Assembly (NCBI RefSeq): GCF_022352215.1
Contig: NZ_JAKRWF010000001.1
Span: 558,001-622,000 of the forward strand
Source of the DNA: Flavihumibacter cheonanensis
Lineage (GTDB): Bacteria > Bacteroidota > Bacteroidia > Chitinophagales > Chitinophagaceae
Direction of reading: 5' to 3'
DNA length: 64,000 bases
Part shown: piece after piece, positions 1 to 64,000 of the stretch
Layout: each line of letters starts with the position of its first letter
Numbering within the stretch: position 1 is the first letter of the stretch
Notes under the pieces: model-generated
What the model was told of the DNA's origin: nothing
Databases searched by the model: none
Seen by the model: the letters and a program-made list of their open reading frames with translations, nothing else
Program-made: the position numbers and the translations under genes

Positions 1-1
1 G

Positions 2-427
2 AATGCGCTGCCATCTGCAGAAAAAAAGGTGCTGCCCGCACCGGTGGTAAAAAAGAAACGCAGGCATACCGAATTTGATGAGTCAGAAATTCCCACCACT
101 GTTCATAAATTACCAGAGTTTCCCGGTGGTTCGGATGCCTTCCGTCAATACCTAAGGGATCTGAATAAAAAATTAGGTCCCTATCTTAACGACGATCAGC
201 ACACCGCTTATGTGTTGGTTGAATTCATCGTAACTGGAAAGGGCAAGGTTTTAAACCCCCGAATCATTCGCGGCGGCAATGATTTGCTCAATGAACACCT
301 GTTGGATGCACTTGAAGAAATGCCCGACTGGTTACCTGCGGTCCGCGAAGGAAAATCGGTTCCAATGAAACTTAAGCAGACCATCGTAATTGAAAATAAG
401 CTGCCGGGGGTACAGGTAGGAAGCTAA
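2..427 (+). CDS. TonB-like C-terminal domain protein (5' end outside window)
   Basis: The reading frame is open from base 2, and no start is needed inside the window, so this is the C-terminal end of a longer protein. The last about 100 residues resemble the TonB C-terminal domain of Bacteroidota: an FPGG segment followed by a Tyr-rich helix, then a VLVEFIVTGKGKV strand and a terminal strand. Such domains carry proton-motive energy from ExbB/D to outer-membrane transporters, or sit at the end of other periplasmic proteins. A lysine-rich stretch precedes the domain. A GTG at 29 could be read as a start, but the open frame upstream argues against it. The missing N-terminus hides whether a membrane anchor or another sensor domain is present. 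Confidence 0.72.
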   Translation, partial: NALPSAEKKVLPAPVVKKKRRHTEFDESEIPTTVHKLPEFPGGSDAFRQYLRDLNKKLGPYLNDDQHTAYVLVEFIVTGKGKVLNPRIIRGGNDLLNEHLLDALEEMPDWLPAVREGKSVPMKLKQTIVIENKLPGVQVGS

Positions 428-428
428 T

Positions 429-477
429 GGAAGTGTGAAGTATGAAGTGAGAACTTAGAAGTAAGAATTTAGAAGTT
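429..477 (+). repeat. Tandem degenerate heptamer array (7 copies)
   Basis: Seven consecutive 7-mers directly follow the TonB-like stop codon: GGAAGTG, TGAAGTA, TGAAGTG, AGAACTT, AGAAGTA, AGAATTT, AGAAGTT. The consensus is about TGAAGTA. It is the same family as the arrays near 1080, 4012, 16891 and 37107. Confidence 0.8.
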
Positions 478-512
478 TGATTGGGGATAATCTAATTTGA
501 ATAGTCCATTTG

Positions 513-1016
513 ATGGCAAAAAGGGTGCGGCAGCTATTACCGGAATTGGTTTGGGTCATACTTTCTATCTTATTGACCTTTCTACTAACCAGGATCTTAT
601 TCGGTGCTTTTCATTTAGCGGGTTCGATAGATATCCACTTGCATGATTCCTATTATATAATTCAGAGTTGGGTATTGCTGACCCCCATGATGTTATTCAC
701 TACGTTTTTTTTATTTATCATCAAAACAAGCATCCGGATATTTTCATCCCTATAAAGCTATTGGGTACTCCTTGCTTCCGGAATTTTCCTGATGGGATCA
801 ATAAGTTTCCTGATAAAAAAACTCTCACAGGTTGCATCAGCTTGCTGGTCCGTATATCCGCGGTTAGCTGAATCTGGACAGCAACATTTTCCAGTTCCGC
901 AACCAGACCCAATATCCCATACCCTAACCATTTTTTTGCTACTGGTTCAGCTGCTGATTTTGATCACAACTGTATTCTTTGCATACCGACTTGGGACATC
1001 CGCTCAAAAACAATAA
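513..1016 (+). pseudogene. Four-helix membrane protein interrupted by an in-frame TAA
   Basis: From the ATG at 513, 80 codons run to a TAA at 753-755. The same frame then stays open for another 86 codons to a TAA at 1014-1016. The first part has two hydrophobic segments and an IDIHLHDSYY motif that recalls the D-T-Y-Y stretch of haem-copper oxidase subunit I. The second part continues with two more segments (WVLLASGIFLMG and LTIFLLLVQLLILITT). Read through the stop, it makes a coherent 4-TM protein of about 167 residues. I infer a nonsense mutation in a small membrane protein gene. Alternatives are a sequencing error, or a genuine short 80-residue protein followed by non-coding DNA. Function unknown. 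Confidence 0.55.
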
Positions 1017-1021
1017 AAGAT

Positions 1022-1114
1022 TGTCTCCCGTTTCCTTTGTCTCCCTTCTTCCTTTGCTCCATCTTCCATTCCTCCATTCTCACGTCTGACTTCTCACGTC
1101 TGACTTCTCACTTC
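1022..1114. repeat. Pyrimidine-rich heptamer array at the lysC 3' end
   Basis: Bases 1080-1114 are five 7-mers: TCACGTC, TGACTTC, TCACGTC, TGACTTC, TCACTTC. Bases 1022-1079 are a looser C/T-rich 7-mer run containing TGTCTCC, CGTTTCC and TTCCATT. The array encodes the last residues and the TGA stop of lysC on the minus strand. The C/T-rich half closely resembles 17070-17108. Confidence 0.72.
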
Positions 1115-2372
1115 TGAAAAGCCCCTGCACTGTCTCTGTAGTTTCCTGTTTCAGTACCAATTTTTTTCCGGTGCTTAGTTTTTCGAAAAGCTCTGGTACA
1201 AAGTGACGGATGGTAAGCAGCGACAACCCTTTTTCTAAGGAAACTTCAAACTGGCCCGCTGCTGAATGTGCCAGTTCATCCATTTTTTCCGGGTTATCAT
1301 CCAGCACGCAGGTAAAACTAATGGCCCCATTCTGTGTCATATTAGGCCGAAGCGATAAATGAGCAAATGTTTGATACAATTGCGCAACGGGTTGTTCTCC
1401 TACAAAGGAGAAATCTTTGGATTTAAATTGAAGGAGCACCTGGTTCTCTTTCCATACAATGATGGGTGGAAGATCTTTCACCGGCTTGTTGTGAATGAGG
1501 GTGCCAGGCAAACTGGTATCAAGAAAACACTTTACCTGTAAAGGGATGCTTTTATTCTGAAGCGGCTTGATGGTTTTCGGGTGTATTACCTGGGCTCCAT
1601 AATAGGCCATTTCAATTACTTCGGTATAATTGAGCGTGGAGATGAGTTTTGCATCCTGGAACCGTTTGGGATCTGCATTCATTACACCTGCAACATCTTT
1701 CCAAATGGTTTGTGCACTGGCATCCAGCAGGTTGGCGAATACAGCAGCACTGTAGTCACTTCCTTCACGACCAAGGGTGGTGCTTTCGTTTTCATCCGTT
1801 GAGCCAATGAACCCCTGCGTAAGTACAATGCTGGTTTTACTGAACAGTGGCTTAACCACCTGATTGACTTTAAGAGCACTGTATTCCCAGTCGATATTTG
1901 CATCGCGGAAATTGTCATCTGTGCGGAGTACGTCTCTGACATCCAGCCATTGGTTAGGAATTCCTGCTTCATTCAGAAATGCACTGACAATAGCCGTAGA
2001 GAGCAATTCTCCAATACAAACAATCTGATCGTAATAGTAATCGAATGATTGCACCGGCTGATCATGCAACAGCCATTCCACTTCAGTATAAAAATTTGTT
2101 AGCTGTTCTTCACATGGACCATATCCTTTAATTAATAACTCGCCGGCTGTTTGCAGGTGTTGCTGCTTTATTTCCTGAAATAATTGAAGGGCGGCCTCTC
2201 GATTGCCATTATAAAATGCGTGGGCTACTTTTTCCAGGGCATTGGTGGTTTTTCCCATTGCAGAAATAACTACCAAAAGTTGCTGATCCCGGAATTGATG
2301 AAAAATAGGAACCAGGGCGCGGATTCGTTCAGTGGTACTGACACTGGCTCCCCCGAATTTAAATACCTGCAT
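1080..2372 (-). CDS. lysC: Aspartate kinase
   Basis: Phosphorylates L-aspartate to 4-phospho-L-aspartate, the first step to lysine, threonine, methionine and diaminopimelate, in the cytoplasm. The N-terminus QVFKFGGASV is the aspartokinase K-F-G-G motif, and TLGREGSDYSA around residues 200-210 is the catalytic/substrate segment. The C-terminal third looks like a pair of ACT regulatory domains, so feedback inhibition is expected. The length of 430 residues is usual. I choose ATG 2372, immediately before the kinase motif; a TTG at 2393 is in frame but falls within the candidate -7 box. The last residues (EKSDVRSQT) and the TGA stop are encoded by the heptamer array. It is divergent from fbp. 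No homoserine dehydrogenase is fused. Confidence 0.93.
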   Translation of the reverse strand: MQVFKFGGASVSTTERIRALVPIFHQFRDQQLLVVISAMGKTTNALEKVAHAFYNGNREAALQLFQEIKQQHLQTAGELLIKGYGPCEEQLTNFYTEVEWLLHDQPVQSFDYYYDQIVCIGELLSTAIVSAFLNEAGIPNQWLDVRDVLRTDDNFRDANIDWEYSALKVNQVVKPLFSKTSIVLTQGFIGSTDENESTTLGREGSDYSAAVFANLLDASAQTIWKDVAGVMNADPKRFQDAKLISTLNYTEVIEMAYYGAQVIHPKTIKPLQNKSIPLQVKCFLDTSLPGTLIHNKPVKDLPPIIVWKENQVLLQFKSKDFSFVGEQPVAQLYQTFAHLSLRPNMTQNGAISFTCVLDDNPEKMDELAHSAAGQFEVSLEKGLSLLTIRHFVPELFEKLSTGKKLVLKQETTETVQGLFRSEKSDVRSQT

Positions 2373-2390
2373 GAAAACTGGAAATTTTGC

Positions 2391-2418
2391 CAAAGATAAC
2401 AGCGTTGGGTCAGTTAAA
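2391..2418 (-). promoter_or_regulatory. Candidate lysC promoter
   Basis: On the minus strand TATCTTTG (2398 down to 2391) matches the Bacteroidota -7 consensus TAnnTTTG. A weak TTTA lies 16 nt upstream as a possible -33. It predicts a 5' leader of only about 10-15 nt before ATG 2372. Confidence 0.45.
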
Positions 2419-2432
2419 TCCTTCTATTTTTG
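2405..2432 (+). promoter_or_regulatory. Candidate fbp promoter
   Basis: TTG at 2405-2407 and TATTTTTG at 2425-2432 are 17 nt apart, a good Bacteroidota -33/-7 pair. It places transcription initiation just upstream of ATG 2456 and overlaps the divergent lysC promoter region. Confidence 0.55.
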
Positions 2433-2455
2433 TTGCACGACAAACGACTGCTACC

Positions 2456-3469
2456 ATGCTAACTGTAAACAGACAGGTCCTTACCCTGGACGAATTCACT
2501 ATTCAGCAATTACGCAATTTTCCCCAGGCCACCGGCCAGCTTAGTAACCTCCTTCGTGATATTGGTTTAGCCGCCAAGCGGATCAATGTGGAAGTCAACA
2601 AAGCCGGACTCGTAGACATCCTCGGCAATAACGGAAGTGTAAATGTGCAGGGAGAAGAAGTAAAAAAACTCGATGTTTTTGCCAATAACCAGATGATGGG
2701 TGTACTGCGCCATGGGATAAGCTGTGCAGGTATCGGAAGTGAGGAAATGGATGAGGTGGTGGTCTTTGATGATGAGGTTAGTAATCAATCCAAATATGTG
2801 GTTCTCTATGATCCGCTGGATGGAAGCAGTAATATTGATGTGAATGTTTCTATCGGGACCATATTTTCGGTTTTTCGTCGCACCAGCGAAGTTGGTAAGC
2901 CCTGTACCCAGGCTGATTTCATACAGAAAGGCATTCACCAGGTGGCAGCTGGATATATTATTTACGGAAGCAGTACCATGCTGGTTTATGCTACCAGGCG
3001 AGGGGTAAATGGCTTTACGCTTGATCCTTCGATTGGCGAGTTCTGCCTTAGCCACCCAGATATGAAATGTCCTGCTGATGGCCAGATATACTCGGTCAAT
3101 CACGGTAATTTCTTTCAATATGAAGAGGGCGTGAGACAATATATCACGCGTTGCCAGCAAAAGAATGAAACTAACGGTGGACCCTATACGCAGCGGTACA
3201 TTGGTAGTATGGTAAGTGATGTACACCGAAATCTCATTAAGGGTGGGATCTTTATGTATCCGGGCACTCTCAAAAAGCCGGACGGGAAGCTGCGGCTGAT
3301 GTATGAATGCAATCCCTTTGCATTTATCCTTGAAGTGGCTGGTGGCAAGGTTACAGATGGTAAAAATAGAATCCTCGAATTGCAACCGGAGAGCCTGCAT
3401 CAGCGATCCCCTTTCTTTGCCGGCAGCAGTAACATGATGGCCGAACTGGAAGGCTGCATGGCGGGATAA
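2456..3469 (+). CDS. fbp: Fructose-1,6-bisphosphatase, class I
   Basis: Hydrolyses fructose 1,6-bisphosphate to fructose 6-phosphate, the committed step of gluconeogenesis. Class I motifs are visible: the metal-binding YDPLDGSSNIDVNVSIGT segment near residue 120, and the C-terminal substrate-binding stretch with GGIFMYPGT, KLRLMYECNP and GGKVTDG. The 337-residue length is typical. ATG 2456 starts at MLTVNRQVLTL, normal for the family. A TTG-initiated extension to 2387 would precede the predicted promoter and is rejected. Divergent from lysC with an 83-nt shared regulatory gap. Confidence 0.95.
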   Translation: MLTVNRQVLTLDEFTIQQLRNFPQATGQLSNLLRDIGLAAKRINVEVNKAGLVDILGNNGSVNVQGEEVKKLDVFANNQMMGVLRHGISCAGIGSEEMDEVVVFDDEVSNQSKYVVLYDPLDGSSNIDVNVSIGTIFSVFRRTSEVGKPCTQADFIQKGIHQVAAGYIIYGSSTMLVYATRRGVNGFTLDPSIGEFCLSHPDMKCPADGQIYSVNHGNFFQYEEGVRQYITRCQQKNETNGGPYTQRYIGSMVSDVHRNLIKGGIFMYPGTLKKPDGKLRLMYECNPFAFILEVAGGKVTDGKNRILELQPESLHQRSPFFAGSSNMMAELEGCMAG

Positions 3470-3506
3470 TTATTAATATCTTTAGCCTTGTAAGCAATCT
3501 GTGAAT

Positions 3507-4007
3507 ATGGTGAAATCAGTTATCCGGATCGTTTTCCTGTTATTGATTGCGGGTGTTATCTCCTGTAAAACAAATCCTGGTATTAAATCAGAAAAAACAG
3601 GCGGTGGCGTAACCACAACAATTTCAGCAGGTTCTCTTGAGCAGGATATTCTTAAGGAAGTCAATGATTACCGGAAGAAAAAAGGATTGTCTGCTTTGAA
3701 GTCGAATTCGGTAATCGCAACAGAAGCGAGTGTACACAGCCAGGCGATGGCCCGAAAGCAGGTAGCATTCGGCCATGGTGGTTATGGGGCTAGGGTAAAA
3801 CGAATCAGCCAGCGCCTGGAAGGAATCGTAGGATCTGCAGAAAATGTGGCTTTCGGAAACATGAGTGCAGCAGAAGTTGTGAAGCGATGGATCAATAGTC
3901 CGAAACACCGGAAAAATATTGAAGGTCCCTACAACCTGACAGGTATCGGTGTTTCAAAAGATGTAACGGGCCGCTTCTACTATACCCAACTTTTCATCCG
4001 TAAATAA
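3507..4007 (+). CDS. CAP/SCP-domain lipoprotein (YkwD-like)
   Basis: A secreted lipoprotein of the CAP superfamily; bacterial members have no settled biochemical role. The N-terminus is a lipoprotein signal (hydrophobic core, then GVISC, Cys20). The CAP core runs from about residue 50 to the end: VNDYRKKKGLSAL helix, HSQAMA, FGHGGYGARV, GSAENVAFG, WINSPKHRKNI and the terminal GRFYYTQLFIRK strand. The His and Glu positions typical of the cavity are present (H in FGHGG, E in SAENV, H in PKHRKN). GTG 3501 is an alternative start six bases upstream. A heptamer array begins five bases after the stop. Confidence 0.88.
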   Translation: MVKSVIRIVFLLLIAGVISCKTNPGIKSEKTGGGVTTTISAGSLEQDILKEVNDYRKKKGLSALKSNSVIATEASVHSQAMARKQVAFGHGGYGARVKRISQRLEGIVGSAENVAFGNMSAAEVVKRWINSPKHRKNIEGPYNLTGIGVSKDVTGRFYYTQLFIRK

Positions 4008-4011
4008 TTCC

Positions 4012-4060
4012 CACTTCATACTTTCAATTTCATAATTCATACTTCATAATTCACACTTCA
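4012..4060 (-). repeat. Tandem degenerate heptamer array (7 copies, inverted orientation)
   Basis: Seven 7-mers read on the + strand: CACTTCA, TACTTTC, AATTTCA, TAATTCA, TACTTCA, TAATTCA, CACTTCA. The reverse complements match the TGAAGTA/TGAATTA unit of the array at 429. It fills almost all of the gap between the CAP gene and the next gene, ending four bases before that gene's ATG. Confidence 0.8.
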
Positions 4061-4064
4061 TATC

Positions 4065-4583
4065 ATGCGTTATCCGATCGGTCACTTCGAGCCAATGCCT
4101 TATTCTGAAAAAAAATTTCAGGAATGGATTACCGATATTAAATATCTCCCGCAACTACTGGAAAATGCTGTTCTGAATCTGGATGCAGCTCAATTACATA
4201 CACCGTACCGGGAAGGAGGATGGACCCTTCACCAGGTGGTGCATCATGTGGCCGATAGTCATATGAATGCACTTATCCGGTTTAAACTGGCTCTGACAGA
4301 AGAGCAGCCAACTATTAAACCCTATGATGAAGAAGCCTGGGCCAACTTACAGGATGTGGAAGCCCTGCCGGTGAATGTATCACTAACGCTGCTCCATGCG
4401 CTTCACAGTCGCTGGTATGAACTGGTAAAAGGATTAGATGAAGCAACCCTGATGAATCGATCTGTCATACACCCTGAACATGGTAAGGTGATGACTTGCT
4501 GGCATTTATTAGGTATGTATAGCTGGCACGGCCGGCATCATGTGGCACATATTACCAGTCTTAGGGAAAGAATGGGCTGGTAG
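4065..4583 (+). CDS. YfiT/DinB-fold putative metal-dependent hydrolase or thiol transferase
   Basis: The protein matches the YfiT branch of the DinB four-helix fold; Bacillus relatives include bacillithiol S-transferases, while other members are called metal-dependent hydrolases. Visible features are the family's start RYPIGHFEP, the first metal histidine in VVHHVADSHMNAL (about residue 65), and the second histidine cluster HGRHHVAHITSL near the C-terminus, giving the three-His site. The 172-residue length is normal. Whether this organism makes bacillithiol cannot be judged from the window. The Nudix gene follows 37 nt downstream on the same strand, so the two are probably co-transcribed. Confidence 0.85.
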   Translation: MRYPIGHFEPMPYSEKKFQEWITDIKYLPQLLENAVLNLDAAQLHTPYREGGWTLHQVVHHVADSHMNALIRFKLALTEEQPTIKPYDEEAWANLQDVEALPVNVSLTLLHALHSRWYELVKGLDEATLMNRSVIHPEHGKVMTCWHLLGMYSWHGRHHVAHITSLRERMGW

Positions 4584-4620
4584 TCAACCGCAACTGACTC
4601 ATTTAGTGTTTCTTTGTTCT

Positions 4621-5172
4621 ATGAAATGGAAGACACTCGAATCTGAGTATATCAGTGAACATATTTATTTTACCGCCCGGCGCGATCGCTGCCAACGGGA
4701 GGATGGTACGATCATTGATCCTTATTTTGTGGTGGAGATGCCAACTTCTGCTACAGCGCTGGCAATGACGGCAGATAACAAGGTATTATTGGTAAATCAA
4801 TACCGGCATCCAATTAATGATGTGGTGCTTGAATTCCCGGGAGGTTTCGTAGATCCTGGGGAAGATTTTGCCACAGCCATGCACCGTGAACTGCTGGAAG
4901 AAACAGGTTATCGTTTTGATAAGGTGGAATGGGTTGGAAGAGTGGCTGCCAACCCCGGGGTGCTCACCAATTACACGGAGTTATTCCTGGCAACCGGTGG
5001 AGTAAAAACACAGGAACAACAACTGGATCACAATGAAGAAATCGAAGTGCTGGAGATGCCAATGGAAGAGTTCCTGGAAAAAGTCAGGAAACAGGAACTG
5101 GTCCAGGCATTACATGTAAGCTGCCTGTTTTTTGCTTTGCTTAAATCTGGAAAACTGGCTTTTACCGGTTGA
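4621..5172 (+). CDS. Nudix hydrolase, ADP-ribose pyrophosphatase-like
   Basis: Nudix enzymes cleave nucleoside diphosphates linked to another group. The signature G-x5-E-x7-R-E-x2-E-E-x-G is complete: GGFVDPGEDFATAMH followed by RELLEETGY. The upstream context (VNQYRHPIN and LEFPGG) is typical of the ADP-ribose or GDP-mannose pyrophosphatase group (NudF type), but substrate cannot be read from sequence alone. ATG 4621 (MKWKTLESEYI) is preferred over an upstream extension that overlaps the preceding gene. The 183-residue length is normal. Its 3' end overlaps the convergent folC end by 11 bases. Confidence 0.88.
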   Translation: MKWKTLESEYISEHIYFTARRDRCQREDGTIIDPYFVVEMPTSATALAMTADNKVLLVNQYRHPINDVVLEFPGGFVDPGEDFATAMHRELLEETGYRFDKVEWVGRVAANPGVLTNYTELFLATGGVKTQEQQLDHNEEIEVLEMPMEEFLEKVRKQELVQALHVSCLFFALLKSGKLAFTG

Positions 5173-6451
5173 CTTCACCAATTACAAAAACACTGCCACA
5201 TACCAGGATCAGATCCCGTTTATCCGCTGCTGCTTTTGCGGCCGTAATAGCCAGGTTCACATTCGGGTAGGCATTCCCGGTAAGCTGAAAGCCGGCAGCC
5301 TTTATTCTTAGTTCTTCAACTGGCATAGCCCTGGGAATCTGGGCCTGGGTAAAATAGTAGGAGGCAGTATGAGGCAAGAGAGACAATACTTTGGCAACAT
5401 CCTTGTCCTTAACCATACCAATTACCAGGTGCAGGTGATGAAAATTGCAAAGTTCAAGTTGTTTCAGAATTGCCCGGATACCATCTTCATTATGGGCAAC
5501 ATCTAGTACGAGATCGGGCGACTGATCAATCAATTCCCAACGACCATGCAGTCCCGTCAGTTTTTTCACATGGCGAAGTGCCTCTCTAACTACATCTGCA
5601 GGAATTTTCCAGTCCAGCTGCTTCAATAATTCAACAGCCTGTAAAACGGTGCGGATGTTTTTTAACTGATAATAACCGGGCAAATCCAGTTCCAGGTGCA
5701 AAGCGTCCAGCGCATTCCGGTGTCTAACGGTAACCTGTAGATGATGATTGCTAAAATTCCATTCTATCAATTCCTGATCCTCTTCTGCAAAATGAATTTT
5801 TGCTTGGTTTGCTTGGGCCACCTGCTCAAATACCGGACGGGTTTCCGGAAGCACTTCCCCAATTACAACTGGAATTCCCGGTTTGATAATGCCTGCTTTT
5901 TCCGAAGCAATTGTAGGCAGATCGCTGCCCAGAATATGCATGTGATCCCATCCAATATTGGTGATTACGGATAATTCCGGGAGGATGATATTGGTGCTGT
6001 CCAGTCTTCCTCCCAAGCCTGTTTCTATCACGGCGATGTCTATCTTTTCTTCCGCGAACCACTGAAATGCCATGGCTACGGTAATTTCAAAGAAAGAAGG
6101 TTCTATTGCATCCATGAGAGGGATGTAATCTTCCGTAAGTTCTATCACCCGTTGTTCCGGAATCATATGACCATTGATGCGGATACGCTCCCGGAAATCT
6201 TTCAGATGCGGGGAGGTGTACAAACCTGTTTTATAACCGGCTTTCTGCAAAATAGCTGCCAGCATATGACTGGTGGAGCCTTTCCCATTCGTACCGGCAA
6301 TATGAATGCTTTTGAATTTCGTATGTGGATTGCCGTTTGCCTGTTCCAGAGCCTTGATATTATGAAGGTCTTTTTTAAGCGCACCTGCTCCCTGTTTGCT
6401 GAACATGGGCAGGCGGGTGTACAGAAAGTCAATGGTTTCCGCGTAGTTCAT
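5162..6451 (-). CDS. folC: Bifunctional folylpolyglutamate synthase / dihydrofolate synthase
   Basis: Adds glutamate to dihydropteroate and extends the polyglutamate tail of folates, using ATP. The Mur-ligase P-loop GTNGKGSTSHML lies near residue 54; LYTSPHLKDFRERI, ETGLGGRLDSTN and NIGWDHMHILG follow as expected. The C-terminal domain has LDVAHNEDG, characteristic of the family. Length 429 is usual. ATG 6451 is chosen over a TTG three bases upstream. It starts 19 nt downstream of the TonB-like gene and is likely in its transcript. The end overlaps the Nudix gene by 11 bases in convergent orientation. Confidence 0.94.
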   Translation of the reverse strand: MNYAETIDFLYTRLPMFSKQGAGALKKDLHNIKALEQANGNPHTKFKSIHIAGTNGKGSTSHMLAAILQKAGYKTGLYTSPHLKDFRERIRINGHMIPEQRVIELTEDYIPLMDAIEPSFFEITVAMAFQWFAEEKIDIAVIETGLGGRLDSTNIILPELSVITNIGWDHMHILGSDLPTIASEKAGIIKPGIPVVIGEVLPETRPVFEQVAQANQAKIHFAEEDQELIEWNFSNHHLQVTVRHRNALDALHLELDLPGYYQLKNIRTVLQAVELLKQLDWKIPADVVREALRHVKKLTGLHGRWELIDQSPDLVLDVAHNEDGIRAILKQLELCNFHHLHLVIGMVKDKDVAKVLSLLPHTASYYFTQAQIPRAMPVEELRIKAAGFQLTGNAYPNVNLAITAAKAAADKRDLILVCGSVFVIGEVNR

Positions 6452-6470
6452 CAATGCAAAACTAGGAGTT

Positions 6471-7349
6471 CTAATTCCTCAATCGGAAATTAAAGACAAT
6501 GGTTCCTATTTGTTCTTCTTCATTGCCACTATTGAACTTCAATTGCATAGCTTTCCGAATTGCAATGGATTTCAAATTATTATTGGAAGTGGTTGATCCC
6601 TTTGGCTGATAAACAGCAGAAATTACCTTGCCAGCAGCATCAATGCGAATATCTACAGCCACTTTTGCATTTTCGTTGAAATCATCCTCAAAGCTTGGCT
6701 GGGTGATTATTCTTCGGCCCTGCAAGCCCCTGGAGATGGATACCCCGGATTTTCCTGTTCCACCATTTCCTTCATAATTGGTGGAATTCGGATTGCCGCC
6801 AGGCTTGCCCTGGTCGCCTGTGCCACCTGCAATTCCCTGGTTGCCTCCTTTCTGATAGGAATCTGCTTCATTACCACCTGCGCCTGTACCATTTACGCCT
6901 TTAAATACTGCTTTGGGTTTTGCAGGTGCAGGAGTTGGATTCTCCACCGGTTTAGCGGGTGCTTTGGTCGGTTTTACAGCTTCTTGTTTCTCCGGGATTT
7001 TGGTTGCATTGGGGTTTGGTTTCGCAGGAGTTTTTACCACGGGTGCTTCTTCGTCGCTATCATCTGTTTCCACATCGCGTGTATCTTCTGCTGCTGCAGC
7101 ACTTGCTCGCGGAGGGGTATACGTAACGGGAGTAGAAGGAGCCGGACTTTCAGGAGACATAGGCTGATCATCACCCAATCCCTCATCGCTATTGCCGAGG
7201 TTTACTTCAATGCCTTCATCCAATGGGGGAGGAGGTGGTACAGGAATCGTCCACCTTATAAAAAACAGAACAATCAATAGCAGCACTACTACTAGTGCTG
7301 TATATCCTCCTGCTCTGATATTTTTTTGTACTTCAAATTCGGTTGCCAT
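6471..7349 (-). CDS. TonB-family energy transducer-like protein
   Basis: This 292-residue protein has one N-terminal transmembrane helix (residues about 14-33: ALVVVLLLIVLFFI), then a long Pro/Ala/Glu/Lys-rich linker (about 34-150), a Gly/Asn-rich stretch (about 150-200) and a C-terminal domain (VAVDIRIDAAGKVISAVY to the end) resembling TonB. That is the layout of a periplasm-spanning transducer that works with ExbB/ExbD. No exbB or exbD lies next to it, unlike many tonB loci, and folC follows directly. The glycine-rich insert is unusual for classical TonB. Which transporter it serves is not visible. Confidence 0.8.
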   Translation of the reverse strand: MATEFEVQKNIRAGGYTALVVVLLLIVLFFIRWTIPVPPPPPLDEGIEVNLGNSDEGLGDDQPMSPESPAPSTPVTYTPPRASAAAAEDTRDVETDDSDEEAPVVKTPAKPNPNATKIPEKQEAVKPTKAPAKPVENPTPAPAKPKAVFKGVNGTGAGGNEADSYQKGGNQGIAGGTGDQGKPGGNPNSTNYEGNGGTGKSGVSISRGLQGRRIITQPSFEDDFNENAKVAVDIRIDAAGKVISAVYQPKGSTTSNNNLKSIAIRKAMQLKFNSGNEEEQIGTIVFNFRLRN

Positions 7350-7421
7350 AGTGTTGGGTTAGTCTGCTAAAGGTACGATACAATTTTACGTGATTTGGAG
7401 CAGGTGAAGTTTCAAAGCCTG

Positions 7422-8324
7422 TTAAAGTTTTTGGATCCGGTTAGCCAGAACCAATCCGGATAAAATTAACAATCCACTGATCAGGTGTACCCAACCCAGT
7501 TGTTCATTTAATAACCATAAGGCTTCAATACTGCTGAATAATGGGATAAGATTTCCAAACAGGGAGGTTCTCACCGCCCCAATTCGGCTAATAGCTCCAT
7601 TCCAGCATAAAAAAGCAATCACCGATGCCCCAAGTCCGAGGTAAAGAATGATACCCGCCAATCCTGGATTCCAATGCACCGGTACCGAACTTTTCAACTC
7701 CCATACATAAAATGGAACCAGGCAAATGGTGCCGATCAAAAAGGCCAGAAAAAGAAAGGAGTCAGGCTTCACCGAATCGTTTTTCTTACGCACCAGCAGG
7801 GTGTAAATCGCAAAAGCGAGGGCTCCTGCGAGAATCCAGAGATCACCTTTTCCAAACCGCAAGGCCAGCAGGTTTTCCCAGCTTCCTTTGGCCATCAGGA
7901 AAAGTATCCCACTCATACAAAGCAAGAGACCAATTGCGCGTATCCAACTGATTCGCTCCTTAAACACAAACCTGCCCAGCAGTATAACCATCAATGGTGA
8001 ACTGGTCGTACCAACCAGGGCCAGGTTGATAGCCGGAGAATATTTCCCAGCTACATATACCAACGTATTAAACAGACTTACACCCGTTATCCCGATGGCC
8101 AGGTAGTAACCCGGTTGTTCACGAACTGCCATGACAATAGCAGTGCGGTCTTTCCATACCAGAGGAAACAAGATAAGGGTTGCACAAAGCCAGCGATAAA
8201 ACGCCAGGGATACAGGTGGTATTGAATTATGTACCGATCGGGCAATGATGAAATTTCCACTCCAGATCAGGGTGGCGATGACTGCCAGCAGCACACCCAG
8301 CCAGGATCTTGTTTCAGTTTTCAT
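7422..8324 (-). CDS. EamA/DMT-superfamily transporter
   Basis: A 300-residue inner-membrane protein with about ten hydrophobic segments arranged as two EamA repeats; the first starts WLGVLLAVIATLIWSGNFIIAR and contains the typical FYRW segment. DMT carriers mostly export metabolites such as amino acids, but the substrate here is unknown. The ATG at 8324 forms a TGATG junction with the stop of the radical SAM gene, so translation is probably coupled. Coupling to a radical SAM enzyme makes export of a product or detoxification of a by-product possible, but this is inference from position only. Confidence 0.88.
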   Translation of the reverse strand: MKTETRSWLGVLLAVIATLIWSGNFIIARSVHNSIPPVSLAFYRWLCATLILFPLVWKDRTAIVMAVREQPGYYLAIGITGVSLFNTLVYVAGKYSPAINLALVGTTSSPLMVILLGRFVFKERISWIRAIGLLLCMSGILFLMAKGSWENLLALRFGKGDLWILAGALAFAIYTLLVRKKNDSVKPDSFLFLAFLIGTICLVPFYVWELKSSVPVHWNPGLAGIILYLGLGASVIAFLCWNGAISRIGAVRTSLFGNLIPLFSSIEALWLLNEQLGWVHLISGLLILSGLVLANRIQKL

Positions 8325-9616
8325 CAATGCGCAAAATCCAGTTCATAATTTCCTTTGATCCGTTCAATCGGCGGATTGTAATAACCGAATTTCAGGTTGG
8401 GAAACTCCTCCCGGATTAGCTCCATCAGTTGTTTTACACCCATACACTCTCCTGTATCTGTCACACCAATTTTTCCCAGGTACCAGTCGGGGTCAATGTT
8501 GAAATTGCGCCACTGTATCATACAAAGATCGGTTTCCCGGATGAGCTTTCTCAATGCCTCGTATTCTTCCACACTGTCGGTCATGCCTGGGAACACAAAA
8601 TAATTGATGGATGTCCACCCGCCGTAACTGCGCACTACTTTCAGGCTCTCGATAATATCTTCAAAATCATAATTATTCGGCCGGTAATAGGGCATATATA
8701 TTTCCCGGCGAGCACTGTTCGTCGACACTCGGATACTGTTCAGTCCCGCTTCACACAAGGCTTTTACGGCATCGGGCTTTGATCCGTTGGTATTTATATT
8801 GATACTGCCTTTGGAAGTGTGCTTACGGATTTCGGTTATGGCATCCCGTAAGGTATCCCAAACCAGCAAGGGTTCTCCTTCGCAACCCTGACCAAAACTG
8901 ATGATCGGATAGGGGGCAGATTCCAGGTGTGGTACCGTGTATTCAACAATTTCTTCCGCACTTGGACGAAAACTCAGTCGGTCCTGGGTAGAAACGATGG
9001 TTTCCTCATCCGGCTGAAGAGAAATACAGCCAACACAGTTTGCATTGCAGGCAGGGGAGGCGGGAACGGGGCATTCCCATCGCCCCATAAAATAATTTCG
9101 GGCAGCCGGACAGTGATAGGTATTACAACAATTATCAGCCAGGTGTTGTACCAGGCGATTATGCGGGAAAGCGGTTACCAGTTTCGAGAGCCCGGATTGA
9201 ATGATGACATCATCATAGCCTTTACATTCCTGCCGGATATCAGCCTCAATTCGAACGGCAGGAACCACAAACTGATCATTGATCCAGCCAGCTGCAGTAT
9301 AACAGAACAGTGGCAGTGTGGGGGCATCGGGCTGGGTTTCATAAGCTGCCAGGAATAATCCGGTATGGGCGGGCGGTATAAAGGCCGCTACTGCCCAACC
9401 TTTTTCACATAACCTCATCTCACCTGTCACCACATCAATACCAATCCCTCTTCTGCCGGGTAATTCATATAAATTGCCCCCATCCGGAAGGGTGATCCAG
9501 TCTTCGTCAGGAACAGGGTACACATCCCAGCCGGACCGGCCTGTTGCATAGAGGGTATCGTCTTCGAAAATATTTCCTTTACCATCAGAATAAAGGAGAA
9601 AAGGAGAACTTGCCAT
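8324..9616 (-). CDS. Radical SAM protein with N-terminal domain of unknown function
   Basis: The radical SAM [4Fe-4S] motif is CNANCVGC (Cys190, Cys194, Cys197; CX3CX2C), followed by a TIM-barrel-like run: ISFGQGCEGEPLL (the glycine-rich SAM segment), ININTNGS and INYFVFPGMTD. The first about 160 residues form a separate domain that I do not recognise, without a known motif. Four extra cysteines (163, 164, 169, 182) directly precede the cluster motif and could bind a second cluster or metal. Length is 430 residues. The substrate is unknown; the FVFPGMTD stretch recalls activating or peptide-modifying radical SAM enzymes, which is weak evidence. It lies in a minus-strand operon with an arginase-family enzyme, a membrane protein and an EamA exporter. 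Confidence 0.85.
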   Translation of the reverse strand: MASSPFLLYSDGKGNIFEDDTLYATGRSGWDVYPVPDEDWITLPDGGNLYELPGRRGIGIDVVTGEMRLCEKGWAVAAFIPPAHTGLFLAAYETQPDAPTLPLFCYTAAGWINDQFVVPAVRIEADIRQECKGYDDVIIQSGLSKLVTAFPHNRLVQHLADNCCNTYHCPAARNYFMGRWECPVPASPACNANCVGCISLQPDEETIVSTQDRLSFRPSAEEIVEYTVPHLESAPYPIISFGQGCEGEPLLVWDTLRDAITEIRKHTSKGSININTNGSKPDAVKALCEAGLNSIRVSTNSARREIYMPYYRPNNYDFEDIIESLKVVRSYGGWTSINYFVFPGMTDSVEEYEALRKLIRETDLCMIQWRNFNIDPDWYLGKIGVTDTGECMGVKQLMELIREEFPNLKFGYYNPPIERIKGNYELDFAH

Positions 9617-9644
9617 CCCGCAAAGATAGAGAGATACAGGGGAT

Positions 9645-10199
9645 TTACAGGCTGGCGTTCAGGCGCTGGCGGCAATAGGTATTGAATTCATCTTCTTCAC
9701 AATCATCCTCGTCATCGTCCACCGTTTCGCGCTGAAAGAGCCGGTTATTGGCATAATCCAGGGTGAGGAGGTTGTCTTTTAGTACAATATTGGTAAATTC
9801 ATTCCAACTGTAATGTTTACGGGGAATGCTGTTAAATACGATTTCCTCATCTGAAAAACCGATCTCCAGGTCTTTTTTTGCCTGATGTTCAATCAATCCC
9901 ATCAGAATAAGCGGAATACTCAACCAGGGATAGACCGGCATACCGGCCCATACCAGTCCGGTTAACATCAGCAGGTAATTGAACCTTACTCGTTTATTCA
10001 ATTTTAAAATACGGAATGCATTAAATGCTGTTAACAATAACACCAGAACACCTCCTAAAACCAGGATCAATAATTTTTCATTGCCGGAGAAATAAGCTTC
10101 CAGGAAAAGCAGGGCAGAGACACCGCAGACCAGCATGCTGAAGCGGTCAATCGTGTGGCTGAATTTATTTTTTAAGGTTACAACGTACTGGTAGATCAT
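9645..10199 (-). CDS. Hypothetical membrane protein with acidic C-terminus
   Basis: I do not recognise the family. The 184 residues show about four hydrophobic segments in the first 105 positions (SMLVCGVSALLFLEAY, LLILVLGGVLVLLLTAF, YLLMLTGLVWAG, WLSIPLILMGLI). A cytoplasmic-looking tail follows, containing IGFSDEEIVFNSIPRKHYSWNEF, and an acidic stretch DDDEDDCEEDEF near the end. The tail resembles PH-like or YcxB-like C-terminal modules of small Bacteroidota membrane proteins, but this is a guess. The gene lies 17 nt after the arginase-family gene and 28 nt before the radical SAM gene, so co-transcription is likely. Confidence 0.7.
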   Translation of the reverse strand: MIYQYVVTLKNKFSHTIDRFSMLVCGVSALLFLEAYFSGNEKLLILVLGGVLVLLLTAFNAFRILKLNKRVRFNYLLMLTGLVWAGMPVYPWLSIPLILMGLIEHQAKKDLEIGFSDEEIVFNSIPRKHYSWNEFTNIVLKDNLLTLDYANNRLFQRETVDDDEDDCEEDEFNTYCRQRLNASL

Positions 10200-10216
10200 G
10201 GCTGCGAAAATAGGGT

Positions 10217-11257
10217 TTAGAGGTTCGCAGCCGTTAAGATATTACAAAGCTTGAACAATACACGGGCGCCCACATTGGCATCCCAGTCGTTGTCACCCAC
10301 GCCTACTTCATTGAGATCAAAGCCAATAATTTTTCGGCCGCTTTCATGTACTTTCCGGAAAAGGTAAAATACCTGGTCTGCTTCGAGTCCGCCGAATACC
10401 GGGGTTCCTGTGTTGGGACAGTTTTTTGGATCCAAGCCATCGATATCAAAACTTAAATAAACTTTTTGCGGCAGGCTTGCAACGATATCTTCCACGATGC
10501 TTTTCCAGCTATCGCCATCGTATAACCGATTTTTTAAGTCGTGGTCAAAAAAACATTGGACCCTGTTACTACTGTTTTGGATATAATCAACTTCTTCATC
10601 ACAAAAATCCCGAACGCCTACCTGCACCAGTTTTTTTACCTGTGGCAGTTCTTCCAGCACATTGTACATGATACTTGCGTGGGAATAGTTGAAACCTTCA
10701 TATTGTTTTCTCAAATCGCAATGAGCATCAATTTGAAGAATGCCGAATGCTTCGTGTTGTTCAGCAAGGGATTTGATAAAACCGAATGGTGTACTATGAT
10801 CGCCGCCTAGGAGTCCTACCAGTTTTCCTTTGGATTGAAGTTCCCGGCATTGAGCGTATACCCAATTATTGAGAAAAAGGCTTCCTTCATTGATATCCTT
10901 AAGAGAGCGACACATGAAATTATTTTTTTCTACATCGTCTCCATTGGAGATATAATCGATATAGAGTTCCGCTTCTTTCCGGAGGTAATCACTTTTTAAC
11001 AAAATCTTTTTGTCGACTTCCCGCATGAAAAAGCCCTGTCTCCAGCAGTCGTGATACTCAGGATCGTACAGGTCTACCTGGAGACTGGCCTTCAGGATGT
11101 TATCTGCTGCACGGGCTGTACCTGCACTATAGCTCACGGTAACTTCCCATGGCACTGGAACAATGACCAGGCGGGCATTTTGCTCATCCGTTGGCAATCC
11201 AAAGAGGTTATTATTGGGGTTGCCAAGGCTGTTGGCGTCGTGTTGGGAAAGGTCCAT
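10217..11257 (-). CDS. Arginase/agmatinase/formimidoylglutamase family enzyme
   Basis: A binuclear manganese ureohydrolase fold. The metal motifs are present in order: LLGGDHSTPFG (about residue 150), LQIDAHCDLR (about 175) and SFDIDGLDP (about 268). Family members hydrolyse arginine, agmatine, formimidoylglutamate or guanidino acids; I cannot choose between them because no hut, spe or arc gene lies nearby. The 346-residue length is on the long side, with an N-terminal extension of about 30 residues and an insertion around residues 70-130. It is the first gene of the four-gene operon leading to the EamA exporter and has a good promoter upstream. Confidence 0.85.
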   Translation of the reverse strand: MDLSQHDANSLGNPNNNLFGLPTDEQNARLVIVPVPWEVTVSYSAGTARAADNILKASLQVDLYDPEYHDCWRQGFFMREVDKKILLKSDYLRKEAELYIDYISNGDDVEKNNFMCRSLKDINEGSLFLNNWVYAQCRELQSKGKLVGLLGGDHSTPFGFIKSLAEQHEAFGILQIDAHCDLRKQYEGFNYSHASIMYNVLEELPQVKKLVQVGVRDFCDEEVDYIQNSSNRVQCFFDHDLKNRLYDGDSWKSIVEDIVASLPQKVYLSFDIDGLDPKNCPNTGTPVFGGLEADQVFYLFRKVHESGRKIIGFDLNEVGVGDNDWDANVGARVLFKLCNILTAANL

Positions 11258-11277
11258 ACTGAATAATTAAAACGGCC

Positions 11278-11308
11278 GCAAGTTAGTACAGCCGTACATA
11301 GATGCAAA
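11278..11308 (-). promoter_or_regulatory. Candidate promoter of the arginase-family/radical SAM operon
   Basis: On the minus strand, TTTG (11308-11305) and TAACTTGC (11285-11278) are separated by 19 nt, the Bacteroidota -33/-7 spacing. The -7 box is one T short of TAnnTTTG. ATG 11257 lies 20 nt downstream. Confidence 0.55.
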
Positions 11309-11339
11309 ATTAAAACCATAAGTTGTATGGGGTAAACAA

Positions 11340-11372
11340 TTGACCTGACTATCTTAAATTGACCTACCTTTG
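11340..11372 (+). promoter_or_regulatory. Candidate ccmE-ccmF promoter
   Basis: TACCTTTG at 11365-11372 is a perfect TAnnTTTG -7 box, with TTG at 11340-11342 (22-nt gap, slightly long). It supports ATG 11392 as the ccmE start rather than the in-frame extension beginning at 11359. Confidence 0.55.
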
Positions 11373-11391
11373 CGAAGTTAGAATTGCGAGT

Positions 11392-11796
11392 ATGAAAAAG
11401 ACACATATAATCATCCTGATTTTCATTGCCGTAGCGATTGCCGTACTCATCAGTTTCATGGGGGATTTGACCACCTATGATACCGTTGCTTCCGCCCGTC
11501 AGAAGGAAGGTAAATTTGTTCACCTGATTGCCAAACTGGACAAGTCTCAGCCAGTGGAATACGATCCAATTACCAACCCCAATTACATGCGGTTTGTGGC
11601 GGTTGATACACTTGGAAATTCAACTCCGGTTATTTATCACAATGCAAAGCCAACCGACTTTGAAAAAAGTGAACGACTGGTTTTGAAAGGCAGTATGAAA
11701 GACGGAACATTTGAATGTGATGAAATGTTAATGAAATGTCCGTCCAAGTATAAGGAGGATGTGGAAGCAAATAAGAATAACCTGAGCTCTAATTAA
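11392..11796 (+). CDS. ccmE: Cytochrome c maturation haem chaperone CcmE (CxxxY type)
   Basis: CcmE holds haem covalently in the periplasm and passes it to CcmF for attachment to apocytochromes c. The 134-residue protein has an N-terminal signal anchor (IIILIFIAVAIAVLI), then an OB-fold domain with RFVAVDTLGNSTPVIYH and ERLVLKGSM. Where the classic protein has HxxxY, this one reads CPSKY (Cys116 to Tyr120), so it belongs to the CxxxY class known from archaea and some anaerobes. There are 12 nt to ccmF. The ATG at 11392 sits just after a good promoter. No ccmABCD, ccmG or ccmH is visible within the window. Confidence 0.88.
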   Translation: MKKTHIIILIFIAVAIAVLISFMGDLTTYDTVASARQKEGKFVHLIAKLDKSQPVEYDPITNPNYMRFVAVDTLGNSTPVIYHNAKPTDFEKSERLVLKGSMKDGTFECDEMLMKCPSKYKEDVEANKNNLSSN

Positions 11797-11808
11797 TGTC
11801 TTTCTCTC

Positions 11809-14259
11809 ATGAATTATATTGGTGAACACCTATTGCCCGGGCAACTGGGCCATTTTTTTATCGTTTTGGCCCTGGTTTCCGCTCTCGTAGCAACCATTTC
11901 GTATTTCAAAGCAACCAATAACCGCGATCTTTCAGATGAAGGAAGCTGGAAAAAGCTGGGCCGGGTTGCCTTTAGTATAAATGCATTTTCCATACTCTCC
12001 GTATTTATCCTGCTTGTTTACATAATGGCAACTCACAAATTTGAGTACTATTATGCCTGGAACCATACCAGCCGGGATATGAATCCGGAATACCTGCTGG
12101 CCGCTTTCTGGGAAGGTCAGGAGGGAAGTTTTCTGCTCTGGTCTTTCTGGTATGTGGTAATCGGACTTTATATTATTGCCCGCAAAACCAAGTGGGAAGC
12201 ACCAATCATGTCAGTCATCGCAATTGCGCAGATCTGTCTGGCAACCATGGTGCTGGGACTTTACATTGGGGAGACGATGATTGGAAGTAACCCCTTCCTA
12301 CTGGTGCGGGAAAAGTTTGCAGATGCACCTGTATTTGCCAGGGCCGATTACCTGAGTTTGCCACAGATGCAGGATGGCCAGGGATTGAATCAATTGTTGC
12401 AAAACTACTGGATGGTGATCCATCCGCCGGTATTATTCCTTGGATTTGCAGCCTCTATTATTCCATTTGCGTACGCAATTGCAGGATTATGGAAAAAGGA
12501 TTATGGTACCTGGACCCGCGAAGCGCTGCCTTATTCACTTTTTGCAGCTGGTATACTCGGACTGGGAATTATGATGGGTGCGGCCTGGGCTTATGAGTCG
12601 CTCACCTTCGGAGGATACTGGGCCTGGGATCCGGTGGAGAACGCATCATTGGTACCCTGGCTGATCCTGGTGGCCGGTGTTCATACACAGGTGATATTTA
12701 ATGCAACCGGACATTCACTCAGGACCACCTATCTGTTCTTTCTTTTGAGTTTTATCATGGTGGTATTCTCTACGTTCCTGACAAGGAGTGGTGTGCTTGG
12801 TGACAGTTCTGTTCACAGCTTTACTGACCTGGGAATGAATACGCAGTTATTGCTGTTCCTGCTGATTTTTACTATTCCTTCCCTGGCACTTTACCTGGTG
12901 CGGTACAAACAAATTCCTCATATTGCCCGTGAGGAGGAAACTTCTTCCAGGGAATTCTGGATGTTTATCGGCTCATTGGTATTATTCCTGAGTGCCATGG
13001 TCATTACCTGGCAGAACTCATTCAACCCGATTTATAACAAGATTACAGGTCAGAGTACTGCTGCTCCGGAGGACGTTGAATTCTCCTATAACAAGATCCA
13101 GATATTTGTGGCCATCGTTATTGGCTTGTTGACGGCTTTCGCACAGTATCTGAAGTACAAGAAAACCGGTCAAGGATGGCTGAAGAAATTCGTGGTACCA
13201 ACTGTGATAACAGCAGCAATTTGTGTGATTTATTTCCTGGTTAGCGGGTTGGATTACGACAAAAAAGGCATCGGTTTCCAGATTGCCATTTACCTGGCAT
13301 TTGTGGCAGGTGTTTATGCGTTGGTAGCCAATGCGATTTATATATGGTCCGGGTTGAATGGTAAGTTGAAAGCTGCAGGCGGATCTATAACCCACGTCGG
13401 ATTTGCACTCAGTCTCGTTGGCATTCTGATCTCTGCTTCCAACCGGAAAGTATTAAGTTTCAATACGACAGGTATCAATCTCAAATGGGATGAACGCAGC
13501 AAAGAAAAGCCACTTGAGAACCTGACCCTGATTAAAGGGGTGCCGACCGATATGGGTGATTATATGGCCACTTTTGTAAATGCCGACAGTACCAATGCAA
13601 ACGGCAATATCAGTTTTTACCGGATTGATATGATGCGAAAGGATAGTGCGGAGAACTTTACACTTTATCCGAACCTGATCCGAAATACCAAGGGTATGGA
13701 AGGATTTTCCAATAACCCTGATTCAAAACATTACTGGAACCGGGATATCTTTAGTTACATTACGTATGCGGCGGATATGGATAACCGCGATGATACGGCA
13801 CAATTCAAACGCTACACCGTCAATGTGAAGGATACGGTATATTATTCCAATGGCTTCTTCACCCTGAATAACGTTGTTCCAAACCCCAATAACAAAAAAT
13901 ATCAGTTCCAGCCAACAGATACTGCGTTGATGGCAGATATCACCGTATTTTCCAAAGAGGGTACACGATTTACTGCACAGCCGGTATTTTATGTAGAGGG
14001 AAATGAAGCCCGATATATTGTAGATACAGTCTTTGCGCAAAATATAGCCATCGCTTTTAGCCGCGTGCTGGAGAATCAGAAAATCGAGTTGCAGGTGAAG
14101 GAAAGCAACCGGATGGTACCGTTTATCGCGCTGAAAGTGTATGAGTTCCCACACATCAATTTGCTCTGGGCCGGCATTATTATTATGACAATGGGTTTCG
14201 GCGTATCAATGGTTTACCGCAGGAAACAGGGGCGTCTGAAAGCTATCAACAAAATTTAG
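11809..14259 (+). CDS. ccmF: Cytochrome c biogenesis protein CcmF/CcsA-type haem lyase
   Basis: A polytopic inner-membrane protein that attaches haem to cytochrome c thiols. The haem-handling WWD-type domain is present at about residues 265-290, with AWAYESLTFGG then YWAWDPVENASLVPW. The preceding NYWMVIHPPVLFLG and following GVHTQVIFNATGHSLR carry the conserved histidines. At 816 residues it is long because a periplasmic domain of about 230 residues sits between the penultimate and final membrane segments. It follows ccmE by 12 nt. Lack of the other ccm genes nearby suggests they are elsewhere or that the reduced system is used. Confidence 0.93.
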   Translation: MNYIGEHLLPGQLGHFFIVLALVSALVATISYFKATNNRDLSDEGSWKKLGRVAFSINAFSILSVFILLVYIMATHKFEYYYAWNHTSRDMNPEYLLAAFWEGQEGSFLLWSFWYVVIGLYIIARKTKWEAPIMSVIAIAQICLATMVLGLYIGETMIGSNPFLLVREKFADAPVFARADYLSLPQMQDGQGLNQLLQNYWMVIHPPVLFLGFAASIIPFAYAIAGLWKKDYGTWTREALPYSLFAAGILGLGIMMGAAWAYESLTFGGYWAWDPVENASLVPWLILVAGVHTQVIFNATGHSLRTTYLFFLLSFIMVVFSTFLTRSGVLGDSSVHSFTDLGMNTQLLLFLLIFTIPSLALYLVRYKQIPHIAREEETSSREFWMFIGSLVLFLSAMVITWQNSFNPIYNKITGQSTAAPEDVEFSYNKIQIFVAIVIGLLTAFAQYLKYKKTGQGWLKKFVVPTVITAAICVIYFLVSGLDYDKKGIGFQIAIYLAFVAGVYALVANAIYIWSGLNGKLKAAGGSITHVGFALSLVGILISASNRKVLSFNTTGINLKWDERSKEKPLENLTLIKGVPTDMGDYMATFVNADSTNANGNISFYRIDMMRKDSAENFTLYPNLIRNTKGMEGFSNNPDSKHYWNRDIFSYITYAADMDNRDDTAQFKRYTVNVKDTVYYSNGFFTLNNVVPNPNNKKYQFQPTDTALMADITVFSKEGTRFTAQPVFYVEGNEARYIVDTVFAQNIAIAFSRVLENQKIELQVKESNRMVPFIALKVYEFPHINLLWAGIIIMTMGFGVSMVYRRKQGRLKAINKI

Positions 14260-14325
14260 GAAAGCCGTAACAGCCGATAGCTCAATACTTGTGTCTTAGA
14301 GTCGTTATTGATAGTTTAACAGCGC

Positions 14326-14979
14326 ATGCAGAGAGTTCTCCATCATACTGTTGTAAGTTTTCTGATACTGGGAATGGTATTGGGGTCACTGGGTGCGCAG
14401 GCCCAGGCTCCACTTCCGGCACCTGTACCCGGACCGATCCCTTACAATCCCAAATGGGGCCCAAATGATACTATAATCGTTCCCATATTTGTTATTGAGG
14501 GGGATACCCTGCCATCTGGCTGGCTGCAATATGTTTACGTAACCGCTCCCATGCCGCCTGCCATGCGGAAGCGATATGCCAAATGGACAAGACTTCGCAA
14601 TGCGGTATATGTGACATATCCATATGCAAGAAAGGCAGGCTATATCATCAATGATATCAATGCCAAAATGGCGAATATGTCGAAAAAAGAAAGGCGAAAA
14701 TACCTGGAAAGCAGGGAAGAAGAACTCAAGAAAGAGTTTTCTGGCCCGCTTACCAAGTTATCCGTTTACCAGGGTAGGGTGCTAATGAAACTCATTAACC
14801 GCCAAACCGGTAACAACTGTTATGAGTTGGTCAAAGAGTACAGGGGTGGTGTTTCTGCCCGGTTCTGGCAGACCGTTGCCTTCTTTTTTGGATCCAGTCT
14901 GAAACAGCCCTATGATCCTTCTGATGAAGACAAAGAAATTGAACTCATCGTACAGGAAGTAGAGCGGATGTACCGGTGA
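14326..14979 (+). CDS. DUF4294 family secreted protein
   Basis: A 217-residue protein with an N-terminal signal peptide (SFLILGMVLGSLGAQAQA, cleavage likely after AQA). The body contains DTIIVPIFVIEGDTLP, the basic cluster MRKRYAKWTRLRNAVYVTYPYARKAG typical of DUF4294, and a helix with KKERRKYLESREEELKKEF. The C-terminus is acidic. The function is unknown; it is a Bacteroidota-specific envelope family. It is 67 nt after ccmF and convergent with the CBM48-HhH gene, with a 12-nt gap. A shared transcript with ccmEF is possible, since no clear terminator separates them. Confidence 0.8.
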   Translation: MQRVLHHTVVSFLILGMVLGSLGAQAQAPLPAPVPGPIPYNPKWGPNDTIIVPIFVIEGDTLPSGWLQYVYVTAPMPPAMRKRYAKWTRLRNAVYVTYPYARKAGYIINDINAKMANMSKKERRKYLESREEELKKEFSGPLTKLSVYQGRVLMKLINRQTGNNCYELVKEYRGGVSARFWQTVAFFFGSSLKQPYDPSDEDKEIELIVQEVERMYR

Positions 14980-14991
14980 CCTGCTTTGAAC

Positions 14992-15597
14992 TTATTTTCC
15001 GCCTTTTAATTCAGCCTGCAATTTTTTCAATTCTTCCCACTTGCCGTTGGCAGCCAGTTTCGCCTGCTTGGGCCAGGTTGCTGGATCGTGTACTTTGAAT
15101 TTTGATCCTGCAGCTTCGAGGATGGCTTTTAATTTTTTGGGGGTTGCTTTTGAAAGTTGCTCAAAACTTTCGATTTCCGCATTTTTCAGGAGTTCAGCGA
15201 TCTTTTTTCCAATGCCTTCGATTTTGGTAAGATCATCCGGTTTGGTTGTTGCTTTTGATGCGGGTTCAGCTTCCGTCTCTTTTAGAACTGCTGCTTTTTT
15301 TGTAGTTGCTTTTTTTTCAGGAACGGTAATGACACAATTGTCGACATGATATACTGGATCAAAATAGTAGTAATCTGCATTGCCGTCGTTTACCCAGCGA
15401 CCATCATTCAGGAAATACCGGTATTGATAGGTTTGTCCGGGTTCAAGCGTTACAGTGGCTTTCAGGGTGCCATCTTTCTGGACTTTCAATCCGATTCCCT
15501 CATTGGGATTCCAGTTATTAAAATCACCCACCAGAATCGCTTCTGTTGCTTCTCCAACAATTTCCGGACTCAGGGTAAAGGTTACTTTTGTTGCCAT
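14992..15597 (-). CDS. Glycogen-binding (CBM48/AMPK-like) domain fused to a helix-hairpin-helix domain
   Basis: Residues about 1-90 form a CBM48/AMPK glycogen-binding module: TFTLSPEIVGEATEAILVGD, FNNWNP, YQYRYFLNDGRWVNDGNAD and FDPVYHVDN. A Lys/Ala/Thr-rich linker follows, and from about residue 120 comes DDLTKIEGIGKKIAELLKNA, a helix-hairpin-helix motif, then ATWPKQAKLAANGKWEELKKLQ, an arrangement seen as a tail on several Bacteroidota proteins. The combination suggests a glycogen-associated regulator or scaffold, but no catalysis is visible. ATG 15597 (MATKVTF) is used; an extension to 15696 overlaps the palindrome region and is not domain-like. No partner enzyme lies next to it. Confidence 0.82.
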   Translation of the reverse strand: MATKVTFTLSPEIVGEATEAILVGDFNNWNPNEGIGLKVQKDGTLKATVTLEPGQTYQYRYFLNDGRWVNDGNADYYYFDPVYHVDNCVITVPEKKATTKKAAVLKETEAEPASKATTKPDDLTKIEGIGKKIAELLKNAEIESFEQLSKATPKKLKAILEAAGSKFKVHDPATWPKQAKLAANGKWEELKKLQAELKGGK

Positions 15598-15669
15598 GAT
15601 AGTTTTTTTTAATGAATAGACACCCTTAATACTGTGCCAGAGAAATAGTAACCTGGTATTGGTTTTGCT

Positions 15670-15692
15670 ATTTTCCACAGCTTGTGGAAAAT
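15670..15692. promoter_or_regulatory. Perfect palindrome with DnaA-box-like arms upstream of a Gfo/Idh gene
   Basis: The arms ATTTTCCACA and TGTGGAAAAT flank GCT, giving 10-bp perfect arms. Each arm is one mismatch from the DnaA box TTATCCACA. The TTG at 15682-15684 inside it, and TATTTTTA at 15708-15715 (23-nt gap), could be the -33/-7 of the downstream oxidoreductase, which would make the palindrome an operator. Confidence 0.5.
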
Positions 15693-15742
15693 TCATGGTA
15701 GAATTCCTATTTTTAGAATCCTAATCTCAAAAACAAGCAACA

Positions 15743-16900
15743 ATGAACCGAAAACTTCGAATGGGAATGATTGGTGGTGGAAACGATGCCTTTATTGGTG
15801 CCATCCATCGCTTAGCTGCCAATATGGATGGAAAAATTGAACTCGTTTGCGGAGCCCTTAGTATTAATAAGGACATTGCAATTGAGAGTGGAAAATCACT
15901 TTTTTTAGCACCGGAGCGCACCTATACCAGTTATGATGAAATGCTGGAAAAGGAAGCCGCACTACCGGAAGATGTACGGATGGATTTTGTAACGATAGTG
16001 ACTCCCAATTTTGCGCATTTCGCACCAGCCATGATGGCCCTTGAGAAAGGATTCCATGTGGTAATTGAAAAACCGATTACGTTGTCTCTTGAAGAGGCGA
16101 TTGCACTAGATCAGAAAGTGAAAGAAACCGGGCTTGTTCTTTGCCTGACGCATACCTACACCGGTTATCCGATGGTGAAGGAAGCACGCAATTTGATTCA
16201 AAGCGGAAAAATAGGAAAGGTTCGTAAAGTATACGTCGAATATCGCCAGGGCTGGCTTAGCCGCTTATCGGAACGCGAAGGAAATGCCGGGGCAGCCTGG
16301 AGAACCGATGCGAAAAAATCAGGTAAGAGTGGGGTAATGGGCGATATTGGCACCCATGCTTTCAACCTGGCAGAATATATCAGCGGCCTGGAAGTAGCAG
16401 AGCTGTGCGCCAATCTGAATGTGGTAGTGGAAAACCGGGCGTTGGATGATGATGGCGCTGTATTGCTTAAGTTTAATTCCGGAGCCAGTGGAGTTTTGAT
16501 AGCCACTCAGGTAGCGGCAGGAGAGGAGAATAATTTATCTATCCGCATTTACGGCGAATTGGGTGGTATTGAATGGCACCAGCAGGAACCGAATTCACTG
16601 CTGCTGAAATGGTACGACAAACCCATGGAAACCCTGCGTGCGGGATCTGGTTATCTGAGTGATATAGGCCGTCATAACTGTCGCACTCCGGGCGGCCATC
16701 CTGAAGGATATCTGGAAGCGTTCGCTAATATCTATCGTAATTTTTCATTGACATTGGCAGCAAGGATCAATGGTACTTCAGTAAACGCTGATGTGGTGGA
16801 ATTCCCTTCCGTTAAAGAAGGTATTCGCGGGATGGCTTTTATTGAGAATGTGGTGAAAAGCAATGAGAGCAGTGAGAAGTGGGTCAAATATGAAGTTTGA
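15743..16900 (+). CDS. Gfo/Idh/MocA family oxidoreductase (paralogue 1)
   Basis: An NAD(P)-dependent sugar or polyol dehydrogenase-like protein. The Rossmann start MGMIGGGNDAFIGAIH and HVVIEKPITLSLEEA (the EKP motif, catalytic Lys about residue 111) are present, followed by the C-terminal beta-sheet domain and a GDIGTHAFNLAEY histidine/aspartate segment. The 385-residue length and R-x-GWL / DIGTHAFN signatures resemble the myo-inositol 2-dehydrogenase-like branch, but the substrate is unknown. No sugar transporter is adjacent. The last two codons and the TGA stop are supplied by the heptamer array at 16891. Confidence 0.9.
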   Translation: MNRKLRMGMIGGGNDAFIGAIHRLAANMDGKIELVCGALSINKDIAIESGKSLFLAPERTYTSYDEMLEKEAALPEDVRMDFVTIVTPNFAHFAPAMMALEKGFHVVIEKPITLSLEEAIALDQKVKETGLVLCLTHTYTGYPMVKEARNLIQSGKIGKVRKVYVEYRQGWLSRLSEREGNAGAAWRTDAKKSGKSGVMGDIGTHAFNLAEYISGLEVAELCANLNVVVENRALDDDGAVLLKFNSGASGVLIATQVAAGEENNLSIRIYGELGGIEWHQQEPNSLLLKWYDKPMETLRAGSGYLSDIGRHNCRTPGGHPEGYLEAFANIYRNFSLTLAARINGTSVNADVVEFPSVKEGIRGMAFIENVVKSNESSEKWVKYEV

Positions 16901-16918
16901 AGTATGAAGTTTGAAGTA
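16891..16918 (+). repeat. Tandem heptamer array (4 copies)
   Basis: TGAAGTT, TGAAGTA, TGAAGTT, TGAAGTA: four near-perfect units. The TGA of the second unit (16898-16900) is the stop codon of the preceding oxidoreductase gene. Confidence 0.85.
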
Positions 16919-16920
16919 GG

Positions 16921-16957
16921 AATTGGGGGCACTGGGAACAGTGGCTCCAATTTTTTT
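16921..16957 (+). terminator. Rho-independent terminator after the Gfo/Idh gene
   Basis: Arms AATTGGGGGCACTG and CAGTGGCTCCAATT pair over 14 positions (one G-T wobble, one mismatch) with a GGAA loop. A T-run follows to 16957. It starts 20 nt after the stop codon. Confidence 0.8.
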
Positions 16958-17037
16958 AAGCAATCTTCCCGGCTCTATGAAGCGCCAACCAGGAATTGTA
17001 TTCAATTAGCTTAGGATTCGCTTTGCGAGGGCTTTTC

Positions 17038-17108
17038 AGTTTCAGTTTCCCGCCTGCCGTTTCCAGTTTCCTGTCTCCATTCTTCCCTTCCTCCCTCTTC
17101 CATGCCCC
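17038..17108. repeat. Pyrimidine-rich 7-mer-like element at the rfaE2 3' end
   Basis: C/T-rich sequence containing CGTTTCC, AGTTTCC, TGTCTCC, ATTCTTC and CTCTTCCAT, with a rough 7-base period. It is similar in order and sequence to 1022-1079 and ends at the TGA stop of the minus-strand adenylyltransferase gene. I see no gene in 16958-17108. Confidence 0.65.
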
Positions 17109-17603
17109 TCATTTCTGACTTATTCTCCGTACAATACTAGTAGTGGAATAACCTTCTACAATCGGGTTAATGATCACCTGCCCTCCGTTTTCAATTACTT
17201 CGCGGTGGCCTACGACTTGTTCTACGCGGTAATCACCGCCTTTTACAAGAACATCCGGCATAATGGAAAGGATCAATTCGTAGGGAGTATCTTCCTCAAA
17301 TACCACCACCGCATCTACCATGACCATTGAAGCAATTAGCAAGGCCCTGGATTCCTGGTCGTTGATTGGGCGCTCAGGACCTTTATTCAGGCGTTTGACG
17401 GAAGCATCGCTGTTGATACCAACAATCAGGATATCAGCTTCCTGTGCGGCTTGCGTGAGTGAATATATATGACCATGATGCACGATGTCGAATACGCCAT
17501 TGGTAAAAGCAATGCGTTTTCCAAGAAATTTCCAAACAGCTACCTGGCGGATCAGGGCATCGCGACCGTACACTTTCTGGTGAATGATACTGGCATTTCG
17601 CAT
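17109..17603 (-). CDS. rfaE2: D-glycero-beta-D-manno-heptose 1-phosphate adenylyltransferase
   Basis: Makes ADP-heptose from heptose-1-phosphate and ATP for lipopolysaccharide core synthesis. It is the free-standing cytidylyltransferase-like half of HldE, without the N-terminal kinase half. The nucleotide-binding motif is TNGVFDIVHHGHIYSL (HxGH), then VGINSDASVKRLNKG and the C-terminal GYSTTSIVRRI, which matches the ISTTxxI motif. Length 164 is normal for this half. It is the last gene of the run panC, panD, flippase, rfaE2, with a 7-nt gap to the flippase gene. The heptose kinase must lie elsewhere. Confidence 0.9.
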   Translation of the reverse strand: MRNASIIHQKVYGRDALIRQVAVWKFLGKRIAFTNGVFDIVHHGHIYSLTQAAQEADILIVGINSDASVKRLNKGPERPINDQESRALLIASMVMVDAVVVFEEDTPYELILSIMPDVLVKGGDYRVEQVVGHREVIENGGQVIINPIVEGYSTTSIVRRISQK

Positions 17604-17610
17604 ATAGGTC

Positions 17611-18618
17611 TTATTTAGGTGTTTTTTTTCGATTGAGCACGGGAAGCAACATCAATGATACGGCACCTGCTACCAGCACCAGAACAAATTGTGCCAGCCA
17701 GAGAATATAGCCGAAGGCATTGCCGATCCCTTCACTTAATCCATATAAAGACATGGTTTCCTGTACCAAAATCGGATAAGCGCCCATGCCACCGGGAGTA
17801 ACTATCATGCCTACGCTTCCTAAAGATAAAACAGAAAATGAGGGTAACCATCCATATGGCTGAGTGGCGGTCATGGCATAGAACCCGATCCGGATACTGG
17901 CCAGGTAGAGAAACCAGATCAGAAAAGAATGAAATAAAAACCAGCCTTTGTGCTTGAGGTAACGAATGCTATTGATGCCCTGCCAGATTCCGCCAACCAC
18001 CGCTTTGATTTTTTTTACAAAACCGCTATCCGCATAGCGGCGCAGCAACCACCAAACAAGGAGTAATAGAATAAAAACAATACCAAGCCCGATATACAGC
18101 CCCTTATTGCCAGCCTTTTCTGCACTGCCATAAAGCAATTGGTTCAACAGGTCGCCTGCATATTTTCCAATAACTGAAATCTGCGAAAAAAATGTAATGG
18201 CAAAAACCAGGATCAGGCAGAGCAGGTCGAAAGCGCGTTCCGCTACAATGGTGCCAATCAGTTTATCAGCAGGCACCTTTTCATACCGGCTTAAGATGGT
18301 ACATTTCAGTACTTCTCCTAATCTGGGTACCCCCTGGTTGGCAAAATACCCGATGAGAACTGCCAGGTAGGTATTGATCAGCGATGGCTTGTAGCCCATT
18401 GGTTCCATCAAAATCTTCCAGCGGATAGCCCTACTGAGATGGCTGACCAGTAAGGCAATGGCAACAGGAACCAATAACCAGTAATTGGTTTCGCGCATGG
18501 CGGTTTTCATTTCCTCCCAATGAGCGTCGGAAATTTTACTGAGGCTCCACCATACTAAAAAGATCGCCAGCCCCAGGAAAAAAGCATATTGAAGCAGGCT
18601 GTTGATCTTCTTTTGCAT
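17611..18618 (-). CDS. Flippase-like membrane protein (lysylphosphatidylglycerol synthase TM region family)
   Basis: A polytopic protein of 335 residues with about eight hydrophobic helices. LSRAIRWKILMEPMG and GVPRLGEVLKCTILSRYE near the N-terminus are the family signature, and a GGMGAYPILVQET segment with conserved Gly lies near the C-terminus. Members resemble the membrane half of MprF without the synthase domain. The function is unproven, possibly lipid or glycolipid translocation. The location between panD and the heptose adenylyltransferase could link it to envelope biogenesis, but this is inference. It starts 11 nt downstream of panD. Confidence 0.85.
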   Translation of the reverse strand: MQKKINSLLQYAFFLGLAIFLVWWSLSKISDAHWEEMKTAMRETNYWLLVPVAIALLVSHLSRAIRWKILMEPMGYKPSLINTYLAVLIGYFANQGVPRLGEVLKCTILSRYEKVPADKLIGTIVAERAFDLLCLILVFAITFFSQISVIGKYAGDLLNQLLYGSAEKAGNKGLYIGLGIVFILLLLVWWLLRRYADSGFVKKIKAVVGGIWQGINSIRYLKHKGWFLFHSFLIWFLYLASIRIGFYAMTATQPYGWLPSFSVLSLGSVGMIVTPGGMGAYPILVQETMSLYGLSEGIGNAFGYILWLAQFVLVLVAGAVSLMLLPVLNRKKTPK

Positions 18619-18629
18619 AGGACCGTTAT

Positions 18630-18974
18630 TTATAACAAATTACCTTCTTTCGGGAAAATTACCCAGGGTTTGAATGTCTTTGCTTCTTCAAATGGCATCC
18701 TTGCATAGGAGATGATGATCACCACATCGCCAACGGCCCCCTGGCGCGCAGCTGGACCATTCAGGCAGCATACACCCGATCCTCGTTTGCCTTTGATCAG
18801 ATAGGTTTCAATGCGGGAGCCTGTATTCACATTAACTACCTGGATCTTTTCATGCTCAATCATATTGGCAGCATCCATCAGGTCTTCATCCAGTGTAAGA
18901 CTTCCAACATAGTGGAGATTGGCTTCTGTTATGGTAAGACGGTGTACTTTGGATTTAAGTATCTCGATGTCCAT
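18630..18974 (-). CDS. panD: Aspartate 1-decarboxylase proenzyme
   Basis: Decarboxylates L-aspartate to beta-alanine for pantothenate and CoA. The pyruvoyl cofactor arises by self-cleavage at Gly24-Ser25 in LHYVGSLT, which is intact. Other family signatures are [22 protein letters not shown] and [10 protein letters not shown]. The 114-residue length is normal. It lies 48 nt after panC and 11 nt before the flippase gene on the same strand. Because PanC joins beta-alanine to pantoate, the two genes encode consecutive steps. panB is not in the window. Confidence 0.95.
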
Positions 18975-19022
18975 TTGTTCAGTTTTAAAACGGTAAAACG
19001 CTTCGCAAGGTAGGATTTTTGT

Positions 19023-19877
19023 TTACTTCCCGCTGTGGATTAACATATTGTCTATAAGTCGCACTTCTCCCAGGTACGCGGCTGCCAAAGTAACCACTGG
19101 TTGTTGGCCATCCCAACGGTCCAATAATTCAAGGTTGTCAGCATTTGCCAGTGCTACATAATCTACCTTAAAACCTGCGTTCTCCAGTTTTTGTTCGGCT
19201 GTTTGTAACAATGAACTTGTTAATCCAGGTTGAAGGTTTTTGCTGATTTCTTTCAACACCTGTGAAATCGTAACGGCCTGTGCCCGTTGAATAGGGGAGA
19301 GCCTGGTATTTCGACTGCTCATAGCGAGGCCATCTGTTTCACGCAGGGTGGGGCAGGTATGCAAATGGGTGGGAATACGGGTAAGTTCCAGCAAACGCTT
19401 TACCACCATACATTGCTGGTAATCTTTTTGTCCCATGTAAAGAATATCAGCTTTCACTATTTCAAGCAGGCGATGCATAACCTGGCAAACTCCCTGGAAA
19501 TGTCCGGGACGGTATTTGCCTTCCAAAATGGTTTCCAGAAACCCGATCGCATAACTCGGAAGATTACTAGTTCCGTTCGGGTAAATTTCTGAAACGTATG
19601 GTAAAAAAAGAAGATTGGTGTTACTTTGAATCAAGAGTTCAATATCCTTTTCCAGTGTGATCGGGTATTTTTCAAAATCCGACGGATCATTGAATTGAGT
19701 GGGGTTAACAAAAATGCTGCAAATAACCGTGTCATTCTCCTCTCGCGCAGCTTCTAGCAAGGACAAATGGCCCTGGTGAAGTGCTCCCATAGTAGGTACA
19801 AATCCAATACTGCGGCCCTCTTGCCGGAACTTATCCAGTACCTGCTGAAGGGGCTCCACCTGCTTAAAAAGGATCAT
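19023..19877 (-). CDS. panC: Pantothenate synthetase
   Basis: Joins pantoate and beta-alanine with ATP to make pantothenate. Visible motifs: FVPTMGALHQGHLSLL (HxGH nucleotide site, about residue 35), FVNPTQFNDPSDFEKYP, GQKDYQQ and AMSSRNTRLS, the KMSKS-like motif. The 284-residue length is normal. It is the first gene of the minus-strand operon panC-panD-flippase-rfaE2 and is divergent from the GT5 gene with an 88-nt gap that holds the rightward promoter. Confidence 0.95.
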   Translation of the reverse strand: MILFKQVEPLQQVLDKFRQEGRSIGFVPTMGALHQGHLSLLEAAREENDTVICSIFVNPTQFNDPSDFEKYPITLEKDIELLIQSNTNLLFLPYVSEIYPNGTSNLPSYAIGFLETILEGKYRPGHFQGVCQVMHRLLEIVKADILYMGQKDYQQCMVVKRLLELTRIPTHLHTCPTLRETDGLAMSSRNTRLSPIQRAQAVTISQVLKEISKNLQPGLTSSLLQTAEQKLENAGFKVDYVALANADNLELLDRWDGQQPVVTLAAAYLGEVRLIDNMLIHSGK

Positions 19878-19880
19878 GTG

Positions 19881-19913
19881 TTGCGGGTTTTAGCCGGAAA
19901 AATACTACCTTTG
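19881..19913 (+). promoter_or_regulatory. Candidate promoter of the GT5 half-protein gene
   Basis: TACCTTTG at 19906-19913 is a perfect -7 box; TTG at 19881-19883 is 22 nt upstream. The start codon at 19966 leaves a leader of about 45 nt. Confidence 0.5.
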
Positions 19914-19965
19914 CACACTATTTGAACGAAAAAACAGAAGGTTTTCACCAATAGTAACCGATCAA

Positions 19966-20778
19966 ATGTCAACAAAGAAAAGAATTTTATTCATTGCTAA
20001 CGAGATGTCGCCGTACCTGGAACTGACAGAATTTTCTGAAATGGTGAACAGGCTGGCAATCAAATCGAACGACAATGGCTTTGAGGTGCGTTGCATTATG
20101 CCAAGGTTTGGAACCATCAATGAGCGTCGCCATCGTTTGCACGAAGTAGTTCGTCTTTCGGGAATTAATGTATCGGTTGATAACGATGATTTTCCCCTTC
20201 AGATTAAAGTAGCTTCTTTACCCAATGCCCGTTTGCAGGTTTATTTCCTGGACAATGAGGACTTATTTAAGCGAAAATTTGTTTTCCACGACGAAAAGGA
20301 AGAATGGTTTGAAGACAATAGCCTGCGAACCATCTTTTTCTGTAAAGGAGCATTGGAAACAGTAAAAAAATTCGGATGGCCTCCTGATATTATTCATTGT
20401 AGTGGCTGGATGAGTGGATTGATACCCCTGTATCTGAAAACTGCCTATAAAAAAGAGCCGGTATTCAGTCATAGTAAAACGGTATTTACCATTGGACAGA
20501 ATACGTTCAAGGAAAAACTGGGATCGGATTTTATGAAGCAGGCTATCATTCATACCAACATAAAGGAAAAAGACCTGGAACCTTTCAAGGAAGGAACCAA
20601 TCTTGCCATGTTTAAAGGCGGAGCTACTTATTCAGATGCCATCACATTTGGTGCTGAGAAAGTAGATAAAAAGCTGGCGGAAGAATTCGCTAAAGCAAAA
20701 GGCAAGAAAATTCTGGCATACAATGCGGAGTCTGATTTAACAGACTATTTACAACTGTATACCGACCTTGCTAAATAG
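19966..20778 (+). CDS. Glycogen/starch synthase N-terminal (GT5) half-protein
   Basis: The protein has only the first Rossmann half of a GT5 starch/glycogen synthase: RILFIANEMSPYLELTEFSEMVNRLA, then VRCIMPRFGTINERRHRLH, DIIHCSGWMSGLIPLYLKT and the FTIGQNTFKEKLG segment. It is 270 residues, while full GT5 enzymes are about 480, and the C-terminal nucleotide-sugar half is absent. Such half-proteins are common in Bacteroidota, so this is a real family and not a fragment; catalytic ability is uncertain. The usual K-x-G-G-L motif near the start is not seen. It is followed 44 nt later by the DUF4270 gene. Confidence 0.85.
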   Translation: MSTKKRILFIANEMSPYLELTEFSEMVNRLAIKSNDNGFEVRCIMPRFGTINERRHRLHEVVRLSGINVSVDNDDFPLQIKVASLPNARLQVYFLDNEDLFKRKFVFHDEKEEWFEDNSLRTIFFCKGALETVKKFGWPPDIIHCSGWMSGLIPLYLKTAYKKEPVFSHSKTVFTIGQNTFKEKLGSDFMKQAIIHTNIKEKDLEPFKEGTNLAMFKGGATYSDAITFGAEKVDKKLAEEFAKAKGKKILAYNAESDLTDYLQLYTDLAK

Positions 20779-20822
20779 TCATTGCTGAATCTAACTTTTT
20801 AAGATTAATAACCGGATCGTTT

Positions 20823-22250
20823 GTGAAGAAACTTCTGTTGAGCCTTTCCTCTGTAATCGCTCTCGTATTACTGATTGAGTCCTGTACCAAAATCCGGACA
20901 ACCGAGCTCGGCGGTGGATTAATACCCGCTGTTGATAACGTAACGGTTTTTGATACTACGCTGGAGGTCATCACTTCGGTTTATGGTCTTCCTGACAGTA
21001 CCCGCCAGACCCGTGATGCAGATCATCTATTTGGAATTCTGGAAGATCCCTTTTTTGGGACTACCACAGGAGAAATGTATGTTCAGTTGCATCCCAACCT
21101 GTTTGGAACCTATCCATTCGGCAGTTCACGCGATAGTCTGATTGGGCTGGATTCTGTGGTTTTATCACTTCGCTATAAATCCATTTATGGCGATACGAAT
21201 TCCGTGCAGGGGTTCAAAATCTATGAAATTGATCAGTCTGCCCCTTTTCGTGATTCCTCCACCGGGTACCTGATAAGTCATCCATCTTTTGCAGTTTCCA
21301 ACCTGATAGGTGAGAAAAGCAATGTTTCCTATCTGACATTGAATGATAGTTTGCAGTACATCCGCGCAAAGGATACAGTAAAAACAGCCAATGAATTACG
21401 CATTGTATTACCGAATGAATTCGGGATGCGCCTGATGAATTTTGATACTACTATTTACAAGACAGACTCGGCTTTCAATACTAATTTCAAAGGGTTGGCA
21501 ATTCTACCGGATGATGCATCTGCACTTAAAAAAGCGATTGCGTATTTTAACCTGGCGGATCAAGCCGGTACTCGTTTAAGCTTTCACTATCGTACTACCC
21601 GAAATGGTAAACCGGACACTACTGTAACTGATTTTGTCTTGCGAACCAATTACCGTGCAACTGCAAATATTGTGAGGAAAGATCCATCAGGTACGCCATT
21701 TGAAAACCAGTTGGCAAATGGAGGTGAAAATCAATCCGAGGTGTTTATTCAAAGCACACCTGGTTCTTACAGCCTGATTAAAATACCTGGCTTACAGGAA
21801 TTGAATAACCGTTTATTGTATAAGGCCGTTTTGATTGCTGAACAATTAGAGGGTTATGATGATGCCATGTTCCCTACACCCGGGCTCCTGTTCCTCGATG
21901 CAGTCGACAGTGCCAACTCAAGGTTTATTACAGTCCCTAATTCATGGGTCTTCCTTCAGAATAATAGTCCGCTTTTTTATGATCCAGGAACTTTTGGAGG
22001 TTTTCTGAACAACAAACGATTTGAATTCGATCTTACCTCTTATGTTCAGGGAATTGTAACAAGGAAGGAAAAATCGTTTGCTCTTCGCTTGTATGCGCCA
22101 TTTACAACCAGGCCGGTAGTTACTTCCATTGGTACCAATCAGATTCCGCTTACGATCAGTAACAGGTTAGGTTCCGGCAGGACGGTGATTGGCGGTGGTG
22201 CGCATCCTACACAAAAAATGCGTCTCTACCTCGTTTATTCAAGGTTATAA
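20823..22250 (+). CDS. DUF4270 family lipoprotein
   Basis: A 475-residue lipoprotein with GTG start and lipobox LLIESC (Cys21). The body is typical DUF4270: CTKIRTTELGGGLIPAVDNVTVFDT, HLFGILEDPFFGTTTGEMYVQL, a long beta-rich middle and the final KMRLYLVYSRL. The function is unknown; the family is widespread in Bacteroidota and often sits near the GT5 half-protein, as here. Alternative ATG starts would cut the signal sequence, so GTG 20823 is kept. It is 48 nt upstream of metK. Confidence 0.85.
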   Translation: MKKLLLSLSSVIALVLLIESCTKIRTTELGGGLIPAVDNVTVFDTTLEVITSVYGLPDSTRQTRDADHLFGILEDPFFGTTTGEMYVQLHPNLFGTYPFGSSRDSLIGLDSVVLSLRYKSIYGDTNSVQGFKIYEIDQSAPFRDSSTGYLISHPSFAVSNLIGEKSNVSYLTLNDSLQYIRAKDTVKTANELRIVLPNEFGMRLMNFDTTIYKTDSAFNTNFKGLAILPDDASALKKAIAYFNLADQAGTRLSFHYRTTRNGKPDTTVTDFVLRTNYRATANIVRKDPSGTPFENQLANGGENQSEVFIQSTPGSYSLIKIPGLQELNNRLLYKAVLIAEQLEGYDDAMFPTPGLLFLDAVDSANSRFITVPNSWVFLQNNSPLFYDPGTFGGFLNNKRFEFDLTSYVQGIVTRKEKSFALRLYAPFTTRPVVTSIGTNQIPLTISNRLGSGRTVIGGGAHPTQKMRLYLVYSRL

Positions 22251-22262
22251 GCAATAGACAAT

Positions 22263-22270
22263 TATATTTG
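22263..22270 (+). promoter_or_regulatory. -7 box upstream of metK
   Basis: TATATTTG fits TAnnTTTG. No clear -33 element is seen. The intergenic gap of 48 nt is too short for a SAM riboswitch plus promoter. Confidence 0.4.
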
Positions 22271-22298
22271 CTCCGAATTTTTTAAACTATCTTATTAC

Positions 22299-23552
22299 AT
22301 GCCGTATTTATTTACTTCCGAGAGTGTATCAGAAGGACATCCGGATAAAGTGGCTGACCAGATTTCAGATGCATTGATAGATAATTTTCTCGCATTTGAT
22401 CCTCAATCCAAAGTTGCCTGTGAAACGCTGGTAACCACCGGACAGGTGGTTTTGGCAGGTGAGGTGAAAAGTAAAGCCTACCTGGATGTACAGGAAATTG
22501 CCCGCGGAGTAATTAAAAAAATTGGCTATACCAAGAGTGAGTACATGTTTGAGGCCAACTCCTGCGGTGTATTATCAGCAATTCATGAACAATCACCTGA
22601 TATCAATCAGGGTGTAGATAAAAAGAAGAAAGAAGAGCAGGGGGCTGGCGACCAGGGAATGATGTTTGGTTATGCAACCAACGAAACAGAGGATTACATG
22701 CCGCTGGCCCTGGACATTGCACATAAAATTCTGCAGGAACTGGCTGCTTTACGCCGCGAGAATAAACAGATCAAATACCTGCGGCCCGATGCAAAGAGCC
22801 AGGTAACACTTGAATATGATGATAACAATAAGCCGATCCGTATCGATGCCATTGTTATCTCTACTCAGCACGATGATTTTGATTCGGAAACCAAAATGCT
22901 GGCAAAAATCAAGCAGGACATGATCGAGATCCTGATCCCAAGAATCAAATCAAAGTATAAAAAATACGCCAAACTGTTCAACGATAAAATCAAGTACCAC
23001 ATCAATCCAACCGGAAAATTTGTGATTGGTGGTCCGCATGGTGATACTGGTTTAACCGGCCGGAAGATCATCGTAGATACCTATGGTGGTAAAGGGGCAC
23101 ACGGTGGTGGAGCCTTCAGTGGAAAAGATCCTTCCAAAGTAGACCGTTCTGCTGCCTATGCAACCCGTCATATTGCTAAGAACCTGGTGGCAGCAGGATT
23201 GTGTGATGAAGTACTGGTGCAGGTTTCCTATGCGATTGGCGTAGCCCAGCCAATGGGACTTTATATCAACACCTATGGCACTGCCAAAGTGGAACTGACG
23301 GATGGTGAAATTGCGAAGAAGGTATCAGAGCTGTTTGACATGCGTCCTTTCTTCATTGAGAAAAGATTGAAACTACGTTCTCCGATATATAGTGAAACAG
23401 CAGCATATGGACATATGGGTCGTAAGCCTGAGATCGTGGAGAAAAGCTTTAAATCCCCGGATGGTAAAGTTGTAAAGAAAAAAGTGGAACTCTTTACCTG
23501 GGAAAAACTGGATTATGTATCCAAAGTGAAAAAAGCCTTTGGACTTAAATAA
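22299..23552 (+). CDS. metK: S-adenosylmethionine synthetase
   Basis: Forms SAM from methionine and ATP. Motifs: [21 protein letters not shown] at the N-terminus, the [12 protein letters not shown] hexapeptide region (about residue 115), [21 protein letters not shown] (about 245) and [20 protein letters not shown]. The 417-residue length includes a lysine-rich insert and tail typical for Bacteroidota. It has its own -7 box and terminates at a hairpin nine bases after the stop. It supplies methyl donor and radical-SAM cofactor, including for the rlmB and radical SAM genes in the window. Confidence 0.97.
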
Positions 23553-23560
23553 AACTGCAA

Positions 23561-23580
23561 GCCACCTCCGGGTGGCTTTT
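23561..23580 (+). terminator. Rho-independent terminator after metK
   Basis: GCCACC and GGTGGC pair around a TCCG loop (UNCG type), then a short T-run. It lies 8 nt after the stop codon. Confidence 0.85.
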
Positions 23581-23596
23581 TAATTAACTTTACCGG

Positions 23597-24376
23597 ATGA
23601 AATCATTTCGTTCCCAGCCTCAACAGAATCGTCCTAAAAAATCATCCCTTATCATAGGCCGTGTAAAATTGATTGCTGCCATGAAAGAAGGTCGTCAATT
23701 GGAACGGATTTACCTGATGAATACGGCCCATGGTCCTGAGATTGAGGAAATCAAAAAATTGGCAACCAACCTGCAGGTTCCTATCAACAAAGTGCCGGTT
23801 GAAAAGCTGAACGGTTTTAATATTACGGATCATGAAGGGGCTGTTGGATTGATTGCCAAGATTCAGTACCAGGACCTCCAGAACACCATCAGTTTTATAG
23901 TTGAGAAAGGTGAAACGCCCCTCCTGTTAATACTGGATGGCATTACAGACATCCGGAATATAGGGGCGATAGCGCGTACCGCCTATTGCTGCGGCGTGCA
24001 GGCGATCATTATACCTGATAAAGGGGTGGGAGCGCTGAATGATGATGCTATTCAGACATCTGCAGGTGCTTTGGAAAAAATCACGGTTTGCCGGGTGAAC
24101 AGTCTGATGAAGGCAGTAGACACACTGCACCTTAATGGAATTGCAGTATTCGCCAGTGAAATGACTGCGGAAAAACTGGTATACGATTGTGATTTTGCAG
24201 CGCCGGCGGCTATCATCATGGGCAGTGAAGACAAAGGAATTTTTCCGGCATTAATGAAGATTTCTGATACTCCGTTTCGCATACCCATGGCGGGTGGCTT
24301 TGAGTCTTTGAATGTGTCAGTTGCGACTGGCATGATCCTTTATGAAGCCATGCGACAGCGATCCGGCAAAAATTGA
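23597..24376 (+). CDS. rlmB: SPOUT rRNA 2'-O-methyltransferase, RlmB/TrmH family
   Basis: SAM-dependent 2'-O-methylation of 23S rRNA, probably Gly2251-type position in the E. coli numbering of RlmB. The N-terminal substrate-binding part starts SLIIGRVKLIAAMKEG; the SPOUT motifs are LILDGITDIRNIGAIARTAYC (motif 1), IIMGSEDKGIF (motif 2) and SLNVSVATGMILYEA (motif 3, with the knot). 259 residues is normal. ATG 23597 follows the metK terminator by 16 nt. The HMG-CoA lyase gene begins 35 nt after its stop. The exact rRNA target is inferred from family only. Confidence 0.88.
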   Translation: MKSFRSQPQQNRPKKSSLIIGRVKLIAAMKEGRQLERIYLMNTAHGPEIEEIKKLATNLQVPINKVPVEKLNGFNITDHEGAVGLIAKIQYQDLQNTISFIVEKGETPLLLILDGITDIRNIGAIARTAYCCGVQAIIIPDKGVGALNDDAIQTSAGALEKITVCRVNSLMKAVDTLHLNGIAVFASEMTAEKLVYDCDFAAPAAIIMGSEDKGIFPALMKISDTPFRIPMAGGFESLNVSVATGMILYEAMRQRSGKN

Positions 24377-24411
24377 GGAAAAAGAACGAATTTAACGTAC
24401 CAAACTTGTCT

Positions 24412-25287
24412 ATGTCTAACAACCAGACTTTGCAGCTAATAGAATGTCCGAGGGATGCCATGCAGGGATGGCCGCAAATGATTCCTGCTTTCCAGAAAGT
24501 GGCTTACCTGAATGCCCTGTTACATGTAGGATTTCATACTATTGATTTCGGAAGTTTTGTATCACCTAAAGCCATACCACAGATGGCAGATACGCGGGAA
24601 GTACTGGAAGCGCTGGACCTGAGCGCCTCCCGATCCGGACTGCTGGCAATAGTTGCCAATACCCGCGGAGCACAGGATGCAGCTACATATGATACTATTC
24701 AGTCGATAGGATTTCCCTTTTCTGTATCTGAAACCTTTCAGCGCCGCAATACCAACAGTACGATTGAACATTCCTTTGGAACCGTAAGTGAAATACAGGA
24801 AATCTGTATGAAAAAAGGAAAGGACCTGGTAATTTATTTGTCGATGGGATTTGGTAATCCGTACGGCGACCCCTGGTCGGAGGAATTGGTACTAAGGTGG
24901 GCCGAAAAGATTGCAGCGGTAGGTGTTCGAACCATTTCACTGGCTGATACAGTCGGACTGGCGGAGCCTGACCAGATCAAACAATTAACCGGCGCATTGA
25001 TTGCTTCATTGCCTGAAGTGCGGATTGGCGTACACCTGCATGCTAAGCAAGAAAACCGTCTCGCGAAACTGGAAGCTGCTTTCAATGCGGGTTGCCGTCG
25101 ATTTGACGGAGCACTCAAAGGAATCGGGGGCTGTCCCATGGCGGGCGATAAACTAATCGGCAATATGGATACCGAGTTTATCATTCAGTTCCTTGAGGCC
25201 CAGGGCATCGAAACCGGCATTCACAAAGGTGCTTTGCAGAAAGCCAACCTGCTTTCCAAAGAAGTTTTTTCTCCCGTGATTTTATGA
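24412..25287 (+). CDS. Hydroxymethylglutaryl-CoA lyase
   Basis: Splits HMG-CoA to acetyl-CoA and acetoacetate, a step of leucine catabolism. The N-terminal LIECPRDAMQGWPQMIP is the TIM-barrel start of the HMGL-like family, HLHAKQENRLAKLEAAFNAG carries the metal histidines, and IGGCPMAGDKLIGNMDTE contains the active-site cysteine loop. Length 291 is normal. ATG 24412 is preferred over a TTG at 24373 that adds 13 non-conserved residues. The stop overlaps the GSCFA start in an ATGA arrangement. No other leucine-degradation gene is near. Confidence 0.9.
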   Translation: MSNNQTLQLIECPRDAMQGWPQMIPAFQKVAYLNALLHVGFHTIDFGSFVSPKAIPQMADTREVLEALDLSASRSGLLAIVANTRGAQDAATYDTIQSIGFPFSVSETFQRRNTNSTIEHSFGTVSEIQEICMKKGKDLVIYLSMGFGNPYGDPWSEELVLRWAEKIAAVGVRTISLADTVGLAEPDQIKQLTGALIASLPEVRIGVHLHAKQENRLAKLEAAFNAGCRRFDGALKGIGGCPMAGDKLIGNMDTEFIIQFLEAQGIETGIHKGALQKANLLSKEVFSPVIL

Positions 25288-26270
25288 AATGGATGGCGGA
25301 TATTGATATCAGGGGGCCTCAAACAAGAATTGCCTACCAGGATCCGATCTTTCTGATTGGTTCCTGTTTTACAGAACATATTGGCAATAAATTACAAGAA
25401 CTGAAGTATTCCATCTGTCAAAATCCGCATGGAATTTTGTTTGATCCCATAAGTGTTTGTCAGAGTTTAATTAGTTATATTGAAAGAAGACAATACGGCC
25501 CTTCAGATTTATTTTTTCACAATGAACTCTGGCAGAGCTGGTCACATCATTCGCGGTTTTCGGGAATGGACCAGGCCGAGGTTTTAAAACAAATTAATGC
25601 CTCACAGTTAAGGGCAGCCGATTTTTTGCGAACTACCAAATGGCTGATTATCACCCTGGGGTCTTCTTATTCGTATCGTTTGGTACAGGAGGGGGAGAAG
25701 CCGGTCGCCAATTGCCATCGAGCTCCGGCACCATGGTTCCGCAAACATTTATGTACGATTGATGAAACCGTAGCTGCACTGGATAATACGTTGCACCGGC
25801 TCTTTCACCTAAACCCAGATCTGCAGGTAATCTTTACTGTTAGTCCGGTTCGTCATTTGAGAGATGGGGTGGTGGAAAACAACCGAAGCAAGGCACGTTT
25901 ACTGGAAGCGGTACATCACCTGGTAGGAAAATTCAACAGGCTGTATTACTTCCCGGCTTATGAGCTGGTAATTGATGTGTTGCGTGATTATCGTTTTTAT
26001 GATATCGATTTGGCACACCCGAATTACCAGGCTACCAGTTATGTGCTGGAACAGTTTAAAACACATTACATACAGACTGCTGCACAGGAATTGATGGATA
26101 AGATACAGCAAATCATACTTGCGCGGCGGCATAAGGCCTTTCAGTCTGAAACGCAGGCCCATCAAAACTTCCTGGCCAGCTTTGAAGCCAAAACTGCAGC
26201 GTTGGCGGAAACCTATCCTTTTTTGGATCTGTCGGAGGAGCTGGCTTATTTCCGGGGTCGAAAAGATTAA
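25284..26270 (+). CDS. GSCFA domain protein
   Basis: A 328-residue protein of the GSCFA family, common in Bacteroidota, probably an SGNH-like hydrolase or acyltransferase of unknown substrate. The name-giving motif IGSCFTEHIGNKL is at about residues 25-40, NPHGILFDPISV follows, then TLGSSYSYR, FTVSPVRHLRDGVVENNRSKA and ELVIDVLRDYRFYDIDLAHPN. No signal peptide is seen. It is translationally coupled to the HMG-CoA lyase gene by a 4-nt overlap and overlaps the convergent miaE end by 4 nt. Confidence 0.88.
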   Translation: MKWMADIDIRGPQTRIAYQDPIFLIGSCFTEHIGNKLQELKYSICQNPHGILFDPISVCQSLISYIERRQYGPSDLFFHNELWQSWSHHSRFSGMDQAEVLKQINASQLRAADFLRTTKWLIITLGSSYSYRLVQEGEKPVANCHRAPAPWFRKHLCTIDETVAALDNTLHRLFHLNPDLQVIFTVSPVRHLRDGVVENNRSKARLLEAVHHLVGKFNRLYYFPAYELVIDVLRDYRFYDIDLAHPNYQATSYVLEQFKTHYIQTAAQELMDKIQQIILARRHKAFQSETQAHQNFLASFEAKTAALAETYPFLDLSEELAYFRGRKD

Positions 26271-26881
26271 TGAATTCGGTCGCCCCTTACTGTTAGTTGC
26301 TGCATGATTACGGATTCTGCATCCAGCCATTCAGCCCAGCGTTTGCGTACTTTTTCCTTGTCGATATAATGCTCTGCCAGCTCAATGAAAAGTTTGTAAT
26401 GCCCGGCTTCGCTCTCCATAAAGCGGCGATAAAATTTACGTAGGTATTCATCCTGCAATCCTTCGCTCAGTCTTTTGAAACGTTCGCAGCTCCGGGCTTC
26501 AATCATGGCCATGGTCAGCAGTTGGTCGAGAAAGCGATCCTCCGGATGACCGCCTTTCTTCTGAAAGGTCAGCAGGTGATTTACATATTCGTCTTTGCGT
26601 TGGCGCCCCAATTGTTCGCCTCTTTTCTCCAGTTCCTGTAGGACAAGCCGAAAATGTCCCCATTCTTCAGTCACAATAGGAGCAAGTTCTTTTACCATCA
26701 GGGTTTTATCCGGGTAACGTTGAATAAGGGAGATGCAGGTTGTGGCAGCTTTTTGTTCGCAGTAGGCGTGGTCGCTAAGGATATCCGCTATGGAAATGGC
26801 GGCGAGGTCAACCCACCTGGGATCCGTAGGTAACTGGAGGCCAAGGATATTTTTTACTTCTGAAGAAACAGGTGCATCCAT
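26267..26881 (-). CDS. miaE: tRNA-(ms2io6A37)-hydroxylase
   Basis: A diiron, ferritin-like oxygenase that hydroxylates the isopentenyl group of ms2i6A at position 37 of tRNA. The four-helix metal ligands are visible: SDHAYCEQKAA (Glu), TEEWGHFRLVLQE (Glu, His), MAMIEARSCERFK (Glu) and SEAGHYKLFIELA (Glu, His). Length 204 is typical. It sits downstream of a 30-residue membrane ORF (16-nt gap) and ends convergent with GSCFA. The upstream enzymes MiaA and MiaB are not in the window but are expected elsewhere. Confidence 0.93.
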   Translation of the reverse strand: MDAPVSSEVKNILGLQLPTDPRWVDLAAISIADILSDHAYCEQKAATTCISLIQRYPDKTLMVKELAPIVTEEWGHFRLVLQELEKRGEQLGRQRKDEYVNHLLTFQKKGGHPEDRFLDQLLTMAMIEARSCERFKRLSEGLQDEYLRKFYRRFMESEAGHYKLFIELAEHYIDKEKVRKRWAEWLDAESVIMQQLTVRGDRIH

Positions 26882-26897
26882 AATAGGTGCAAAAATC

Positions 26898-26990
26898 CTA
26901 TTTCATCAGCATCAAAACAAACAGTATCATGAATAAAATACCCAGATACAATTTTGGCCGGTAAGATGATATGACTGATCTTGTTTTCAT
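26898..26990 (-). CDS. Predicted 30-residue single-helix membrane protein upstream of miaE
   Basis: A short frame from ATG 26990 to TAG 26898: a positively charged N-terminus (MKTRSVISSYRPKLYL) and one hydrophobic segment (GILFMILFVLMLMK). It is 16 nt before the miaE start on the same strand, which suggests a shared transcript. The layout, basic head then a helix with few polar residues, is that of a small membrane protein rather than chance noise, but at 30 residues no statistical support is possible from one sequence. I do not recognise a family. Confidence 0.45.
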   Translation of the reverse strand: MKTRSVISSYRPKLYLGILFMILFVLMLMK

Positions 26991-27082
26991 ATTTATTTGA
27001 CATACAAAAAGGCCGCCTGGTTTCATGAAAAGGTGTTAAATAGAAATTAATATTATTTTTAAGCCTCTTAACCTAACGCGCT

Positions 27083-29548
27083 ATGAGGAGATACCTGAGT
27101 TTTGCCGCCGCGGCGCTTGCTACTATCGGACTTGTTTATACGCTGGACAGCCGGCAGGTACTGCCTGCTCCATTAGGTAAGTTATTGAGCCCGCAACATG
27201 GAATCTGGCAAAATGCGGAGCCTGCCAACCAGTCTTTTAACCTGAACCTGTCCTTCCCACAGTTATCAGAACCTGTATCTGTTTATATTGATGAGCGATT
27301 GGTGCCCCATGTGGTTGCACAAAACGAGCCCGACCTCTATTTTGTACAGGGATATCTCCATGCCAGGTTTCGGCTCTGGCAAATGGAGTTTCAGACCCAT
27401 GCTGCAGCCGGACGGATCAGTGAAATCCTGGGGCCTGGTCCGGATAACCGAATCTTAAATTACGATCGGAGCATGCGGCGCCTGGGCATGGTCTATGCGG
27501 CAGAGCAATCTGTAAAGGAAGTAGAGAAATCACCGGAATCACTTTCCCAATACCAGGCCTATGCAGATGGAGTGAATGCCTATATTGATCAGTTGACAAT
27601 TTCAGAGCTGCCTATCGAATACAAGTTGTTGGGATATTTCCCGGAAAAATGGTCGTTATTGAAAACCGCGTTGTTTCTCAAGTACATGAGCTATGACCTG
27701 GCAGGTGCCGAATCGGACCTTGAGTTTACGAATGCAAGGGCAAATTTTTCACAAATGGATTATGAGCAACTCTATTATTTCCTGGCAGATTCCCTGAAGC
27801 CGGTTATTCCCAATACAGTGTTGAATCCATATCCATCAGTGCCGGCGGTGAATCTGGAACCACCTGCGGATGCAGACTCTCTTTATTTCTCTTTTTTAAA
27901 TGCGGGAGATACTGTGAGCAATGTACCCGAGAATAAGCCAAATCCTGAAAATGGAAGTAATAACTGGGCGGTTTCAGGAGCAAAAACAGCCTCAGGCCGA
28001 CCGATACTTGCCAATGATCCCCATTTATCACTGAACCTGCCTGCACTCTGGTTTGAAATGCAACTCACCACGCCGGAATTCAGTGCATATGGGGTAACAT
28101 TCCCAGGCTCCCCCAATGTAATCATTGGATTTAATGAACATATTTCTTTCGGTTTCACCAATGCTGGCAGGGATGTGAAGGATTATTATGAAATCAAATT
28201 CAAAGACGGTACCAAATCCGAATACTGGTTTAACGGAGAATGGAAAAAAGCGGAGAAGCGGGTAGAAATAATACGGGTTAAAGGACAGCCGGACTTGCTG
28301 GATACGGTGAGTTACACCCTGTTTGGGCCGGTTATGTATGATGAGAACTATCGGGCAGATGACCAGGCGGAACGCTACCTGGCGGTGAGGTGGAAAGCCC
28401 ATGATCCCAGTAATGATGGCCGTGCCTTTTATGAACTCAATCATGCTAAAAACCTGGAAGATTATAAAGCTGCGATACAATACCTTACCTGTCCGGGGCA
28501 GAACTGCATATTTGCTTCCAAAACAGGTGATATCGCCTTGACACAACAGGGCGTATTCCCTGCCAAATGGCGCCGCCAGGGAGATTTCATCATGAAAGGA
28601 ACCGACAGTTCCTATATGTGGAGGGGCATGATACCTGTGGAGGAAAATCCCCGGATGATCAATCCTGAGCGGTCCTATGTTAGCAGTGCCAATCAACTGG
28701 CGGTGGATGGATCCTATCCCTATTATACGGGAACTGAATTTCCCATCTACCGGGGTTATATGATCAACCGGCTGCTGGATTCGATGCAGGGGATTACACC
28801 CCAGCAGATGATGGAATTACAGATGAACGATTATGATGCAAAAGCGGAATTCGCCAAACCAATCCTGCTGCGGACCAATCCGGCCAGTCTGAATGAATCC
28901 GCCAGGAAGTATTTTGATCTCTTCCGGAACTGGGATTTCAGGAAAGCAGTAGGATCTGAAGGTGCCACTGTATTTGAATTCTGGTGGCAGCAGTTGCAAC
29001 GGGCTGTTTGGATGGATGAGTTTGAACAGACCGACCTGATGATGCCCTGGCCTTCCGAATTTACACTGGTGGAAAGCTTGAAACGTGACTCTGCATATTC
29101 ATTTGTTGATAATATTTCAACCAGTCAGAAAGAAAGCCTGGAAGATCTGCTTGCTCAATCGCTGAACCTGGCTTCTGACACATTGGATAAAATTGCTGCA
29201 ACAACCGGTTTGGCATGGGAGAAAGTAAAAGCTACCCGCGTGAATCATTTGCTCAAAGTAATAACACCCTTTAACCGCAGTAATTTACCAATCGGTGGAG
29301 GTAAAGGAGTAATTAATGCTACGGCTGCAGATCATGGGCAGAGTTGGCGTATGGTAATTCATATGACAGATGATATTGAAGCCTATGGAATCTATCCAGG
29401 CGGGCAAAGCGGAAACCCTGGCAGCAGGTATTATGATAGTTTTGTGGACGATTGGGCTGCGGGTAAGCATTACCGTTTGCTTTTCATGAAGCGGGGTACA
29501 ACCAGTGACCCGCAAATCAAATGGACGATGGAATTCCGGAAAGGATAG
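27083..29548 (+). CDS. Penicillin acylase family N-terminal-nucleophile hydrolase
   Basis: A secreted or membrane-anchored amidase of the penicillin/acyl-homoserine lactone acylase family. The hydrophobic N-terminus (LSFAAAALATIGLVY) is an anchor or signal. The alpha part has LVPHVVAQNEPDLYFVQGYLHARFRLWQME; self-cleavage is expected before Ser292 in NGSNNWAVSG, making the nucleophile. PILANDPHLSLNLPALWFE follows, typical of the beta chain. Length 821 is normal. Substrate cannot be told; acylated amino compounds or quorum signals are options. It is followed after 17 nt by a membrane protein and DUF5686 gene, which look co-transcribed. Confidence 0.9.
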   Translation: MRRYLSFAAAALATIGLVYTLDSRQVLPAPLGKLLSPQHGIWQNAEPANQSFNLNLSFPQLSEPVSVYIDERLVPHVVAQNEPDLYFVQGYLHARFRLWQMEFQTHAAAGRISEILGPGPDNRILNYDRSMRRLGMVYAAEQSVKEVEKSPESLSQYQAYADGVNAYIDQLTISELPIEYKLLGYFPEKWSLLKTALFLKYMSYDLAGAESDLEFTNARANFSQMDYEQLYYFLADSLKPVIPNTVLNPYPSVPAVNLEPPADADSLYFSFLNAGDTVSNVPENKPNPENGSNNWAVSGAKTASGRPILANDPHLSLNLPALWFEMQLTTPEFSAYGVTFPGSPNVIIGFNEHISFGFTNAGRDVKDYYEIKFKDGTKSEYWFNGEWKKAEKRVEIIRVKGQPDLLDTVSYTLFGPVMYDENYRADDQAERYLAVRWKAHDPSNDGRAFYELNHAKNLEDYKAAIQYLTCPGQNCIFASKTGDIALTQQGVFPAKWRRQGDFIMKGTDSSYMWRGMIPVEENPRMINPERSYVSSANQLAVDGSYPYYTGTEFPIYRGYMINRLLDSMQGITPQQMMELQMNDYDAKAEFAKPILLRTNPASLNESARKYFDLFRNWDFRKAVGSEGATVFEFWWQQLQRAVWMDEFEQTDLMMPWPSEFTLVESLKRDSAYSFVDNISTSQKESLEDLLAQSLNLASDTLDKIAATTGLAWEKVKATRVNHLLKVITPFNRSNLPIGGGKGVINATAADHGQSWRMVIHMTDDIEAYGIYPGGQSGNPGSRYYDSFVDDWAAGKHYRLLFMKRGTTSDPQIKWTMEFRKG

Positions 29549-29565
29549 ACCAAAACAACTTTAAC

Positions 29566-29910
29566 ATGAAATTTATCATCTCAACGATACTGACAGCGCT
29601 GTTGTGCTTTGTTCTCGGACTATATTTACCGTGGTGGAGCATTGCGATAGGTGCTTTTATTGTTGCACTCGCCGTTCACCAGGCAGGATGGAAGGCATTT
29701 TTGTCGGGTTTTATCTCCCTCTTTCTCTTATGGTCTGGCCATGCCTGGTTGATCAGCGAAGCCAATGAAGGTTTGCTGGCTAAGAAAATTTCTGTGTTGA
29801 TACTGAACATAGAAAACCCTTTCCTGTTGATCCTGGTAACCGGATTGACAGGAGCCCTGGTAGCCGGGTTGGCAGCAGTTACCGGAAGCCTTGCCCGGAA
29901 GATCGTTTAA
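29566..29910 (+). CDS. Hypothetical small membrane protein
   Basis: 114 residues, ATG 29566 (an in-frame extension to 29521 lies inside the previous gene). There are about three to four hydrophobic segments: MKFIISTILTALLCFVLGLYLPWW, SIAIGAFIVALAVHQ, KAFLSGFISLFLLWSGHAW and PFLLILVTGLTGALVAGLAAV. I do not recognise a function; similar short proteins sit next to DUF5686 genes in Bacteroidota. The gene is 17 nt after the acylase and 2 nt before the DUF5686 gene, so it belongs to the same transcript. Confidence 0.75.
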   Translation: MKFIISTILTALLCFVLGLYLPWWSIAIGAFIVALAVHQAGWKAFLSGFISLFLLWSGHAWLISEANEGLLAKKISVLILNIENPFLLILVTGLTGALVAGLAAVTGSLARKIV

Positions 29911-29912
29911 GT

Positions 29913-32381
29913 ATGCAAAAAATTGGGTTGGTTTTTTTATTGCTCCTGCAGCAGACACTGCTTCATGCCGGAATGGTAAGCGGATATGTACGGGATGAAC
30001 AGGGAAAGCCGTTGCCGTATGCATCGGTTTATGTCAAAAATGGACAACAGGGTACTACCTCAGGAGTAAATGGATTTTTTCAATTGAATTTACCGGAAGG
30101 CAAACTCACCCTGGTAGCGCAGCACGTAGGTTATACCCGACAGGAACGGGAAATAATGGTTCAGGATGTAGCCATGCAATTGAACTTTACCCTTGCTCTA
30201 CAACAGGCCAGCCTGAAAGAAGTGGTAGTTAAACCGGGGGCGGAGGATCCTGCTTATGAAATTATCAGGAATGCTATTCGCAAAAGAAAGGAACACCTGG
30301 AAGAATTAAGCGGCTTTCAGTGTATGGTATATACAAAGGAACAATTGCAGTTACGCGATTACCCCACCAAATTTTTCGGACAAAAAGTTGATTTCGAAGA
30401 TGGCGATACCAGTAAGCGGAAAATTCTTTATCTGAGCGAAACGGTATCTAAATATTCTGTGAAGGAAGCGGGATTGGATAAACTGGAAGTATTGTCAACA
30501 AGAGTAAGTGGAAACAGTAATTCATTCGGACTCAGTTTGCCACGCATCATTAATTTTTACCAGAACAGCATCGTGGTACAGGGGTTGAACCAACGGGGAT
30601 TTATCAGTCCGATTGCCAATAATGCCCTGTACTATTACAGGTATCAATATGAAGGCAGTTTCTGGGAGGAAGGCAGGGAAATCAACCGTATAAAGGTGAT
30701 CCCTAAACGAAAATATGAACCGGTATTTTCGGGAACCATTTTTATAACGGAAAATGACTGGCGGATACATAGTCTGCAGCTGGAACTGCTGAAAACATCG
30801 CAGATGGAAATTCTGGATACCCTGCAGGTTGAACAGTTATATGCACCCTATGATACCAGGAGTTGGGTGATCCGCAAACAAGTATTATATCCAACAGTGA
30901 AACGATTTGGATTTGATGTAATAGGCAGTTCGGTAACAGTTTATTCGGATTTTAATCTCGAGCCGGAATTTGCGCCCAAGCATTTCAACAATATTGTGAT
31001 GAAGTACAATGAGGGATCTAACCGGAAATCAGTAGAATATTGGGATTCCATCCGACCGCTACCCTTGCAGCCGGAGGAGATACTTGATTACCAAAGGAAG
31101 GATAGTTTGGAGCAGGCGCGTAAGGATCCCCGTTATCTTGATTCGCTGGATCGGATCCGCAATAAAGTTTCTCCTGTTGCCTTGTTATTGACAGGAGAAA
31201 ATTTCAGTATTCAGAAAAAGCGGGTAAGCATCAGTGTGAATCCGGTTTTACAATCGGTGAGTTTTAATACCGTAGAAGGATTGGCTATAGCTGCATCGGG
31301 GGTTTGGACAAAACGACTGGATTCGGTGAACACGGGCCGCTCCATCAGTATTAAGCCAACTGTCCGGTATGGATTCAGTAACGGACATCTGAATGCCAGG
31401 GTTCAGGGTATTTACAATTTTGGTACGCGTAATCCCTCCAGTTTGAGTTTTGCCGGAGGTAAATATGTGTTTCAGTTTAACAATGAGGCCCCGGTGGGAC
31501 CACTGGTGAACAGTTTTGCAACCCTATGGCGGGAACTGAACTATCTGAAACTGTATGAAGCCTGGTATGGTAAAATGCAATACAGGAAAGAGTTGAATAA
31601 CGGGTTTACGGTGATGGGAGGGGTACAGTACCAGGATCGATGGTCGGTGAATAATACCACGAACTACAAATGGAGGAATCTGAATGACCGTGAGTATACG
31701 CCCAATTTGCCGGGTGATTTACTGTTGGCTCCTATGGAGGCGCACCAGGCATTTACCACTGAATTGAATATCACCTGGAAGCCAGGACTGCGTTTTGTGG
31801 AATTTCCTGATCGAAAATTGAATTTGGGGTCAAAATATCCATCTATGTCGCTGGGTTTAACAAAAGGCTGGAAAGGCATCCTTGGTTCGGATGTTGATTA
31901 CCTGAAATGGGAAACTGGTATACGGGATGATCTGAATTTGAAGATTGGCGGATTGTTCCAATATTCGGTTGCTGTGGGAGGGTTCCTGCAGCGCGATGCG
32001 GTACAGATTCCGGACTTCAAACATTTTAATGGAAACCAGCTCCTGTTTGCTACACCGTATATGACTAGCTTCCAGGGGTTGCCCTATTACAAGTTTAGTA
32101 ATGCATCCAGATTGTGGATGGAAGGTCATGTTGAACACCACCTCAATGGCTTATTGACAAATAAAATTCCAGGCTTCCGCCAATTGAACTGGTTCCTGGT
32201 GGGAGGTGTTAATGCTCTTTGGCTGGATGGGAACCGGCATTATGGCGAAGTGCTCGTAGGGTTGGAAAATATCCTGAAAATCTTGCGCGTGGATATGGTT
32301 TTCACCTTTGACCAGGGCCGGTTTACAGGAACTTACGGTCGCTTATCTATCCGGGGCTTTTCTTTTGGCGCTACTGATTAA
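29913..32381 (+). CDS. DUF5686 outer-membrane protein with carboxypeptidase-regulatory-like domain
   Basis: 822 residues with signal peptide (FLLLLQQTLLHAG). Residues about 20-110 are a carboxypeptidase-D-regulatory-like beta-sandwich (VSGYVRDEQGKPLPYASVYVKNGQQGTTSGVNGFFQLN), common on TonB-dependent receptors. The rest is DUF5686, beta-rich, probably an outer-membrane beta-barrel, ending in an alternating pattern (GTYGRLSIRGFSFG). There is no TonB box or plug domain, so it is not a classical receptor. The function is unknown; related Bacteroidota proteins are involved in the outer envelope. It overlaps no gene but follows the previous stop by 2 nt. Confidence 0.85.
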   Translation: MQKIGLVFLLLLQQTLLHAGMVSGYVRDEQGKPLPYASVYVKNGQQGTTSGVNGFFQLNLPEGKLTLVAQHVGYTRQEREIMVQDVAMQLNFTLALQQASLKEVVVKPGAEDPAYEIIRNAIRKRKEHLEELSGFQCMVYTKEQLQLRDYPTKFFGQKVDFEDGDTSKRKILYLSETVSKYSVKEAGLDKLEVLSTRVSGNSNSFGLSLPRIINFYQNSIVVQGLNQRGFISPIANNALYYYRYQYEGSFWEEGREINRIKVIPKRKYEPVFSGTIFITENDWRIHSLQLELLKTSQMEILDTLQVEQLYAPYDTRSWVIRKQVLYPTVKRFGFDVIGSSVTVYSDFNLEPEFAPKHFNNIVMKYNEGSNRKSVEYWDSIRPLPLQPEEILDYQRKDSLEQARKDPRYLDSLDRIRNKVSPVALLLTGENFSIQKKRVSISVNPVLQSVSFNTVEGLAIAASGVWTKRLDSVNTGRSISIKPTVRYGFSNGHLNARVQGIYNFGTRNPSSLSFAGGKYVFQFNNEAPVGPLVNSFATLWRELNYLKLYEAWYGKMQYRKELNNGFTVMGGVQYQDRWSVNNTTNYKWRNLNDREYTPNLPGDLLLAPMEAHQAFTTELNITWKPGLRFVEFPDRKLNLGSKYPSMSLGLTKGWKGILGSDVDYLKWETGIRDDLNLKIGGLFQYSVAVGGFLQRDAVQIPDFKHFNGNQLLFATPYMTSFQGLPYYKFSNASRLWMEGHVEHHLNGLLTNKIPGFRQLNWFLVGGVNALWLDGNRHYGEVLVGLENILKILRVDMVFTFDQGRFTGTYGRLSIRGFSFGATD

Positions 32382-32394
32382 GACCTTATTTCCC

Positions 32395-32402
32395 TACCTT
32401 TG
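32395..32402 (+). promoter_or_regulatory. -7 box of trhO
   Basis: TACCTTTG is a perfect TAnnTTTG. It lies 54 nt before ATG 32457 and 13 nt after the DUF5686 stop. No -33 of canonical spacing is visible. Confidence 0.45.
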
Positions 32403-32456
32403 CGGCGCAACAGAAATTTTGTTCACCAGGCAAGTGTCCTTAAAATTTCAACTAAA

Positions 32457-33491
32457 ATGCCCGTATTACACAATCGTATCTCCCAGGAGGAGCTGAAACG
32501 TCGTTTGATGGAGGAAACCGAACCCCGGACCACCATTTCCTTTTACCAGTATTTTTTTATTGAAGATCCTCAGGCTTTCAGGGATCAGTTGTATGTACAC
32601 CTGAATGCATTGAAAGTGTTTGGAAGGATCTATGTGGCGCAGGAAGGGATCAATGCACAAATCAGTGTGCCGACGCCCAATTTTGAAGCGTTCCGCAATT
32701 ATTTGTACAGCATTGAGCCTTTGGCTGGCTTACGTCTGAATATCGCGGTGGATGATGATGGGAAATCTTTTTGGGTACTGAAAATTAAGGTCCGCGATAA
32801 GATCGTGGCAGATGGAATTGAGGATCCTGCATTTGATATGCGAAATAAGGGGCGCTATGTGGACGCGGTTACCTTCAATAAGTTGACAGATGATCCCAAT
32901 ACCATCGTGGTGGACATGCGCAATCACTATGAATACGAAGTAGGTCATTTTGAACGTGCCATTGAAGTACCAAGTGATACCTTCCGGGAGCAATTACCCA
33001 TGGCGGCAGATATGCTGCAGGAGGATAAGGATAAAAATATCATTATGTATTGCACCGGAGGTATTCGTTGTGAAAAGGCCAGTGCCTATCTGTTGCATAA
33101 AGGATTCAGGAATGTTTTTCACCTGGAAGGCGGTATCATTCAATATGCAAACAAGGCGAAAGAATTAGGCCTTCCGAATAAATTCAGGGGTAAAAATTTC
33201 GTGTTCGATAACCGCCTAGGAGAGCGGATAACAGAAGAGATTATTGCTCGTTGTCACCAGTGCGGGGAACCAGCCGATGATCATACCAACTGTGCCAATG
33301 AGGGTTGTCATCTCCTGTTTATTCAGTGTAAAAAATGTGCTGAGAAATATGAGGGTTGTTGCAGTACAGCGTGCCAGGAGGTGATCCATTTACCACTGGA
33401 GGAGCAGAAGGCATTACGCAAAGGCATAACTAAAGACCAGAATATCTTTAATAAATCCCGCGCGCGCCTGCGCCCCCGGATCAATTCTTAA
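32457..33491 (+). CDS. trhO: tRNA uridine(34) hydroxylase TrhO (rhodanese family)
   Basis: Oxygen-dependent hydroxylation of U34 in tRNA, a step towards 5-carboxymethoxy- or methoxyuridine. The N-terminal acylphosphatase-like domain has [17 protein letters not shown]; the central rhodanese domain carries [16 protein letters not shown] with the catalytic Cys199. The C-terminal zinc-type region has paired cysteines ([21 protein letters not shown] and [17 protein letters not shown]). Length 344 is usual. ATG 32457 is used; the in-frame extension to 32400 starts within the -7 box. The following kinase gene is 110 nt away. Confidence 0.92.
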
Positions 33492-33601
33492 AATGATCAG
33501 GCATAAAACTGGTAGTATGGAAAATTCGTAGGTACAATACAAGTGATTGATTGTCGTTTAATTACCGGCATCCTGTGCAAGACCGAATAAACCGCCGTGC
33601 C

Positions 33602-34939
33602 ATGATCAATTTGCTGTTGACGAAATCAGGTTGGATTCAGAAAGTTAAGGTAGAAAGTACAGAAACCACAGTAGATCCGTTGGAGATTCGTAAAATGCGC
33701 ATCTTTAACCGACTTAACTGGCTGGGACTGTTAACCGGTATATGCCTGCCGATAGCCGGGTTGTTAAACAATGACCAACTACCATTCGTTGCCTGGATCG
33801 TTGCCTTTTCTCCTGCCTTTATAAGTGGTACCGTATTATTGTTTAATTTTTACGGTAAATCGACAACCGGACTGATGACTTATTTCACCTGTTATCCGGT
33901 ATTAAGTACGATGGTATATGCGGCTGACCTTGATCTTGGAATAGAATTGTTCTTTGTGCTGTATGGTGTTTTATCGGTATTCTTTTTACCAAAAATCTGG
34001 CAGGCCATTTTTTGTGGATCAATTGCAGCACTTTGTTATATCCTGGTTTATGTCTTAAAACGGGATTATGCCGTTCAGTTATCCGATTTGAATTTTCCTT
34101 TTTTTATTGGTAATCATTTATTAGCGCTCTTCTTCATTTTTTATGCCCTTTACCTGATCAAAAAGGAAAATACGGGTTACCAGCAGGAACTCCTGCAGTC
34201 CAATCAAAAATTGCAGGCACAGAAAAAACTGGTGGAACAACAATCTGCCCAGTTGAGTGATTTGAATTCACTCAAGAATAAACTGTTCTCTGTGATTGCG
34301 CATGATCTTCGTACACCTATGTATGCATTAAAAAACCTCTTTCGAAATATTGAGCAGTATGATATGCCCGCAGAGGAAGTAAAGATGATGATACCGGATA
34401 TCAACCAGGAAATGCAGTTTACTACCAACCTGATGGAAAATCTGTTGCAATGGGCAAAGAGTCAGTTACAGGCTGCTGCGGCGCATCCGGAGGAACTGAA
34501 CCTGGCACTAGTTACACAGGAAGTGGTAGGACAGGTACGCTTGCAGGCTTCAGGGAAATCTATCCAGGTAAAAAATCGGTTACAGGAAAATAAGCTGGTT
34601 TGGGCGGATAAGGATATGACTCAACTGGTGCTGCGCAACCTGGTAACCAATGCGCTGAAATTTACACCAGAAAACGGCCAGGTTGAAATCGGATCGAGGG
34701 AACTGGACAGCCATATTGAAGTGTATGTAAAAGACAATGGTGCCGGTATGTCTGCCGAAACCATTTCCAAACTCCAGGAAAATGCCTTTTTCACTACCCA
34801 GGGCACCAATAAGGAGGCAGGAACCGGTATCGGCCTGATGTTATGCCGGGAATACCTGCACCGAAATGGTGGCTGGCTCACCATCCATTCTGAAGAGGGC
34901 CAGGGCAGTGAGTTCTGCTTTACGCTTCCCAAACGCTGA
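33602..34939 (+). CDS. Sensor histidine kinase with integral-membrane sensor
   Basis: A 445-residue kinase with six hydrophobic segments (about residues 38-180) as sensor, then a coiled coil and the dimerisation motif FSVIAHDLRTPMYAL with His234. The ATP domain has VTNALKFTPENG (N box), VKDNGAGM (G1), and GTGIGLMLCREY (G2). No response regulator gene is adjacent, so it is an orphan kinase. TTG 33551 could extend it by 17 residues. It lacks periplasmic domains, so the input is probably in the membrane. The downstream mutS2 gene has its own promoter. Confidence 0.88.
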   Translation: MINLLLTKSGWIQKVKVESTETTVDPLEIRKMRIFNRLNWLGLLTGICLPIAGLLNNDQLPFVAWIVAFSPAFISGTVLLFNFYGKSTTGLMTYFTCYPVLSTMVYAADLDLGIELFFVLYGVLSVFFLPKIWQAIFCGSIAALCYILVYVLKRDYAVQLSDLNFPFFIGNHLLALFFIFYALYLIKKENTGYQQELLQSNQKLQAQKKLVEQQSAQLSDLNSLKNKLFSVIAHDLRTPMYALKNLFRNIEQYDMPAEEVKMMIPDINQEMQFTTNLMENLLQWAKSQLQAAAAHPEELNLALVTQEVVGQVRLQASGKSIQVKNRLQENKLVWADKDMTQLVLRNLVTNALKFTPENGQVEIGSRELDSHIEVYVKDNGAGMSAETISKLQENAFFTTQGTNKEAGTGIGLMLCREYLHRNGGWLTIHSEEGQGSEFCFTLPKR

Positions 34940-34995
34940 CTTTTTTTCTCCGCTCTTGCATATGGCATCCGTCAAGGCGGAGTGAAGTAATTCGT

Positions 34996-35003
34996 TAACT
35001 TTG
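34996..35003 (+). promoter_or_regulatory. -7 box directly upstream of mutS2
   Basis: TAACTTTG fits TAnnTTTG and ends only six bases before ATG 35010. If used, transcription would start at or next to the start codon, giving a leaderless or nearly leaderless mRNA. Confidence 0.4.
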
Positions 35004-35009
35004 CGGCCT

Positions 35010-37127
35010 ATGAAATTGTTCCCGGAGTCGGCAATTGTACAGCTGGAGTTTGATAAAATCAGGACCCTTTTAGAAGCGCATTGTAAAACTGAATATGCCC
35101 GCCTGAAAGCGCAGGATCTTCGCATCCATACCAGGTTATCTTATATAGAAACAGAATTGCGTCAGACGCATGAATACCGGGGATTATTGCAGCACGCTGT
35201 TTATTTTCCCAATGAGTTTATCGCCAACCTATCCAAAGAATTAAAACTGCTGGGAATCCCGGGTGCGGTTTTATCCGGAGAGCAGTTTGTGCAGGTGAGA
35301 AAACTGGCCGAGAATATGGAGCGTCTCTTTCGCTGGTTTGACAAAGAACGCAGAGAAACTTATCCCGGTTTAACCCAGGTAATTGAAAACAGCTATTACG
35401 AAAAGTCAATTCAGGTTGCGATCAATGAGGTGCTGGATGAAAATGGCAATGTGCTGGATAATGCCTCCGAGGAATTGAGAAGGATCCGGATCAGCCTCTA
35501 CAAAAAACGAAACGATCTGCGAAGAGTTTTTGAACGCATCATACAGAAATTGAATAAACAGGGATACCTCGCAGATATCGAAGAATCCTTTCTGAATGGC
35601 AGAAGAGTAGTGGCTGTATTTGCTGAGCAAAAACGATTGATTAAAGGAATTCTGCACGGCGAAAGCGATACCAGGAAAACAGCCTTCATTGAACCGGAAG
35701 AAACCATCGAACTAAATAACGAAGTGTATTCACTGGAAAATGAAGAAAGCAGAGAAGTATACCGTATTCTACGCAGCTTAACAGCGCAATTATCATCACA
35801 TGCACCCTTGCTGAATACCTATTTGCAGATCTGTGGTGAATTTGATTTTATCCGTTCAAAAGCAAGGTTTGCTCAGGATTATAACGGAGAGTACCCGGTG
35901 GTGCTGGACAAAGCGCATATTCACCTGGTGAATGCTTATCATCCGCTCCTGTATCTCTATAATAAACGCACGGAAAAACCAACCATTCCGGTAACACTGA
36001 CTCTGGATGATAAAAACCGGATACTGGTAATCAGTGGTCCCAATGCCGGAGGAAAAACGGTAACCATGAAAACGGTTGGACTAACCCAGATGATGGTGCA
36101 GGCCGGATTACTAGTGCCTGTGCACCCCTCCTCAGTTTTTGGCATCTTCAAACAGCTCATGATTCATATCGGAGATACACAAAGTCTCGAATTTGAATTG
36201 AGTACCTATAGTTCGCACCTCAAAAACATGAAACATTTTATGGAGGTAGCGAATGGCAAAACCTTGTTCTTTATTGATGAACTGGGAAGCGGATCCGATC
36301 CCAACCTGGGAGGCGCCTTTGCAGAAGTGATCATGGAAGAACTTGCGCGTAAGCATGCCATGGGAATAGTAACCACGCATTACCTGAATCTGAAAGTAAT
36401 GGCGAATAAAACGCCGGGTATTATCAATGGAGCGATGGCCTTCGATGAGGAGAATCTGTTACCTATGTACAAACTCATCATCGGCAAACCGGGCTCTTCC
36501 TATACCTTTTCAATTGCACAGCGCATCGGGCTGGATAAGCGATTGATTGACCGGGCCAGGAGTATGGTGGATGAAGATCATTTCCGCCTGGACAAATTGC
36601 TGAACAGAACTGAACAGGACCTTCGGGAGCTGGAAAAAAAAGAAAAGGAACTCAACAAACTGCTGCGTGAAAATGAAAAGTTGAAAAAGGAAATGGAGCA
36701 GGTGATGGATAAAGAAAAACATCGCCAGCAGGTAGAGTTACTGAAGCAGCAGAACAAGATCACAGAAGACCGCATCGCTTATCTTAAAGATATGGAGCGC
36801 AAGATCAAACAGATCTTGCTGGAATGGAAAAAAACAGAAAACAAGGAGAAAGTGATGAAGGAAATGTTCTCCCTGCTCTTTAAGAAGGATGATCAGAAGG
36901 TAGTCAATAAACTGCAGAAAAAAATTGAATCCAAATTTGATGAAATCACTGGTGAGATTGCTGTCGGCAGCAAGGTTAAAATGAAACGCAATCACCAGGT
37001 TGGGCAGGTAATTGAACTCCGGGGTAAACGCGCGGTTGTAAAAATAGGGCTCTTGCCCATGCAGGTAGATCTGAAGGACCTGGTGATGGTGAGGGAGAAG
37101 GAGGAAAAAGTGAAAGGTGAAAGGTGA
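35010..37127 (+). CDS. mutS2: MutS2-type ATPase without Smr domain
   Basis: A MutS-family DNA-binding ATPase. MutS2 acts in recombination suppression and ribosome rescue in Bacillus; the role here is inferred. The N-terminal clamp and lever helices precede the ATPase: GPNAGGKTVTMKT (Walker A, Gly343 onwards), LFFIDELGSGSDP (Walker B) and VTTHYLNLK. A long coiled-coil follows (about 510-620), then a KOW-like beta domain near the end (VGSKVKMKRNHQVGQVIEL). The C-terminal Smr nuclease domain of canonical MutS2 (about 780 residues) is missing. The last residues VKGER and the TGA stop are encoded by the heptamer array, so some truncation by the repeat is possible. Confidence 0.88.
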   Translation: MKLFPESAIVQLEFDKIRTLLEAHCKTEYARLKAQDLRIHTRLSYIETELRQTHEYRGLLQHAVYFPNEFIANLSKELKLLGIPGAVLSGEQFVQVRKLAENMERLFRWFDKERRETYPGLTQVIENSYYEKSIQVAINEVLDENGNVLDNASEELRRIRISLYKKRNDLRRVFERIIQKLNKQGYLADIEESFLNGRRVVAVFAEQKRLIKGILHGESDTRKTAFIEPEETIELNNEVYSLENEESREVYRILRSLTAQLSSHAPLLNTYLQICGEFDFIRSKARFAQDYNGEYPVVLDKAHIHLVNAYHPLLYLYNKRTEKPTIPVTLTLDDKNRILVISGPNAGGKTVTMKTVGLTQMMVQAGLLVPVHPSSVFGIFKQLMIHIGDTQSLEFELSTYSSHLKNMKHFMEVANGKTLFFIDELGSGSDPNLGGAFAEVIMEELARKHAMGIVTTHYLNLKVMANKTPGIINGAMAFDEENLLPMYKLIIGKPGSSYTFSIAQRIGLDKRLIDRARSMVDEDHFRLDKLLNRTEQDLRELEKKEKELNKLLRENEKLKKEMEQVMDKEKHRQQVELLKQQNKITEDRIAYLKDMERKIKQILLEWKKTENKEKVMKEMFSLLFKKDDQKVVNKLQKKIESKFDEITGEIAVGSKVKMKRNHQVGQVIELRGKRAVVKIGLLPMQVDLKDLVMVREKEEKVKGER

Positions 37128-37236
37128 AAAGTGAAAGTAAGTCAAAGGTGAGAGGTCAAAGGTGAAAAAGGAGTCTACCCCCTTTTCACCTTTCACTTTT
37201 CACGATCTTTCACCTCTCACTTTTCACCTTTCACGT
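37107..37236. repeat. Head-to-head heptamer arrays filling the mutS2-CBS convergent gap
   Basis: The left array (37107-37169) has nine 7-mers such as AAAGTGA, AAGGTGA, TCAAAGG and TGAGAGG. A spacer of about 12 bases follows. The right array (37182-37236) has complementary units CTTTTCA, CCTTTCA, TCACCTC and TCACCTT. The two halves form a long imperfect inverted repeat. The left half supplies the end of mutS2; the right half abuts the TAA stop of the CBS gene. Confidence 0.85.
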
Positions 37237-37668
37237 TTACGAGTGTATATACGATTGCAAATGCGAAATTGTTTCTTCCTGGTTAGCAATCACCGCTTTG
37301 ATTACGTCGTTCACGGATATAATACCAACTAAATAATTATTGTTGAATACCGGCAGATAGCGGATGTTGTTGGCAGACATTAGCTGCATACATTCGTCAA
37401 TGGTGCTATCCGGACTAATACGCGGCAGGTCAGTAGACATAATATCATGTACGCGGGTATCTGTGGAGGATTTACCTTTGAGGATTACTTTACGCGCATA
37501 ATCACGCTCGGTAAGAATTCCATTGTATTGTCCATCGGCATCAATAACGAGGATGGATCCAATGTTGTGATCGCTCATGATCTTGAGCGCATCAAGTACG
37601 GTTGTGTTGGGAACCACACTAACCAGGTGCCTGTTCTTTCGGGCGAGGATGTCTGCTACTTTTTTCAT
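37237..37668 (-). CDS. CBS-domain pair protein
   Basis: A 143-residue protein made of two CBS domains: SVVPNTTVLDALKIMSDHNIGSILVID and SPDSTIDECMQLMSANNIRYLPVF. Pairs of CBS domains form a Bateman module that binds adenine nucleotides or other ligands and usually regulates a partner. Standalone versions are common. There is no fused enzyme or channel. The gene is convergent with mutS2, and the whole gap is occupied by the heptamer arrays. It is divergent from the GH63 gene with a 98-nt gap. Confidence 0.9.
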   Translation of the reverse strand: MKKVADILARKNRHLVSVVPNTTVLDALKIMSDHNIGSILVIDADGQYNGILTERDYARKVILKGKSSTDTRVHDIMSTDLPRISPDSTIDECMQLMSANNIRYLPVFNNNYLVGIISVNDVIKAVIANQEETISHLQSYIHS

Positions 37669-37766
37669 ATCGAAACTTTAGAGTTCCCTTTAAGTTACAT
37701 ATTTATTCCGATAATACGAAACGCAGGGGAGTCCTTATCTTTACTGCTGAACCGAAACGAGAATAG

Positions 37767-40379
37767 ATGAACGAAGAGCAGCAACGACTTAATGATCCGA
37801 AATGGAAAAGGTGGGGCCCCTATGTGTCTGATCGTCAATGGGGTACAGTTAGAGAAGATTATAGTGAAGATGGAAATACCTGGGAATATGTTACCTACGA
37901 TATGGCCCGATCCTATGCTTATCGATGGGGAGAAGATGGTATTGGCGGCATATCGGATCATCACCAGACACTTTGTTTTTCATTGGGGCTCTGGAATAAA
38001 AAAGATCCCTGGATTAAGGAGCGCTTGTTTGGTCTTACTGGTCCGAGGGGTAACCATGGGGAAGATGTAAAGGAACTCTATTATTACCTGGATTCCACCC
38101 CTACCCATTCCTATATGAAGATGTTGTATAAATATCCTCAGCAGCCCTTCCCATACGACTTATTGTATGCTGAAAATGATCGCAGAAGCAGGGAAGAAGC
38201 AGAATATGAATTGCTGGATACGGGCATCTTTGACAACGGAGACTATTTTGATGTTTTCATTGAATATGCGAAAGCTAGTCCGACTGATATTCTTATCAAA
38301 ATTTCAGTAGCGAACCGCCACAAGGAAGCCGCCGGGATTTCCTTGTTGCCCACTCTTTGGTTTCGAAATACCTGGTCCTGGGGACGCGACGACTACAAAC
38401 CAGATATGCATGCGGAGGGCAGCAATATCATCGCCAATCACCGTAAGATGGGAACCTATCACCTTTATTGCAATGGGAACCCGGAACTACTGTTTTGTGA
38501 AAATGAAACCAATGCAAAACGACTCTACGGAAAAAAAGGAATTCAATCCTATGCAAAGGATGGGATCAATGATTATATCGTTCAGCGAAAAAGAACCGTA
38601 GTAAATAAAGCTAAAACCGGAACCAAAGCTTCAGCCCATTACAACCTAATGCTTCGGGCAGGCGAAACCGTTAGTTTGCAATTAAGGTTGAGTAAGGAAG
38701 CGCTGGATTATCCTTTTCATGATTTTGATGCCATCTTCTGGCAGCGTCTTGCTGAAGCAGATGGTTTTTACGCAGATAAACAGCGCGTGGTTTTATCGCA
38801 GGAAGATCGTATGATTCAGCGGCAGGCATTTGCCGGCATGCTCTGGAGCAAACAATTCTATTATTTTGATGTGGAGCAATGGATGCAGGGGGATCCCAAT
38901 AAGCCAGCACCCTTTAACAGGGCCTGGGGCCGGAACAATGATTGGACGCATCTAAACAACGCGGATATTATTTCCATGCCGGATAAATGGGAATATCCCT
39001 GGTATGCAGCCTGGGACCTGGCTTTTCACTGCATACCACTGGCATACCTGGACGCCAGTTTTGCAAAAGGTCAGATCAGTTTGCTTACAAAGGAATGGTA
39101 CATGCATCCCAATGGACAGTTACCTGCCTATGAATGGAATTTTGGTGATGTAAATCCACCCGTTCATGCATGGGCAACCTGGCGGGTGTATGAAATTGAT
39201 AAGATTAATAATGGCGGGGTAGGTGATCTTAAATTCCTGGAATCAGTTTATCATAAACTTCTACTGAATTTCACGTGGTGGGTTAACCGAAAAGACCACG
39301 ATGGTAATAATATCTTCCAAGGAGGATTCCTTGGACTGGATAATATTGGTGTCTTTGATCGCAGTGCGCCTTTGCCCGGTGGCGGACACCTGGAGCAAAG
39401 CGATGGCACTTCCTGGATGGCGATGTATTGTCTTAACCTGTTGCGCATGTCACTGGAACTGGCTAAGCACAATCATGTGTATGCAGATATGGCGACGAAG
39501 TTCTTCGAACATTTTGTTTATATCGCCAAAGCTATGAACAGTTTTGGAGCCAAAGGAAACGGCTTGTGGGATGAGGAGGATCAGTTTTATTACGATGTGC
39601 TTAAAAAACCGGATGGGTCGGAACAAACACTCAGAGTGCGTTCCATGGTCGGAATTATTCCTCTTTTTGCAGTAGAAGTGATCGAGCATGAGCTCTTTCA
39701 GCAAATCCCGGAATTCGTGGAAAGGATGGATTGGTTTTTGAAAAATAAATCCGCGTATGCCTCTGTAATTTCCGAATGGTCAAATATGCTTTCCAATTCC
39801 AAGCACCTGCTTTCCCTGATCCGGGCGGATAAACTGGTTGCAATATTGACCCGGCTTTTGGATGAGACAGAGTTTTTGAGTGACTACGGATTAAGAGCGC
39901 TTTCCAAATACCATGAAGATCATCCCTATGAGATCAGGGTGGACGGGAATCGCTTTGGTGTGAAATACCTGCCAGCAGAATCGGACAGCAGCATGTTTGG
40001 AGGCAATTCCAACTGGAGGGGGCCAATCTGGTTTCCGCTTAACTACCTGTTGATTGAATCGCTTCAACGCTATCATTTCTATTATGGTGATGCATTAAAA
40101 GTTGAATATCCAACCGGTAGCGGAAAATTCCTGAACCTCGACCAGGTAGCAGATGAAATTTCCAGTCGCCTTCTGAAAATATTCAGAAGAGATGATCAGG
40201 GAAGAAGAGCCGTATTTGGTCACTATGACCTGTTGCAGAAAGATCCCTATTTCAAGGATTATATGCTATTTTATGAGTACTTCCATGGCGATAATGGAAG
40301 GGGTGTGGGTGCTTCCCATCAAACCGGGTGGACCGGACTTGTATCTAAATTATTACACCCAAGGCATCCCGGAACATGA
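37767..40379 (+). CDS. GH63-like glucosidase
   Basis: An 870-residue member of the (alpha/alpha)6-barrel glucosidase group, similar to mannosyl-oligosaccharide glucosidase and mannosylglycerate hydrolase-like enzymes. It has KWKRWGPYVSDRQWGTVREDYSEDG at the N-terminus, WAWDLAF-like WYAAWDLAFHCIPLAYLD in the catalytic barrel, GQLPAYEWNFGDVNPPVHAWA, and FGGNSNWRGPIWFPLNYLLIESL near the end, all characteristic of GH63 from bacteria. No signal peptide is seen, so it is cytoplasmic. The substrate is probably an alpha-glucoside. It is coupled by ATGA overlap to the P1 peptidase gene. Confidence 0.85.
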   Translation: MNEEQQRLNDPKWKRWGPYVSDRQWGTVREDYSEDGNTWEYVTYDMARSYAYRWGEDGIGGISDHHQTLCFSLGLWNKKDPWIKERLFGLTGPRGNHGEDVKELYYYLDSTPTHSYMKMLYKYPQQPFPYDLLYAENDRRSREEAEYELLDTGIFDNGDYFDVFIEYAKASPTDILIKISVANRHKEAAGISLLPTLWFRNTWSWGRDDYKPDMHAEGSNIIANHRKMGTYHLYCNGNPELLFCENETNAKRLYGKKGIQSYAKDGINDYIVQRKRTVVNKAKTGTKASAHYNLMLRAGETVSLQLRLSKEALDYPFHDFDAIFWQRLAEADGFYADKQRVVLSQEDRMIQRQAFAGMLWSKQFYYFDVEQWMQGDPNKPAPFNRAWGRNNDWTHLNNADIISMPDKWEYPWYAAWDLAFHCIPLAYLDASFAKGQISLLTKEWYMHPNGQLPAYEWNFGDVNPPVHAWATWRVYEIDKINNGGVGDLKFLESVYHKLLLNFTWWVNRKDHDGNNIFQGGFLGLDNIGVFDRSAPLPGGGHLEQSDGTSWMAMYCLNLLRMSLELAKHNHVYADMATKFFEHFVYIAKAMNSFGAKGNGLWDEEDQFYYDVLKKPDGSEQTLRVRSMVGIIPLFAVEVIEHELFQQIPEFVERMDWFLKNKSAYASVISEWSNMLSNSKHLLSLIRADKLVAILTRLLDETEFLSDYGLRALSKYHEDHPYEIRVDGNRFGVKYLPAESDSSMFGGNSNWRGPIWFPLNYLLIESLQRYHFYYGDALKVEYPTGSGKFLNLDQVADEISSRLLKIFRRDDQGRRAVFGHYDLLQKDPYFKDYMLFYEYFHGDNGRGVGASHQTGWTGLVSKLLHPRHPGT

Positions 40380-41536
40380 GACTAATTATTCGGTTACTCC
40401 CGGCTGTGAGTATGTTGTTTCCTTTGCTGCTGCATGCGCAGGAAAAGCCGGACCCTACTGCACCAAAAACAGCCCGCGAGTTGGGGTTGGAAATTGGTGT
40501 AATGGCAACCGGAAAATGGAATGCCATAACAGATGTTACTGGAGTTAAAGTAGGGCATCATACACTTGTTCAGGGTGATTCAGTTCGGACAGGTGTAACC
40601 GTTATCCTGCCACATAGTGGCAATCTGTTCCAGGAAAAAGTTCCGGCAGCCATTTTTGTTGGCAATGGATTTGGTAAACTAGCTGGTTCAACACAGGTAA
40701 TGGAACTCGGTAATTTGGAGACTCCGATCGCGCTCACTAATACACTTAGTGTTCCGGTTGCGATGCAGGCATTGGTAAACTATACGCTGCGGCAAACCGG
40801 CAATGAATCGGTGCAGTCGGTGAATGCATTGGTTGGAGAAACCAATGATGGATGGTTAAATGATATCCGGGGCATGCATCTGAAAGAGGAACATGTTTTC
40901 AAAGCAATTGCGGCAGCTGATTCCGGGAAAGTGGCACAGGGAAATGTAGGAGCTGGCACAGGAACCGTTTGTTTTAATTTTAAAGGAGGGATTGGTACTT
41001 CCTCCCGGGCACTTCCCTCCAGTTTGGGGGGATATACAGTGGGTGTTTTGGTTCAAACCAATTTTGGGGGTGTGTTACAAGTGGATGGTATCCCGGTTGG
41101 GGAAATCTGGAATCAGTTTTCATTTAGTAATCACCTGCAGAATCGGGTGGATGGCTCCTGCATGATTGTGGTGGCAACTGATGCACCAATTGATGCCAGT
41201 AACCTGGAACGACTTGCCAAAAGGGCATTTATGGGACTTGCCAAAACCGGTGGAATAGCTTCCAATGGAAGCGGTGATTACGTAATTGCTTTTTCCACAT
41301 ACAAAGGCAATCGGATTTCCCATATCTCAGACAACCCGGTGCAAGTCATCCAAAACCTTAGTAATGAAGGAATGTCGCCCCTTTTTATGGCTGCTATAGA
41401 AGCCACTGAAGAAGCTATTCTTAACTCCCTATTCATGGCAGTAACAGTCAAAGGGTATAAAGGAAGAACCATATCGGCTATACCCCTGCCCAAAATGCAG
41501 CAGCTATTAAAAACCTATCATAAAATACCCAAATGA
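40376..41536 (+). CDS. P1-family aminopeptidase (DmpA-like), secreted
   Basis: An N-terminal-nucleophile peptidase of family S58/P1 (DmpA, L-aminopeptidase/D-esterase). A signal peptide (MLFPLLLHAQ) gives export. ITDVTGVKVGHHTLVQGDSVRTG is the family N-terminal signature, NGFGKLAGSTQVMELG follows, and FKGGIGTSSR (Ser209/Ser210) marks the self-cleavage and nucleophile site. NGSGDYVIAFST lies in the C-terminal part. 386 residues is normal. It overlaps the GH63 gene by four bases and the aminotransferase gene by four bases, so one transcript and coupled translation are probable. It might release N-terminal residues from peptides. Confidence 0.88.
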   Translation: MRLIIRLLPAVSMLFPLLLHAQEKPDPTAPKTARELGLEIGVMATGKWNAITDVTGVKVGHHTLVQGDSVRTGVTVILPHSGNLFQEKVPAAIFVGNGFGKLAGSTQVMELGNLETPIALTNTLSVPVAMQALVNYTLRQTGNESVQSVNALVGETNDGWLNDIRGMHLKEEHVFKAIAAADSGKVAQGNVGAGTGTVCFNFKGGIGTSSRALPSSLGGYTVGVLVQTNFGGVLQVDGIPVGEIWNQFSFSNHLQNRVDGSCMIVVATDAPIDASNLERLAKRAFMGLAKTGGIASNGSGDYVIAFSTYKGNRISHISDNPVQVIQNLSNEGMSPLFMAAIEATEEAILNSLFMAVTVKGYKGRTISAIPLPKMQQLLKTYHKIPK

Positions 41537-42351
41537 ACTACGCCTGCATCAATGGAGAATTCTGCAACACTGATAATGCGATGATCGGTATCCAGGATAT
41601 GGCCCTGCAAAGAGGATATGGTATGTTTGATTTCTTCAAGGTAATGGGTCGACAACCGGTATTTCTGGATGACCACCTGGAACGTTTTTGGGAATCAGCA
41701 CGTTTATTACGGTTGCCCTTACCTGTTAGCAGGGAAGAGTTAACCAAACAGATTTACCAATTGATTGAGATGAATCAATGGGTGGATGCAGGCATCCGGA
41801 TGACGCTTACTGCGGGATATGCACCGGATGGTTATTCCATTCATGAGCCGAATCTATTGATGAGTGGACAATCTGTTCAACTGCCGGATACCCTGTCAGA
41901 AAAGGGCATCCGGTTATTTTCGTATGCACATCAGCGCCAGTTGCCATTGATAAAATCCATTGATTATCTGATGGCCGTTTGGATACAGGATGAAGTGAAA
42001 AAAGCAGGAGCCGATGAGGTGCTTTATCATCAGGGGGGCTGGATCAGTGAATGTCCGAGGGCCAATATCTTCCTGGTTACTGCAGCAGGTGTACTGGTTA
42101 CACCTGGTGAGCAGGTTTTACAGGGAATAACCAGAAAAAAAATTCTGGAGGTGGCTGAAAAGGTCACCAGCGTTGAAACCCGGCCTGTTCACCTGAATGA
42201 GTTCAAAACAGCAAGGGAAGCGTTTATTACCAGTACCACCAAATTGCTAACTCCGGTTGCTGTTGTAGACGGAATACCGGTAGGAACTGGCGGTCCGGGT
42301 GAACTAAGCCGCGTTTTATTTGATGAATACTCCAAGTTACTACCGGCATGA
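41533..42351 (+). CDS. Class IV aminotransferase (PLP-dependent, D-amino-acid or branched-chain type)
   Basis: A fold-type IV PLP enzyme of 272 residues. The PLP lysine is Lys141 in LPLIKSIDYLMAVWIQDE; the typical CPRANIFLVTAAGVLVTPGEQVLQGITRKKILEVAE follows, where family members read GSSSNIF. The Ser-rich ITSTTKLLTPVAVVDG corresponds to the phosphate-binding loop. Whether it makes D-amino acids, branched-chain amino acids or 4-amino-4-deoxychorismate-derived products cannot be told. It is coupled by ATGA overlaps to both neighbours. Its place next to an aminopeptidase suggests peptide or amino-acid metabolism, by inference. Confidence 0.85.
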   Translation: MNYACINGEFCNTDNAMIGIQDMALQRGYGMFDFFKVMGRQPVFLDDHLERFWESARLLRLPLPVSREELTKQIYQLIEMNQWVDAGIRMTLTAGYAPDGYSIHEPNLLMSGQSVQLPDTLSEKGIRLFSYAHQRQLPLIKSIDYLMAVWIQDEVKKAGADEVLYHQGGWISECPRANIFLVTAAGVLVTPGEQVLQGITRKKILEVAEKVTSVETRPVHLNEFKTAREAFITSTTKLLTPVAVVDGIPVGTGGPGELSRVLFDEYSKLLPA

Positions 42352-43334
42352 ATCGCATCGACCGACTAACAGCTATATTAATCCAGTTGCAATCCCGGCG
42401 GCTTGTAAAGGCGCAGGACATTGCCAGCAGGTTTGGTATCAGCCTGCGCACAGTCTACCGGGATATCAAAGCAATTGAAGAATCAGGCGTACCCGTAATC
42501 GGGGAAGCAGGACAGGGATATAGTATTATGGAAGGATACCGGCTTCCTCCCGTTATGTTCACCAAGGAAGAAGCAATCTCTTTTCTTACAGCAGAAAAGC
42601 TGATGGAGAAGTTTACCGATGCTGGATCCAGAAATGCTTTTCAATCAGCAATGTACAAAGTGAGGGCTGTTTTGCGATCCAGTGAAAAAGACCTGCTTGA
42701 AAATATGGAAGGGTATATAGAGGTATTGAGTCAGCGTGGTTCCTTATCAGAACAACCGGATCTGAAATTACAGCAAACTATTTTAAACAGTGTGGCTTCA
42801 AAAAAAGCAGTTTCCATCCGTTATTTTTCCAACTATAAAAGAGAAAAGACCACTCGGATTATCGAACCGCTGGGGTTGTTTTTTATGGGCGGACAATGGC
42901 ATCTGATTGCTTATTGCAGGATGCGGGCCGACTACCGGGATTTCAGGCTTGACCGCATCGAAGGCCTGCAACTTACAGACGATTCATTTACCAAACAGCA
43001 TATCAGTCTCCAGGAATATATCAGGAAATCAGAATCAGAACATCCTATAGAGGAAATCATCATTCGTATTCCGAAAAAATACCTCCATTACCTGGGCGAT
43101 CAGAAATTTTATATGGGTCTGATTCGCGAAACAGATCTTGGGGATGAAATGGAATTGCAATTCATGTGTCCCTCCTTAATGGGATTTGCCCGCTGGGTGA
43201 TCATGTTCGGAGATATTGCAACCATTTTACATCCGGAAAAGCTGAAGCAGGACGTTTATACCATCGCTGCCGGAGTTCAGGGTAAAATAGAAGCAGCATC
43301 TGATACTTTAGAGCAGCCCTCCACGAGCATTTAA
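42348..43334 (+). CDS. WYL-domain transcriptional regulator
   Basis: A 328-residue regulator with an N-terminal winged helix (LTAILIQLQSRRLVKAQDIASRFGISLRTVYRDIKAIEESG, HTH_11 type), a WYL ligand-binding domain (about residues 140-215, including VSIRYFSN and WHLIAYCRMRADYRDFRLDRIEGLQ) and the C-terminal WCX extension. WYL proteins sense nucleotides or other small ligands and often repress their own operon. It is the last gene of the four-gene ATGA chain (GH63, P1 peptidase, aminotransferase, WYL), so it is probably a local regulator. A gap of 41 nt precedes the GH20 gene. Confidence 0.9.
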   Translation: MNRIDRLTAILIQLQSRRLVKAQDIASRFGISLRTVYRDIKAIEESGVPVIGEAGQGYSIMEGYRLPPVMFTKEEAISFLTAEKLMEKFTDAGSRNAFQSAMYKVRAVLRSSEKDLLENMEGYIEVLSQRGSLSEQPDLKLQQTILNSVASKKAVSIRYFSNYKREKTTRIIEPLGLFFMGGQWHLIAYCRMRADYRDFRLDRIEGLQLTDDSFTKQHISLQEYIRKSESEHPIEEIIIRIPKKYLHYLGDQKFYMGLIRETDLGDEMELQFMCPSLMGFARWVIMFGDIATILHPEKLKQDVYTIAAGVQGKIEAASDTLEQPSTSI

Positions 43335-43375
43335 GGCTTGTATCCTCCTAATTTTACAGGATTTAATTTCTGAGT

Positions 43376-45706
43376 ATGAAGCAAACTGCCTGGTTGAGAA
43401 TCCTGCTGATATTATTTCTGAATAATGCTGTATCAGCCCAGGAAAGCGTAACAGACAAGCCTGTCAATATAATTCCAAAACCACTCGAATTGGTGAGGGG
43501 AAAAGGACAATTTACCATTCTTCCCAATACGCAAATCAGGTATAACCCTGCTTATTCGGATCTGGCAGAAGCAGGGATTTTCCTGAATAAAAGAATAATG
43601 GAGATTTGCGGTTATTCTTTGCCGGTAGGAATTGCTGCTTCGAATAGCATTGAGTTATTGTTGGAGGATAACCAGGCACTGAACAAGGAAGGATATACCT
43701 TGTCTGTACAGCCAGACAAAATCAGGTTGGCTGCTCCATCCAAAGCCGGACTGATTTATGGCATGCAATCCCTGCTGCAATGTTTACCGGTTATTCGAAC
43801 CAATGCCCGTCTGGAAATACCGGTTATGGAAATCCGGGATCAACCCCGCTTTGGATATCGGGGTATTATGATTGATGTGAGCCGTCATTTTTTTGCGCCC
43901 CAGGCTGTTAGAGACATCATCGATCTCTTGTCGGCTTACAAAATGAATGTGTTTCACTGGCATCTTACGGATGATCCGGGCTGGCGGATTCAGATTGATA
44001 AATATCCTGCCTTAACCAATATGGCGGCCTGGAGAGTTGACCGTTCAGGTATCCCCTGGAATGAACGAAAAGCTGCCCAAACCGGGGAGAAGGCAACATA
44101 TGGCGGATATTATACAAAGGAGCAGATACGTGAAATTGTTGCCTATGCTGCAGAAAGAAATATCACAATCATTCCTGAAATTGAAATGCCAGGCCATTCT
44201 GTGGCAGCAGTTTCTGCCTATCCTTTTTTATCCTGCACCGGACAACAACAGGCACTGATCACAGGAGGCCAATATCCAACCGGTATTCAAACCAACTATT
44301 GTGCTGGGAACGACAGTTCATTTTTATTTCTGCAGGATGTGCTGGATGAAGTACTTGAATTGTTTCCGTCCCGCCTGATTCATATCGGCGGTGATGAAGT
44401 TGATAAAAGACCCTGGCAGCAGTGCAGCAAATGCCAGGCACGTATCAAAAAAGAAGGTTTAAAGGATGAACATGAGCTCCAGAGTTATTTTATCAAGCGG
44501 ATAGAGAAATACCTGAATGCAAAGGGAAGACAGATCATCGGATGGGATGAAATACTGGAAGGCGGACTTGCTCCCGGTGCAACGGTGATGAGTTGGAGAG
44601 GAGAAGCAGGCGGAATTGAAGCTGCAAAAATGAAACATCCTGTGGTGATGACTCCCGGCTCGCCCTTGTATTTTGATCATTACCAGGCTGGTCCCGCAGG
44701 AGAGCCTATCGCGTTTGGAGGGTTTAATCCGCTTAAGAAAGTATATGCGTATGAGCCAATTCCGCAGGAACTCCAAAACACTGAATTTGCTGCCTATGTG
44801 ATGGGTGCACAGGCTAATCTCTGGACAGAATCCATTGAAAGCCGCGAGCACCTGGAATATATGTTATTACCCAGAATGATGGCGCTGGCTGAAGTGGTTT
44901 GGTCAAAACCCGAGGCGCGCAACTGGGTAGATTTTCGCACCCGGCTGGAAGCACATTTCACCGGACTGGCACAAAAAGGATTTCGGTTTAGTGAAGGAAA
45001 TTTTACTGTTGGTATCAAGCCGCTGATAACAGACGGACAATTAAAAGTTGCATTGGAAACGGAGGCGCTGGATGCAACTATTCATTATACACTGGATGGA
45101 TCTTATCCTACCACCGGAAGCCCGTTTTATACAGGTCCGATTACCATTCATGGCAATACAACCTTAAAAGCCATAACGGTTAAAAATGGACGGGTGAAAG
45201 GAAACGAATCTGCAGTGCAACAGTTTGTGAAACACCTGGCAACAGGGAAAACCGTTTCTTATCAATTCCCCAATTCCAATTCTTATATGGCGGATGGACC
45301 TAATTCGCTTACAGATGGTATTCGCGGAACCGGGCAGGTTGGTAAATACTGGCATGGCTTCAGTGGAAAGGATATGGTAGCAACCATTGATTTGCAACGA
45401 TTGCAAACTGTACGGGAGATAAGTGTTGGGGTGATGCAGCACTATAAGGACTGGATCTTTTTCCCGACTGGTGTAAGTGTTGAACTTTCAACAGACGGCA
45501 AAACGTTTAAACCGGTTGGCACCTATTCAAACAGGATTTCAGCGGATGAAACCAAATCAATGCAGGAAGATTTCAGAATTGCATTTTCCCCTAGGCAGGC
45601 CCGTTATATCAGGGTAACTGCGAAAGTTTTGCCTGCCTGTCCGAAGGGGCATCCAGGAGAAGGGCAGGCTGCCTGGTTGTTTGTGGATGAGATCCTGGTG
45701 AAATAA
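43376..45706 (+). CDS. Beta-N-acetylhexosaminidase, GH20
   Basis: Removes terminal GlcNAc or GalNAc from chitin oligosaccharides or glycoconjugates. A signal peptide (LLILFLNNAVSAQ, cleavage after SA) gives export. The N-terminal GH20b domain precedes the catalytic barrel: RFGYRGIMIDVSRHFF, FHWHLTDDPGWRI and HIGGDEVDKRP (Asp340-Glu341, the catalytic pair). The C-terminal 190 residues contain a chitobiase-like Ig part (IHYTLDGSYPTTG) and an F5/8-type carbohydrate-binding sandwich. 776 residues. It fits a chitin- or glycan-degrading lifestyle and is convergent with the next Gfo/Idh gene (2-nt gap). Confidence 0.94.
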   Translation: MKQTAWLRILLILFLNNAVSAQESVTDKPVNIIPKPLELVRGKGQFTILPNTQIRYNPAYSDLAEAGIFLNKRIMEICGYSLPVGIAASNSIELLLEDNQALNKEGYTLSVQPDKIRLAAPSKAGLIYGMQSLLQCLPVIRTNARLEIPVMEIRDQPRFGYRGIMIDVSRHFFAPQAVRDIIDLLSAYKMNVFHWHLTDDPGWRIQIDKYPALTNMAAWRVDRSGIPWNERKAAQTGEKATYGGYYTKEQIREIVAYAAERNITIIPEIEMPGHSVAAVSAYPFLSCTGQQQALITGGQYPTGIQTNYCAGNDSSFLFLQDVLDEVLELFPSRLIHIGGDEVDKRPWQQCSKCQARIKKEGLKDEHELQSYFIKRIEKYLNAKGRQIIGWDEILEGGLAPGATVMSWRGEAGGIEAAKMKHPVVMTPGSPLYFDHYQAGPAGEPIAFGGFNPLKKVYAYEPIPQELQNTEFAAYVMGAQANLWTESIESREHLEYMLLPRMMALAEVVWSKPEARNWVDFRTRLEAHFTGLAQKGFRFSEGNFTVGIKPLITDGQLKVALETEALDATIHYTLDGSYPTTGSPFYTGPITIHGNTTLKAITVKNGRVKGNESAVQQFVKHLATGKTVSYQFPNSNSYMADGPNSLTDGIRGTGQVGKYWHGFSGKDMVATIDLQRLQTVREISVGVMQHYKDWIFFPTGVSVELSTDGKTFKPVGTYSNRISADETKSMQEDFRIAFSPRQARYIRVTAKVLPACPKGHPGEGQAAWLFVDEILVK

Positions 45707-45708
45707 AC

Positions 45709-46692
45709 TTATTCAAAGGGGAACTTCAGCCCGATTTGACGGCGTACAGTATCCATGATTTCCTGTATTCGGAGGGATTGATCGAAAGACATAACCGGAC
45801 TTTCGGTTAGCCCTTTACGTAAGCAATCTGTAACATGCTGCATTTCAAAATGAAAGCCTCTCGTCGAACGGCCATCCGACCAGGTTTCCAGTAGTTCATC
45901 TTCATTGGAATAGCGTTCTATTGTAGTGGAGCGCCAGAAACTGGGTAATTTGATATAACCGGTGCTGCCAAACAGGTAACCGGTATTGGTGCCTTTGGAA
46001 ACGATAGAGGTATACAAATTGGCGCTGGTGCTTCCAAACTCGAGCAGGATACCGGTACGCTCATCCACACCACTTGAAGCCAGATGAGCAGAGGCAGTAA
46101 TTTTGTATGGCAACCGATCCATAAAATAATTGGCGAAAGCAATAGGGTAGATGCCAATATCCAGTAATGCGCCCCCTGCCAGTACGGGGTTCCACAATCT
46201 CTCCACAGTGGGTTCAGAAGGAAAGCAGAAATCAGCCTGGATTAATTTTAAGTCACCAATTCGTCCTTCGCGAACCCAGTTTCTGGCTGTTTCCAGTGCG
46301 GGAATGAAATAGGTCCACATCGCTTCCATCAGAAACTGATTGTTCGTCTTCGCAATTGCAATCAGGTCCTTTAATTGACCCTTGTTCACACAAATGGGTT
46401 TTTCGCAGAGTACGGCTTTTCCAGCTTGTAAGGCTGCACTGGCCTGGCTGAAATGAAAAGGGTGGGGCGTAGCAATATAAACCGCGTCGATGTCAGGATG
46501 GTGGATCAGATCTTCGTAGTTCAAGGCATGGGGGATAGCAAATTCATTGGCAAATCCCTGTGCTTTTTGTACTTCACGGGATCCAATTGCGAGTAGTTCA
46601 GCTTCCTTCAGGTATTGGAAATCGGTAGCAAAGGCCCGGGCTATTTTTCCGGCTCCCAAAATTCCCCAGCGAATAGTTTTTGATTCGTTCAT
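45709..46692 (-). CDS. Gfo/Idh/MocA family oxidoreductase (paralogue 2)
   Basis: An NAD(P)-dependent dehydrogenase of 327 residues. The Rossmann fold begins IRWGILGAGKIARAFATDF; CEKPICVNKGQLKDLI is the EKP motif with the catalytic lysine, and GGALLDIGIYPIAFANYF is typical of the dihydrodiol dehydrogenase/scyllo-inositol branch. No signal is seen; the enzyme is cytoplasmic. ATG 46692 is chosen. The DinB gene ends one base upstream, so they share a transcript. The substrate is unknown. It is one of four members of this family in the window. Confidence 0.9.
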   Translation of the reverse strand: MNESKTIRWGILGAGKIARAFATDFQYLKEAELLAIGSREVQKAQGFANEFAIPHALNYEDLIHHPDIDAVYIATPHPFHFSQASAALQAGKAVLCEKPICVNKGQLKDLIAIAKTNNQFLMEAMWTYFIPALETARNWVREGRIGDLKLIQADFCFPSEPTVERLWNPVLAGGALLDIGIYPIAFANYFMDRLPYKITASAHLASSGVDERTGILLEFGSTSANLYTSIVSKGTNTGYLFGSTGYIKLPSFWRSTTIERYSNEDELLETWSDGRSTRGFHFEMQHVTDCLRKGLTESPVMSFDQSLRIQEIMDTVRRQIGLKFPFE

Positions 46693-46693
46693 G

Positions 46694-47221
46694 TTATGTT
46701 TTGCTTTGTTCCTGCAATACACGAGCAGTTACCAGTGTTTGTCCCGTATGACGCATCATGTGTTCTGCGGCATGAAATATCAGTCCCAGTTGGGTGGTTG
46801 GTATTCTTTTTCTGCCAATGTATCTCATTGCGGTTGGTGCATCCTCTCTCATTGTGGAAAGTTCCTGTAAACAGGTTTCAACCTGGGCATGTACTGCCTC
46901 TAATAACTGCTCCAGGGTTATTTGTTCATTTCGGACACCCTCGGTTTTCAGGTAACTTAGCTGCGCATCCGAAAGACTGTTGTCTTTGGCATAGGTATAC
47001 AAACGATCCAGTACTCCAACAATATGCTGCAGGTGAAAACCAATGGATGCCATACCATAAACCGATTCCCAAAGTAAGGCACTGGGAAAGTTTTGAAGTG
47101 CCTGTTTCAATTCATCCCTCGATTGTAACAGGGCATGGGCTGCAGGTTGAAAAATGGGAGCAATACCCTCAATCGGACCCCTTTGCCACCATTCCAGTGC
47201 AGGCGTGGTTGATTCAGCCAT
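46694..47221 (-). CDS. DinB-like protein
   Basis: A 175-residue protein of the DinB four-helix fold. Helix patterns with LLQSRDELKQALQNFP, SIGFHLQHIVGVLDRLYTYA (first His) and LGLIFHAAEHMMRHTGQTLVTAR (the His pair) supply the three-histidine metal site. The function is not known; DinB-fold proteins include thiol transferases and putative damage-response hydrolases. It lies one base upstream of paralogue 2 of the oxidoreductases and after the SMP-30 gene by 21 nt. Confidence 0.8.
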   Translation of the reverse strand: MAESTTPALEWWQRGPIEGIAPIFQPAAHALLQSRDELKQALQNFPSALLWESVYGMASIGFHLQHIVGVLDRLYTYAKDNSLSDAQLSYLKTEGVRNEQITLEQLLEAVHAQVETCLQELSTMREDAPTAMRYIGRKRIPTTQLGLIFHAAEHMMRHTGQTLVTARVLQEQSKT

Positions 47222-47242
47222 GATTTCGTTTGTTTGTTGGTG

Positions 47243-48274
47243 TTAGCGAAGCTTTACCCTTAACAGGTACATATCAGCCGTAATGTACAGTGTTTTTTCA
47301 TCTGCGGATAATGCACAGTTGGAGCTGGCTACGGGTAGTTTGATGCGTCCCAGTGGTTTGGCATCCTTGTTAAAAAACCAGATACCACCCGGACCGGTAG
47401 CATACATATTACCGGCCTTATCAATTTTGAAACCATCTGGTCCGCCTGGAGTAGTTTTTGCATAACTGCTGGCATCAAAGAAGATGCGGGCATTTGTCAG
47501 GCTATCGCCAGTTCCAAGATCAAATGCATACCAAACCGCTTTTTCAGATTCTGAGTTGGCAACGAGCAGGGTTTTACCATCGGGCATTAAACCGATTCCA
47601 TTCGGGCGATTGATACTATCTACCAGCAGGTCAACCTTTCCGTTTGTACCTACACGGTAGACACCCTGGTAGGGAGCCGCTTTGGTACTGTCGTCGATAT
47701 ATTTTTCAAGGCCGTAGGGTGGATCTGTGAAATAGATATCACCACTGGGATGTAAGACTGCGTCATTGGGACTATCAAATTTTTTCCCCTGGTACTCTCC
47801 TGCAAGGGTTGTGAATTTGGATTCGGGTTTGTTGATTGGCGCCTCCATACGGGCTATGCGGCGATCACCATGCTGGCATAAAATAAGGTAACCAGTTTTA
47901 TCAAGCAGTAATCCGTTTGAGCCAAGTTCACCACCACGGGGTATTTCACCGGTATATCCGGATGGCTTCAGGTAAAGTTCTTTACCATTTTTTTCAGTCC
48001 ATTTGAAAATGGCATTATTGGGAATATCAGAGAAGAGCAACATTTGTTCAGATTCAACCCAAAGGGGGCCTTCACTCCATTCAAAGCCGTCTGCAATGAT
48101 TTCTACTTTTGCATCTTTCGTTACCAGGTCCCGAAAGGCCGGATCCAATTCTTCGATGGCACCAATCTGTTCATAGATTTGCGTGCCTGAGCAGGCCAGG
48201 ATAAAACCAATACAGCAGGAAGTCAGGACTTTCACAATAATTTTTCGGTAACTTAATTCTGTAAAGAGTGGCAT
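47243..48274 (-). CDS. SMP-30/gluconolactonase-like lipoprotein
   Basis: A 343-residue six-bladed beta-propeller lactonase, exported as a lipoprotein (FILAC, Cys28). Typical segments: EWSEGPLWVESEQMLLFSDIPNNAIFKW, SPNDAVLHPSGDIYFTDPPYGLE (metal Asn/Asp), RPNGIGLMPDGKTLLVANSES and PDGFKIDKAGNMYATGPGG. It would hydrolyse a sugar lactone in the periplasm or on the surface, consistent with the neighbouring dehydrogenases that could make aldonolactones. The substrate is unproven. It is divergent from paralogue 3 of the oxidoreductases and lies 21 nt before the DinB gene. Confidence 0.88.
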   Translation of the reverse strand: MPLFTELSYRKIIVKVLTSCCIGFILACSGTQIYEQIGAIEELDPAFRDLVTKDAKVEIIADGFEWSEGPLWVESEQMLLFSDIPNNAIFKWTEKNGKELYLKPSGYTGEIPRGGELGSNGLLLDKTGYLILCQHGDRRIARMEAPINKPESKFTTLAGEYQGKKFDSPNDAVLHPSGDIYFTDPPYGLEKYIDDSTKAAPYQGVYRVGTNGKVDLLVDSINRPNGIGLMPDGKTLLVANSESEKAVWYAFDLGTGDSLTNARIFFDASSYAKTTPGGPDGFKIDKAGNMYATGPGGIWFFNKDAKPLGRIKLPVASSNCALSADEKTLYITADMYLLRVKLR

Positions 48275-48324
48275 GGCATTCGTGTTTGATAGCTTGAAAA
48301 TACAACTTCTAAAAAAGCCTGCTG

Positions 48325-49611
48325 ATGCAACGTCGAAAATTCCTGAAGCTTTCTTCCACAGGGTTACTGGTACCGATGTTACCTGGGATTATTCCGCTTA
48401 CCCAGTATGCAAAATATAAAACTGCCCTGATCGGTTGTGGCTGGTGGGGCATGAATATCCTGCGGGAAGCAATCGCAGTGGGCTCCTCCAAAGTAGTGGC
48501 AATTTGCGATGTGGATGGCCGGCATCTTAAAGCTGCGGGCGCGGAAATCAACAAACTGAATGGTGATCAGCCAAAAACGTATAAAGATTACCGTGAATTG
48601 CTGAAGAAGGAAAAACCGGAGATCGTAATTGTTGCCACGCCGGATCACTGGCATCCGTTGATCTGTATTGCTGCTATTGAATCAGGAGCCCATGTGTATG
48701 TAGAGAAACCAATTGGTCATACCATCAATGAAGGCAAAGCAATGGTAAAAGCAGCAAGAACTGCTAACAGAGTGGTTCAGGTGGGTACCCATCGAAGGGT
48801 ATCCCCGCATAATATGTCTGCCATGGAATTTTTGCGATCCGGAAAAGCTGGTAAGATTGGAATGGTAAGAGCTTTTGTTCATTATGGAGGCGGGCCGGGA
48901 GAGAAAATCCCGGATTCAGAAGCACCTGCCGAACTGGATTGGGATTTCTGGTGCGGACCAGCTCCTTACAGGCCGTATAATTCGGCTATACATCCGCGTG
49001 GGTTCCGGCAATTCATGGATTATGCCAACGGGCAGCTAGGAGATTGGGGCATTCACTGGATGGACCAGATTCTCTGGTGGACAGAAGAAAAGGGCCCGCG
49101 TAAGATCTTTTCAACCGCTTCACGGCAAATCAGAAAGGACACAACGGATGCACCGGACACCCAGGTAGTCAATTATGAATTTGAATCCTTTCAGGCGGTT
49201 TGGGAACATCGGTTGTATGCAGCTAATGAAGCGGAGAAAACCAATGTAGGCTGTTATTTCTATGGTACAGAAGGAACTTTCCACCTGGGGTGGCTGGATG
49301 GATGGACATTCTATCCCTCCAATAAAAACAAGGCAGTTATTCATGAAGAACCAAAGCTTCACACGGTGGATAATCACAACGTGAAGGAGTTATGGGCGGA
49401 TTTTATTGCTGCTATTGAAAACAAACGATTACCCGTTTGCGATATTGAAATCGGCCATCGATCCACCAATATGAGTTTGCTGGGAATACTTTCAGCCAAG
49501 GCAGGAAGAAGTATCCAATGGAATGTGGATACAGAACAGATATTGAATGATCCGGAAGCTGCCAAACTTTTACAACGTCCTTATCGGGGGCCCTGGGCCT
49601 ATCCGGTTTGA
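48325..49611 (+). CDS. Gfo/Idh/MocA family oxidoreductase with Tat-like leader (paralogue 3)
   Basis: A 428-residue dehydrogenase with an RRKFLK twin-arginine-like leader and a hydrophobic stretch, so periplasmic export through Tat is likely. The Rossmann start is KTALIGCGWWGMNILRE, HVYVEKPIGHTINEGKAMVKAA is the EKP motif, and PRGFRQFMDYANGQLGDWGIHWMDQILWW is the family's C-terminal signature. No NAD(P) can be assumed free in the periplasm, so the cofactor may be imported bound. It is divergent from the SMP-30 gene (50-nt gap) and 6 nt before the convergent GH13 gene. Confidence 0.88.
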   Translation: MQRRKFLKLSSTGLLVPMLPGIIPLTQYAKYKTALIGCGWWGMNILREAIAVGSSKVVAICDVDGRHLKAAGAEINKLNGDQPKTYKDYRELLKKEKPEIVIVATPDHWHPLICIAAIESGAHVYVEKPIGHTINEGKAMVKAARTANRVVQVGTHRRVSPHNMSAMEFLRSGKAGKIGMVRAFVHYGGGPGEKIPDSEAPAELDWDFWCGPAPYRPYNSAIHPRGFRQFMDYANGQLGDWGIHWMDQILWWTEEKGPRKIFSTASRQIRKDTTDAPDTQVVNYEFESFQAVWEHRLYAANEAEKTNVGCYFYGTEGTFHLGWLDGWTFYPSNKNKAVIHEEPKLHTVDNHNVKELWADFIAAIENKRLPVCDIEIGHRSTNMSLLGILSAKAGRSIQWNVDTEQILNDPEAAKLLQRPYRGPWAYPV

Positions 49612-49617
49612 AACTGA

Positions 49618-51483
49618 TTATTTTTCCAATTTCAATACCAATGATTCATAAGCTGGTACCTGAACATTGATACTGCCTTCTCCTTTGCTAACAGTATGGG
49701 ACATTTGATTTTTTCCAAAAAGCACCTGGTTCATGGAGTAAGTCCCGTCTTTAAGCGCCCATTTTTGTACCAGGTCGGCAGGAATCACCAGTTTGCCTTG
49801 ATAGGGTTGATTGGAGAAATTACTTAGTACGATCAATTTGGTATCCATGTCCCATCTGCTGAATGCAAAAAGTTTATCGTGGTAACCGGAGGTATGCTGC
49901 CTGTTATGGTATTGAATGGCTGCATAATTTCCTTTTAAAACAGGTTGACTGATCGTAAACTGCAATAATTCCTGGTAGAAACTACGCAATTTCTTTTCCT
50001 GCTTGCTGGATTGTCCGCCATCAAATTTCCCCTTATTCATCCAGCGTTGGTGATGAGGAACACCTACATAATCAAAAATACTGGTGCGGGTAGGTTGCCC
50101 GAACCCACCTGTTTCAGCGCCGGGTTCTCCGAGTTCCTGGCCAAAATAAACAAGGGTAGGAGAGGTTGATATCAAAGCAGAAACAACCATTGCAGGTTTG
50201 GCTTTTTCGGGGTTGCCAGCAAAAGCGGGACTCGCAATCCGTTGTTCATCATGGTTTTCCAGGAAATGTAGCATATGGTGTTCGATATCCGCCATGCCCT
50301 TTTGAATAGCTGCGAGGTTATCTGCAGATCCATGTCCCTGAATAATATGTTTCAGTGTATCATAGAATTCAACTTTATCATAGAGATAATCCATCTTACC
50401 CAACTGGATATAAGGGCGATACAAGCCAGGGTTATATACTTCCGCCAGCAGCAAAGCTTCGGGATAGCTGGTTTTGATAGAGGAATTCAGATAACTCCAG
50501 AATTCAACCGGTACCATTTCAGCCATATCGAAGCGAAATCCGTCTACACCCATATTTAGCCAGTACAAAGCAATATCCCGGAATTTTTTCCAGGAAGAGG
50601 GGACGGATTTGTTCTTCCAGAATTGGTGGTGATCGTCAATTCCAAGATTGGCATAGGTAGCGGGAAGCGTGTCAAAGTCCTTACTGCCATCTGGACGAAT
50701 ACCATAATTTATTTTCACAGTTTCATACCAGTCGTCTTGTTTCGGCTGTGCAAGCCGGCTCCCATTGCCAGTCCATTTAGCAGGTTGTTCGTGAAATTTA
50801 CCATCACTTAAAGGATGAGAAGCGCCACCCAGGGGCTTATATCCAACGGCAACGGGCACCCGAAAACTATCATTGGGCAGGTAATAAAAATTATTTTCGC
50901 GATGGTATTCTTTGGAAATGTCATCATCTGCTCCAAAATCTCGCACACTATCTGGTTTGGAAAGGGAAACATAATGCCTGGCAACATGGTTGGGAACAAT
51001 ATCGATGATGAGCTTTAATCCGTTTTTATGAGTTCTTTCTATAAGTGCTTTGAACTCATCCAAACGTTTGGCAGGATCAACCGCCAGGTCAGGATTTACA
51101 TTGTAATAATCTTTTACAGCATAAGGGGAGCCGGCTCTTCCTTTTACCACATCCGGATCATCTGCCGAAATGCCAACCGTGGAATAATCGCGGATTACTG
51201 CATGATGAGGCACACCGGTATACCAAATATGGGTAACACCCAGGTTGCGGATGGATTGAAGTGACGTGTCTGTAAAATCATTGAATTTACCGACTCCGTT
51301 TTCTTCAATGGTTCCCCAGGGTTTATTGGTGGAGTTGGTGTTGCCAAAGAGCCGGGTGAATACCTGGTAGATGACAATTTTTCCTTCATTGCCAGCAATG
51401 GATCCGGATGGCTGATCAGAAGGCTTTTGTTTACAACCAGCAGTCAGGAGAATCAGTGTTGTAAAAAGTATGGTCGCTTTCAT
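49618..51483 (-). CDS. Alpha-amylase family (GH13) lipoprotein
   Basis: A 621-residue GH13 enzyme exported as a lipoprotein (LLTAGC, Cys17). Catalytic residues are the nucleophile Asp319 (VDGFRFDMAE), acid/base Glu348 (LLAEVYNP) and Asp412 (LENHDEQRI). HIWYTGVPHH and IVYFVPNH-like LIIDIVPNHVARHY mark the other conserved regions. The C-terminal beta domain ends the protein. It degrades or rearranges alpha-glucans at the cell surface. The start overlaps the stop of the response-regulator gene by four bases, so enzyme and two-component system share a transcript. Unlike SusG-type loci, no susC/susD pair is near. Confidence 0.92.
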   Translation of the reverse strand: MKATILFTTLILLTAGCKQKPSDQPSGSIAGNEGKIVIYQVFTRLFGNTNSTNKPWGTIEENGVGKFNDFTDTSLQSIRNLGVTHIWYTGVPHHAVIRDYSTVGISADDPDVVKGRAGSPYAVKDYYNVNPDLAVDPAKRLDEFKALIERTHKNGLKLIIDIVPNHVARHYVSLSKPDSVRDFGADDDISKEYHRENNFYYLPNDSFRVPVAVGYKPLGGASHPLSDGKFHEQPAKWTGNGSRLAQPKQDDWYETVKINYGIRPDGSKDFDTLPATYANLGIDDHHQFWKNKSVPSSWKKFRDIALYWLNMGVDGFRFDMAEMVPVEFWSYLNSSIKTSYPEALLLAEVYNPGLYRPYIQLGKMDYLYDKVEFYDTLKHIIQGHGSADNLAAIQKGMADIEHHMLHFLENHDEQRIASPAFAGNPEKAKPAMVVSALISTSPTLVYFGQELGEPGAETGGFGQPTRTSIFDYVGVPHHQRWMNKGKFDGGQSSKQEKKLRSFYQELLQFTISQPVLKGNYAAIQYHNRQHTSGYHDKLFAFSRWDMDTKLIVLSNFSNQPYQGKLVIPADLVQKWALKDGTYSMNQVLFGKNQMSHTVSKGEGSINVQVPAYESLVLKLEK

Positions 51484-52181
51484 TTTTTCAAGAGTTTGTT
51501 GTGAAGGATTTTTTCCAGCACACTTTCTTTCAGGGATCTTGAAACGCTCACTTCCAGCTCCTGCAATTGAATCATATTACCATCAATGCCTGAAATTTTA
51601 TTCATGTTAATGATACTTGACTTATGTACCTGAATAAACTGGTCGGGTAACTGTTCCAGGACTTGCTTCATGGTCATGTGAACCAGGTGTTTTTGTGTGG
51701 AGGTATGAATGCAAATATAATTCTCCATGCCTTCCAGTAGCAGGATCTCATTCCATTTGAGTTTTAGGAATTTTCCATCTGATTTGATAAAAAATTCATC
51801 TGTCGCGGAAGAAGTTTCCTTCTTATTAAAATAGTCCCGGGCTTTATTGGCGGATTTTAAAAAACGATCGAATGAGATTGGTTTTAACAGGTAATCCAGC
51901 ACATCCAGTTCATATCCCTTTATGGCATATTGTTCATAGGCAGTTGTGAAAATGATTTTTGGTGGGTGGGCGAGTGATTGCAAAAGCTCAATCCCACTTA
52001 TATAGGGCATTTCTATGTCAAGGAATACCAGGTCAACCGGCGACTGGTGAAGCTGGTTGTTGAGGCTGACAGCATCTTCGCATTCAGCCACGAGGGTCAG
52101 GAAATCAATTTTTTCAATATAGTTTCGAAGGCCTGCTCTGGCAATAGGCTCATCATCTGTTATGAGGCAGGTGATTTTCAT
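51480..52181 (-). CDS. LytTR-family response regulator
   Basis: A 233-residue regulator with a receiver domain (LITDDEPIARAGLRNYI, phosphorylation Asp55 in LVFLDIEMPYISG, conserved Lys in YLLKPIS) and a C-terminal LytTR DNA-binding domain (residues about 135-233, FIKSDGKFLKLKWNEILLLEGMENYICIHT). It is the partner of the LytS-like kinase directly upstream (4-nt overlap). The GH13 lipoprotein gene follows by 4-nt overlap and is a candidate target or co-expressed output. LytTR dimers usually bind direct repeats of about 10 bp; none was identified in the gap upstream of the operon. Confidence 0.92.
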   Translation of the reverse strand: MKITCLITDDEPIARAGLRNYIEKIDFLTLVAECEDAVSLNNQLHQSPVDLVFLDIEMPYISGIELLQSLAHPPKIIFTTAYEQYAIKGYELDVLDYLLKPISFDRFLKSANKARDYFNKKETSSATDEFFIKSDGKFLKLKWNEILLLEGMENYICIHTSTQKHLVHMTMKQVLEQLPDQFIQVHKSSIINMNKISGIDGNMIQLQELEVSVSRSLKESVLEKILHNKLLKK

Positions 52182-53245
52182 AATTCGATACTAAGTTCTG
52201 CGTAAAACAGGCTATCCGTTTGGTGATGTTGAAACCGGTGTTTGCCTGGATACAGTAAAAGTAACCGTTTTTGCAGATTTGTCAGCCCAATGCCTCCTTT
52301 CTTGTGGTGTTGAGCAATGGCAGGTATGGAGTTGGTAACCTGGTACTGTAATTGTCCGTTTTCCAGTTTGATATCTATTTTTATTTTGTAGGCCCCCCCA
52401 ACATATTTAAAGGCATTTTCTACGAGGGGCAGCAGCAGCAACGGATATAGTTGTGCCTGATGGGTGGATGAAGGCCAGTTGATGACCAGATCCAGCTGAC
52501 TGTTCGCGCGTTGTTGTTGCAGGTCGATGAAATTCTTTAAATGGGCAAGTTCGCGCTCTAATGGTACTTTCGCATCCTGGTCGTACAACTGATAGCGAAG
52601 TAAATCAGACAGTTTTTCCAGTGTAAAGCGGGCGCTTGTATTCTGTTCCTCAATCTGGAAATAGAGTGTGTTTAAAGCGTTGAAGAGAAAGTGCGGGTGA
52701 AATTGTGCTTTCAGCAACTGCAATTCATTTTCCAGTTTGTCCTTATTGATTCTTTCCAGTTGCAAAGCCTGTTCATAGGTAGTATGAATGTATTGTTGTC
52801 CCTGTTTAACGCTGAAATAAAACAACCAGAAGCTGACGATGGTAAAACTCAGAATAACTACATCATACCATTGCAAACCATCATCAGTCCATTGAGCAAG
52901 CGGAAACACAAAACAGATTACAACCAGTTCAAGATAAACCGCAAGTGATAAAAACTGTTTAAGCGAGGCGGATGGTCCCGGTTGATTTTTGTTGTCATCT
53001 GCCAGTTGCTGAAGAAAGCTATTGGTCACAAATTCAAAAATGAAACTGATCAGCATACAACCTAGTATTTCCGCCAAATTGGTTTGGATGGGTCTTAGCC
53101 AGAATTTGGTTTCAGAAATAACGTCATTAAGTAACCGAACAAAACCATAGGTCATCAACCCATATAGGAGGATGAACAGGATCCGTCGAAGGGACCATTT
53201 TTGTTTAGCGACCTTTTTAAACGTTTGAGATTGAATGAGCAGCAT
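52178..53245 (-). CDS. LytS/YehU-type sensor histidine kinase
   Basis: A 355-residue histidine kinase with four hydrophobic segments in the first 150 residues, a short coiled coil, and the His_kinase domain with FHPHFLFNALN (His185 the likely phosphorylation site). The C-terminal HATPase part has PLVENAFKYVGG and GIGLTNLQKRL (G2 box). There is no recognisable sensory domain other than the membrane segments. It is adjacent to the LytTR regulator (4-nt overlap) and 6 nt after the acyltransferase gene. The signal is unknown. Confidence 0.9.
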   Translation of the reverse strand: MLLIQSQTFKKVAKQKWSLRRILFILLYGLMTYGFVRLLNDVISETKFWLRPIQTNLAEILGCMLISFIFEFVTNSFLQQLADDNKNQPGPSASLKQFLSLAVYLELVVICFVFPLAQWTDDGLQWYDVVILSFTIVSFWLFYFSVKQGQQYIHTTYEQALQLERINKDKLENELQLLKAQFHPHFLFNALNTLYFQIEEQNTSARFTLEKLSDLLRYQLYDQDAKVPLERELAHLKNFIDLQQQRANSQLDLVINWPSSTHQAQLYPLLLLPLVENAFKYVGGAYKIKIDIKLENGQLQYQVTNSIPAIAQHHKKGGIGLTNLQKRLLLLYPGKHRFQHHQTDSLFYAELSIEL

Positions 53246-53251
53246 ATGGCT

Positions 53252-54412
53252 TCAGGATTTTTTCTTTGAATCGGATTTCATGCCAAAAAGTATTCCAATT
53301 GCGGGGAAAGGTCGGATAAAGAGATGAAAAATAAACAGGCAAAGAAAGAGGGTGGTCAGTGTCAGAAAAACCCATTTGAAGAATATTGTATCGGGGGTCT
53401 GGACTACATAATAGGCCAGGATAACAATAATTGTCTGATGTAAAATATAGAATGGGTAAATAAGCTGGTTTATATAGGGCAAAATGGAGTGGGATCGGTT
53501 CAGGTATTTTTTGCCATAGCCTACCAGTGCAAATACCCAGAGCCAGGTATGTACCGGCTGTCGGGCCAGGAAAAGCCAGGTAAACCAGGAGTTGGTATCA
53601 TGGCTGCCATCAAACCAGTTGTAATCATTCCAGCGAAGAGAATTGATCAGTAGTAATAACAGAAAGGCGAGGCTTAAGGAAAGCCGGCGGTTGCGTTCCA
53701 GGCTATTCAGTAAGGTTGGTTCAACCAAACAAACGAAACCTGCCAGCACAAAAAGCAACCAGTAAATAAAGTAAACCGGATCATCAACAAGTGCGTTTGT
53801 TTCAGGATAGTGTAAAATACCTGCAGTGTAAATAAGTACGGAGGGGACCATCAGTAAATAAATCCACTTTCCTTTTGACAGCTTTGAGAGGAATCGTTTG
53901 AAGCCATCAGCACCACTAGTTTTGCACCAGGTAAAAAAAGGTGCAAACAGTATATCATACAAAAAAAGATAAGCAATAAACCAGAGGTGATGCCAGCTGA
54001 TATTTCCTTCCGGATATGGGCCTGAGGAGAAGAGCTGGCTATAAAAATCCAGCAAGCTGCCTGTATAACCCTGGTGTTTTCTCTCCATATAAACCTGGGG
54101 AGGAATGATGAGCAACATGCCCGCAACCAATGGCAGGAACAGTCGTTTGAGCCGGAGTAATATGAAAGAACCGGCTGTTCTTTTTTTGACCATATACCAG
54201 GTAACTGCACCGGAGAGGAAAAAGAGCAGGGGCATTCTGAACCGGCTGAGAAAGAAATTAAATTCATCGAGGAGATTACTTTTGTCGGGGTTGTTGATAT
54301 GCCAGGGATCATCCGGAATAAAGGGACGAGCACTGTGATAAAACAATACACCGAGAATAGCGAAAACCCGGAGCCAGTCGATGTAGGCAAGACGCGTAGC
54401 AGGTTGGTTCAT
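53252..54412 (-). CDS. Acyltransferase 3 family membrane protein
   Basis: A 386-residue polytopic protein with about ten helices, belonging to acyltransferase family 3 (OpgC/OafB-like O-acetyl or succinyl transferases). It starts AYIDWLRVFAILGVLFYHSARPF, which carries the catalytic-type histidine, and continues with FFLSRFRMPLLFFLSGAVTWYM. The acceptor is unknown: a cell-surface glycan is likely. It is the first gene of the operon with LytS, LytTR and GH13, so acyl modification of a glycan and its degradation may be co-regulated, by inference. Confidence 0.88.
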   Translation of the reverse strand: MNQPATRLAYIDWLRVFAILGVLFYHSARPFIPDDPWHINNPDKSNLLDEFNFFLSRFRMPLLFFLSGAVTWYMVKKRTAGSFILLRLKRLFLPLVAGMLLIIPPQVYMERKHQGYTGSLLDFYSQLFSSGPYPEGNISWHHLWFIAYLFLYDILFAPFFTWCKTSGADGFKRFLSKLSKGKWIYLLMVPSVLIYTAGILHYPETNALVDDPVYFIYWLLFVLAGFVCLVEPTLLNSLERNRRLSLSLAFLLLLLINSLRWNDYNWFDGSHDTNSWFTWLFLARQPVHTWLWVFALVGYGKKYLNRSHSILPYINQLIYPFYILHQTIIVILAYYVVQTPDTIFFKWVFLTLTTLFLCLFIFHLFIRPFPAIGILFGMKSDSKKKS

Positions 54413-54427
54413 GAAGAAATGTTTTCA

Positions 54428-54435
54428 CAAACCTA
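54428..54435 (-). promoter_or_regulatory. -7 box of the acyltransferase-LytS-LytTR-GH13 operon
   Basis: Minus-strand TAGGTTTG fits TAnnTTTG and ends 15 nt before ATG 54412. No convincing -33 is found, and the two TTTGACGAA copies nearby (about 54464 and 54484) on the + strand could be a regulator site. Confidence 0.4.
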
Positions 54436-54506
54436 ACAGAACCGGGTGAGGGGAATGGCAGCGTTTGACGAACTGTCTGAATTCTTTGACGAAAAACAGA
54501 AAAAGC

Positions 54507-55082
54507 TTAGAAACGGAGGTTGCAATAATAGCCACGCATGCTATCAGCTGATAGAAACAGGAGCTCTTCTGTTTTACCTTTTGGGTTGGTAAACTTAAAG
54601 GCAAGGGCAGAATCACCGAGTGACACTGGGGCAAACCAGGTTGGTTTTTCGTCCACCGCGGGTTCTGTAAACCGCAGACCTTCTTTGTTCAGTTTGGTAG
54701 ATTGGTAAGGATGCTGTGCGATAATTCTGGCAGCTTCTTCCGGGCAGGTGGTAAATTCCAGCCAGATACAGCAATCAACTAAAGGCACTGCACGATCTTT
54801 GGAATTGATAATCCCTAAGCAGGATTGATTACTGTTGCCAAAAAGATCAGTATAGATTGCAACGCCTGGTCTGGGTTCAATTGCTTGTTCCACTTTTCCG
54901 GCAACTTTATGGTAGGTTTTGGAAAAAATATGATATAAGCTGATACTTCCTGTAATAAAGGAAAGCCCCAGTGGAACAAGCGATATTAACGCAAGGCTCT
55001 TTCTTTTTTGGTAGATGCTGATCACCAGCAGGGAAATAAACCCAAGAAATAATCCAATTGTAAGAAGAATCCAGGTCCACAT
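54507..55082 (-). CDS. Hypothetical membrane-anchored protein
   Basis: 191 residues with two N-terminal hydrophobic helices (WILLTIGLFLGFISLLVISIY and LALISLVPLGLSFITGSISLY), then an extracytoplasmic-looking domain of about 125 residues with several cysteines (NQSCLGIIN, DCCIWLEFTTCPEE, GYYCNLRF). I do not recognise the family. The cysteines may form disulphides. It lies 94 nt upstream of the acyltransferase operon and 12 nt after the oxidoreductase gene, so it is probably co-transcribed with that gene. Confidence 0.65.
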   Translation of the reverse strand: MWTWILLTIGLFLGFISLLVISIYQKRKSLALISLVPLGLSFITGSISLYHIFSKTYHKVAGKVEQAIEPRPGVAIYTDLFGNSNQSCLGIINSKDRAVPLVDCCIWLEFTTCPEEAARIIAQHPYQSTKLNKEGLRFTEPAVDEKPTWFAPVSLGDSALAFKFTNPKGKTEELLFLSADSMRGYYCNLRF

Positions 55083-55094
55083 AATGTGAATGTT

Positions 55095-56195
55095 TTATAA
55101 AGTAATTGCTTTTCCCGTCGCCGCAGCACGATAGATAGCTTCCACGATCCGGATATCCCGCAGGCCTTCTTCCCCCGGCACTGCAACCGGCTGTTTAGTC
55201 AGGATGGCAAGTGCATCGGCATCCATTTGCATGGTCTGTTGCATGGGTACGGAATAGGAATGTTGAATTTTCCCTAACGGACTTGTTACTGTTTGTCCAT
55301 TATAAGCCTGATACGGATTTACACTGATTGCTCCTTTTTCGCAGCGGATATCCAGGAAGTTGATGTTTTCACCGAAACTTGTTTTGATATCAGCAATCAC
55401 ACCACCCGGAAATTCCAGTTTTGCTACGGTGGTTTCATCCAGTCCATTTTTATAAATCTCGGGCCTGGTAGTGGAGGTGGTAGCGGATAGTATATTGATG
55501 GGTTCCATAGCGGTACCAAGTCTGGCACCCTGTATGGAGTATACGCCCATGTCATAAAGCACGCCTCCTCCCATTTCTTTTTTCTGTTTCCAGTGATCCG
55601 TACGGTTATCGCGATAGCCGGCTGCACAGTTGAGTGATCTCACTTTACCGAGCGCCTGGTCTTTGATCAGCTTACGCCAGGCCTTGGTATTTGGTTCATG
55701 TTGCAAGCGATATCCGATAGTTAAAGTTCTTTTATTTGCGCTACAGGCAGTAATCATATCCCGGCATTCCTGTTCCGTCATAGCCATTGGTTTTTCACAC
55801 CAAACATGTTTGCCGGCATTCGCAGCACGAATGGTATATTCCTTATGCATAGAGGGAGGTAAGACTACATACACTACATCGATGTCGGGGTTATTAGCGA
55901 TCTGATCAAAATTGCTATAGTTGTAAATATTTTTATCCGGGATATTGTATTTTTTCTGCCAGGCTGTAGCTTTCGAGGGAGTTCCGGTAACAATTCCTGC
56001 GAGATAACAATGCCGGGTTTGCTGCAGCGCGGGTGCCAGTAAATCTGTACTGTAATACCCAAGTCCGACTAATGCAACCCCCAACCGATCTTTCTTATTA
56101 CCGGTAGCAGCCAGTAAGCTATTTGGAGAAAACAGCAGTAATCCACTGCCTGTCACCAGGGTTTTGATGGCATTTCTGCGCGTAGCGGAGTTCAT
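55095..56195 (-). CDS. Gfo/Idh/MocA family oxidoreductase with Tat-like leader (paralogue 4)
   Basis: A 366-residue protein resembling glucose-fructose oxidoreductase. The N-terminal TRRNAIKTLVTGSGLLLF is a twin-arginine-like leader, so export is likely. The Rossmann start is RLGVALVGLGYYSTDLLAPALQ; HVWCEKPMAMTEQECRDMI holds the EKP motif, and GGGVLYDMGVYSIQGARLG and RPEIYKNGLDETTVAKL follow. ATG 56195 is preferred over a start at 56243 that adds residues before the leader. It is divergent from the phosphoesterase gene (32-nt gap). Confidence 0.88.
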   Translation of the reverse strand: MNSATRRNAIKTLVTGSGLLLFSPNSLLAATGNKKDRLGVALVGLGYYSTDLLAPALQQTRHCYLAGIVTGTPSKATAWQKKYNIPDKNIYNYSNFDQIANNPDIDVVYVVLPPSMHKEYTIRAANAGKHVWCEKPMAMTEQECRDMITACSANKRTLTIGYRLQHEPNTKAWRKLIKDQALGKVRSLNCAAGYRDNRTDHWKQKKEMGGGVLYDMGVYSIQGARLGTAMEPINILSATTSTTRPEIYKNGLDETTVAKLEFPGGVIADIKTSFGENINFLDIRCEKGAISVNPYQAYNGQTVTSPLGKIQHSYSVPMQQTMQMDADALAILTKQPVAVPGEEGLRDIRIVEAIYRAAATGKAITL

Positions 56196-56227
56196 GGTAT
56201 TATATTTATACATCCAAGCTACTAAAC

Positions 56228-57439
56228 ATGTCTGATTTTTCAACCAGTAATCGCCGTGGTTTTATATATGCCCTTGCGCAGTTGAGTGCTTTAAGTGCAA
56301 TTAGTTTGTCGCCTTTTAAGGTCTTATCCGCTCCCTTGCGCAATGCATCCGTTTCAATTATAACCGGACCTTATTTGCAGGCAGTAAGTCCAACCAGTAT
56401 GAGCATCCGGTGGATTACTAGTACTAATTCTTACGGATGGGTTGAGTATGGCGAAACAGAAGCGCTTGGCAATAAAGCTCATGCTGTAACGGATGGATTG
56501 GTAAATGCTCATACCAGGATTCATGAGGTGGTAGTGAGCGGACTGGAACCGGGCAGGCAGTATTATTACAGAATCGGATCAAAGGAGATTCTGGACTTTC
56601 AACCCTATAAACTGATGTACGGAGAAACTGCTCACAGTGCCGTATATACGCTGCAAACAGTTGATCCGAAGGCTATTCAAACCAACTGGCTGGTGCTGAA
56701 TGATATTCATGACCGGCCGCATTCTTTTGGTGAATTGATCCGGCACAATGGAGATGCTCCTTATGATTTTGTTTTTTTAAATGGTGATATGTTCGATTAC
56801 CAGACGGATGAACAACAACTGATTGATCATCTGATTCATCCGTGCACGGAAGCATTTGCCAGAAAAAAGCCCTTTCTGTTTGTTCGTGGAAACCATGAAA
56901 CGCGAGGTAAATTTGCAAGGCAGCTGAAGGATTATTTTACCAATCCGGGCGGGCAGTATTTCAGCATAGAGGCAGGGCCTGTATTTGCGGTTGCTCTGGA
57001 TACCGGAGAAGATAAACCGGATACGGAGCCAGTATATGCAGGTATTGTGGATTTTGATCATTACCGAATGCAGCAGGCAATATGGCTGGAAAAACAATTG
57101 CAGTTGAAAGAAGCAAGGAAGGCGCGATTTCGGGTGGTGATGATGCATATTCCACCATTTTACTCGGGTGATTGGCATGGCACGATGCATTGCAGGAAAT
57201 TGTTCTCGCCCTTGTTTGATCGGTATCGGGTGGACCTCGTTATAGCCGGACATACGCATAAACACGGTATCCATCCACCGGTGAAAGGTGAACATTCGTA
57301 TCCCATTGTTATTGGAGGCGGACCAAAAGAAGGGAAAAGAACCCTTATTCAAGTAAGTGCTAATGCAAACCAGTTAGCGGTAAAAATATTAGGGGATACA
57401 GGTGCGGAACTTGGTGAGTATACAATCAGTAGCCGTTAA
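56228..57439 (+). CDS. Secreted metallophosphoesterase with fibronectin-like N-terminal domain
   Basis: 403 residues with an N-terminal RRGFIYALAQLSALSAISL leader resembling Tat, then a purple-acid-phosphatase-type FN3-like domain (residues about 45-130, with GPYLQAVSPTSMSIRWIT). The calcineurin-like core follows: NDIHDRP, VFLNGDMFDY, FVRGNHETRG, VVMMHIPPFY and VIAGHTHKHGIHPP, supplying the usual two-metal site. The substrate could be a phosphomonoester or phosphodiester. It is divergent from oxidoreductase paralogue 4. Confidence 0.88.
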   Translation: MSDFSTSNRRGFIYALAQLSALSAISLSPFKVLSAPLRNASVSIITGPYLQAVSPTSMSIRWITSTNSYGWVEYGETEALGNKAHAVTDGLVNAHTRIHEVVVSGLEPGRQYYYRIGSKEILDFQPYKLMYGETAHSAVYTLQTVDPKAIQTNWLVLNDIHDRPHSFGELIRHNGDAPYDFVFLNGDMFDYQTDEQQLIDHLIHPCTEAFARKKPFLFVRGNHETRGKFARQLKDYFTNPGGQYFSIEAGPVFAVALDTGEDKPDTEPVYAGIVDFDHYRMQQAIWLEKQLQLKEARKARFRVVMMHIPPFYSGDWHGTMHCRKLFSPLFDRYRVDLVIAGHTHKHGIHPPVKGEHSYPIVIGGGPKEGKRTLIQVSANANQLAVKILGDTGAELGEYTISSR

Positions 57440-57480
57440 TTTGGATGGTCTTACGATAAAATTGTTTTCATAAAGACTAA

Positions 57481-57516
57481 ATATTTATTGAAAAACAATA
57501 AATATCACTATATTTG
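57481..57516 (+). promoter_or_regulatory. Promoter overlapped by a perfect palindrome, upstream of DUF2975-HTH
   Basis: ATATTTATTG (57481-57490) and CAATAAATAT (57496-57505) are perfect 10-bp arms around AAAAA. The -33 TTG is 57488-57490, inside the left arm, and the -7 TATATTTG is 57509-57516, with an 18-nt gap. It is a textbook position for an operator that blocks RNA polymerase, probably bound by the HTH protein encoded downstream. Confidence 0.75.
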
Positions 57517-57545
57517 TGTGGTAAAACCGATAAAGACCAGCCAAT

Positions 57546-58094
57546 ATGAAAGTTAGTACCAAGCAGTTACTCGTAGTTATCCAGGTTATTTCCTGGATCA
57601 TTTTTGTGGGTGTTTGTATGGAAGCAGGGGGATTTTTATTTAATACCATTTATACATTTTTCTTCAATCAAAACGAAGCCAGAATGTATTGGTCTAATGT
57701 TGATTTGTCGGCTTTGTTTCGATCCGACAAAGTACAGTTCTTAACCATCACCACTCTGATGACAATTGTTGCTATTCTGAAAGCAGTGCTTTTTTACATC
57801 ATAATAAAAGTATTGCACGATCAAAAACTGGATCTCTCAGAACCATTTAAACCTGGCATCGGTCAATCAATTTTTAATATGTCTTATGTGTCTTTTGGTA
57901 TTGGACTTTTTGCCAATTGGGGTACACGTTATACGGATTGGCTGGAACAGCAGGGGATAAGCATGCCGGAAATCCAATACATGGGACTTGGGGGTGCCGA
58001 CGTATGGCTTTTTATGGGAGTGGTACTTTTTGTAATTGCATTGATATTCAAGAGAGGTATAGAAATACAAACTGAAAATGATCTAACTGTTTAA
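57546..58094 (+). CDS. DUF2975 membrane protein
   Basis: A 182-residue inner-membrane protein with four hydrophobic segments: LLVVIQVISWIIFVGVCMEAG, FLTITTLMTIVAILKAVLFYIIIKVL, FNMSYVSFGIGLFANWG and GADVWLFMGVVLFVIALIF. DUF2975 genes are almost always paired with a small YozG-type HTH regulator, and the pair here is three bases apart. The function is unknown; the pair behaves as a membrane sensor/regulator in proposals only. It has its own promoter with a palindrome. Confidence 0.9.
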   Translation: MKVSTKQLLVVIQVISWIIFVGVCMEAGGFLFNTIYTFFFNQNEARMYWSNVDLSALFRSDKVQFLTITTLMTIVAILKAVLFYIIIKVLHDQKLDLSEPFKPGIGQSIFNMSYVSFGIGLFANWGTRYTDWLEQQGISMPEIQYMGLGGADVWLFMGVVLFVIALIFKRGIEIQTENDLTV

Positions 58095-58097
58095 GCC

Positions 58098-58307
58098 ATG
58101 GCAATTATTGTAAACCTGGATGTTATGATGGCCAAGCGAAAAATGTCGCTGAATGAATTATCTGAAAAAGTGGGACTTACTTTATCTAATCTTTCCATAC
58201 TTAAGACGGGTAAAGCAAAAGCCATCCGATTCAGCACGCTGGATGCCATCTGTAAGGCGTTGGATTGTCAGCCAGCTGATATATTAGAATACCGGGACAA
58301 GCCCTAG
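58098..58307 (+). CDS. Small XRE/YozG-like HTH regulator
   Basis: 69 residues comprising one helix-turn-helix (AKRKMSLNELSEKVGLTLSNLSILKTGKAKAIRFSTLDAICKALDCQPADIL), the YozG subgroup of XRE regulators. It has no effector domain. It begins three bases after the DUF2975 stop, so it is co-transcribed and probably controls the pair, perhaps binding the palindrome at 57481. Its stop is one base from the convergent DUF4256 stop. Confidence 0.92.
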   Translation: MAIIVNLDVMMAKRKMSLNELSEKVGLTLSNLSILKTGKAKAIRFSTLDAICKALDCQPADILEYRDKP

Positions 58308-58308
58308 C

Positions 58309-58884
58309 TCAAATTTTCAATGAACCCCTAAATCCTCTTGCTGCATAGTAAGATTCTGCGCCATTATGGTATATGAAAACACGTTCAAATCGTCTGTCCC
58401 CAAAAATGGCGCCTCCTAATTTTCGTATAGGCGCAGGAGTTAGTAGCCAACTGGATGTTTTAAGGTCATAACTGCCGGTTTTCTGCAGTAAATGGTACTC
58501 CTCTTCCGTTAACAACTCAATACCCATTTCTGCTGCCATATTGGTAGCGCTGTCAGCAGGTTTGTTTGCTTTCCTTGATTCCAGTGCTTCGGAATCATAA
58601 CAGCAACTTCTTCTGCCGGTCGGACTCTCAGGCGAGCAGTCAACAAACCAATACCTATCCGTTTGTTTTTCATAATCTATTACATCCGGTTCACCTCCTG
58701 ATGCTTCCATTTGCTGAAGCGACCATAATTTTTCTGGCTGGGTCTCCAGCTTTTTCTCCAGTTTATTCCACTCCAATCCTTCATGGCGGCCTGGATTGTT
58801 TTCAAACCTTGCTTTCAGGGTAGCAAGCAATTGCTGTTTTTCTTTTGTGGATAGTGTCTTGTCTGAATGACGGCTTTTTTTCAT
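58309..58884 (-). CDS. DUF4256 family protein
   Basis: 191 residues with no membrane segment or signal. The family's typical segments are visible: LLATLKARFENNPGRHEGLEW, ASGGEPDVI, DRYWFVDCSPESPTGRRSCCYDSEALESRK and DLKTSSWLLTPAPIRKLGGAIFGDRRFERVFIYHNGAESYYAARGFRG. The function is unknown. The conserved cysteine cluster CCYD could bind metal, but this is a guess. The stop lies one base from the HTH gene's stop in convergent orientation. Confidence 0.85.
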   Translation of the reverse strand: MKKSRHSDKTLSTKEKQQLLATLKARFENNPGRHEGLEWNKLEKKLETQPEKLWSLQQMEASGGEPDVIDYEKQTDRYWFVDCSPESPTGRRSCCYDSEALESRKANKPADSATNMAAEMGIELLTEEEYHLLQKTGSYDLKTSSWLLTPAPIRKLGGAIFGDRRFERVFIYHNGAESYYAARGFRGSLKI

Positions 58885-58966
58885 AGATCAAAATTTAAGG
58901 TTGTGTATGTAAAATAAGGAAATAGAAGAAAAATCTAAATCCTTAAATTGGTGTACAAGCTAAAGT

Positions 58967-60118
58967 ATGGTACAAATGGGAATTGACCGGTTTATAACCG
59001 GTTTTGAACAACAGCAGGCTAAAAGGTGGGGACTAGTTACCAATGAAGTGGCGCTAACGTCTACAGGTAAACGAAGCAGGCAGGCGTTACTGGATGCAGG
59101 ATTCAATCTTATCCGTTTGTTTGCTCCGGAACATGGACTTGGGGCAATGGGAGCAGATGGCGCACGCCAACTGGATGGAGTAGATGCATTAACTAATTTA
59201 CCCATTGTTAGTTTGTATGGAGATAAGATGGCTCCTGCCCCTGAAGACCTGACTGATCTTGATGCCGTGCTCTTTGATATTCCGGATGTGGGATGTCGCT
59301 TTTATACGTATTTGTGGACCCTGACCTATGTGATGGAGCGTTGTGCCAGTTTGCAGAAGCCATTGTTTGTTTTGGACAGGCCTAATCCACTGGGTGGAGA
59401 TCTTGGCAGGTCAGAAGGTCCGATGTTAGATGAAAATCAGTGTTCTTCCTTTATTGGTCGATGGTCTATTCCTATCCGGCATTCCTGCACGCTTGGTGAG
59501 CTGGCCCTGTATTTTGCTGCAACCCGATTGCCTGAACTGGATGTAAAAGTGATTCCTGTAAAGAATTGGAACCGGTTAACTACTACTGCTTCATCCAGCT
59601 GGACGTTTATTCCTACGTCTCCTGCCATACGTGATCTTGAAACAGCCCTCTTGTATCCCGGCACTGGTCTGCTGGAAGGTATATTCATAAATGAAGGCAG
59701 AGGCACTGATCGTCCTTTTACTTGCTTCGGGGCGCCATGGATAAATAGCGAAATGCTGGCTAATGCATTTACTGCATTGAAACTACCAGGTGTAGTCTGT
59801 CAACCTATCCGTTACATTCCGGATAGCAGTATTTACCAGGGAGAAATATGTCAGGGACTTCAATTCCGTGTAACTGATGAAACTCATTTTCGTCCGGTAC
59901 ACATGGGTATTGAGTTGATTCGGCTACTGATTCGTTTATATCCTGATCAGGTATTGGAGCGCAGGTATTATACGGCAGCCAATCCTGACGGCACCAGGCA
60001 TTTGGATAAATTATTGGGAATACCTGGTGCGTTCTCAAAAATCTGCGCCGATCAATTACCTGAATTAAATGTAGAGATGGATTGGAAACAGACAATGAAA
60101 GCACATTTGCTTTATTAA
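58967..60118 (+). CDS. DUF1343/NamZ-like exo-beta-N-acetylmuramidase
   Basis: A 383-residue protein of the DUF1343 family, which includes NamZ, an exo-beta-N-acetylmuramidase that releases MurNAc from peptidoglycan fragments. Seen: WGLVTNEVALTSTGKRSR, FAPEHGLGAMGADG, DIPDVGCRFYTYLWTL, DRPNPLGG and LLYPGTGLLEGIFINEGRGTDRPF, all typical. There is no signal peptide; a TAA lies six bases upstream of ATG 58967 in frame, so no longer form exists. A cytoplasmic position would fit recycling of imported muropeptide sugars, by inference. It is convergent with the Ere gene (20-nt gap). Confidence 0.88.
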   Translation: MVQMGIDRFITGFEQQQAKRWGLVTNEVALTSTGKRSRQALLDAGFNLIRLFAPEHGLGAMGADGARQLDGVDALTNLPIVSLYGDKMAPAPEDLTDLDAVLFDIPDVGCRFYTYLWTLTYVMERCASLQKPLFVLDRPNPLGGDLGRSEGPMLDENQCSSFIGRWSIPIRHSCTLGELALYFAATRLPELDVKVIPVKNWNRLTTTASSSWTFIPTSPAIRDLETALLYPGTGLLEGIFINEGRGTDRPFTCFGAPWINSEMLANAFTALKLPGVVCQPIRYIPDSSIYQGEICQGLQFRVTDETHFRPVHMGIELIRLLIRLYPDQVLERRYYTAANPDGTRHLDKLLGIPGAFSKICADQLPELNVEMDWKQTMKAHLLY

Positions 60119-60138
60119 AATGGTTGTGCTGCTGCTTT

Positions 60139-61476
60139 CTACACCCCAAACGGATAAGTTTCCGGCATTTGGGCTACTGCAGTATCAACATGGAGTGGAT
60201 GGAGCGCCCTGGTTTGATCCAGGTGAATAAATGCATCGTATCGGAGTGGTAAAATGCTGGGAACATAATTGCCATAAGCTTCGTATTGCGGGTTATACAC
60301 AACACCAACGGCCCGATGTCCAATGGGATGCTCAAGCAGTGTATCATTGGATATAAAATCCTCCATTAGTAAGAGTAGATTTTGATTGCCCGACTTGTGC
60401 AGCAGATATTCCCAGCTTCCTCTTGCAGCATCCGGTAAATTCAGTGCCTGCATGGGAGCGCCCCAGTTTTTGCCTGCAATAACAGTCCCTTTATAGGAGC
60501 CAAATCCTACCAGTACAACATGGGGCTCGCCGTATTTAATCCTGGCCAGTTCTCCCAAGTTAAGCATGCCATCAGCTGCCATATCCGTAGCTCTTGCATC
60601 TCCGATATGAGTATTGTGGGCCCATACAATTACTTTGGCATCCTTTCCATGGTATTCCAATAAATCATCCAGGGTATCTGCCATGTGCCGGTCGCGCAGA
60701 TTCCAACTATGCAGACCACCTTTTATCATGGCACGATAATATTGTTCCGCATTAACTGCAATTCGTGCATTCTGTTCCACACTGAAAACATTCTCAGGAT
60801 CGGAATTATATAGGATGGATTTTGCCTGAATTTCTTTCAGTAACTCAACCACTTCCTGCTGGCATAATTCAGGTACAAATTGAGAAGCTCTTGCATAACC
60901 GCGACCTTCATCTTTCTGATAGGGTTCGAAACAACGGAAAGCCTCCAATGCAGTTGTTAAAGCACCCGGGTCGGTTTTTTCCAGGTATCGGATTATGCTT
61001 TCCATACTTTCCCATAAACTATATACATCCAATCCGTAAAATCCTGCCCGCTTATTGAGCGGTTTACTCTTATTAAACTCAAACAGCCAGTCGGCCAATG
61101 CAACCATCTCCCAATTGGCCCACATCCAGGTTGGCCATCGGTTAAAAGCCTGCAGTACTTTAAAAGCGCTTTTGTCCTTTTCATCCAATCCTTTGATAAA
61201 CCGATTGAGCCGGTAGCAATCCGGCCAGTCGCCCTCTACTGCAATAAATTGAAAACCCTTTTCCTGAATTAACCGCCTGGTAATATGGGCACGCCAGGTG
61301 TAGAACTCATGGGTTCCGTGGCTTGCTTCTCCAAGCATCACAATTCTGCTATCCCCAATTCTGTCAAACAAGGGCTGCAAGTCGGCTTTGCTATTTAGAG
61401 AATAAGCCCATTGTTTAATAAGGCTTATCAATTCTGTTTCATTGATATCCGGGGGTGTTGTATGATGGCGTCGCAT
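60139..61476 (-). CDS. Erythromycin esterase-family (EreA/succinoglycan-type) protein
   Basis: A 445-residue protein of the erythromycin esterase superfamily: VMLGEASHGTHEFYTWRAHITRRLI (catalytic-type Glu and His), FIAVEGDWPDCYRLNRFI, and VIVWAHNTHIGDARATDM (second His). Superfamily members hydrolyse macrolide lactones in a few plasmids, but most chromosomal ones have no known substrate. It is divergent from the dienelactone-hydrolase-like gene, and a phosphoribosyltransferase gene follows. Such three domains also occur as fused proteins elsewhere, so a shared role is likely. Confidence 0.88.
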   Translation of the reverse strand: MRRHHTTPPDINETELISLIKQWAYSLNSKADLQPLFDRIGDSRIVMLGEASHGTHEFYTWRAHITRRLIQEKGFQFIAVEGDWPDCYRLNRFIKGLDEKDKSAFKVLQAFNRWPTWMWANWEMVALADWLFEFNKSKPLNKRAGFYGLDVYSLWESMESIIRYLEKTDPGALTTALEAFRCFEPYQKDEGRGYARASQFVPELCQQEVVELLKEIQAKSILYNSDPENVFSVEQNARIAVNAEQYYRAMIKGGLHSWNLRDRHMADTLDDLLEYHGKDAKVIVWAHNTHIGDARATDMAADGMLNLGELARIKYGEPHVVLVGFGSYKGTVIAGKNWGAPMQALNLPDAARGSWEYLLHKSGNQNLLLLMEDFISNDTLLEHPIGHRAVGVVYNPQYEAYGNYVPSILPLRYDAFIHLDQTRALHPLHVDTAVAQMPETYPFGV

Positions 61477-61579
61477 ACATCAAATCAACTCCTTTTATTA
61501 CCCACTGCCAATGAGCACAGTCAAGGCTTTTGTTGAGAAGCGTCAAGGTTTTTTGGAATTCGTTTAGATACATTTAAAG

Positions 61580-62227
61580 ATGAATTGGAACTTCAACAAA
61601 ATTGTAAGTATTCCCATACAGGATGTTGTAGTAGAAGGTGAATTAATGATTCCGGAGCAGGCAGGAGGAGTGGTGATATTCTCGCATGGGAGTGGCAGCA
61701 GCAGAATGAGTCCGCGCAACCGGTTAATGGCCGGTTACCTGCACCAGCATAAAATCGGTACCCTTTTATTTGATTTGTTAACCTGGGAAGAGGATTTACT
61801 TTACCAGAACAGGTTTGATATTGCCTTATTGACCAATCGATTGATCGGGGCTACCCAATGGCTGGAAAGTCTACCCTTTATGCAGGAACTCAGTATCGGG
61901 TATTTTGGTGCCAGTACGGGTGCTGCATCTGCTCTTAATGCGGCGAGCAAGCTTCCCCAGATCAGGGCGGTTGTGTCTAGAGGTGGCCGACCGGATCTGG
62001 CAGGAGCTAAAGCGCTTTCCCTATTGAAAACTCCTGTGTTGCTGATTGTAGGTGGCCTCGATGAAGAAGTGCTGCAGTTGAATGAACAGGCTGCCGCAAG
62101 GATGGTTTGTGAAAAAAGAATTGAAATCGTGCCGGGTGCCACTCATCTGTTTGAAGAAAAAGGAGCAATGGAAAAAGTAGGTGAACTGGCCATCAGTTGG
62201 TTTGAAAAATACCTGTTCTCACATTAA
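61580..62227 (+). CDS. Dienelactone-hydrolase-like alpha/beta hydrolase
   Basis: A 215-residue alpha/beta hydrolase. VVIFSHGSGSSRMSPRN is the oxyanion region, the nucleophile elbow is FGASTGAASALN (Ser), an Asp is expected around VGGLDEEVL and the His in GATHLFEE. The family is close to the dienelactone hydrolases that are fused to phosphoribosyltransferases in Actinobacteria. The substrate is unknown. The phosphoribosyltransferase gene starts ten bases after the stop, suggesting the same transcript. Confidence 0.88.
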   Translation: MNWNFNKIVSIPIQDVVVEGELMIPEQAGGVVIFSHGSGSSRMSPRNRLMAGYLHQHKIGTLLFDLLTWEEDLLYQNRFDIALLTNRLIGATQWLESLPFMQELSIGYFGASTGAASALNAASKLPQIRAVVSRGGRPDLAGAKALSLLKTPVLLIVGGLDEEVLQLNEQAAARMVCEKRIEIVPGATHLFEEKGAMEKVGELAISWFEKYLFSH

Positions 62228-62237
62228 TACTAGTCAA

Positions 62238-62864
62238 ATGTTCCAGGATCGGATAGAAGCCGGTTTGGCGCTGGCTCAACAATTAAGCAAGTATAAAGAC
62301 GACAATGGCATTGTGCTGGCAATACCCCGGGGAGGGGTTCCTGTTGGATATGCCGTAGCGCGCGAACTGGGATTTCCCCTGGAATTAGTATTAACCAAAA
62401 AGATAGGGCATCCGAATAATAAGGAATATGCGATCGGGGCAGCCAGCCTGACTGATTATTTTATTGTTCCTCATGAGGAAGTGCCAGCAGAATATGTCGA
62501 AAAAGAGTTGATACGCGTCCGCGAACGTTTGACGGAAATGCATGATCGTTTTGAAGCAACAAAGGAGGCCGCAGACGTAGAAGGTAAAACCGTGATCATT
62601 GTGGATGATGGAATAGCAACTGGTAATACCTTGCTTGCTACTGTACAGCTGATAAAAAAAAGCCGTCCGAAAAAAGTAATAATCGCAGTTCCGGTTGCAC
62701 CCGAAGAGGCGGTAAGAAAATTAACTAAGCAGGTAGATGATATGGTTGTATTGCTGATTCCGGATATGTTTTATGGGGTAGGAGGGTTTTATGAGGATTT
62801 CAGCCAGGTGAGTGATGAAGAGGTAATTGGCTGGCTGAATAAATCACAGAAAAAATCAATTTAA
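62238..62864 (+). CDS. Phosphoribosyltransferase-family protein
   Basis: 208 residues of the PRTase type I fold: IVLAIPRGGVPVGYAVARELGFPLELVLTKKIGHP, KTVIIVDDGIATGNTLLATVQL (the PRPP loop with the acidic pair) and IIAVPVAPEEAVRKL. The substrate is not evident; no nearby purine or pyrimidine gene supports salvage. ATG 62238 is preferred over an upstream extension that overlaps the hydrolase gene. It is the third member of the Ere/DLH/PRT module. No CRISPR or toxin neighbours. Confidence 0.88.
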   Translation: MFQDRIEAGLALAQQLSKYKDDNGIVLAIPRGGVPVGYAVARELGFPLELVLTKKIGHPNNKEYAIGAASLTDYFIVPHEEVPAEYVEKELIRVRERLTEMHDRFEATKEAADVEGKTVIIVDDGIATGNTLLATVQLIKKSRPKKVIIAVPVAPEEAVRKLTKQVDDMVVLLIPDMFYGVGGFYEDFSQVSDEEVIGWLNKSQKKSI

Positions 62865-62931
62865 TGAATGATTTAGATCAGTCATTTGCGGAAATAGCAG
62901 TAGTACCTTTCTATACTAAAATTTAAATCGC

Positions 62932-63444
62932 ATGAAACAGGTAAAATCATTATTGATTTTCGGTTTTTTCATTGCCGGAATCAGTATACAATCCAGGGCA
63001 CAGGTTACAACGCTTCCTGAAGTGACTGTATTAGCCAGAAACTATAAGTATCTTAAATCAGTTGATAATAAAGGAGCAGCTGAACCCATTAAGCTATTGG
63101 AAAGGCAAGCGGCCGCATATGATGTAAAGAGTTCTGAATATTATGACGATGAATACGATACCTATTCTATCAGATTCCATCTTCCTAATGGATTTATACT
63201 TGCTGTTTATGATCAGGACGGAAAAATTATACGCACTGCAGAACGATTTAATGATGTTGCATTACCTTTTGCCATACAAAATGCAATTGGTCAAAGATAT
63301 CCTAAATGGGCTATATCAAAAGACGTCTACGTCGTAAAGTATGGAAATGAGGAAGGTGCCAAAAAAGAATATAAAATTGTTCTGGAAAATGGTAGTAAGC
63401 GATTACGAATCAAAACGAATGAAAAAGGTGAATTTATTGAATAG
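62932..63444 (+). CDS. Secreted PepSY-like protein
   Basis: 170 residues with a signal peptide (LLIFGFFIAGISIQSRAQ, cut after RAQ). The mature part has two similar PepSY-like alpha/beta motifs: NGFILAVYDQDGKIIRTAERFNDVALPFAIQNAI and GQRYPKWAISKDVYVVKYGNEEG. PepSY-like domains may inhibit proteases or act as chaperones, but this is inference. The gene ends with a hairpin terminator 29 nt after the stop. I do not recognise a specific family. Confidence 0.72.
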   Translation: MKQVKSLLIFGFFIAGISIQSRAQVTTLPEVTVLARNYKYLKSVDNKGAAEPIKLLERQAAAYDVKSSEYYDDEYDTYSIRFHLPNGFILAVYDQDGKIIRTAERFNDVALPFAIQNAIGQRYPKWAISKDVYVVKYGNEEGAKKEYKIVLENGSKRLRIKTNEKGEFIE

Positions 63445-63472
63445 TATTTTATGGCCTGAGCTTACAAACCAA

Positions 63473-63502
63473 AACCCGCAATACTAATTGCGGGTTTTTT
63501 TT
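63473..63502 (+). terminator. Bidirectional terminator between the PepSY-like gene and tRNA-Ser
   Basis: AACCCGCAAT and ATTGCGGGTT pair over ten bases with an ACTA loop and a T-run to 63502. On the minus strand the same hairpin follows the tRNA with a short T-run (TTTT), so it can serve both directions. Confidence 0.85.
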
Positions 63503-63506
63503 GATG

Positions 63507-63591
63507 CGGAGAGAGAGGGATTCGAACCCCCGGACCTGTTACAGTCAACGGTTTTCAAGACCGCCGCATTCGACCGCTCTGCCATCTCTCC
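63507..63591 (-). tRNA. tRNA-Ser (anticodon UGA)
   Basis: 85 nt on the minus strand. Acceptor arm 5' GGAGAGA pairs with TCTCTCC, discriminator G; the CCA tail is not encoded. The D-arm is GCAGAGCGGTCGAATGC, and the anticodon loop CTTGAAA carries UGA (63557-63555). A long variable arm (GTTGACTGTAACAGGTCC) and GGGGGTTCGAATCCC T-arm are typical for serine. It is the only RNA gene I see. Confidence 0.95.
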
Positions 63592-63685
63592 GGGCGCAAA
63601 ATTAGGGGTTGAGTTCAATTGCCAAAATTTTTTTTCAGATACAGGCTATTTTCTTCGAAATTCCTGAAAATCAATGGTTGTCTGG

Positions 63686-63705
63686 CCCGTCGGATACCCG
63701 ACGGG
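63686..63705. other. GC-rich perfect hairpin between tRNA-Ser and the transporter gene
   Basis: CCCGTCGG and CCGACGGG pair perfectly over 8 bases around an ATAC loop, in an otherwise AT-rich gap of 244 nt (63592-63835). No T-run follows on either side, so it is not a standard terminator. Apart from this hairpin I see nothing in the gap. Confidence 0.6.
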
Positions 63706-63835
63706 AATATATAATTGACTGTGTGCTAATAACTTGTTAATATATTCGAATAATTTGCGCAATTTGACGGCCCCATCAGCCTGGTAAGCCAGTAATTTTC
63801 CAGAATTAAATGGATTATCCATAAATCAACCTTGC

Positions 63836-64000
63836 ATGTCATCCAAAAACAAGTATCTCTTACCGTTTATCCTGGTTACTTCGTTATTTTTCCTTTGGGC
63901 CTTTTTACACAATATCAACCCGATCCTGATTCCCCATCTGAAAAAAGCCTGCCAGTTAAACGATACACAATCTGCACTGATTGATTTTGCGGTTTATATG
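63836..64000 (+). CDS. FucP-type sugar:H+ symporter (3' end outside window)
   Basis: The first 55 codons of a major-facilitator sugar transporter of the FucP (L-fucose/glucose/galactose) group: FILVTSLFFLWAFLHNINPILIPHLKKACQLNDTQSALIDF, which is the first membrane helix and the loop characteristic of the family. The rest lies outside. It may import a sugar linked to the glycan-degrading enzymes in the region, by inference. The promoter is not clear; the GC-rich hairpin and the tRNA gene lie upstream. Confidence 0.82.
   Translation, partial: MSSKNKYLLPFILVTSLFFLWAFLHNINPILIPHLKKACQLNDTQSALIDFAVYM

Follow-up and report, generated by a model that had tools for sequence, protein, structure and literature searches.

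A palindrome conserved at DUF2975-HTH gene pairs is the predicted operator of a proposed CylR2-like autorepressor that its membrane partner may release

Induction of the promoter that CylR2 binds and represses in Enterococcus faecalis requires CylR1, a small membrane protein, and involves no phosphorelay (PMC3709268). The gene pair that we describe may be likened to this system, since it places a tiny HTH protein, with a CylR2-like fold in its structural model, beside a membrane protein gene. Three transmembrane helices are predicted for CylR1 (PMC3709268), whereas our DUF2975 model has four long helices. Besides, CylR2 acts on a divergent cytolysin operon, whereas the known sites in our case lie at the promoter of the pair itself and ahead of an esterase gene.

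In Bacillus subtilis, a signal causes SdpI, a polytopic membrane protein, to sequester the autorepressor SdpR at the membrane (PMC1626106). The shared feature is a two-gene unit of a membrane protein and an autorepressor, the latter being predicted in our case. SdpR is an ArsR-type protein, whereas the proteins here are of the HTH_26 and PF11188 families; no ArsR family was listed for the HTH protein in Pfam at E 0.01, with HTH_26 as the best match, which sets it apart from SdpR. The phage 434 repressor is alignable over the HTH segment, including the loop after the recognition helix, and differs in having no membrane partner. Its half-site differs from the one here, and it prefers certain central bases of its operator, a preference that the A/T-only spacers here recall.

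A pair of a YoaS-like protein ('a membrane protein, likely permease') and Xre was reported with 32 occurrences by Makarova et al. in 2009 (PMC2701414). It is most likely the same gene pair as ours. YoaS presumably carries DUF2975. The portions of that account used here give no operator, target, mechanism or contact (PMC2701414). Our search of the literature, mostly of openly readable text without supplements, found nothing on an operator or a contact for the pair. The pair itself was already in print in 2009 without an assigned function, and the operator and the contact appear to be new.

In the window (the whole stretch of 64,000 nucleotides that was analysed), the pair consists of two genes:

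57546-58094, plus strand: DUF2975 membrane protein of 182 aa with four long helices (PF11188, 32.2 bits; AlphaFold2 pLDDT 93.1)
58098-58307, plus strand: HTH_26 (Cro/C1-type) protein of 69 aa, the proposed autorepressor (PF13443, 87.2 bits; CylR2 fold match)

The DUF2975 protein exceeds the curated PF11188 cut-off of 27 bits with a best stretch that covers residues 142-182 only, and the HTH protein exceeds the PF13443 cut-off of 22 bits. In NCBIfam and PADLOC at E 0.01, no match was found for the DUF2975 protein and generic HTH matches were found for its partner. The HTH gene begins three bases past the DUF2975 stop codon. A DUF4256 gene converges on it from the minus strand (58309-58884), and the ends of the two genes are one base apart.

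CylR2 was the top fold match of the HTH model (pLDDT 81.6; helices at residues 29-37 and 45-55), with a VIA-align Z of 10.7, an rmsd of 1.9 over 65 aligned residues and a Foldseek E of 2.7e-4; several other XRE proteins fall within 1 of this Z, and the match to CylR2 at the level of sequence profiles is weak (E 0.055). The DUF2975 model, built with 47 sequences, had no match with E <= 0.001 in a fold search against the PDB. A second comparison (best Z 9.6), with many unrelated helical proteins behind its best match, pointed to no convincing structural relative.

Our best reading of the sequence evidence is a CylR2-like autorepressor that is released by its membrane partner DUF2975. We give it a probability of roughly 0.6 as a joint statement, with binding and repression as its core. 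The site, its position on the promoter, its conservation with the pair, the second target site, and the conservation and covariation of the tail are read from the sequences themselves; binding, repression, direct contact, and release over co-repression are the parts that we infer. An HTH dimer would bind TTATTG-N5-CAATAA (in general form TTATYG-W5-CRATAA) across the -33/-35 element and the promoter spacer, exclude RNA polymerase, and so repress its own operon. In the genus of the window, it would also repress an esterase gene. The ENDLTV tail of DUF2975, probably cytosolic, would dock next to the loop that follows the recognition helix, where residue 42 lies. In response to a signal, DUF2975 would keep the HTH protein off DNA and turn the operon on.

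The predicted operator and promoter elements are the following:

57481-57505, no strand: predicted palindromic operator (arm match, and core conserved at other pairs)
57488-57490, plus strand: the -33 TTG, which belongs to the left half-site (same spacing from TTG to -7 in relatives)
57509-57516, plus strand: -7 element TATATTTG, which fits TAnnTTTG (consensus from PMC7366714 and PMC9723704)

The palindrome is made of ATATTTATTG (57481-57490), an AAAAA spacer (57491-57495) and CAATAAATAT (57496-57505), and the conserved core TTATTG-N5-CAATAA lies at 57485-57501. The layout given in the original prediction was borne out: the 10-bp arms around the five-base spacer are complementary at 10/10 positions, the -33 TTG closes the left arm, and the -7 element starts three bases (57506-57508) past the right arm, 18 bases separating it from the TTG. 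A direct repeat, ATAAAGAC, at 57470-57477 and 57530-57537, 60 bases apart, flanks the operator and promoter.

The intergenic stretch ahead of the DUF2975 gene has 106 bases and 26% G+C. Four of 2000 Markov shuffles of it gave a perfect 10+5+10 palindrome, and 19 of 2000 gave perfect 10-bp arms with any spacer of 0-20. Over the whole window there is one perfect 10+5+10 palindrome (0 or 1 in each of ten shuffles), and perfect 10-bp arms with spacers of 0-20 occur nine times vs two to five in shuffles. By sequence alone, the palindrome is improbable yet not decisive in AT-rich DNA, and the matter is decided by conservation.

Relatives of the window DUF2975 protein, used as query, were found in 36 of 119 related genomes. 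Exact TTATTG-N5-CAATAA lies upstream in 28 of the 30 fetched loci (window included), and one further locus has it with one mismatch; at L016 the gene follows another pair, which has a one-mismatch site ahead of it. The DUF2975 family search gave matches in 46 of 295 genomes of the class. The 77 class loci, drawn from both sets and from extra sites, yielded 71 HTH genes (none in L007, L088, L103, L106, L109, L110 and L116), two of which (L104, L108) have no upstream ORF. The remaining 69 pairs were scored, with two places counted twice (L016/L102 and L018/L126).

The search for similar palindromes at other DUF2975-HTH pairs, proposed along with the original prediction, was successful. Allowing one mismatch, TTATTG-N5-CAATAA is present ahead of 62 of the 69 class pairs (48 with no mismatch, 14 with one, three with two, three with three and one with four), and 66 of 78 scored named loci, from the best 80 of 582, have a site at the same tolerance. 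At the same class loci, none of the 139 control regions taken from within or downstream of the genes has such a site, and 12 of 1400 Markov regions do. The genome of the window has a second DUF2975-like + HTH pair (C110:696735; 696473-697245), which carries TTATTG-TTTTA-CGATAA, has Gly42 in its HTH protein and has a partner tail that ends in LFI.

The named-genome scan used the HTH alignment, and the best 80 of 582 loci were taken, with L203 and L222 unscored. These 80 include Flavobacterium, Chitinophaga, Exiguobacterium, Trichococcus, Planococcus and Acetivibrio, so both Bacteroidota and Bacillota are represented. Among the 78 scored, 28 loci have no mismatch, 38 have one, and two, three and four mismatches are found in four loci each.

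Eighteen loci, mostly misses, were re-read to 1700 bases upstream of the HTH gene. Exact TTATYG-N5-CRATAA was found in six (L023, L024, L134, L176, L189 and L222), and others show one-mismatch matches, possible by chance over 1700 bases. No site lies within this distance in L108, L194, L199, L201, L235 and L243, nor at the second pair of L105, whose flank ends early. The HTH variant TTVNLS/KGVRF (second pair of L105, L235 and L243) has no canonical site and no clear shared alternative palindrome. The partner of this variant ends in ENESFI/V.

On plasmids, six of 12 loci have a site with at most one mismatch: two in Priestia, and one each in Bacillus glycinifermentans, Staphylococcus casei, Parabacteroides and Providencia, the last 199 bases ahead of the annotated start. 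Two mismatches are found in Vibrio and in Streptomyces scopuliridis (TTATCG-TTCTT-CGATAA), a second Streptomyces locus has CTATCG-AAAAT-CGATAG, and the Klebsiella pneumoniae, Serratia and Methylosinus loci have no site. The window DUF2975 protein had no tblastn match in the plasmid collection.

A fresh set was taken from viral, plasmid and phylum collections, where 180 HTH matches gave 130 with an upstream ORF and 117 new distinct pairs. TTATYG-N5-CRATAA with at most one mismatch was found in 73 of 117, vs 1 of 117 inside-gene controls. The other 44 of 117 rows have at least two mismatches, and some of these have doubtful gene starts or no DUF2975-like partner.

The primary promoter of Bacteroidota has TTTG near -33 and TAnnTTTG at -7 (PMC7366714, PMC9723704), and the arrangement of palindrome and promoter reads as this layout. 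Counting against the promoter reading, one Flavobacterium study reports that no -33 motif could be identified (PMC7366714). At the 44 non-Bacillota sites of the named set, TAnnTTTG with at most one mismatch lies 18-20 bases past the left-arm TTG in 30; within 15-24 bases it is found in 32 of 44 vs 28 of 176 shifted positions.

In Bacillota, the -35 TTG is contained in the left half, and the best -10 sits 20 bases past it (a 17-base spacer after TTGNNN) in 14 of 23 sites. The left half is TTATTG in 21 of these 23 and never TTATCG, and the right half is CGATAA in 16, whereas outside Bacillota both half orders are found (9 vs 6). The Clostridium locus L222, which was not scorable among the named loci and was left out of the Bacillota promoter counts, has TTATCG-ATTAT-CAATAA 278 bases ahead of the HTH gene, in the half order opposite to the other Bacillota sites. 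TTATCG would suit the HTH protein at least equally well, and the left half may be mostly held at TTATTG because it doubles as the -35. In 65 of 66 sites, the operator spacer consists of A and T alone.

For the proposed contact between the two proteins, two further features are relevant:

58074-58091, plus strand: codons of the C-terminal tail ENDLTV, residues 177-182 (near-invariance in 47 sequences)
58221-58223, plus strand: codon of HTH Ala42 in the loop after the recognition helix, the proposed tail contact (covariation; model)

Six positions of DUF2975 are invariant or nearly so, and four of them fall in the last six residues, ENDLTV; E177, N178, L180 and T181 are nearly invariant across the 47 sequences. 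The tail should be cytosolic because of the four membrane helices and the N-terminal Lys residues. Across 156 pairs, mutual information with average-product correction places tail position 181 and HTH residue 42 second among 10,443 inter-protein pairs, after DUF I19-HTH N19; relatedness inflates this list, since other inter-protein positions score equally high.

In the 156 pairs, Ala42 occurs with a penultimate tail residue of Thr (140), Ile (3), Val (3) or Arg (1, a mis-called ORF), and Gly42 with Phe (6) or Tyr (3). In the 117 fresh pairs, Ala42 (n = 80) occurs with Thr (73), Val (3), Leu (2), Lys (1, a mis-called ORF) and one non-membrane-like ORF, Gly42 (n = 29) with Phe (19), Ile (8) or Tyr (2), and Phe42 with Gly (2/2). 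The rule for Gly42, Phe/Tyr-only at first, was thus widened to Ile, which is also seen with Ala three times. Two distant HTH proteins on viral contigs (L302 and L303) have Phe42 and a penultimate Gly in the partner, a mirror of Gly42 with Phe/Tyr, and lack a canonical operator. Six other distant HTH proteins with different residues at 42 (L304, L307, L313, L316, L337 and L339) have upstream ORFs that are not DUF2975-like.

Altogether, 265 pairs were compared, excluding these six rows, L422 and L452, where the upstream ORF was mis-called, and any row lacking a hydrophobic stretch, and retaining the mis-called ORF of L199 (tail Arg). Ala42 goes with Thr in 213 of 225, Gly42 with Phe, Tyr or Ile in 38/38 and Phe42 with Gly in 2/2. 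A small HTH residue with a bulky tail residue, and the reverse, is what packing would predict.

On a FastTree tree of the 265 pairs, made with the columns in question removed, Gly42 changes nine times. Four independent contrasts fall on well-supported branches, and all four go in the expected direction counting Phe/Tyr/Ile, none being opposite; with Phe/Tyr alone the average is 2.5 of four, and p 0.05 is out of reach because the contrasts number four. One such contrast was present in the earlier tree, which covered 156 pairs. The tail of DUF2975 probably contacts the HTH protein directly near residue 42.

Positions 17-45 of the family profile align with residues 16-44 of the 434 repressor, which places A42 on 41 and R44 on 43. 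In the 434 repressor, Arg43 reaches into the minor groove in the middle of the operator, and this fits the A/T-only operator spacers. A tail docked at residue 42 could compete with DNA or with the dimer.

The same contact could serve co-repression in the style of a toxin-antitoxin system, where the HTH protein and DUF2975 would form one repressing complex, the tail would strengthen DNA binding, and free DUF2975 may harm. The covariation points to a contact and says nothing on direction, and the unit is small, with two genes, one of which encodes an Xre-type protein. YoaS-like + Xre pairs surfaced in a toxin-antitoxin screen, and the authors' reply to a reviewer kept membrane toxins possible; however, they excluded it on the ground that type II systems with a membrane component were not known (PMC2701414). 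A contact in the loop beside the DNA-reading helix would fit better with competition with DNA, and we regard co-repression as unlikely. If the tail does make this contact, it is likely that DUF2975 releases the HTH protein rather than acting with it.

The genome of the window has another perfect copy of the palindrome, with the identical spacer, at C186:168248-168272, 36 bases ahead of the ATG of an esterase (PF00756). All five esterase orthologues of at least 54% identity carry the site with at most one mismatch, 55-57 bases from the start in four and about 135 in one (G006). None of 16 weaker esterase matches carries it; the closest of these, G051 (47%), has a two-mismatch site in a genome without a match to the window DUF2975 protein. 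The esterase is the sole hint at the signal or physiological role of the pair.

A wider regulon was searched by exact-pattern scans of the 119 relatives and the 295 class genomes. The pattern occurs in 39 of 119 relatives (its reversed control in two genomes) and in 68 of 295 class genomes, with many of the latter sites at DUF2975 matches. Among 20 sites away from the first DUF2975 matches, six belong to further membrane-ORF + HTH pairs (L080, L081 and L084-L087), four are at esterases (L076, L077, L078 and L083), eight are isolated, several of them inside genes, and L088 has an ambiguous neighbourhood in which no HTH was found. Twelve class-level sites chosen for A/T spacers have no HTH neighbour and no recurrent gene, and no recurrent target beyond the pair and the esterase family was found among the sites inspected. 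One of the 20 sites is a copy before an ankyrin-repeat gene, with a -7-like ACATTTG, seen once (L079, 2002-2023; G064:C20). In two loci of the window's genus (L084:2878-4001 and L085:272-1147), the ORF after the pair appears to read like an ABC-transporter ATPase.

This distribution also bears on the idea that another, unlinked regulator binds the palindrome and controls the DUF2975 operon. Binding by the HTH protein is a prediction, and the esterase site puts the motif away from the pair. Nevertheless, the site accompanies the pair across several phyla, the sparse copies elsewhere are non-recurrent among those inspected, and many of the exact sites in the 68 of 295 class genomes stand at DUF2975 matches, so an unlinked regulator seems quite improbable. 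The small HTH protein had been named as the natural candidate to bind, and it gains support because the site tracks the pair across phyla and other copies are few and, among those inspected, non-recurrent, save for one esterase family. The palindrome is very probably the operator of the pair's own HTH protein.

An AT-rich repeat that arose by chance, or a terminator belonging to the upstream phosphoesterase gene, as the 26% G+C and the start 41 bases past the upstream stop codon might suggest, is scarcely credible for a palindrome that is not G+C-rich, has no T run, is conserved behind differing upstream genes at a set promoter spacing, and is found at 62/69, 66/78 (best 80 of 582) and 73/117 loci.

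Beyond the original prediction, the second genomic target site, the conservation across phyla and the covariation of the two proteins are new. Putting them together with the autorepressor reading, we tentatively propose, at a little under even odds, a widespread phosphorylation-free membrane module with one ancestral operator, TTATYG-W5-CRATAA, in several phyla. The end of the tail would plug the loop beside the DNA-reading helix, DNA and membrane would compete for one face of the protein, and the left half TTATTG would be fixed as the -35/-33.

A pair present in many bacteria and annotated merely as 'DUF2975' and 'helix-turn-helix' gains a predicted DNA target, a candidate contact between its proteins at the level of single residues and a first candidate target elsewhere in the genome, and its function becomes testable. 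The signal path of CylR1/CylR2 is described as not understood in the portion of the account considered here (PMC3709268). If the docking of the tail is true, it hints at how small membrane protein-repressor pairs like CylR1/CylR2 could work.
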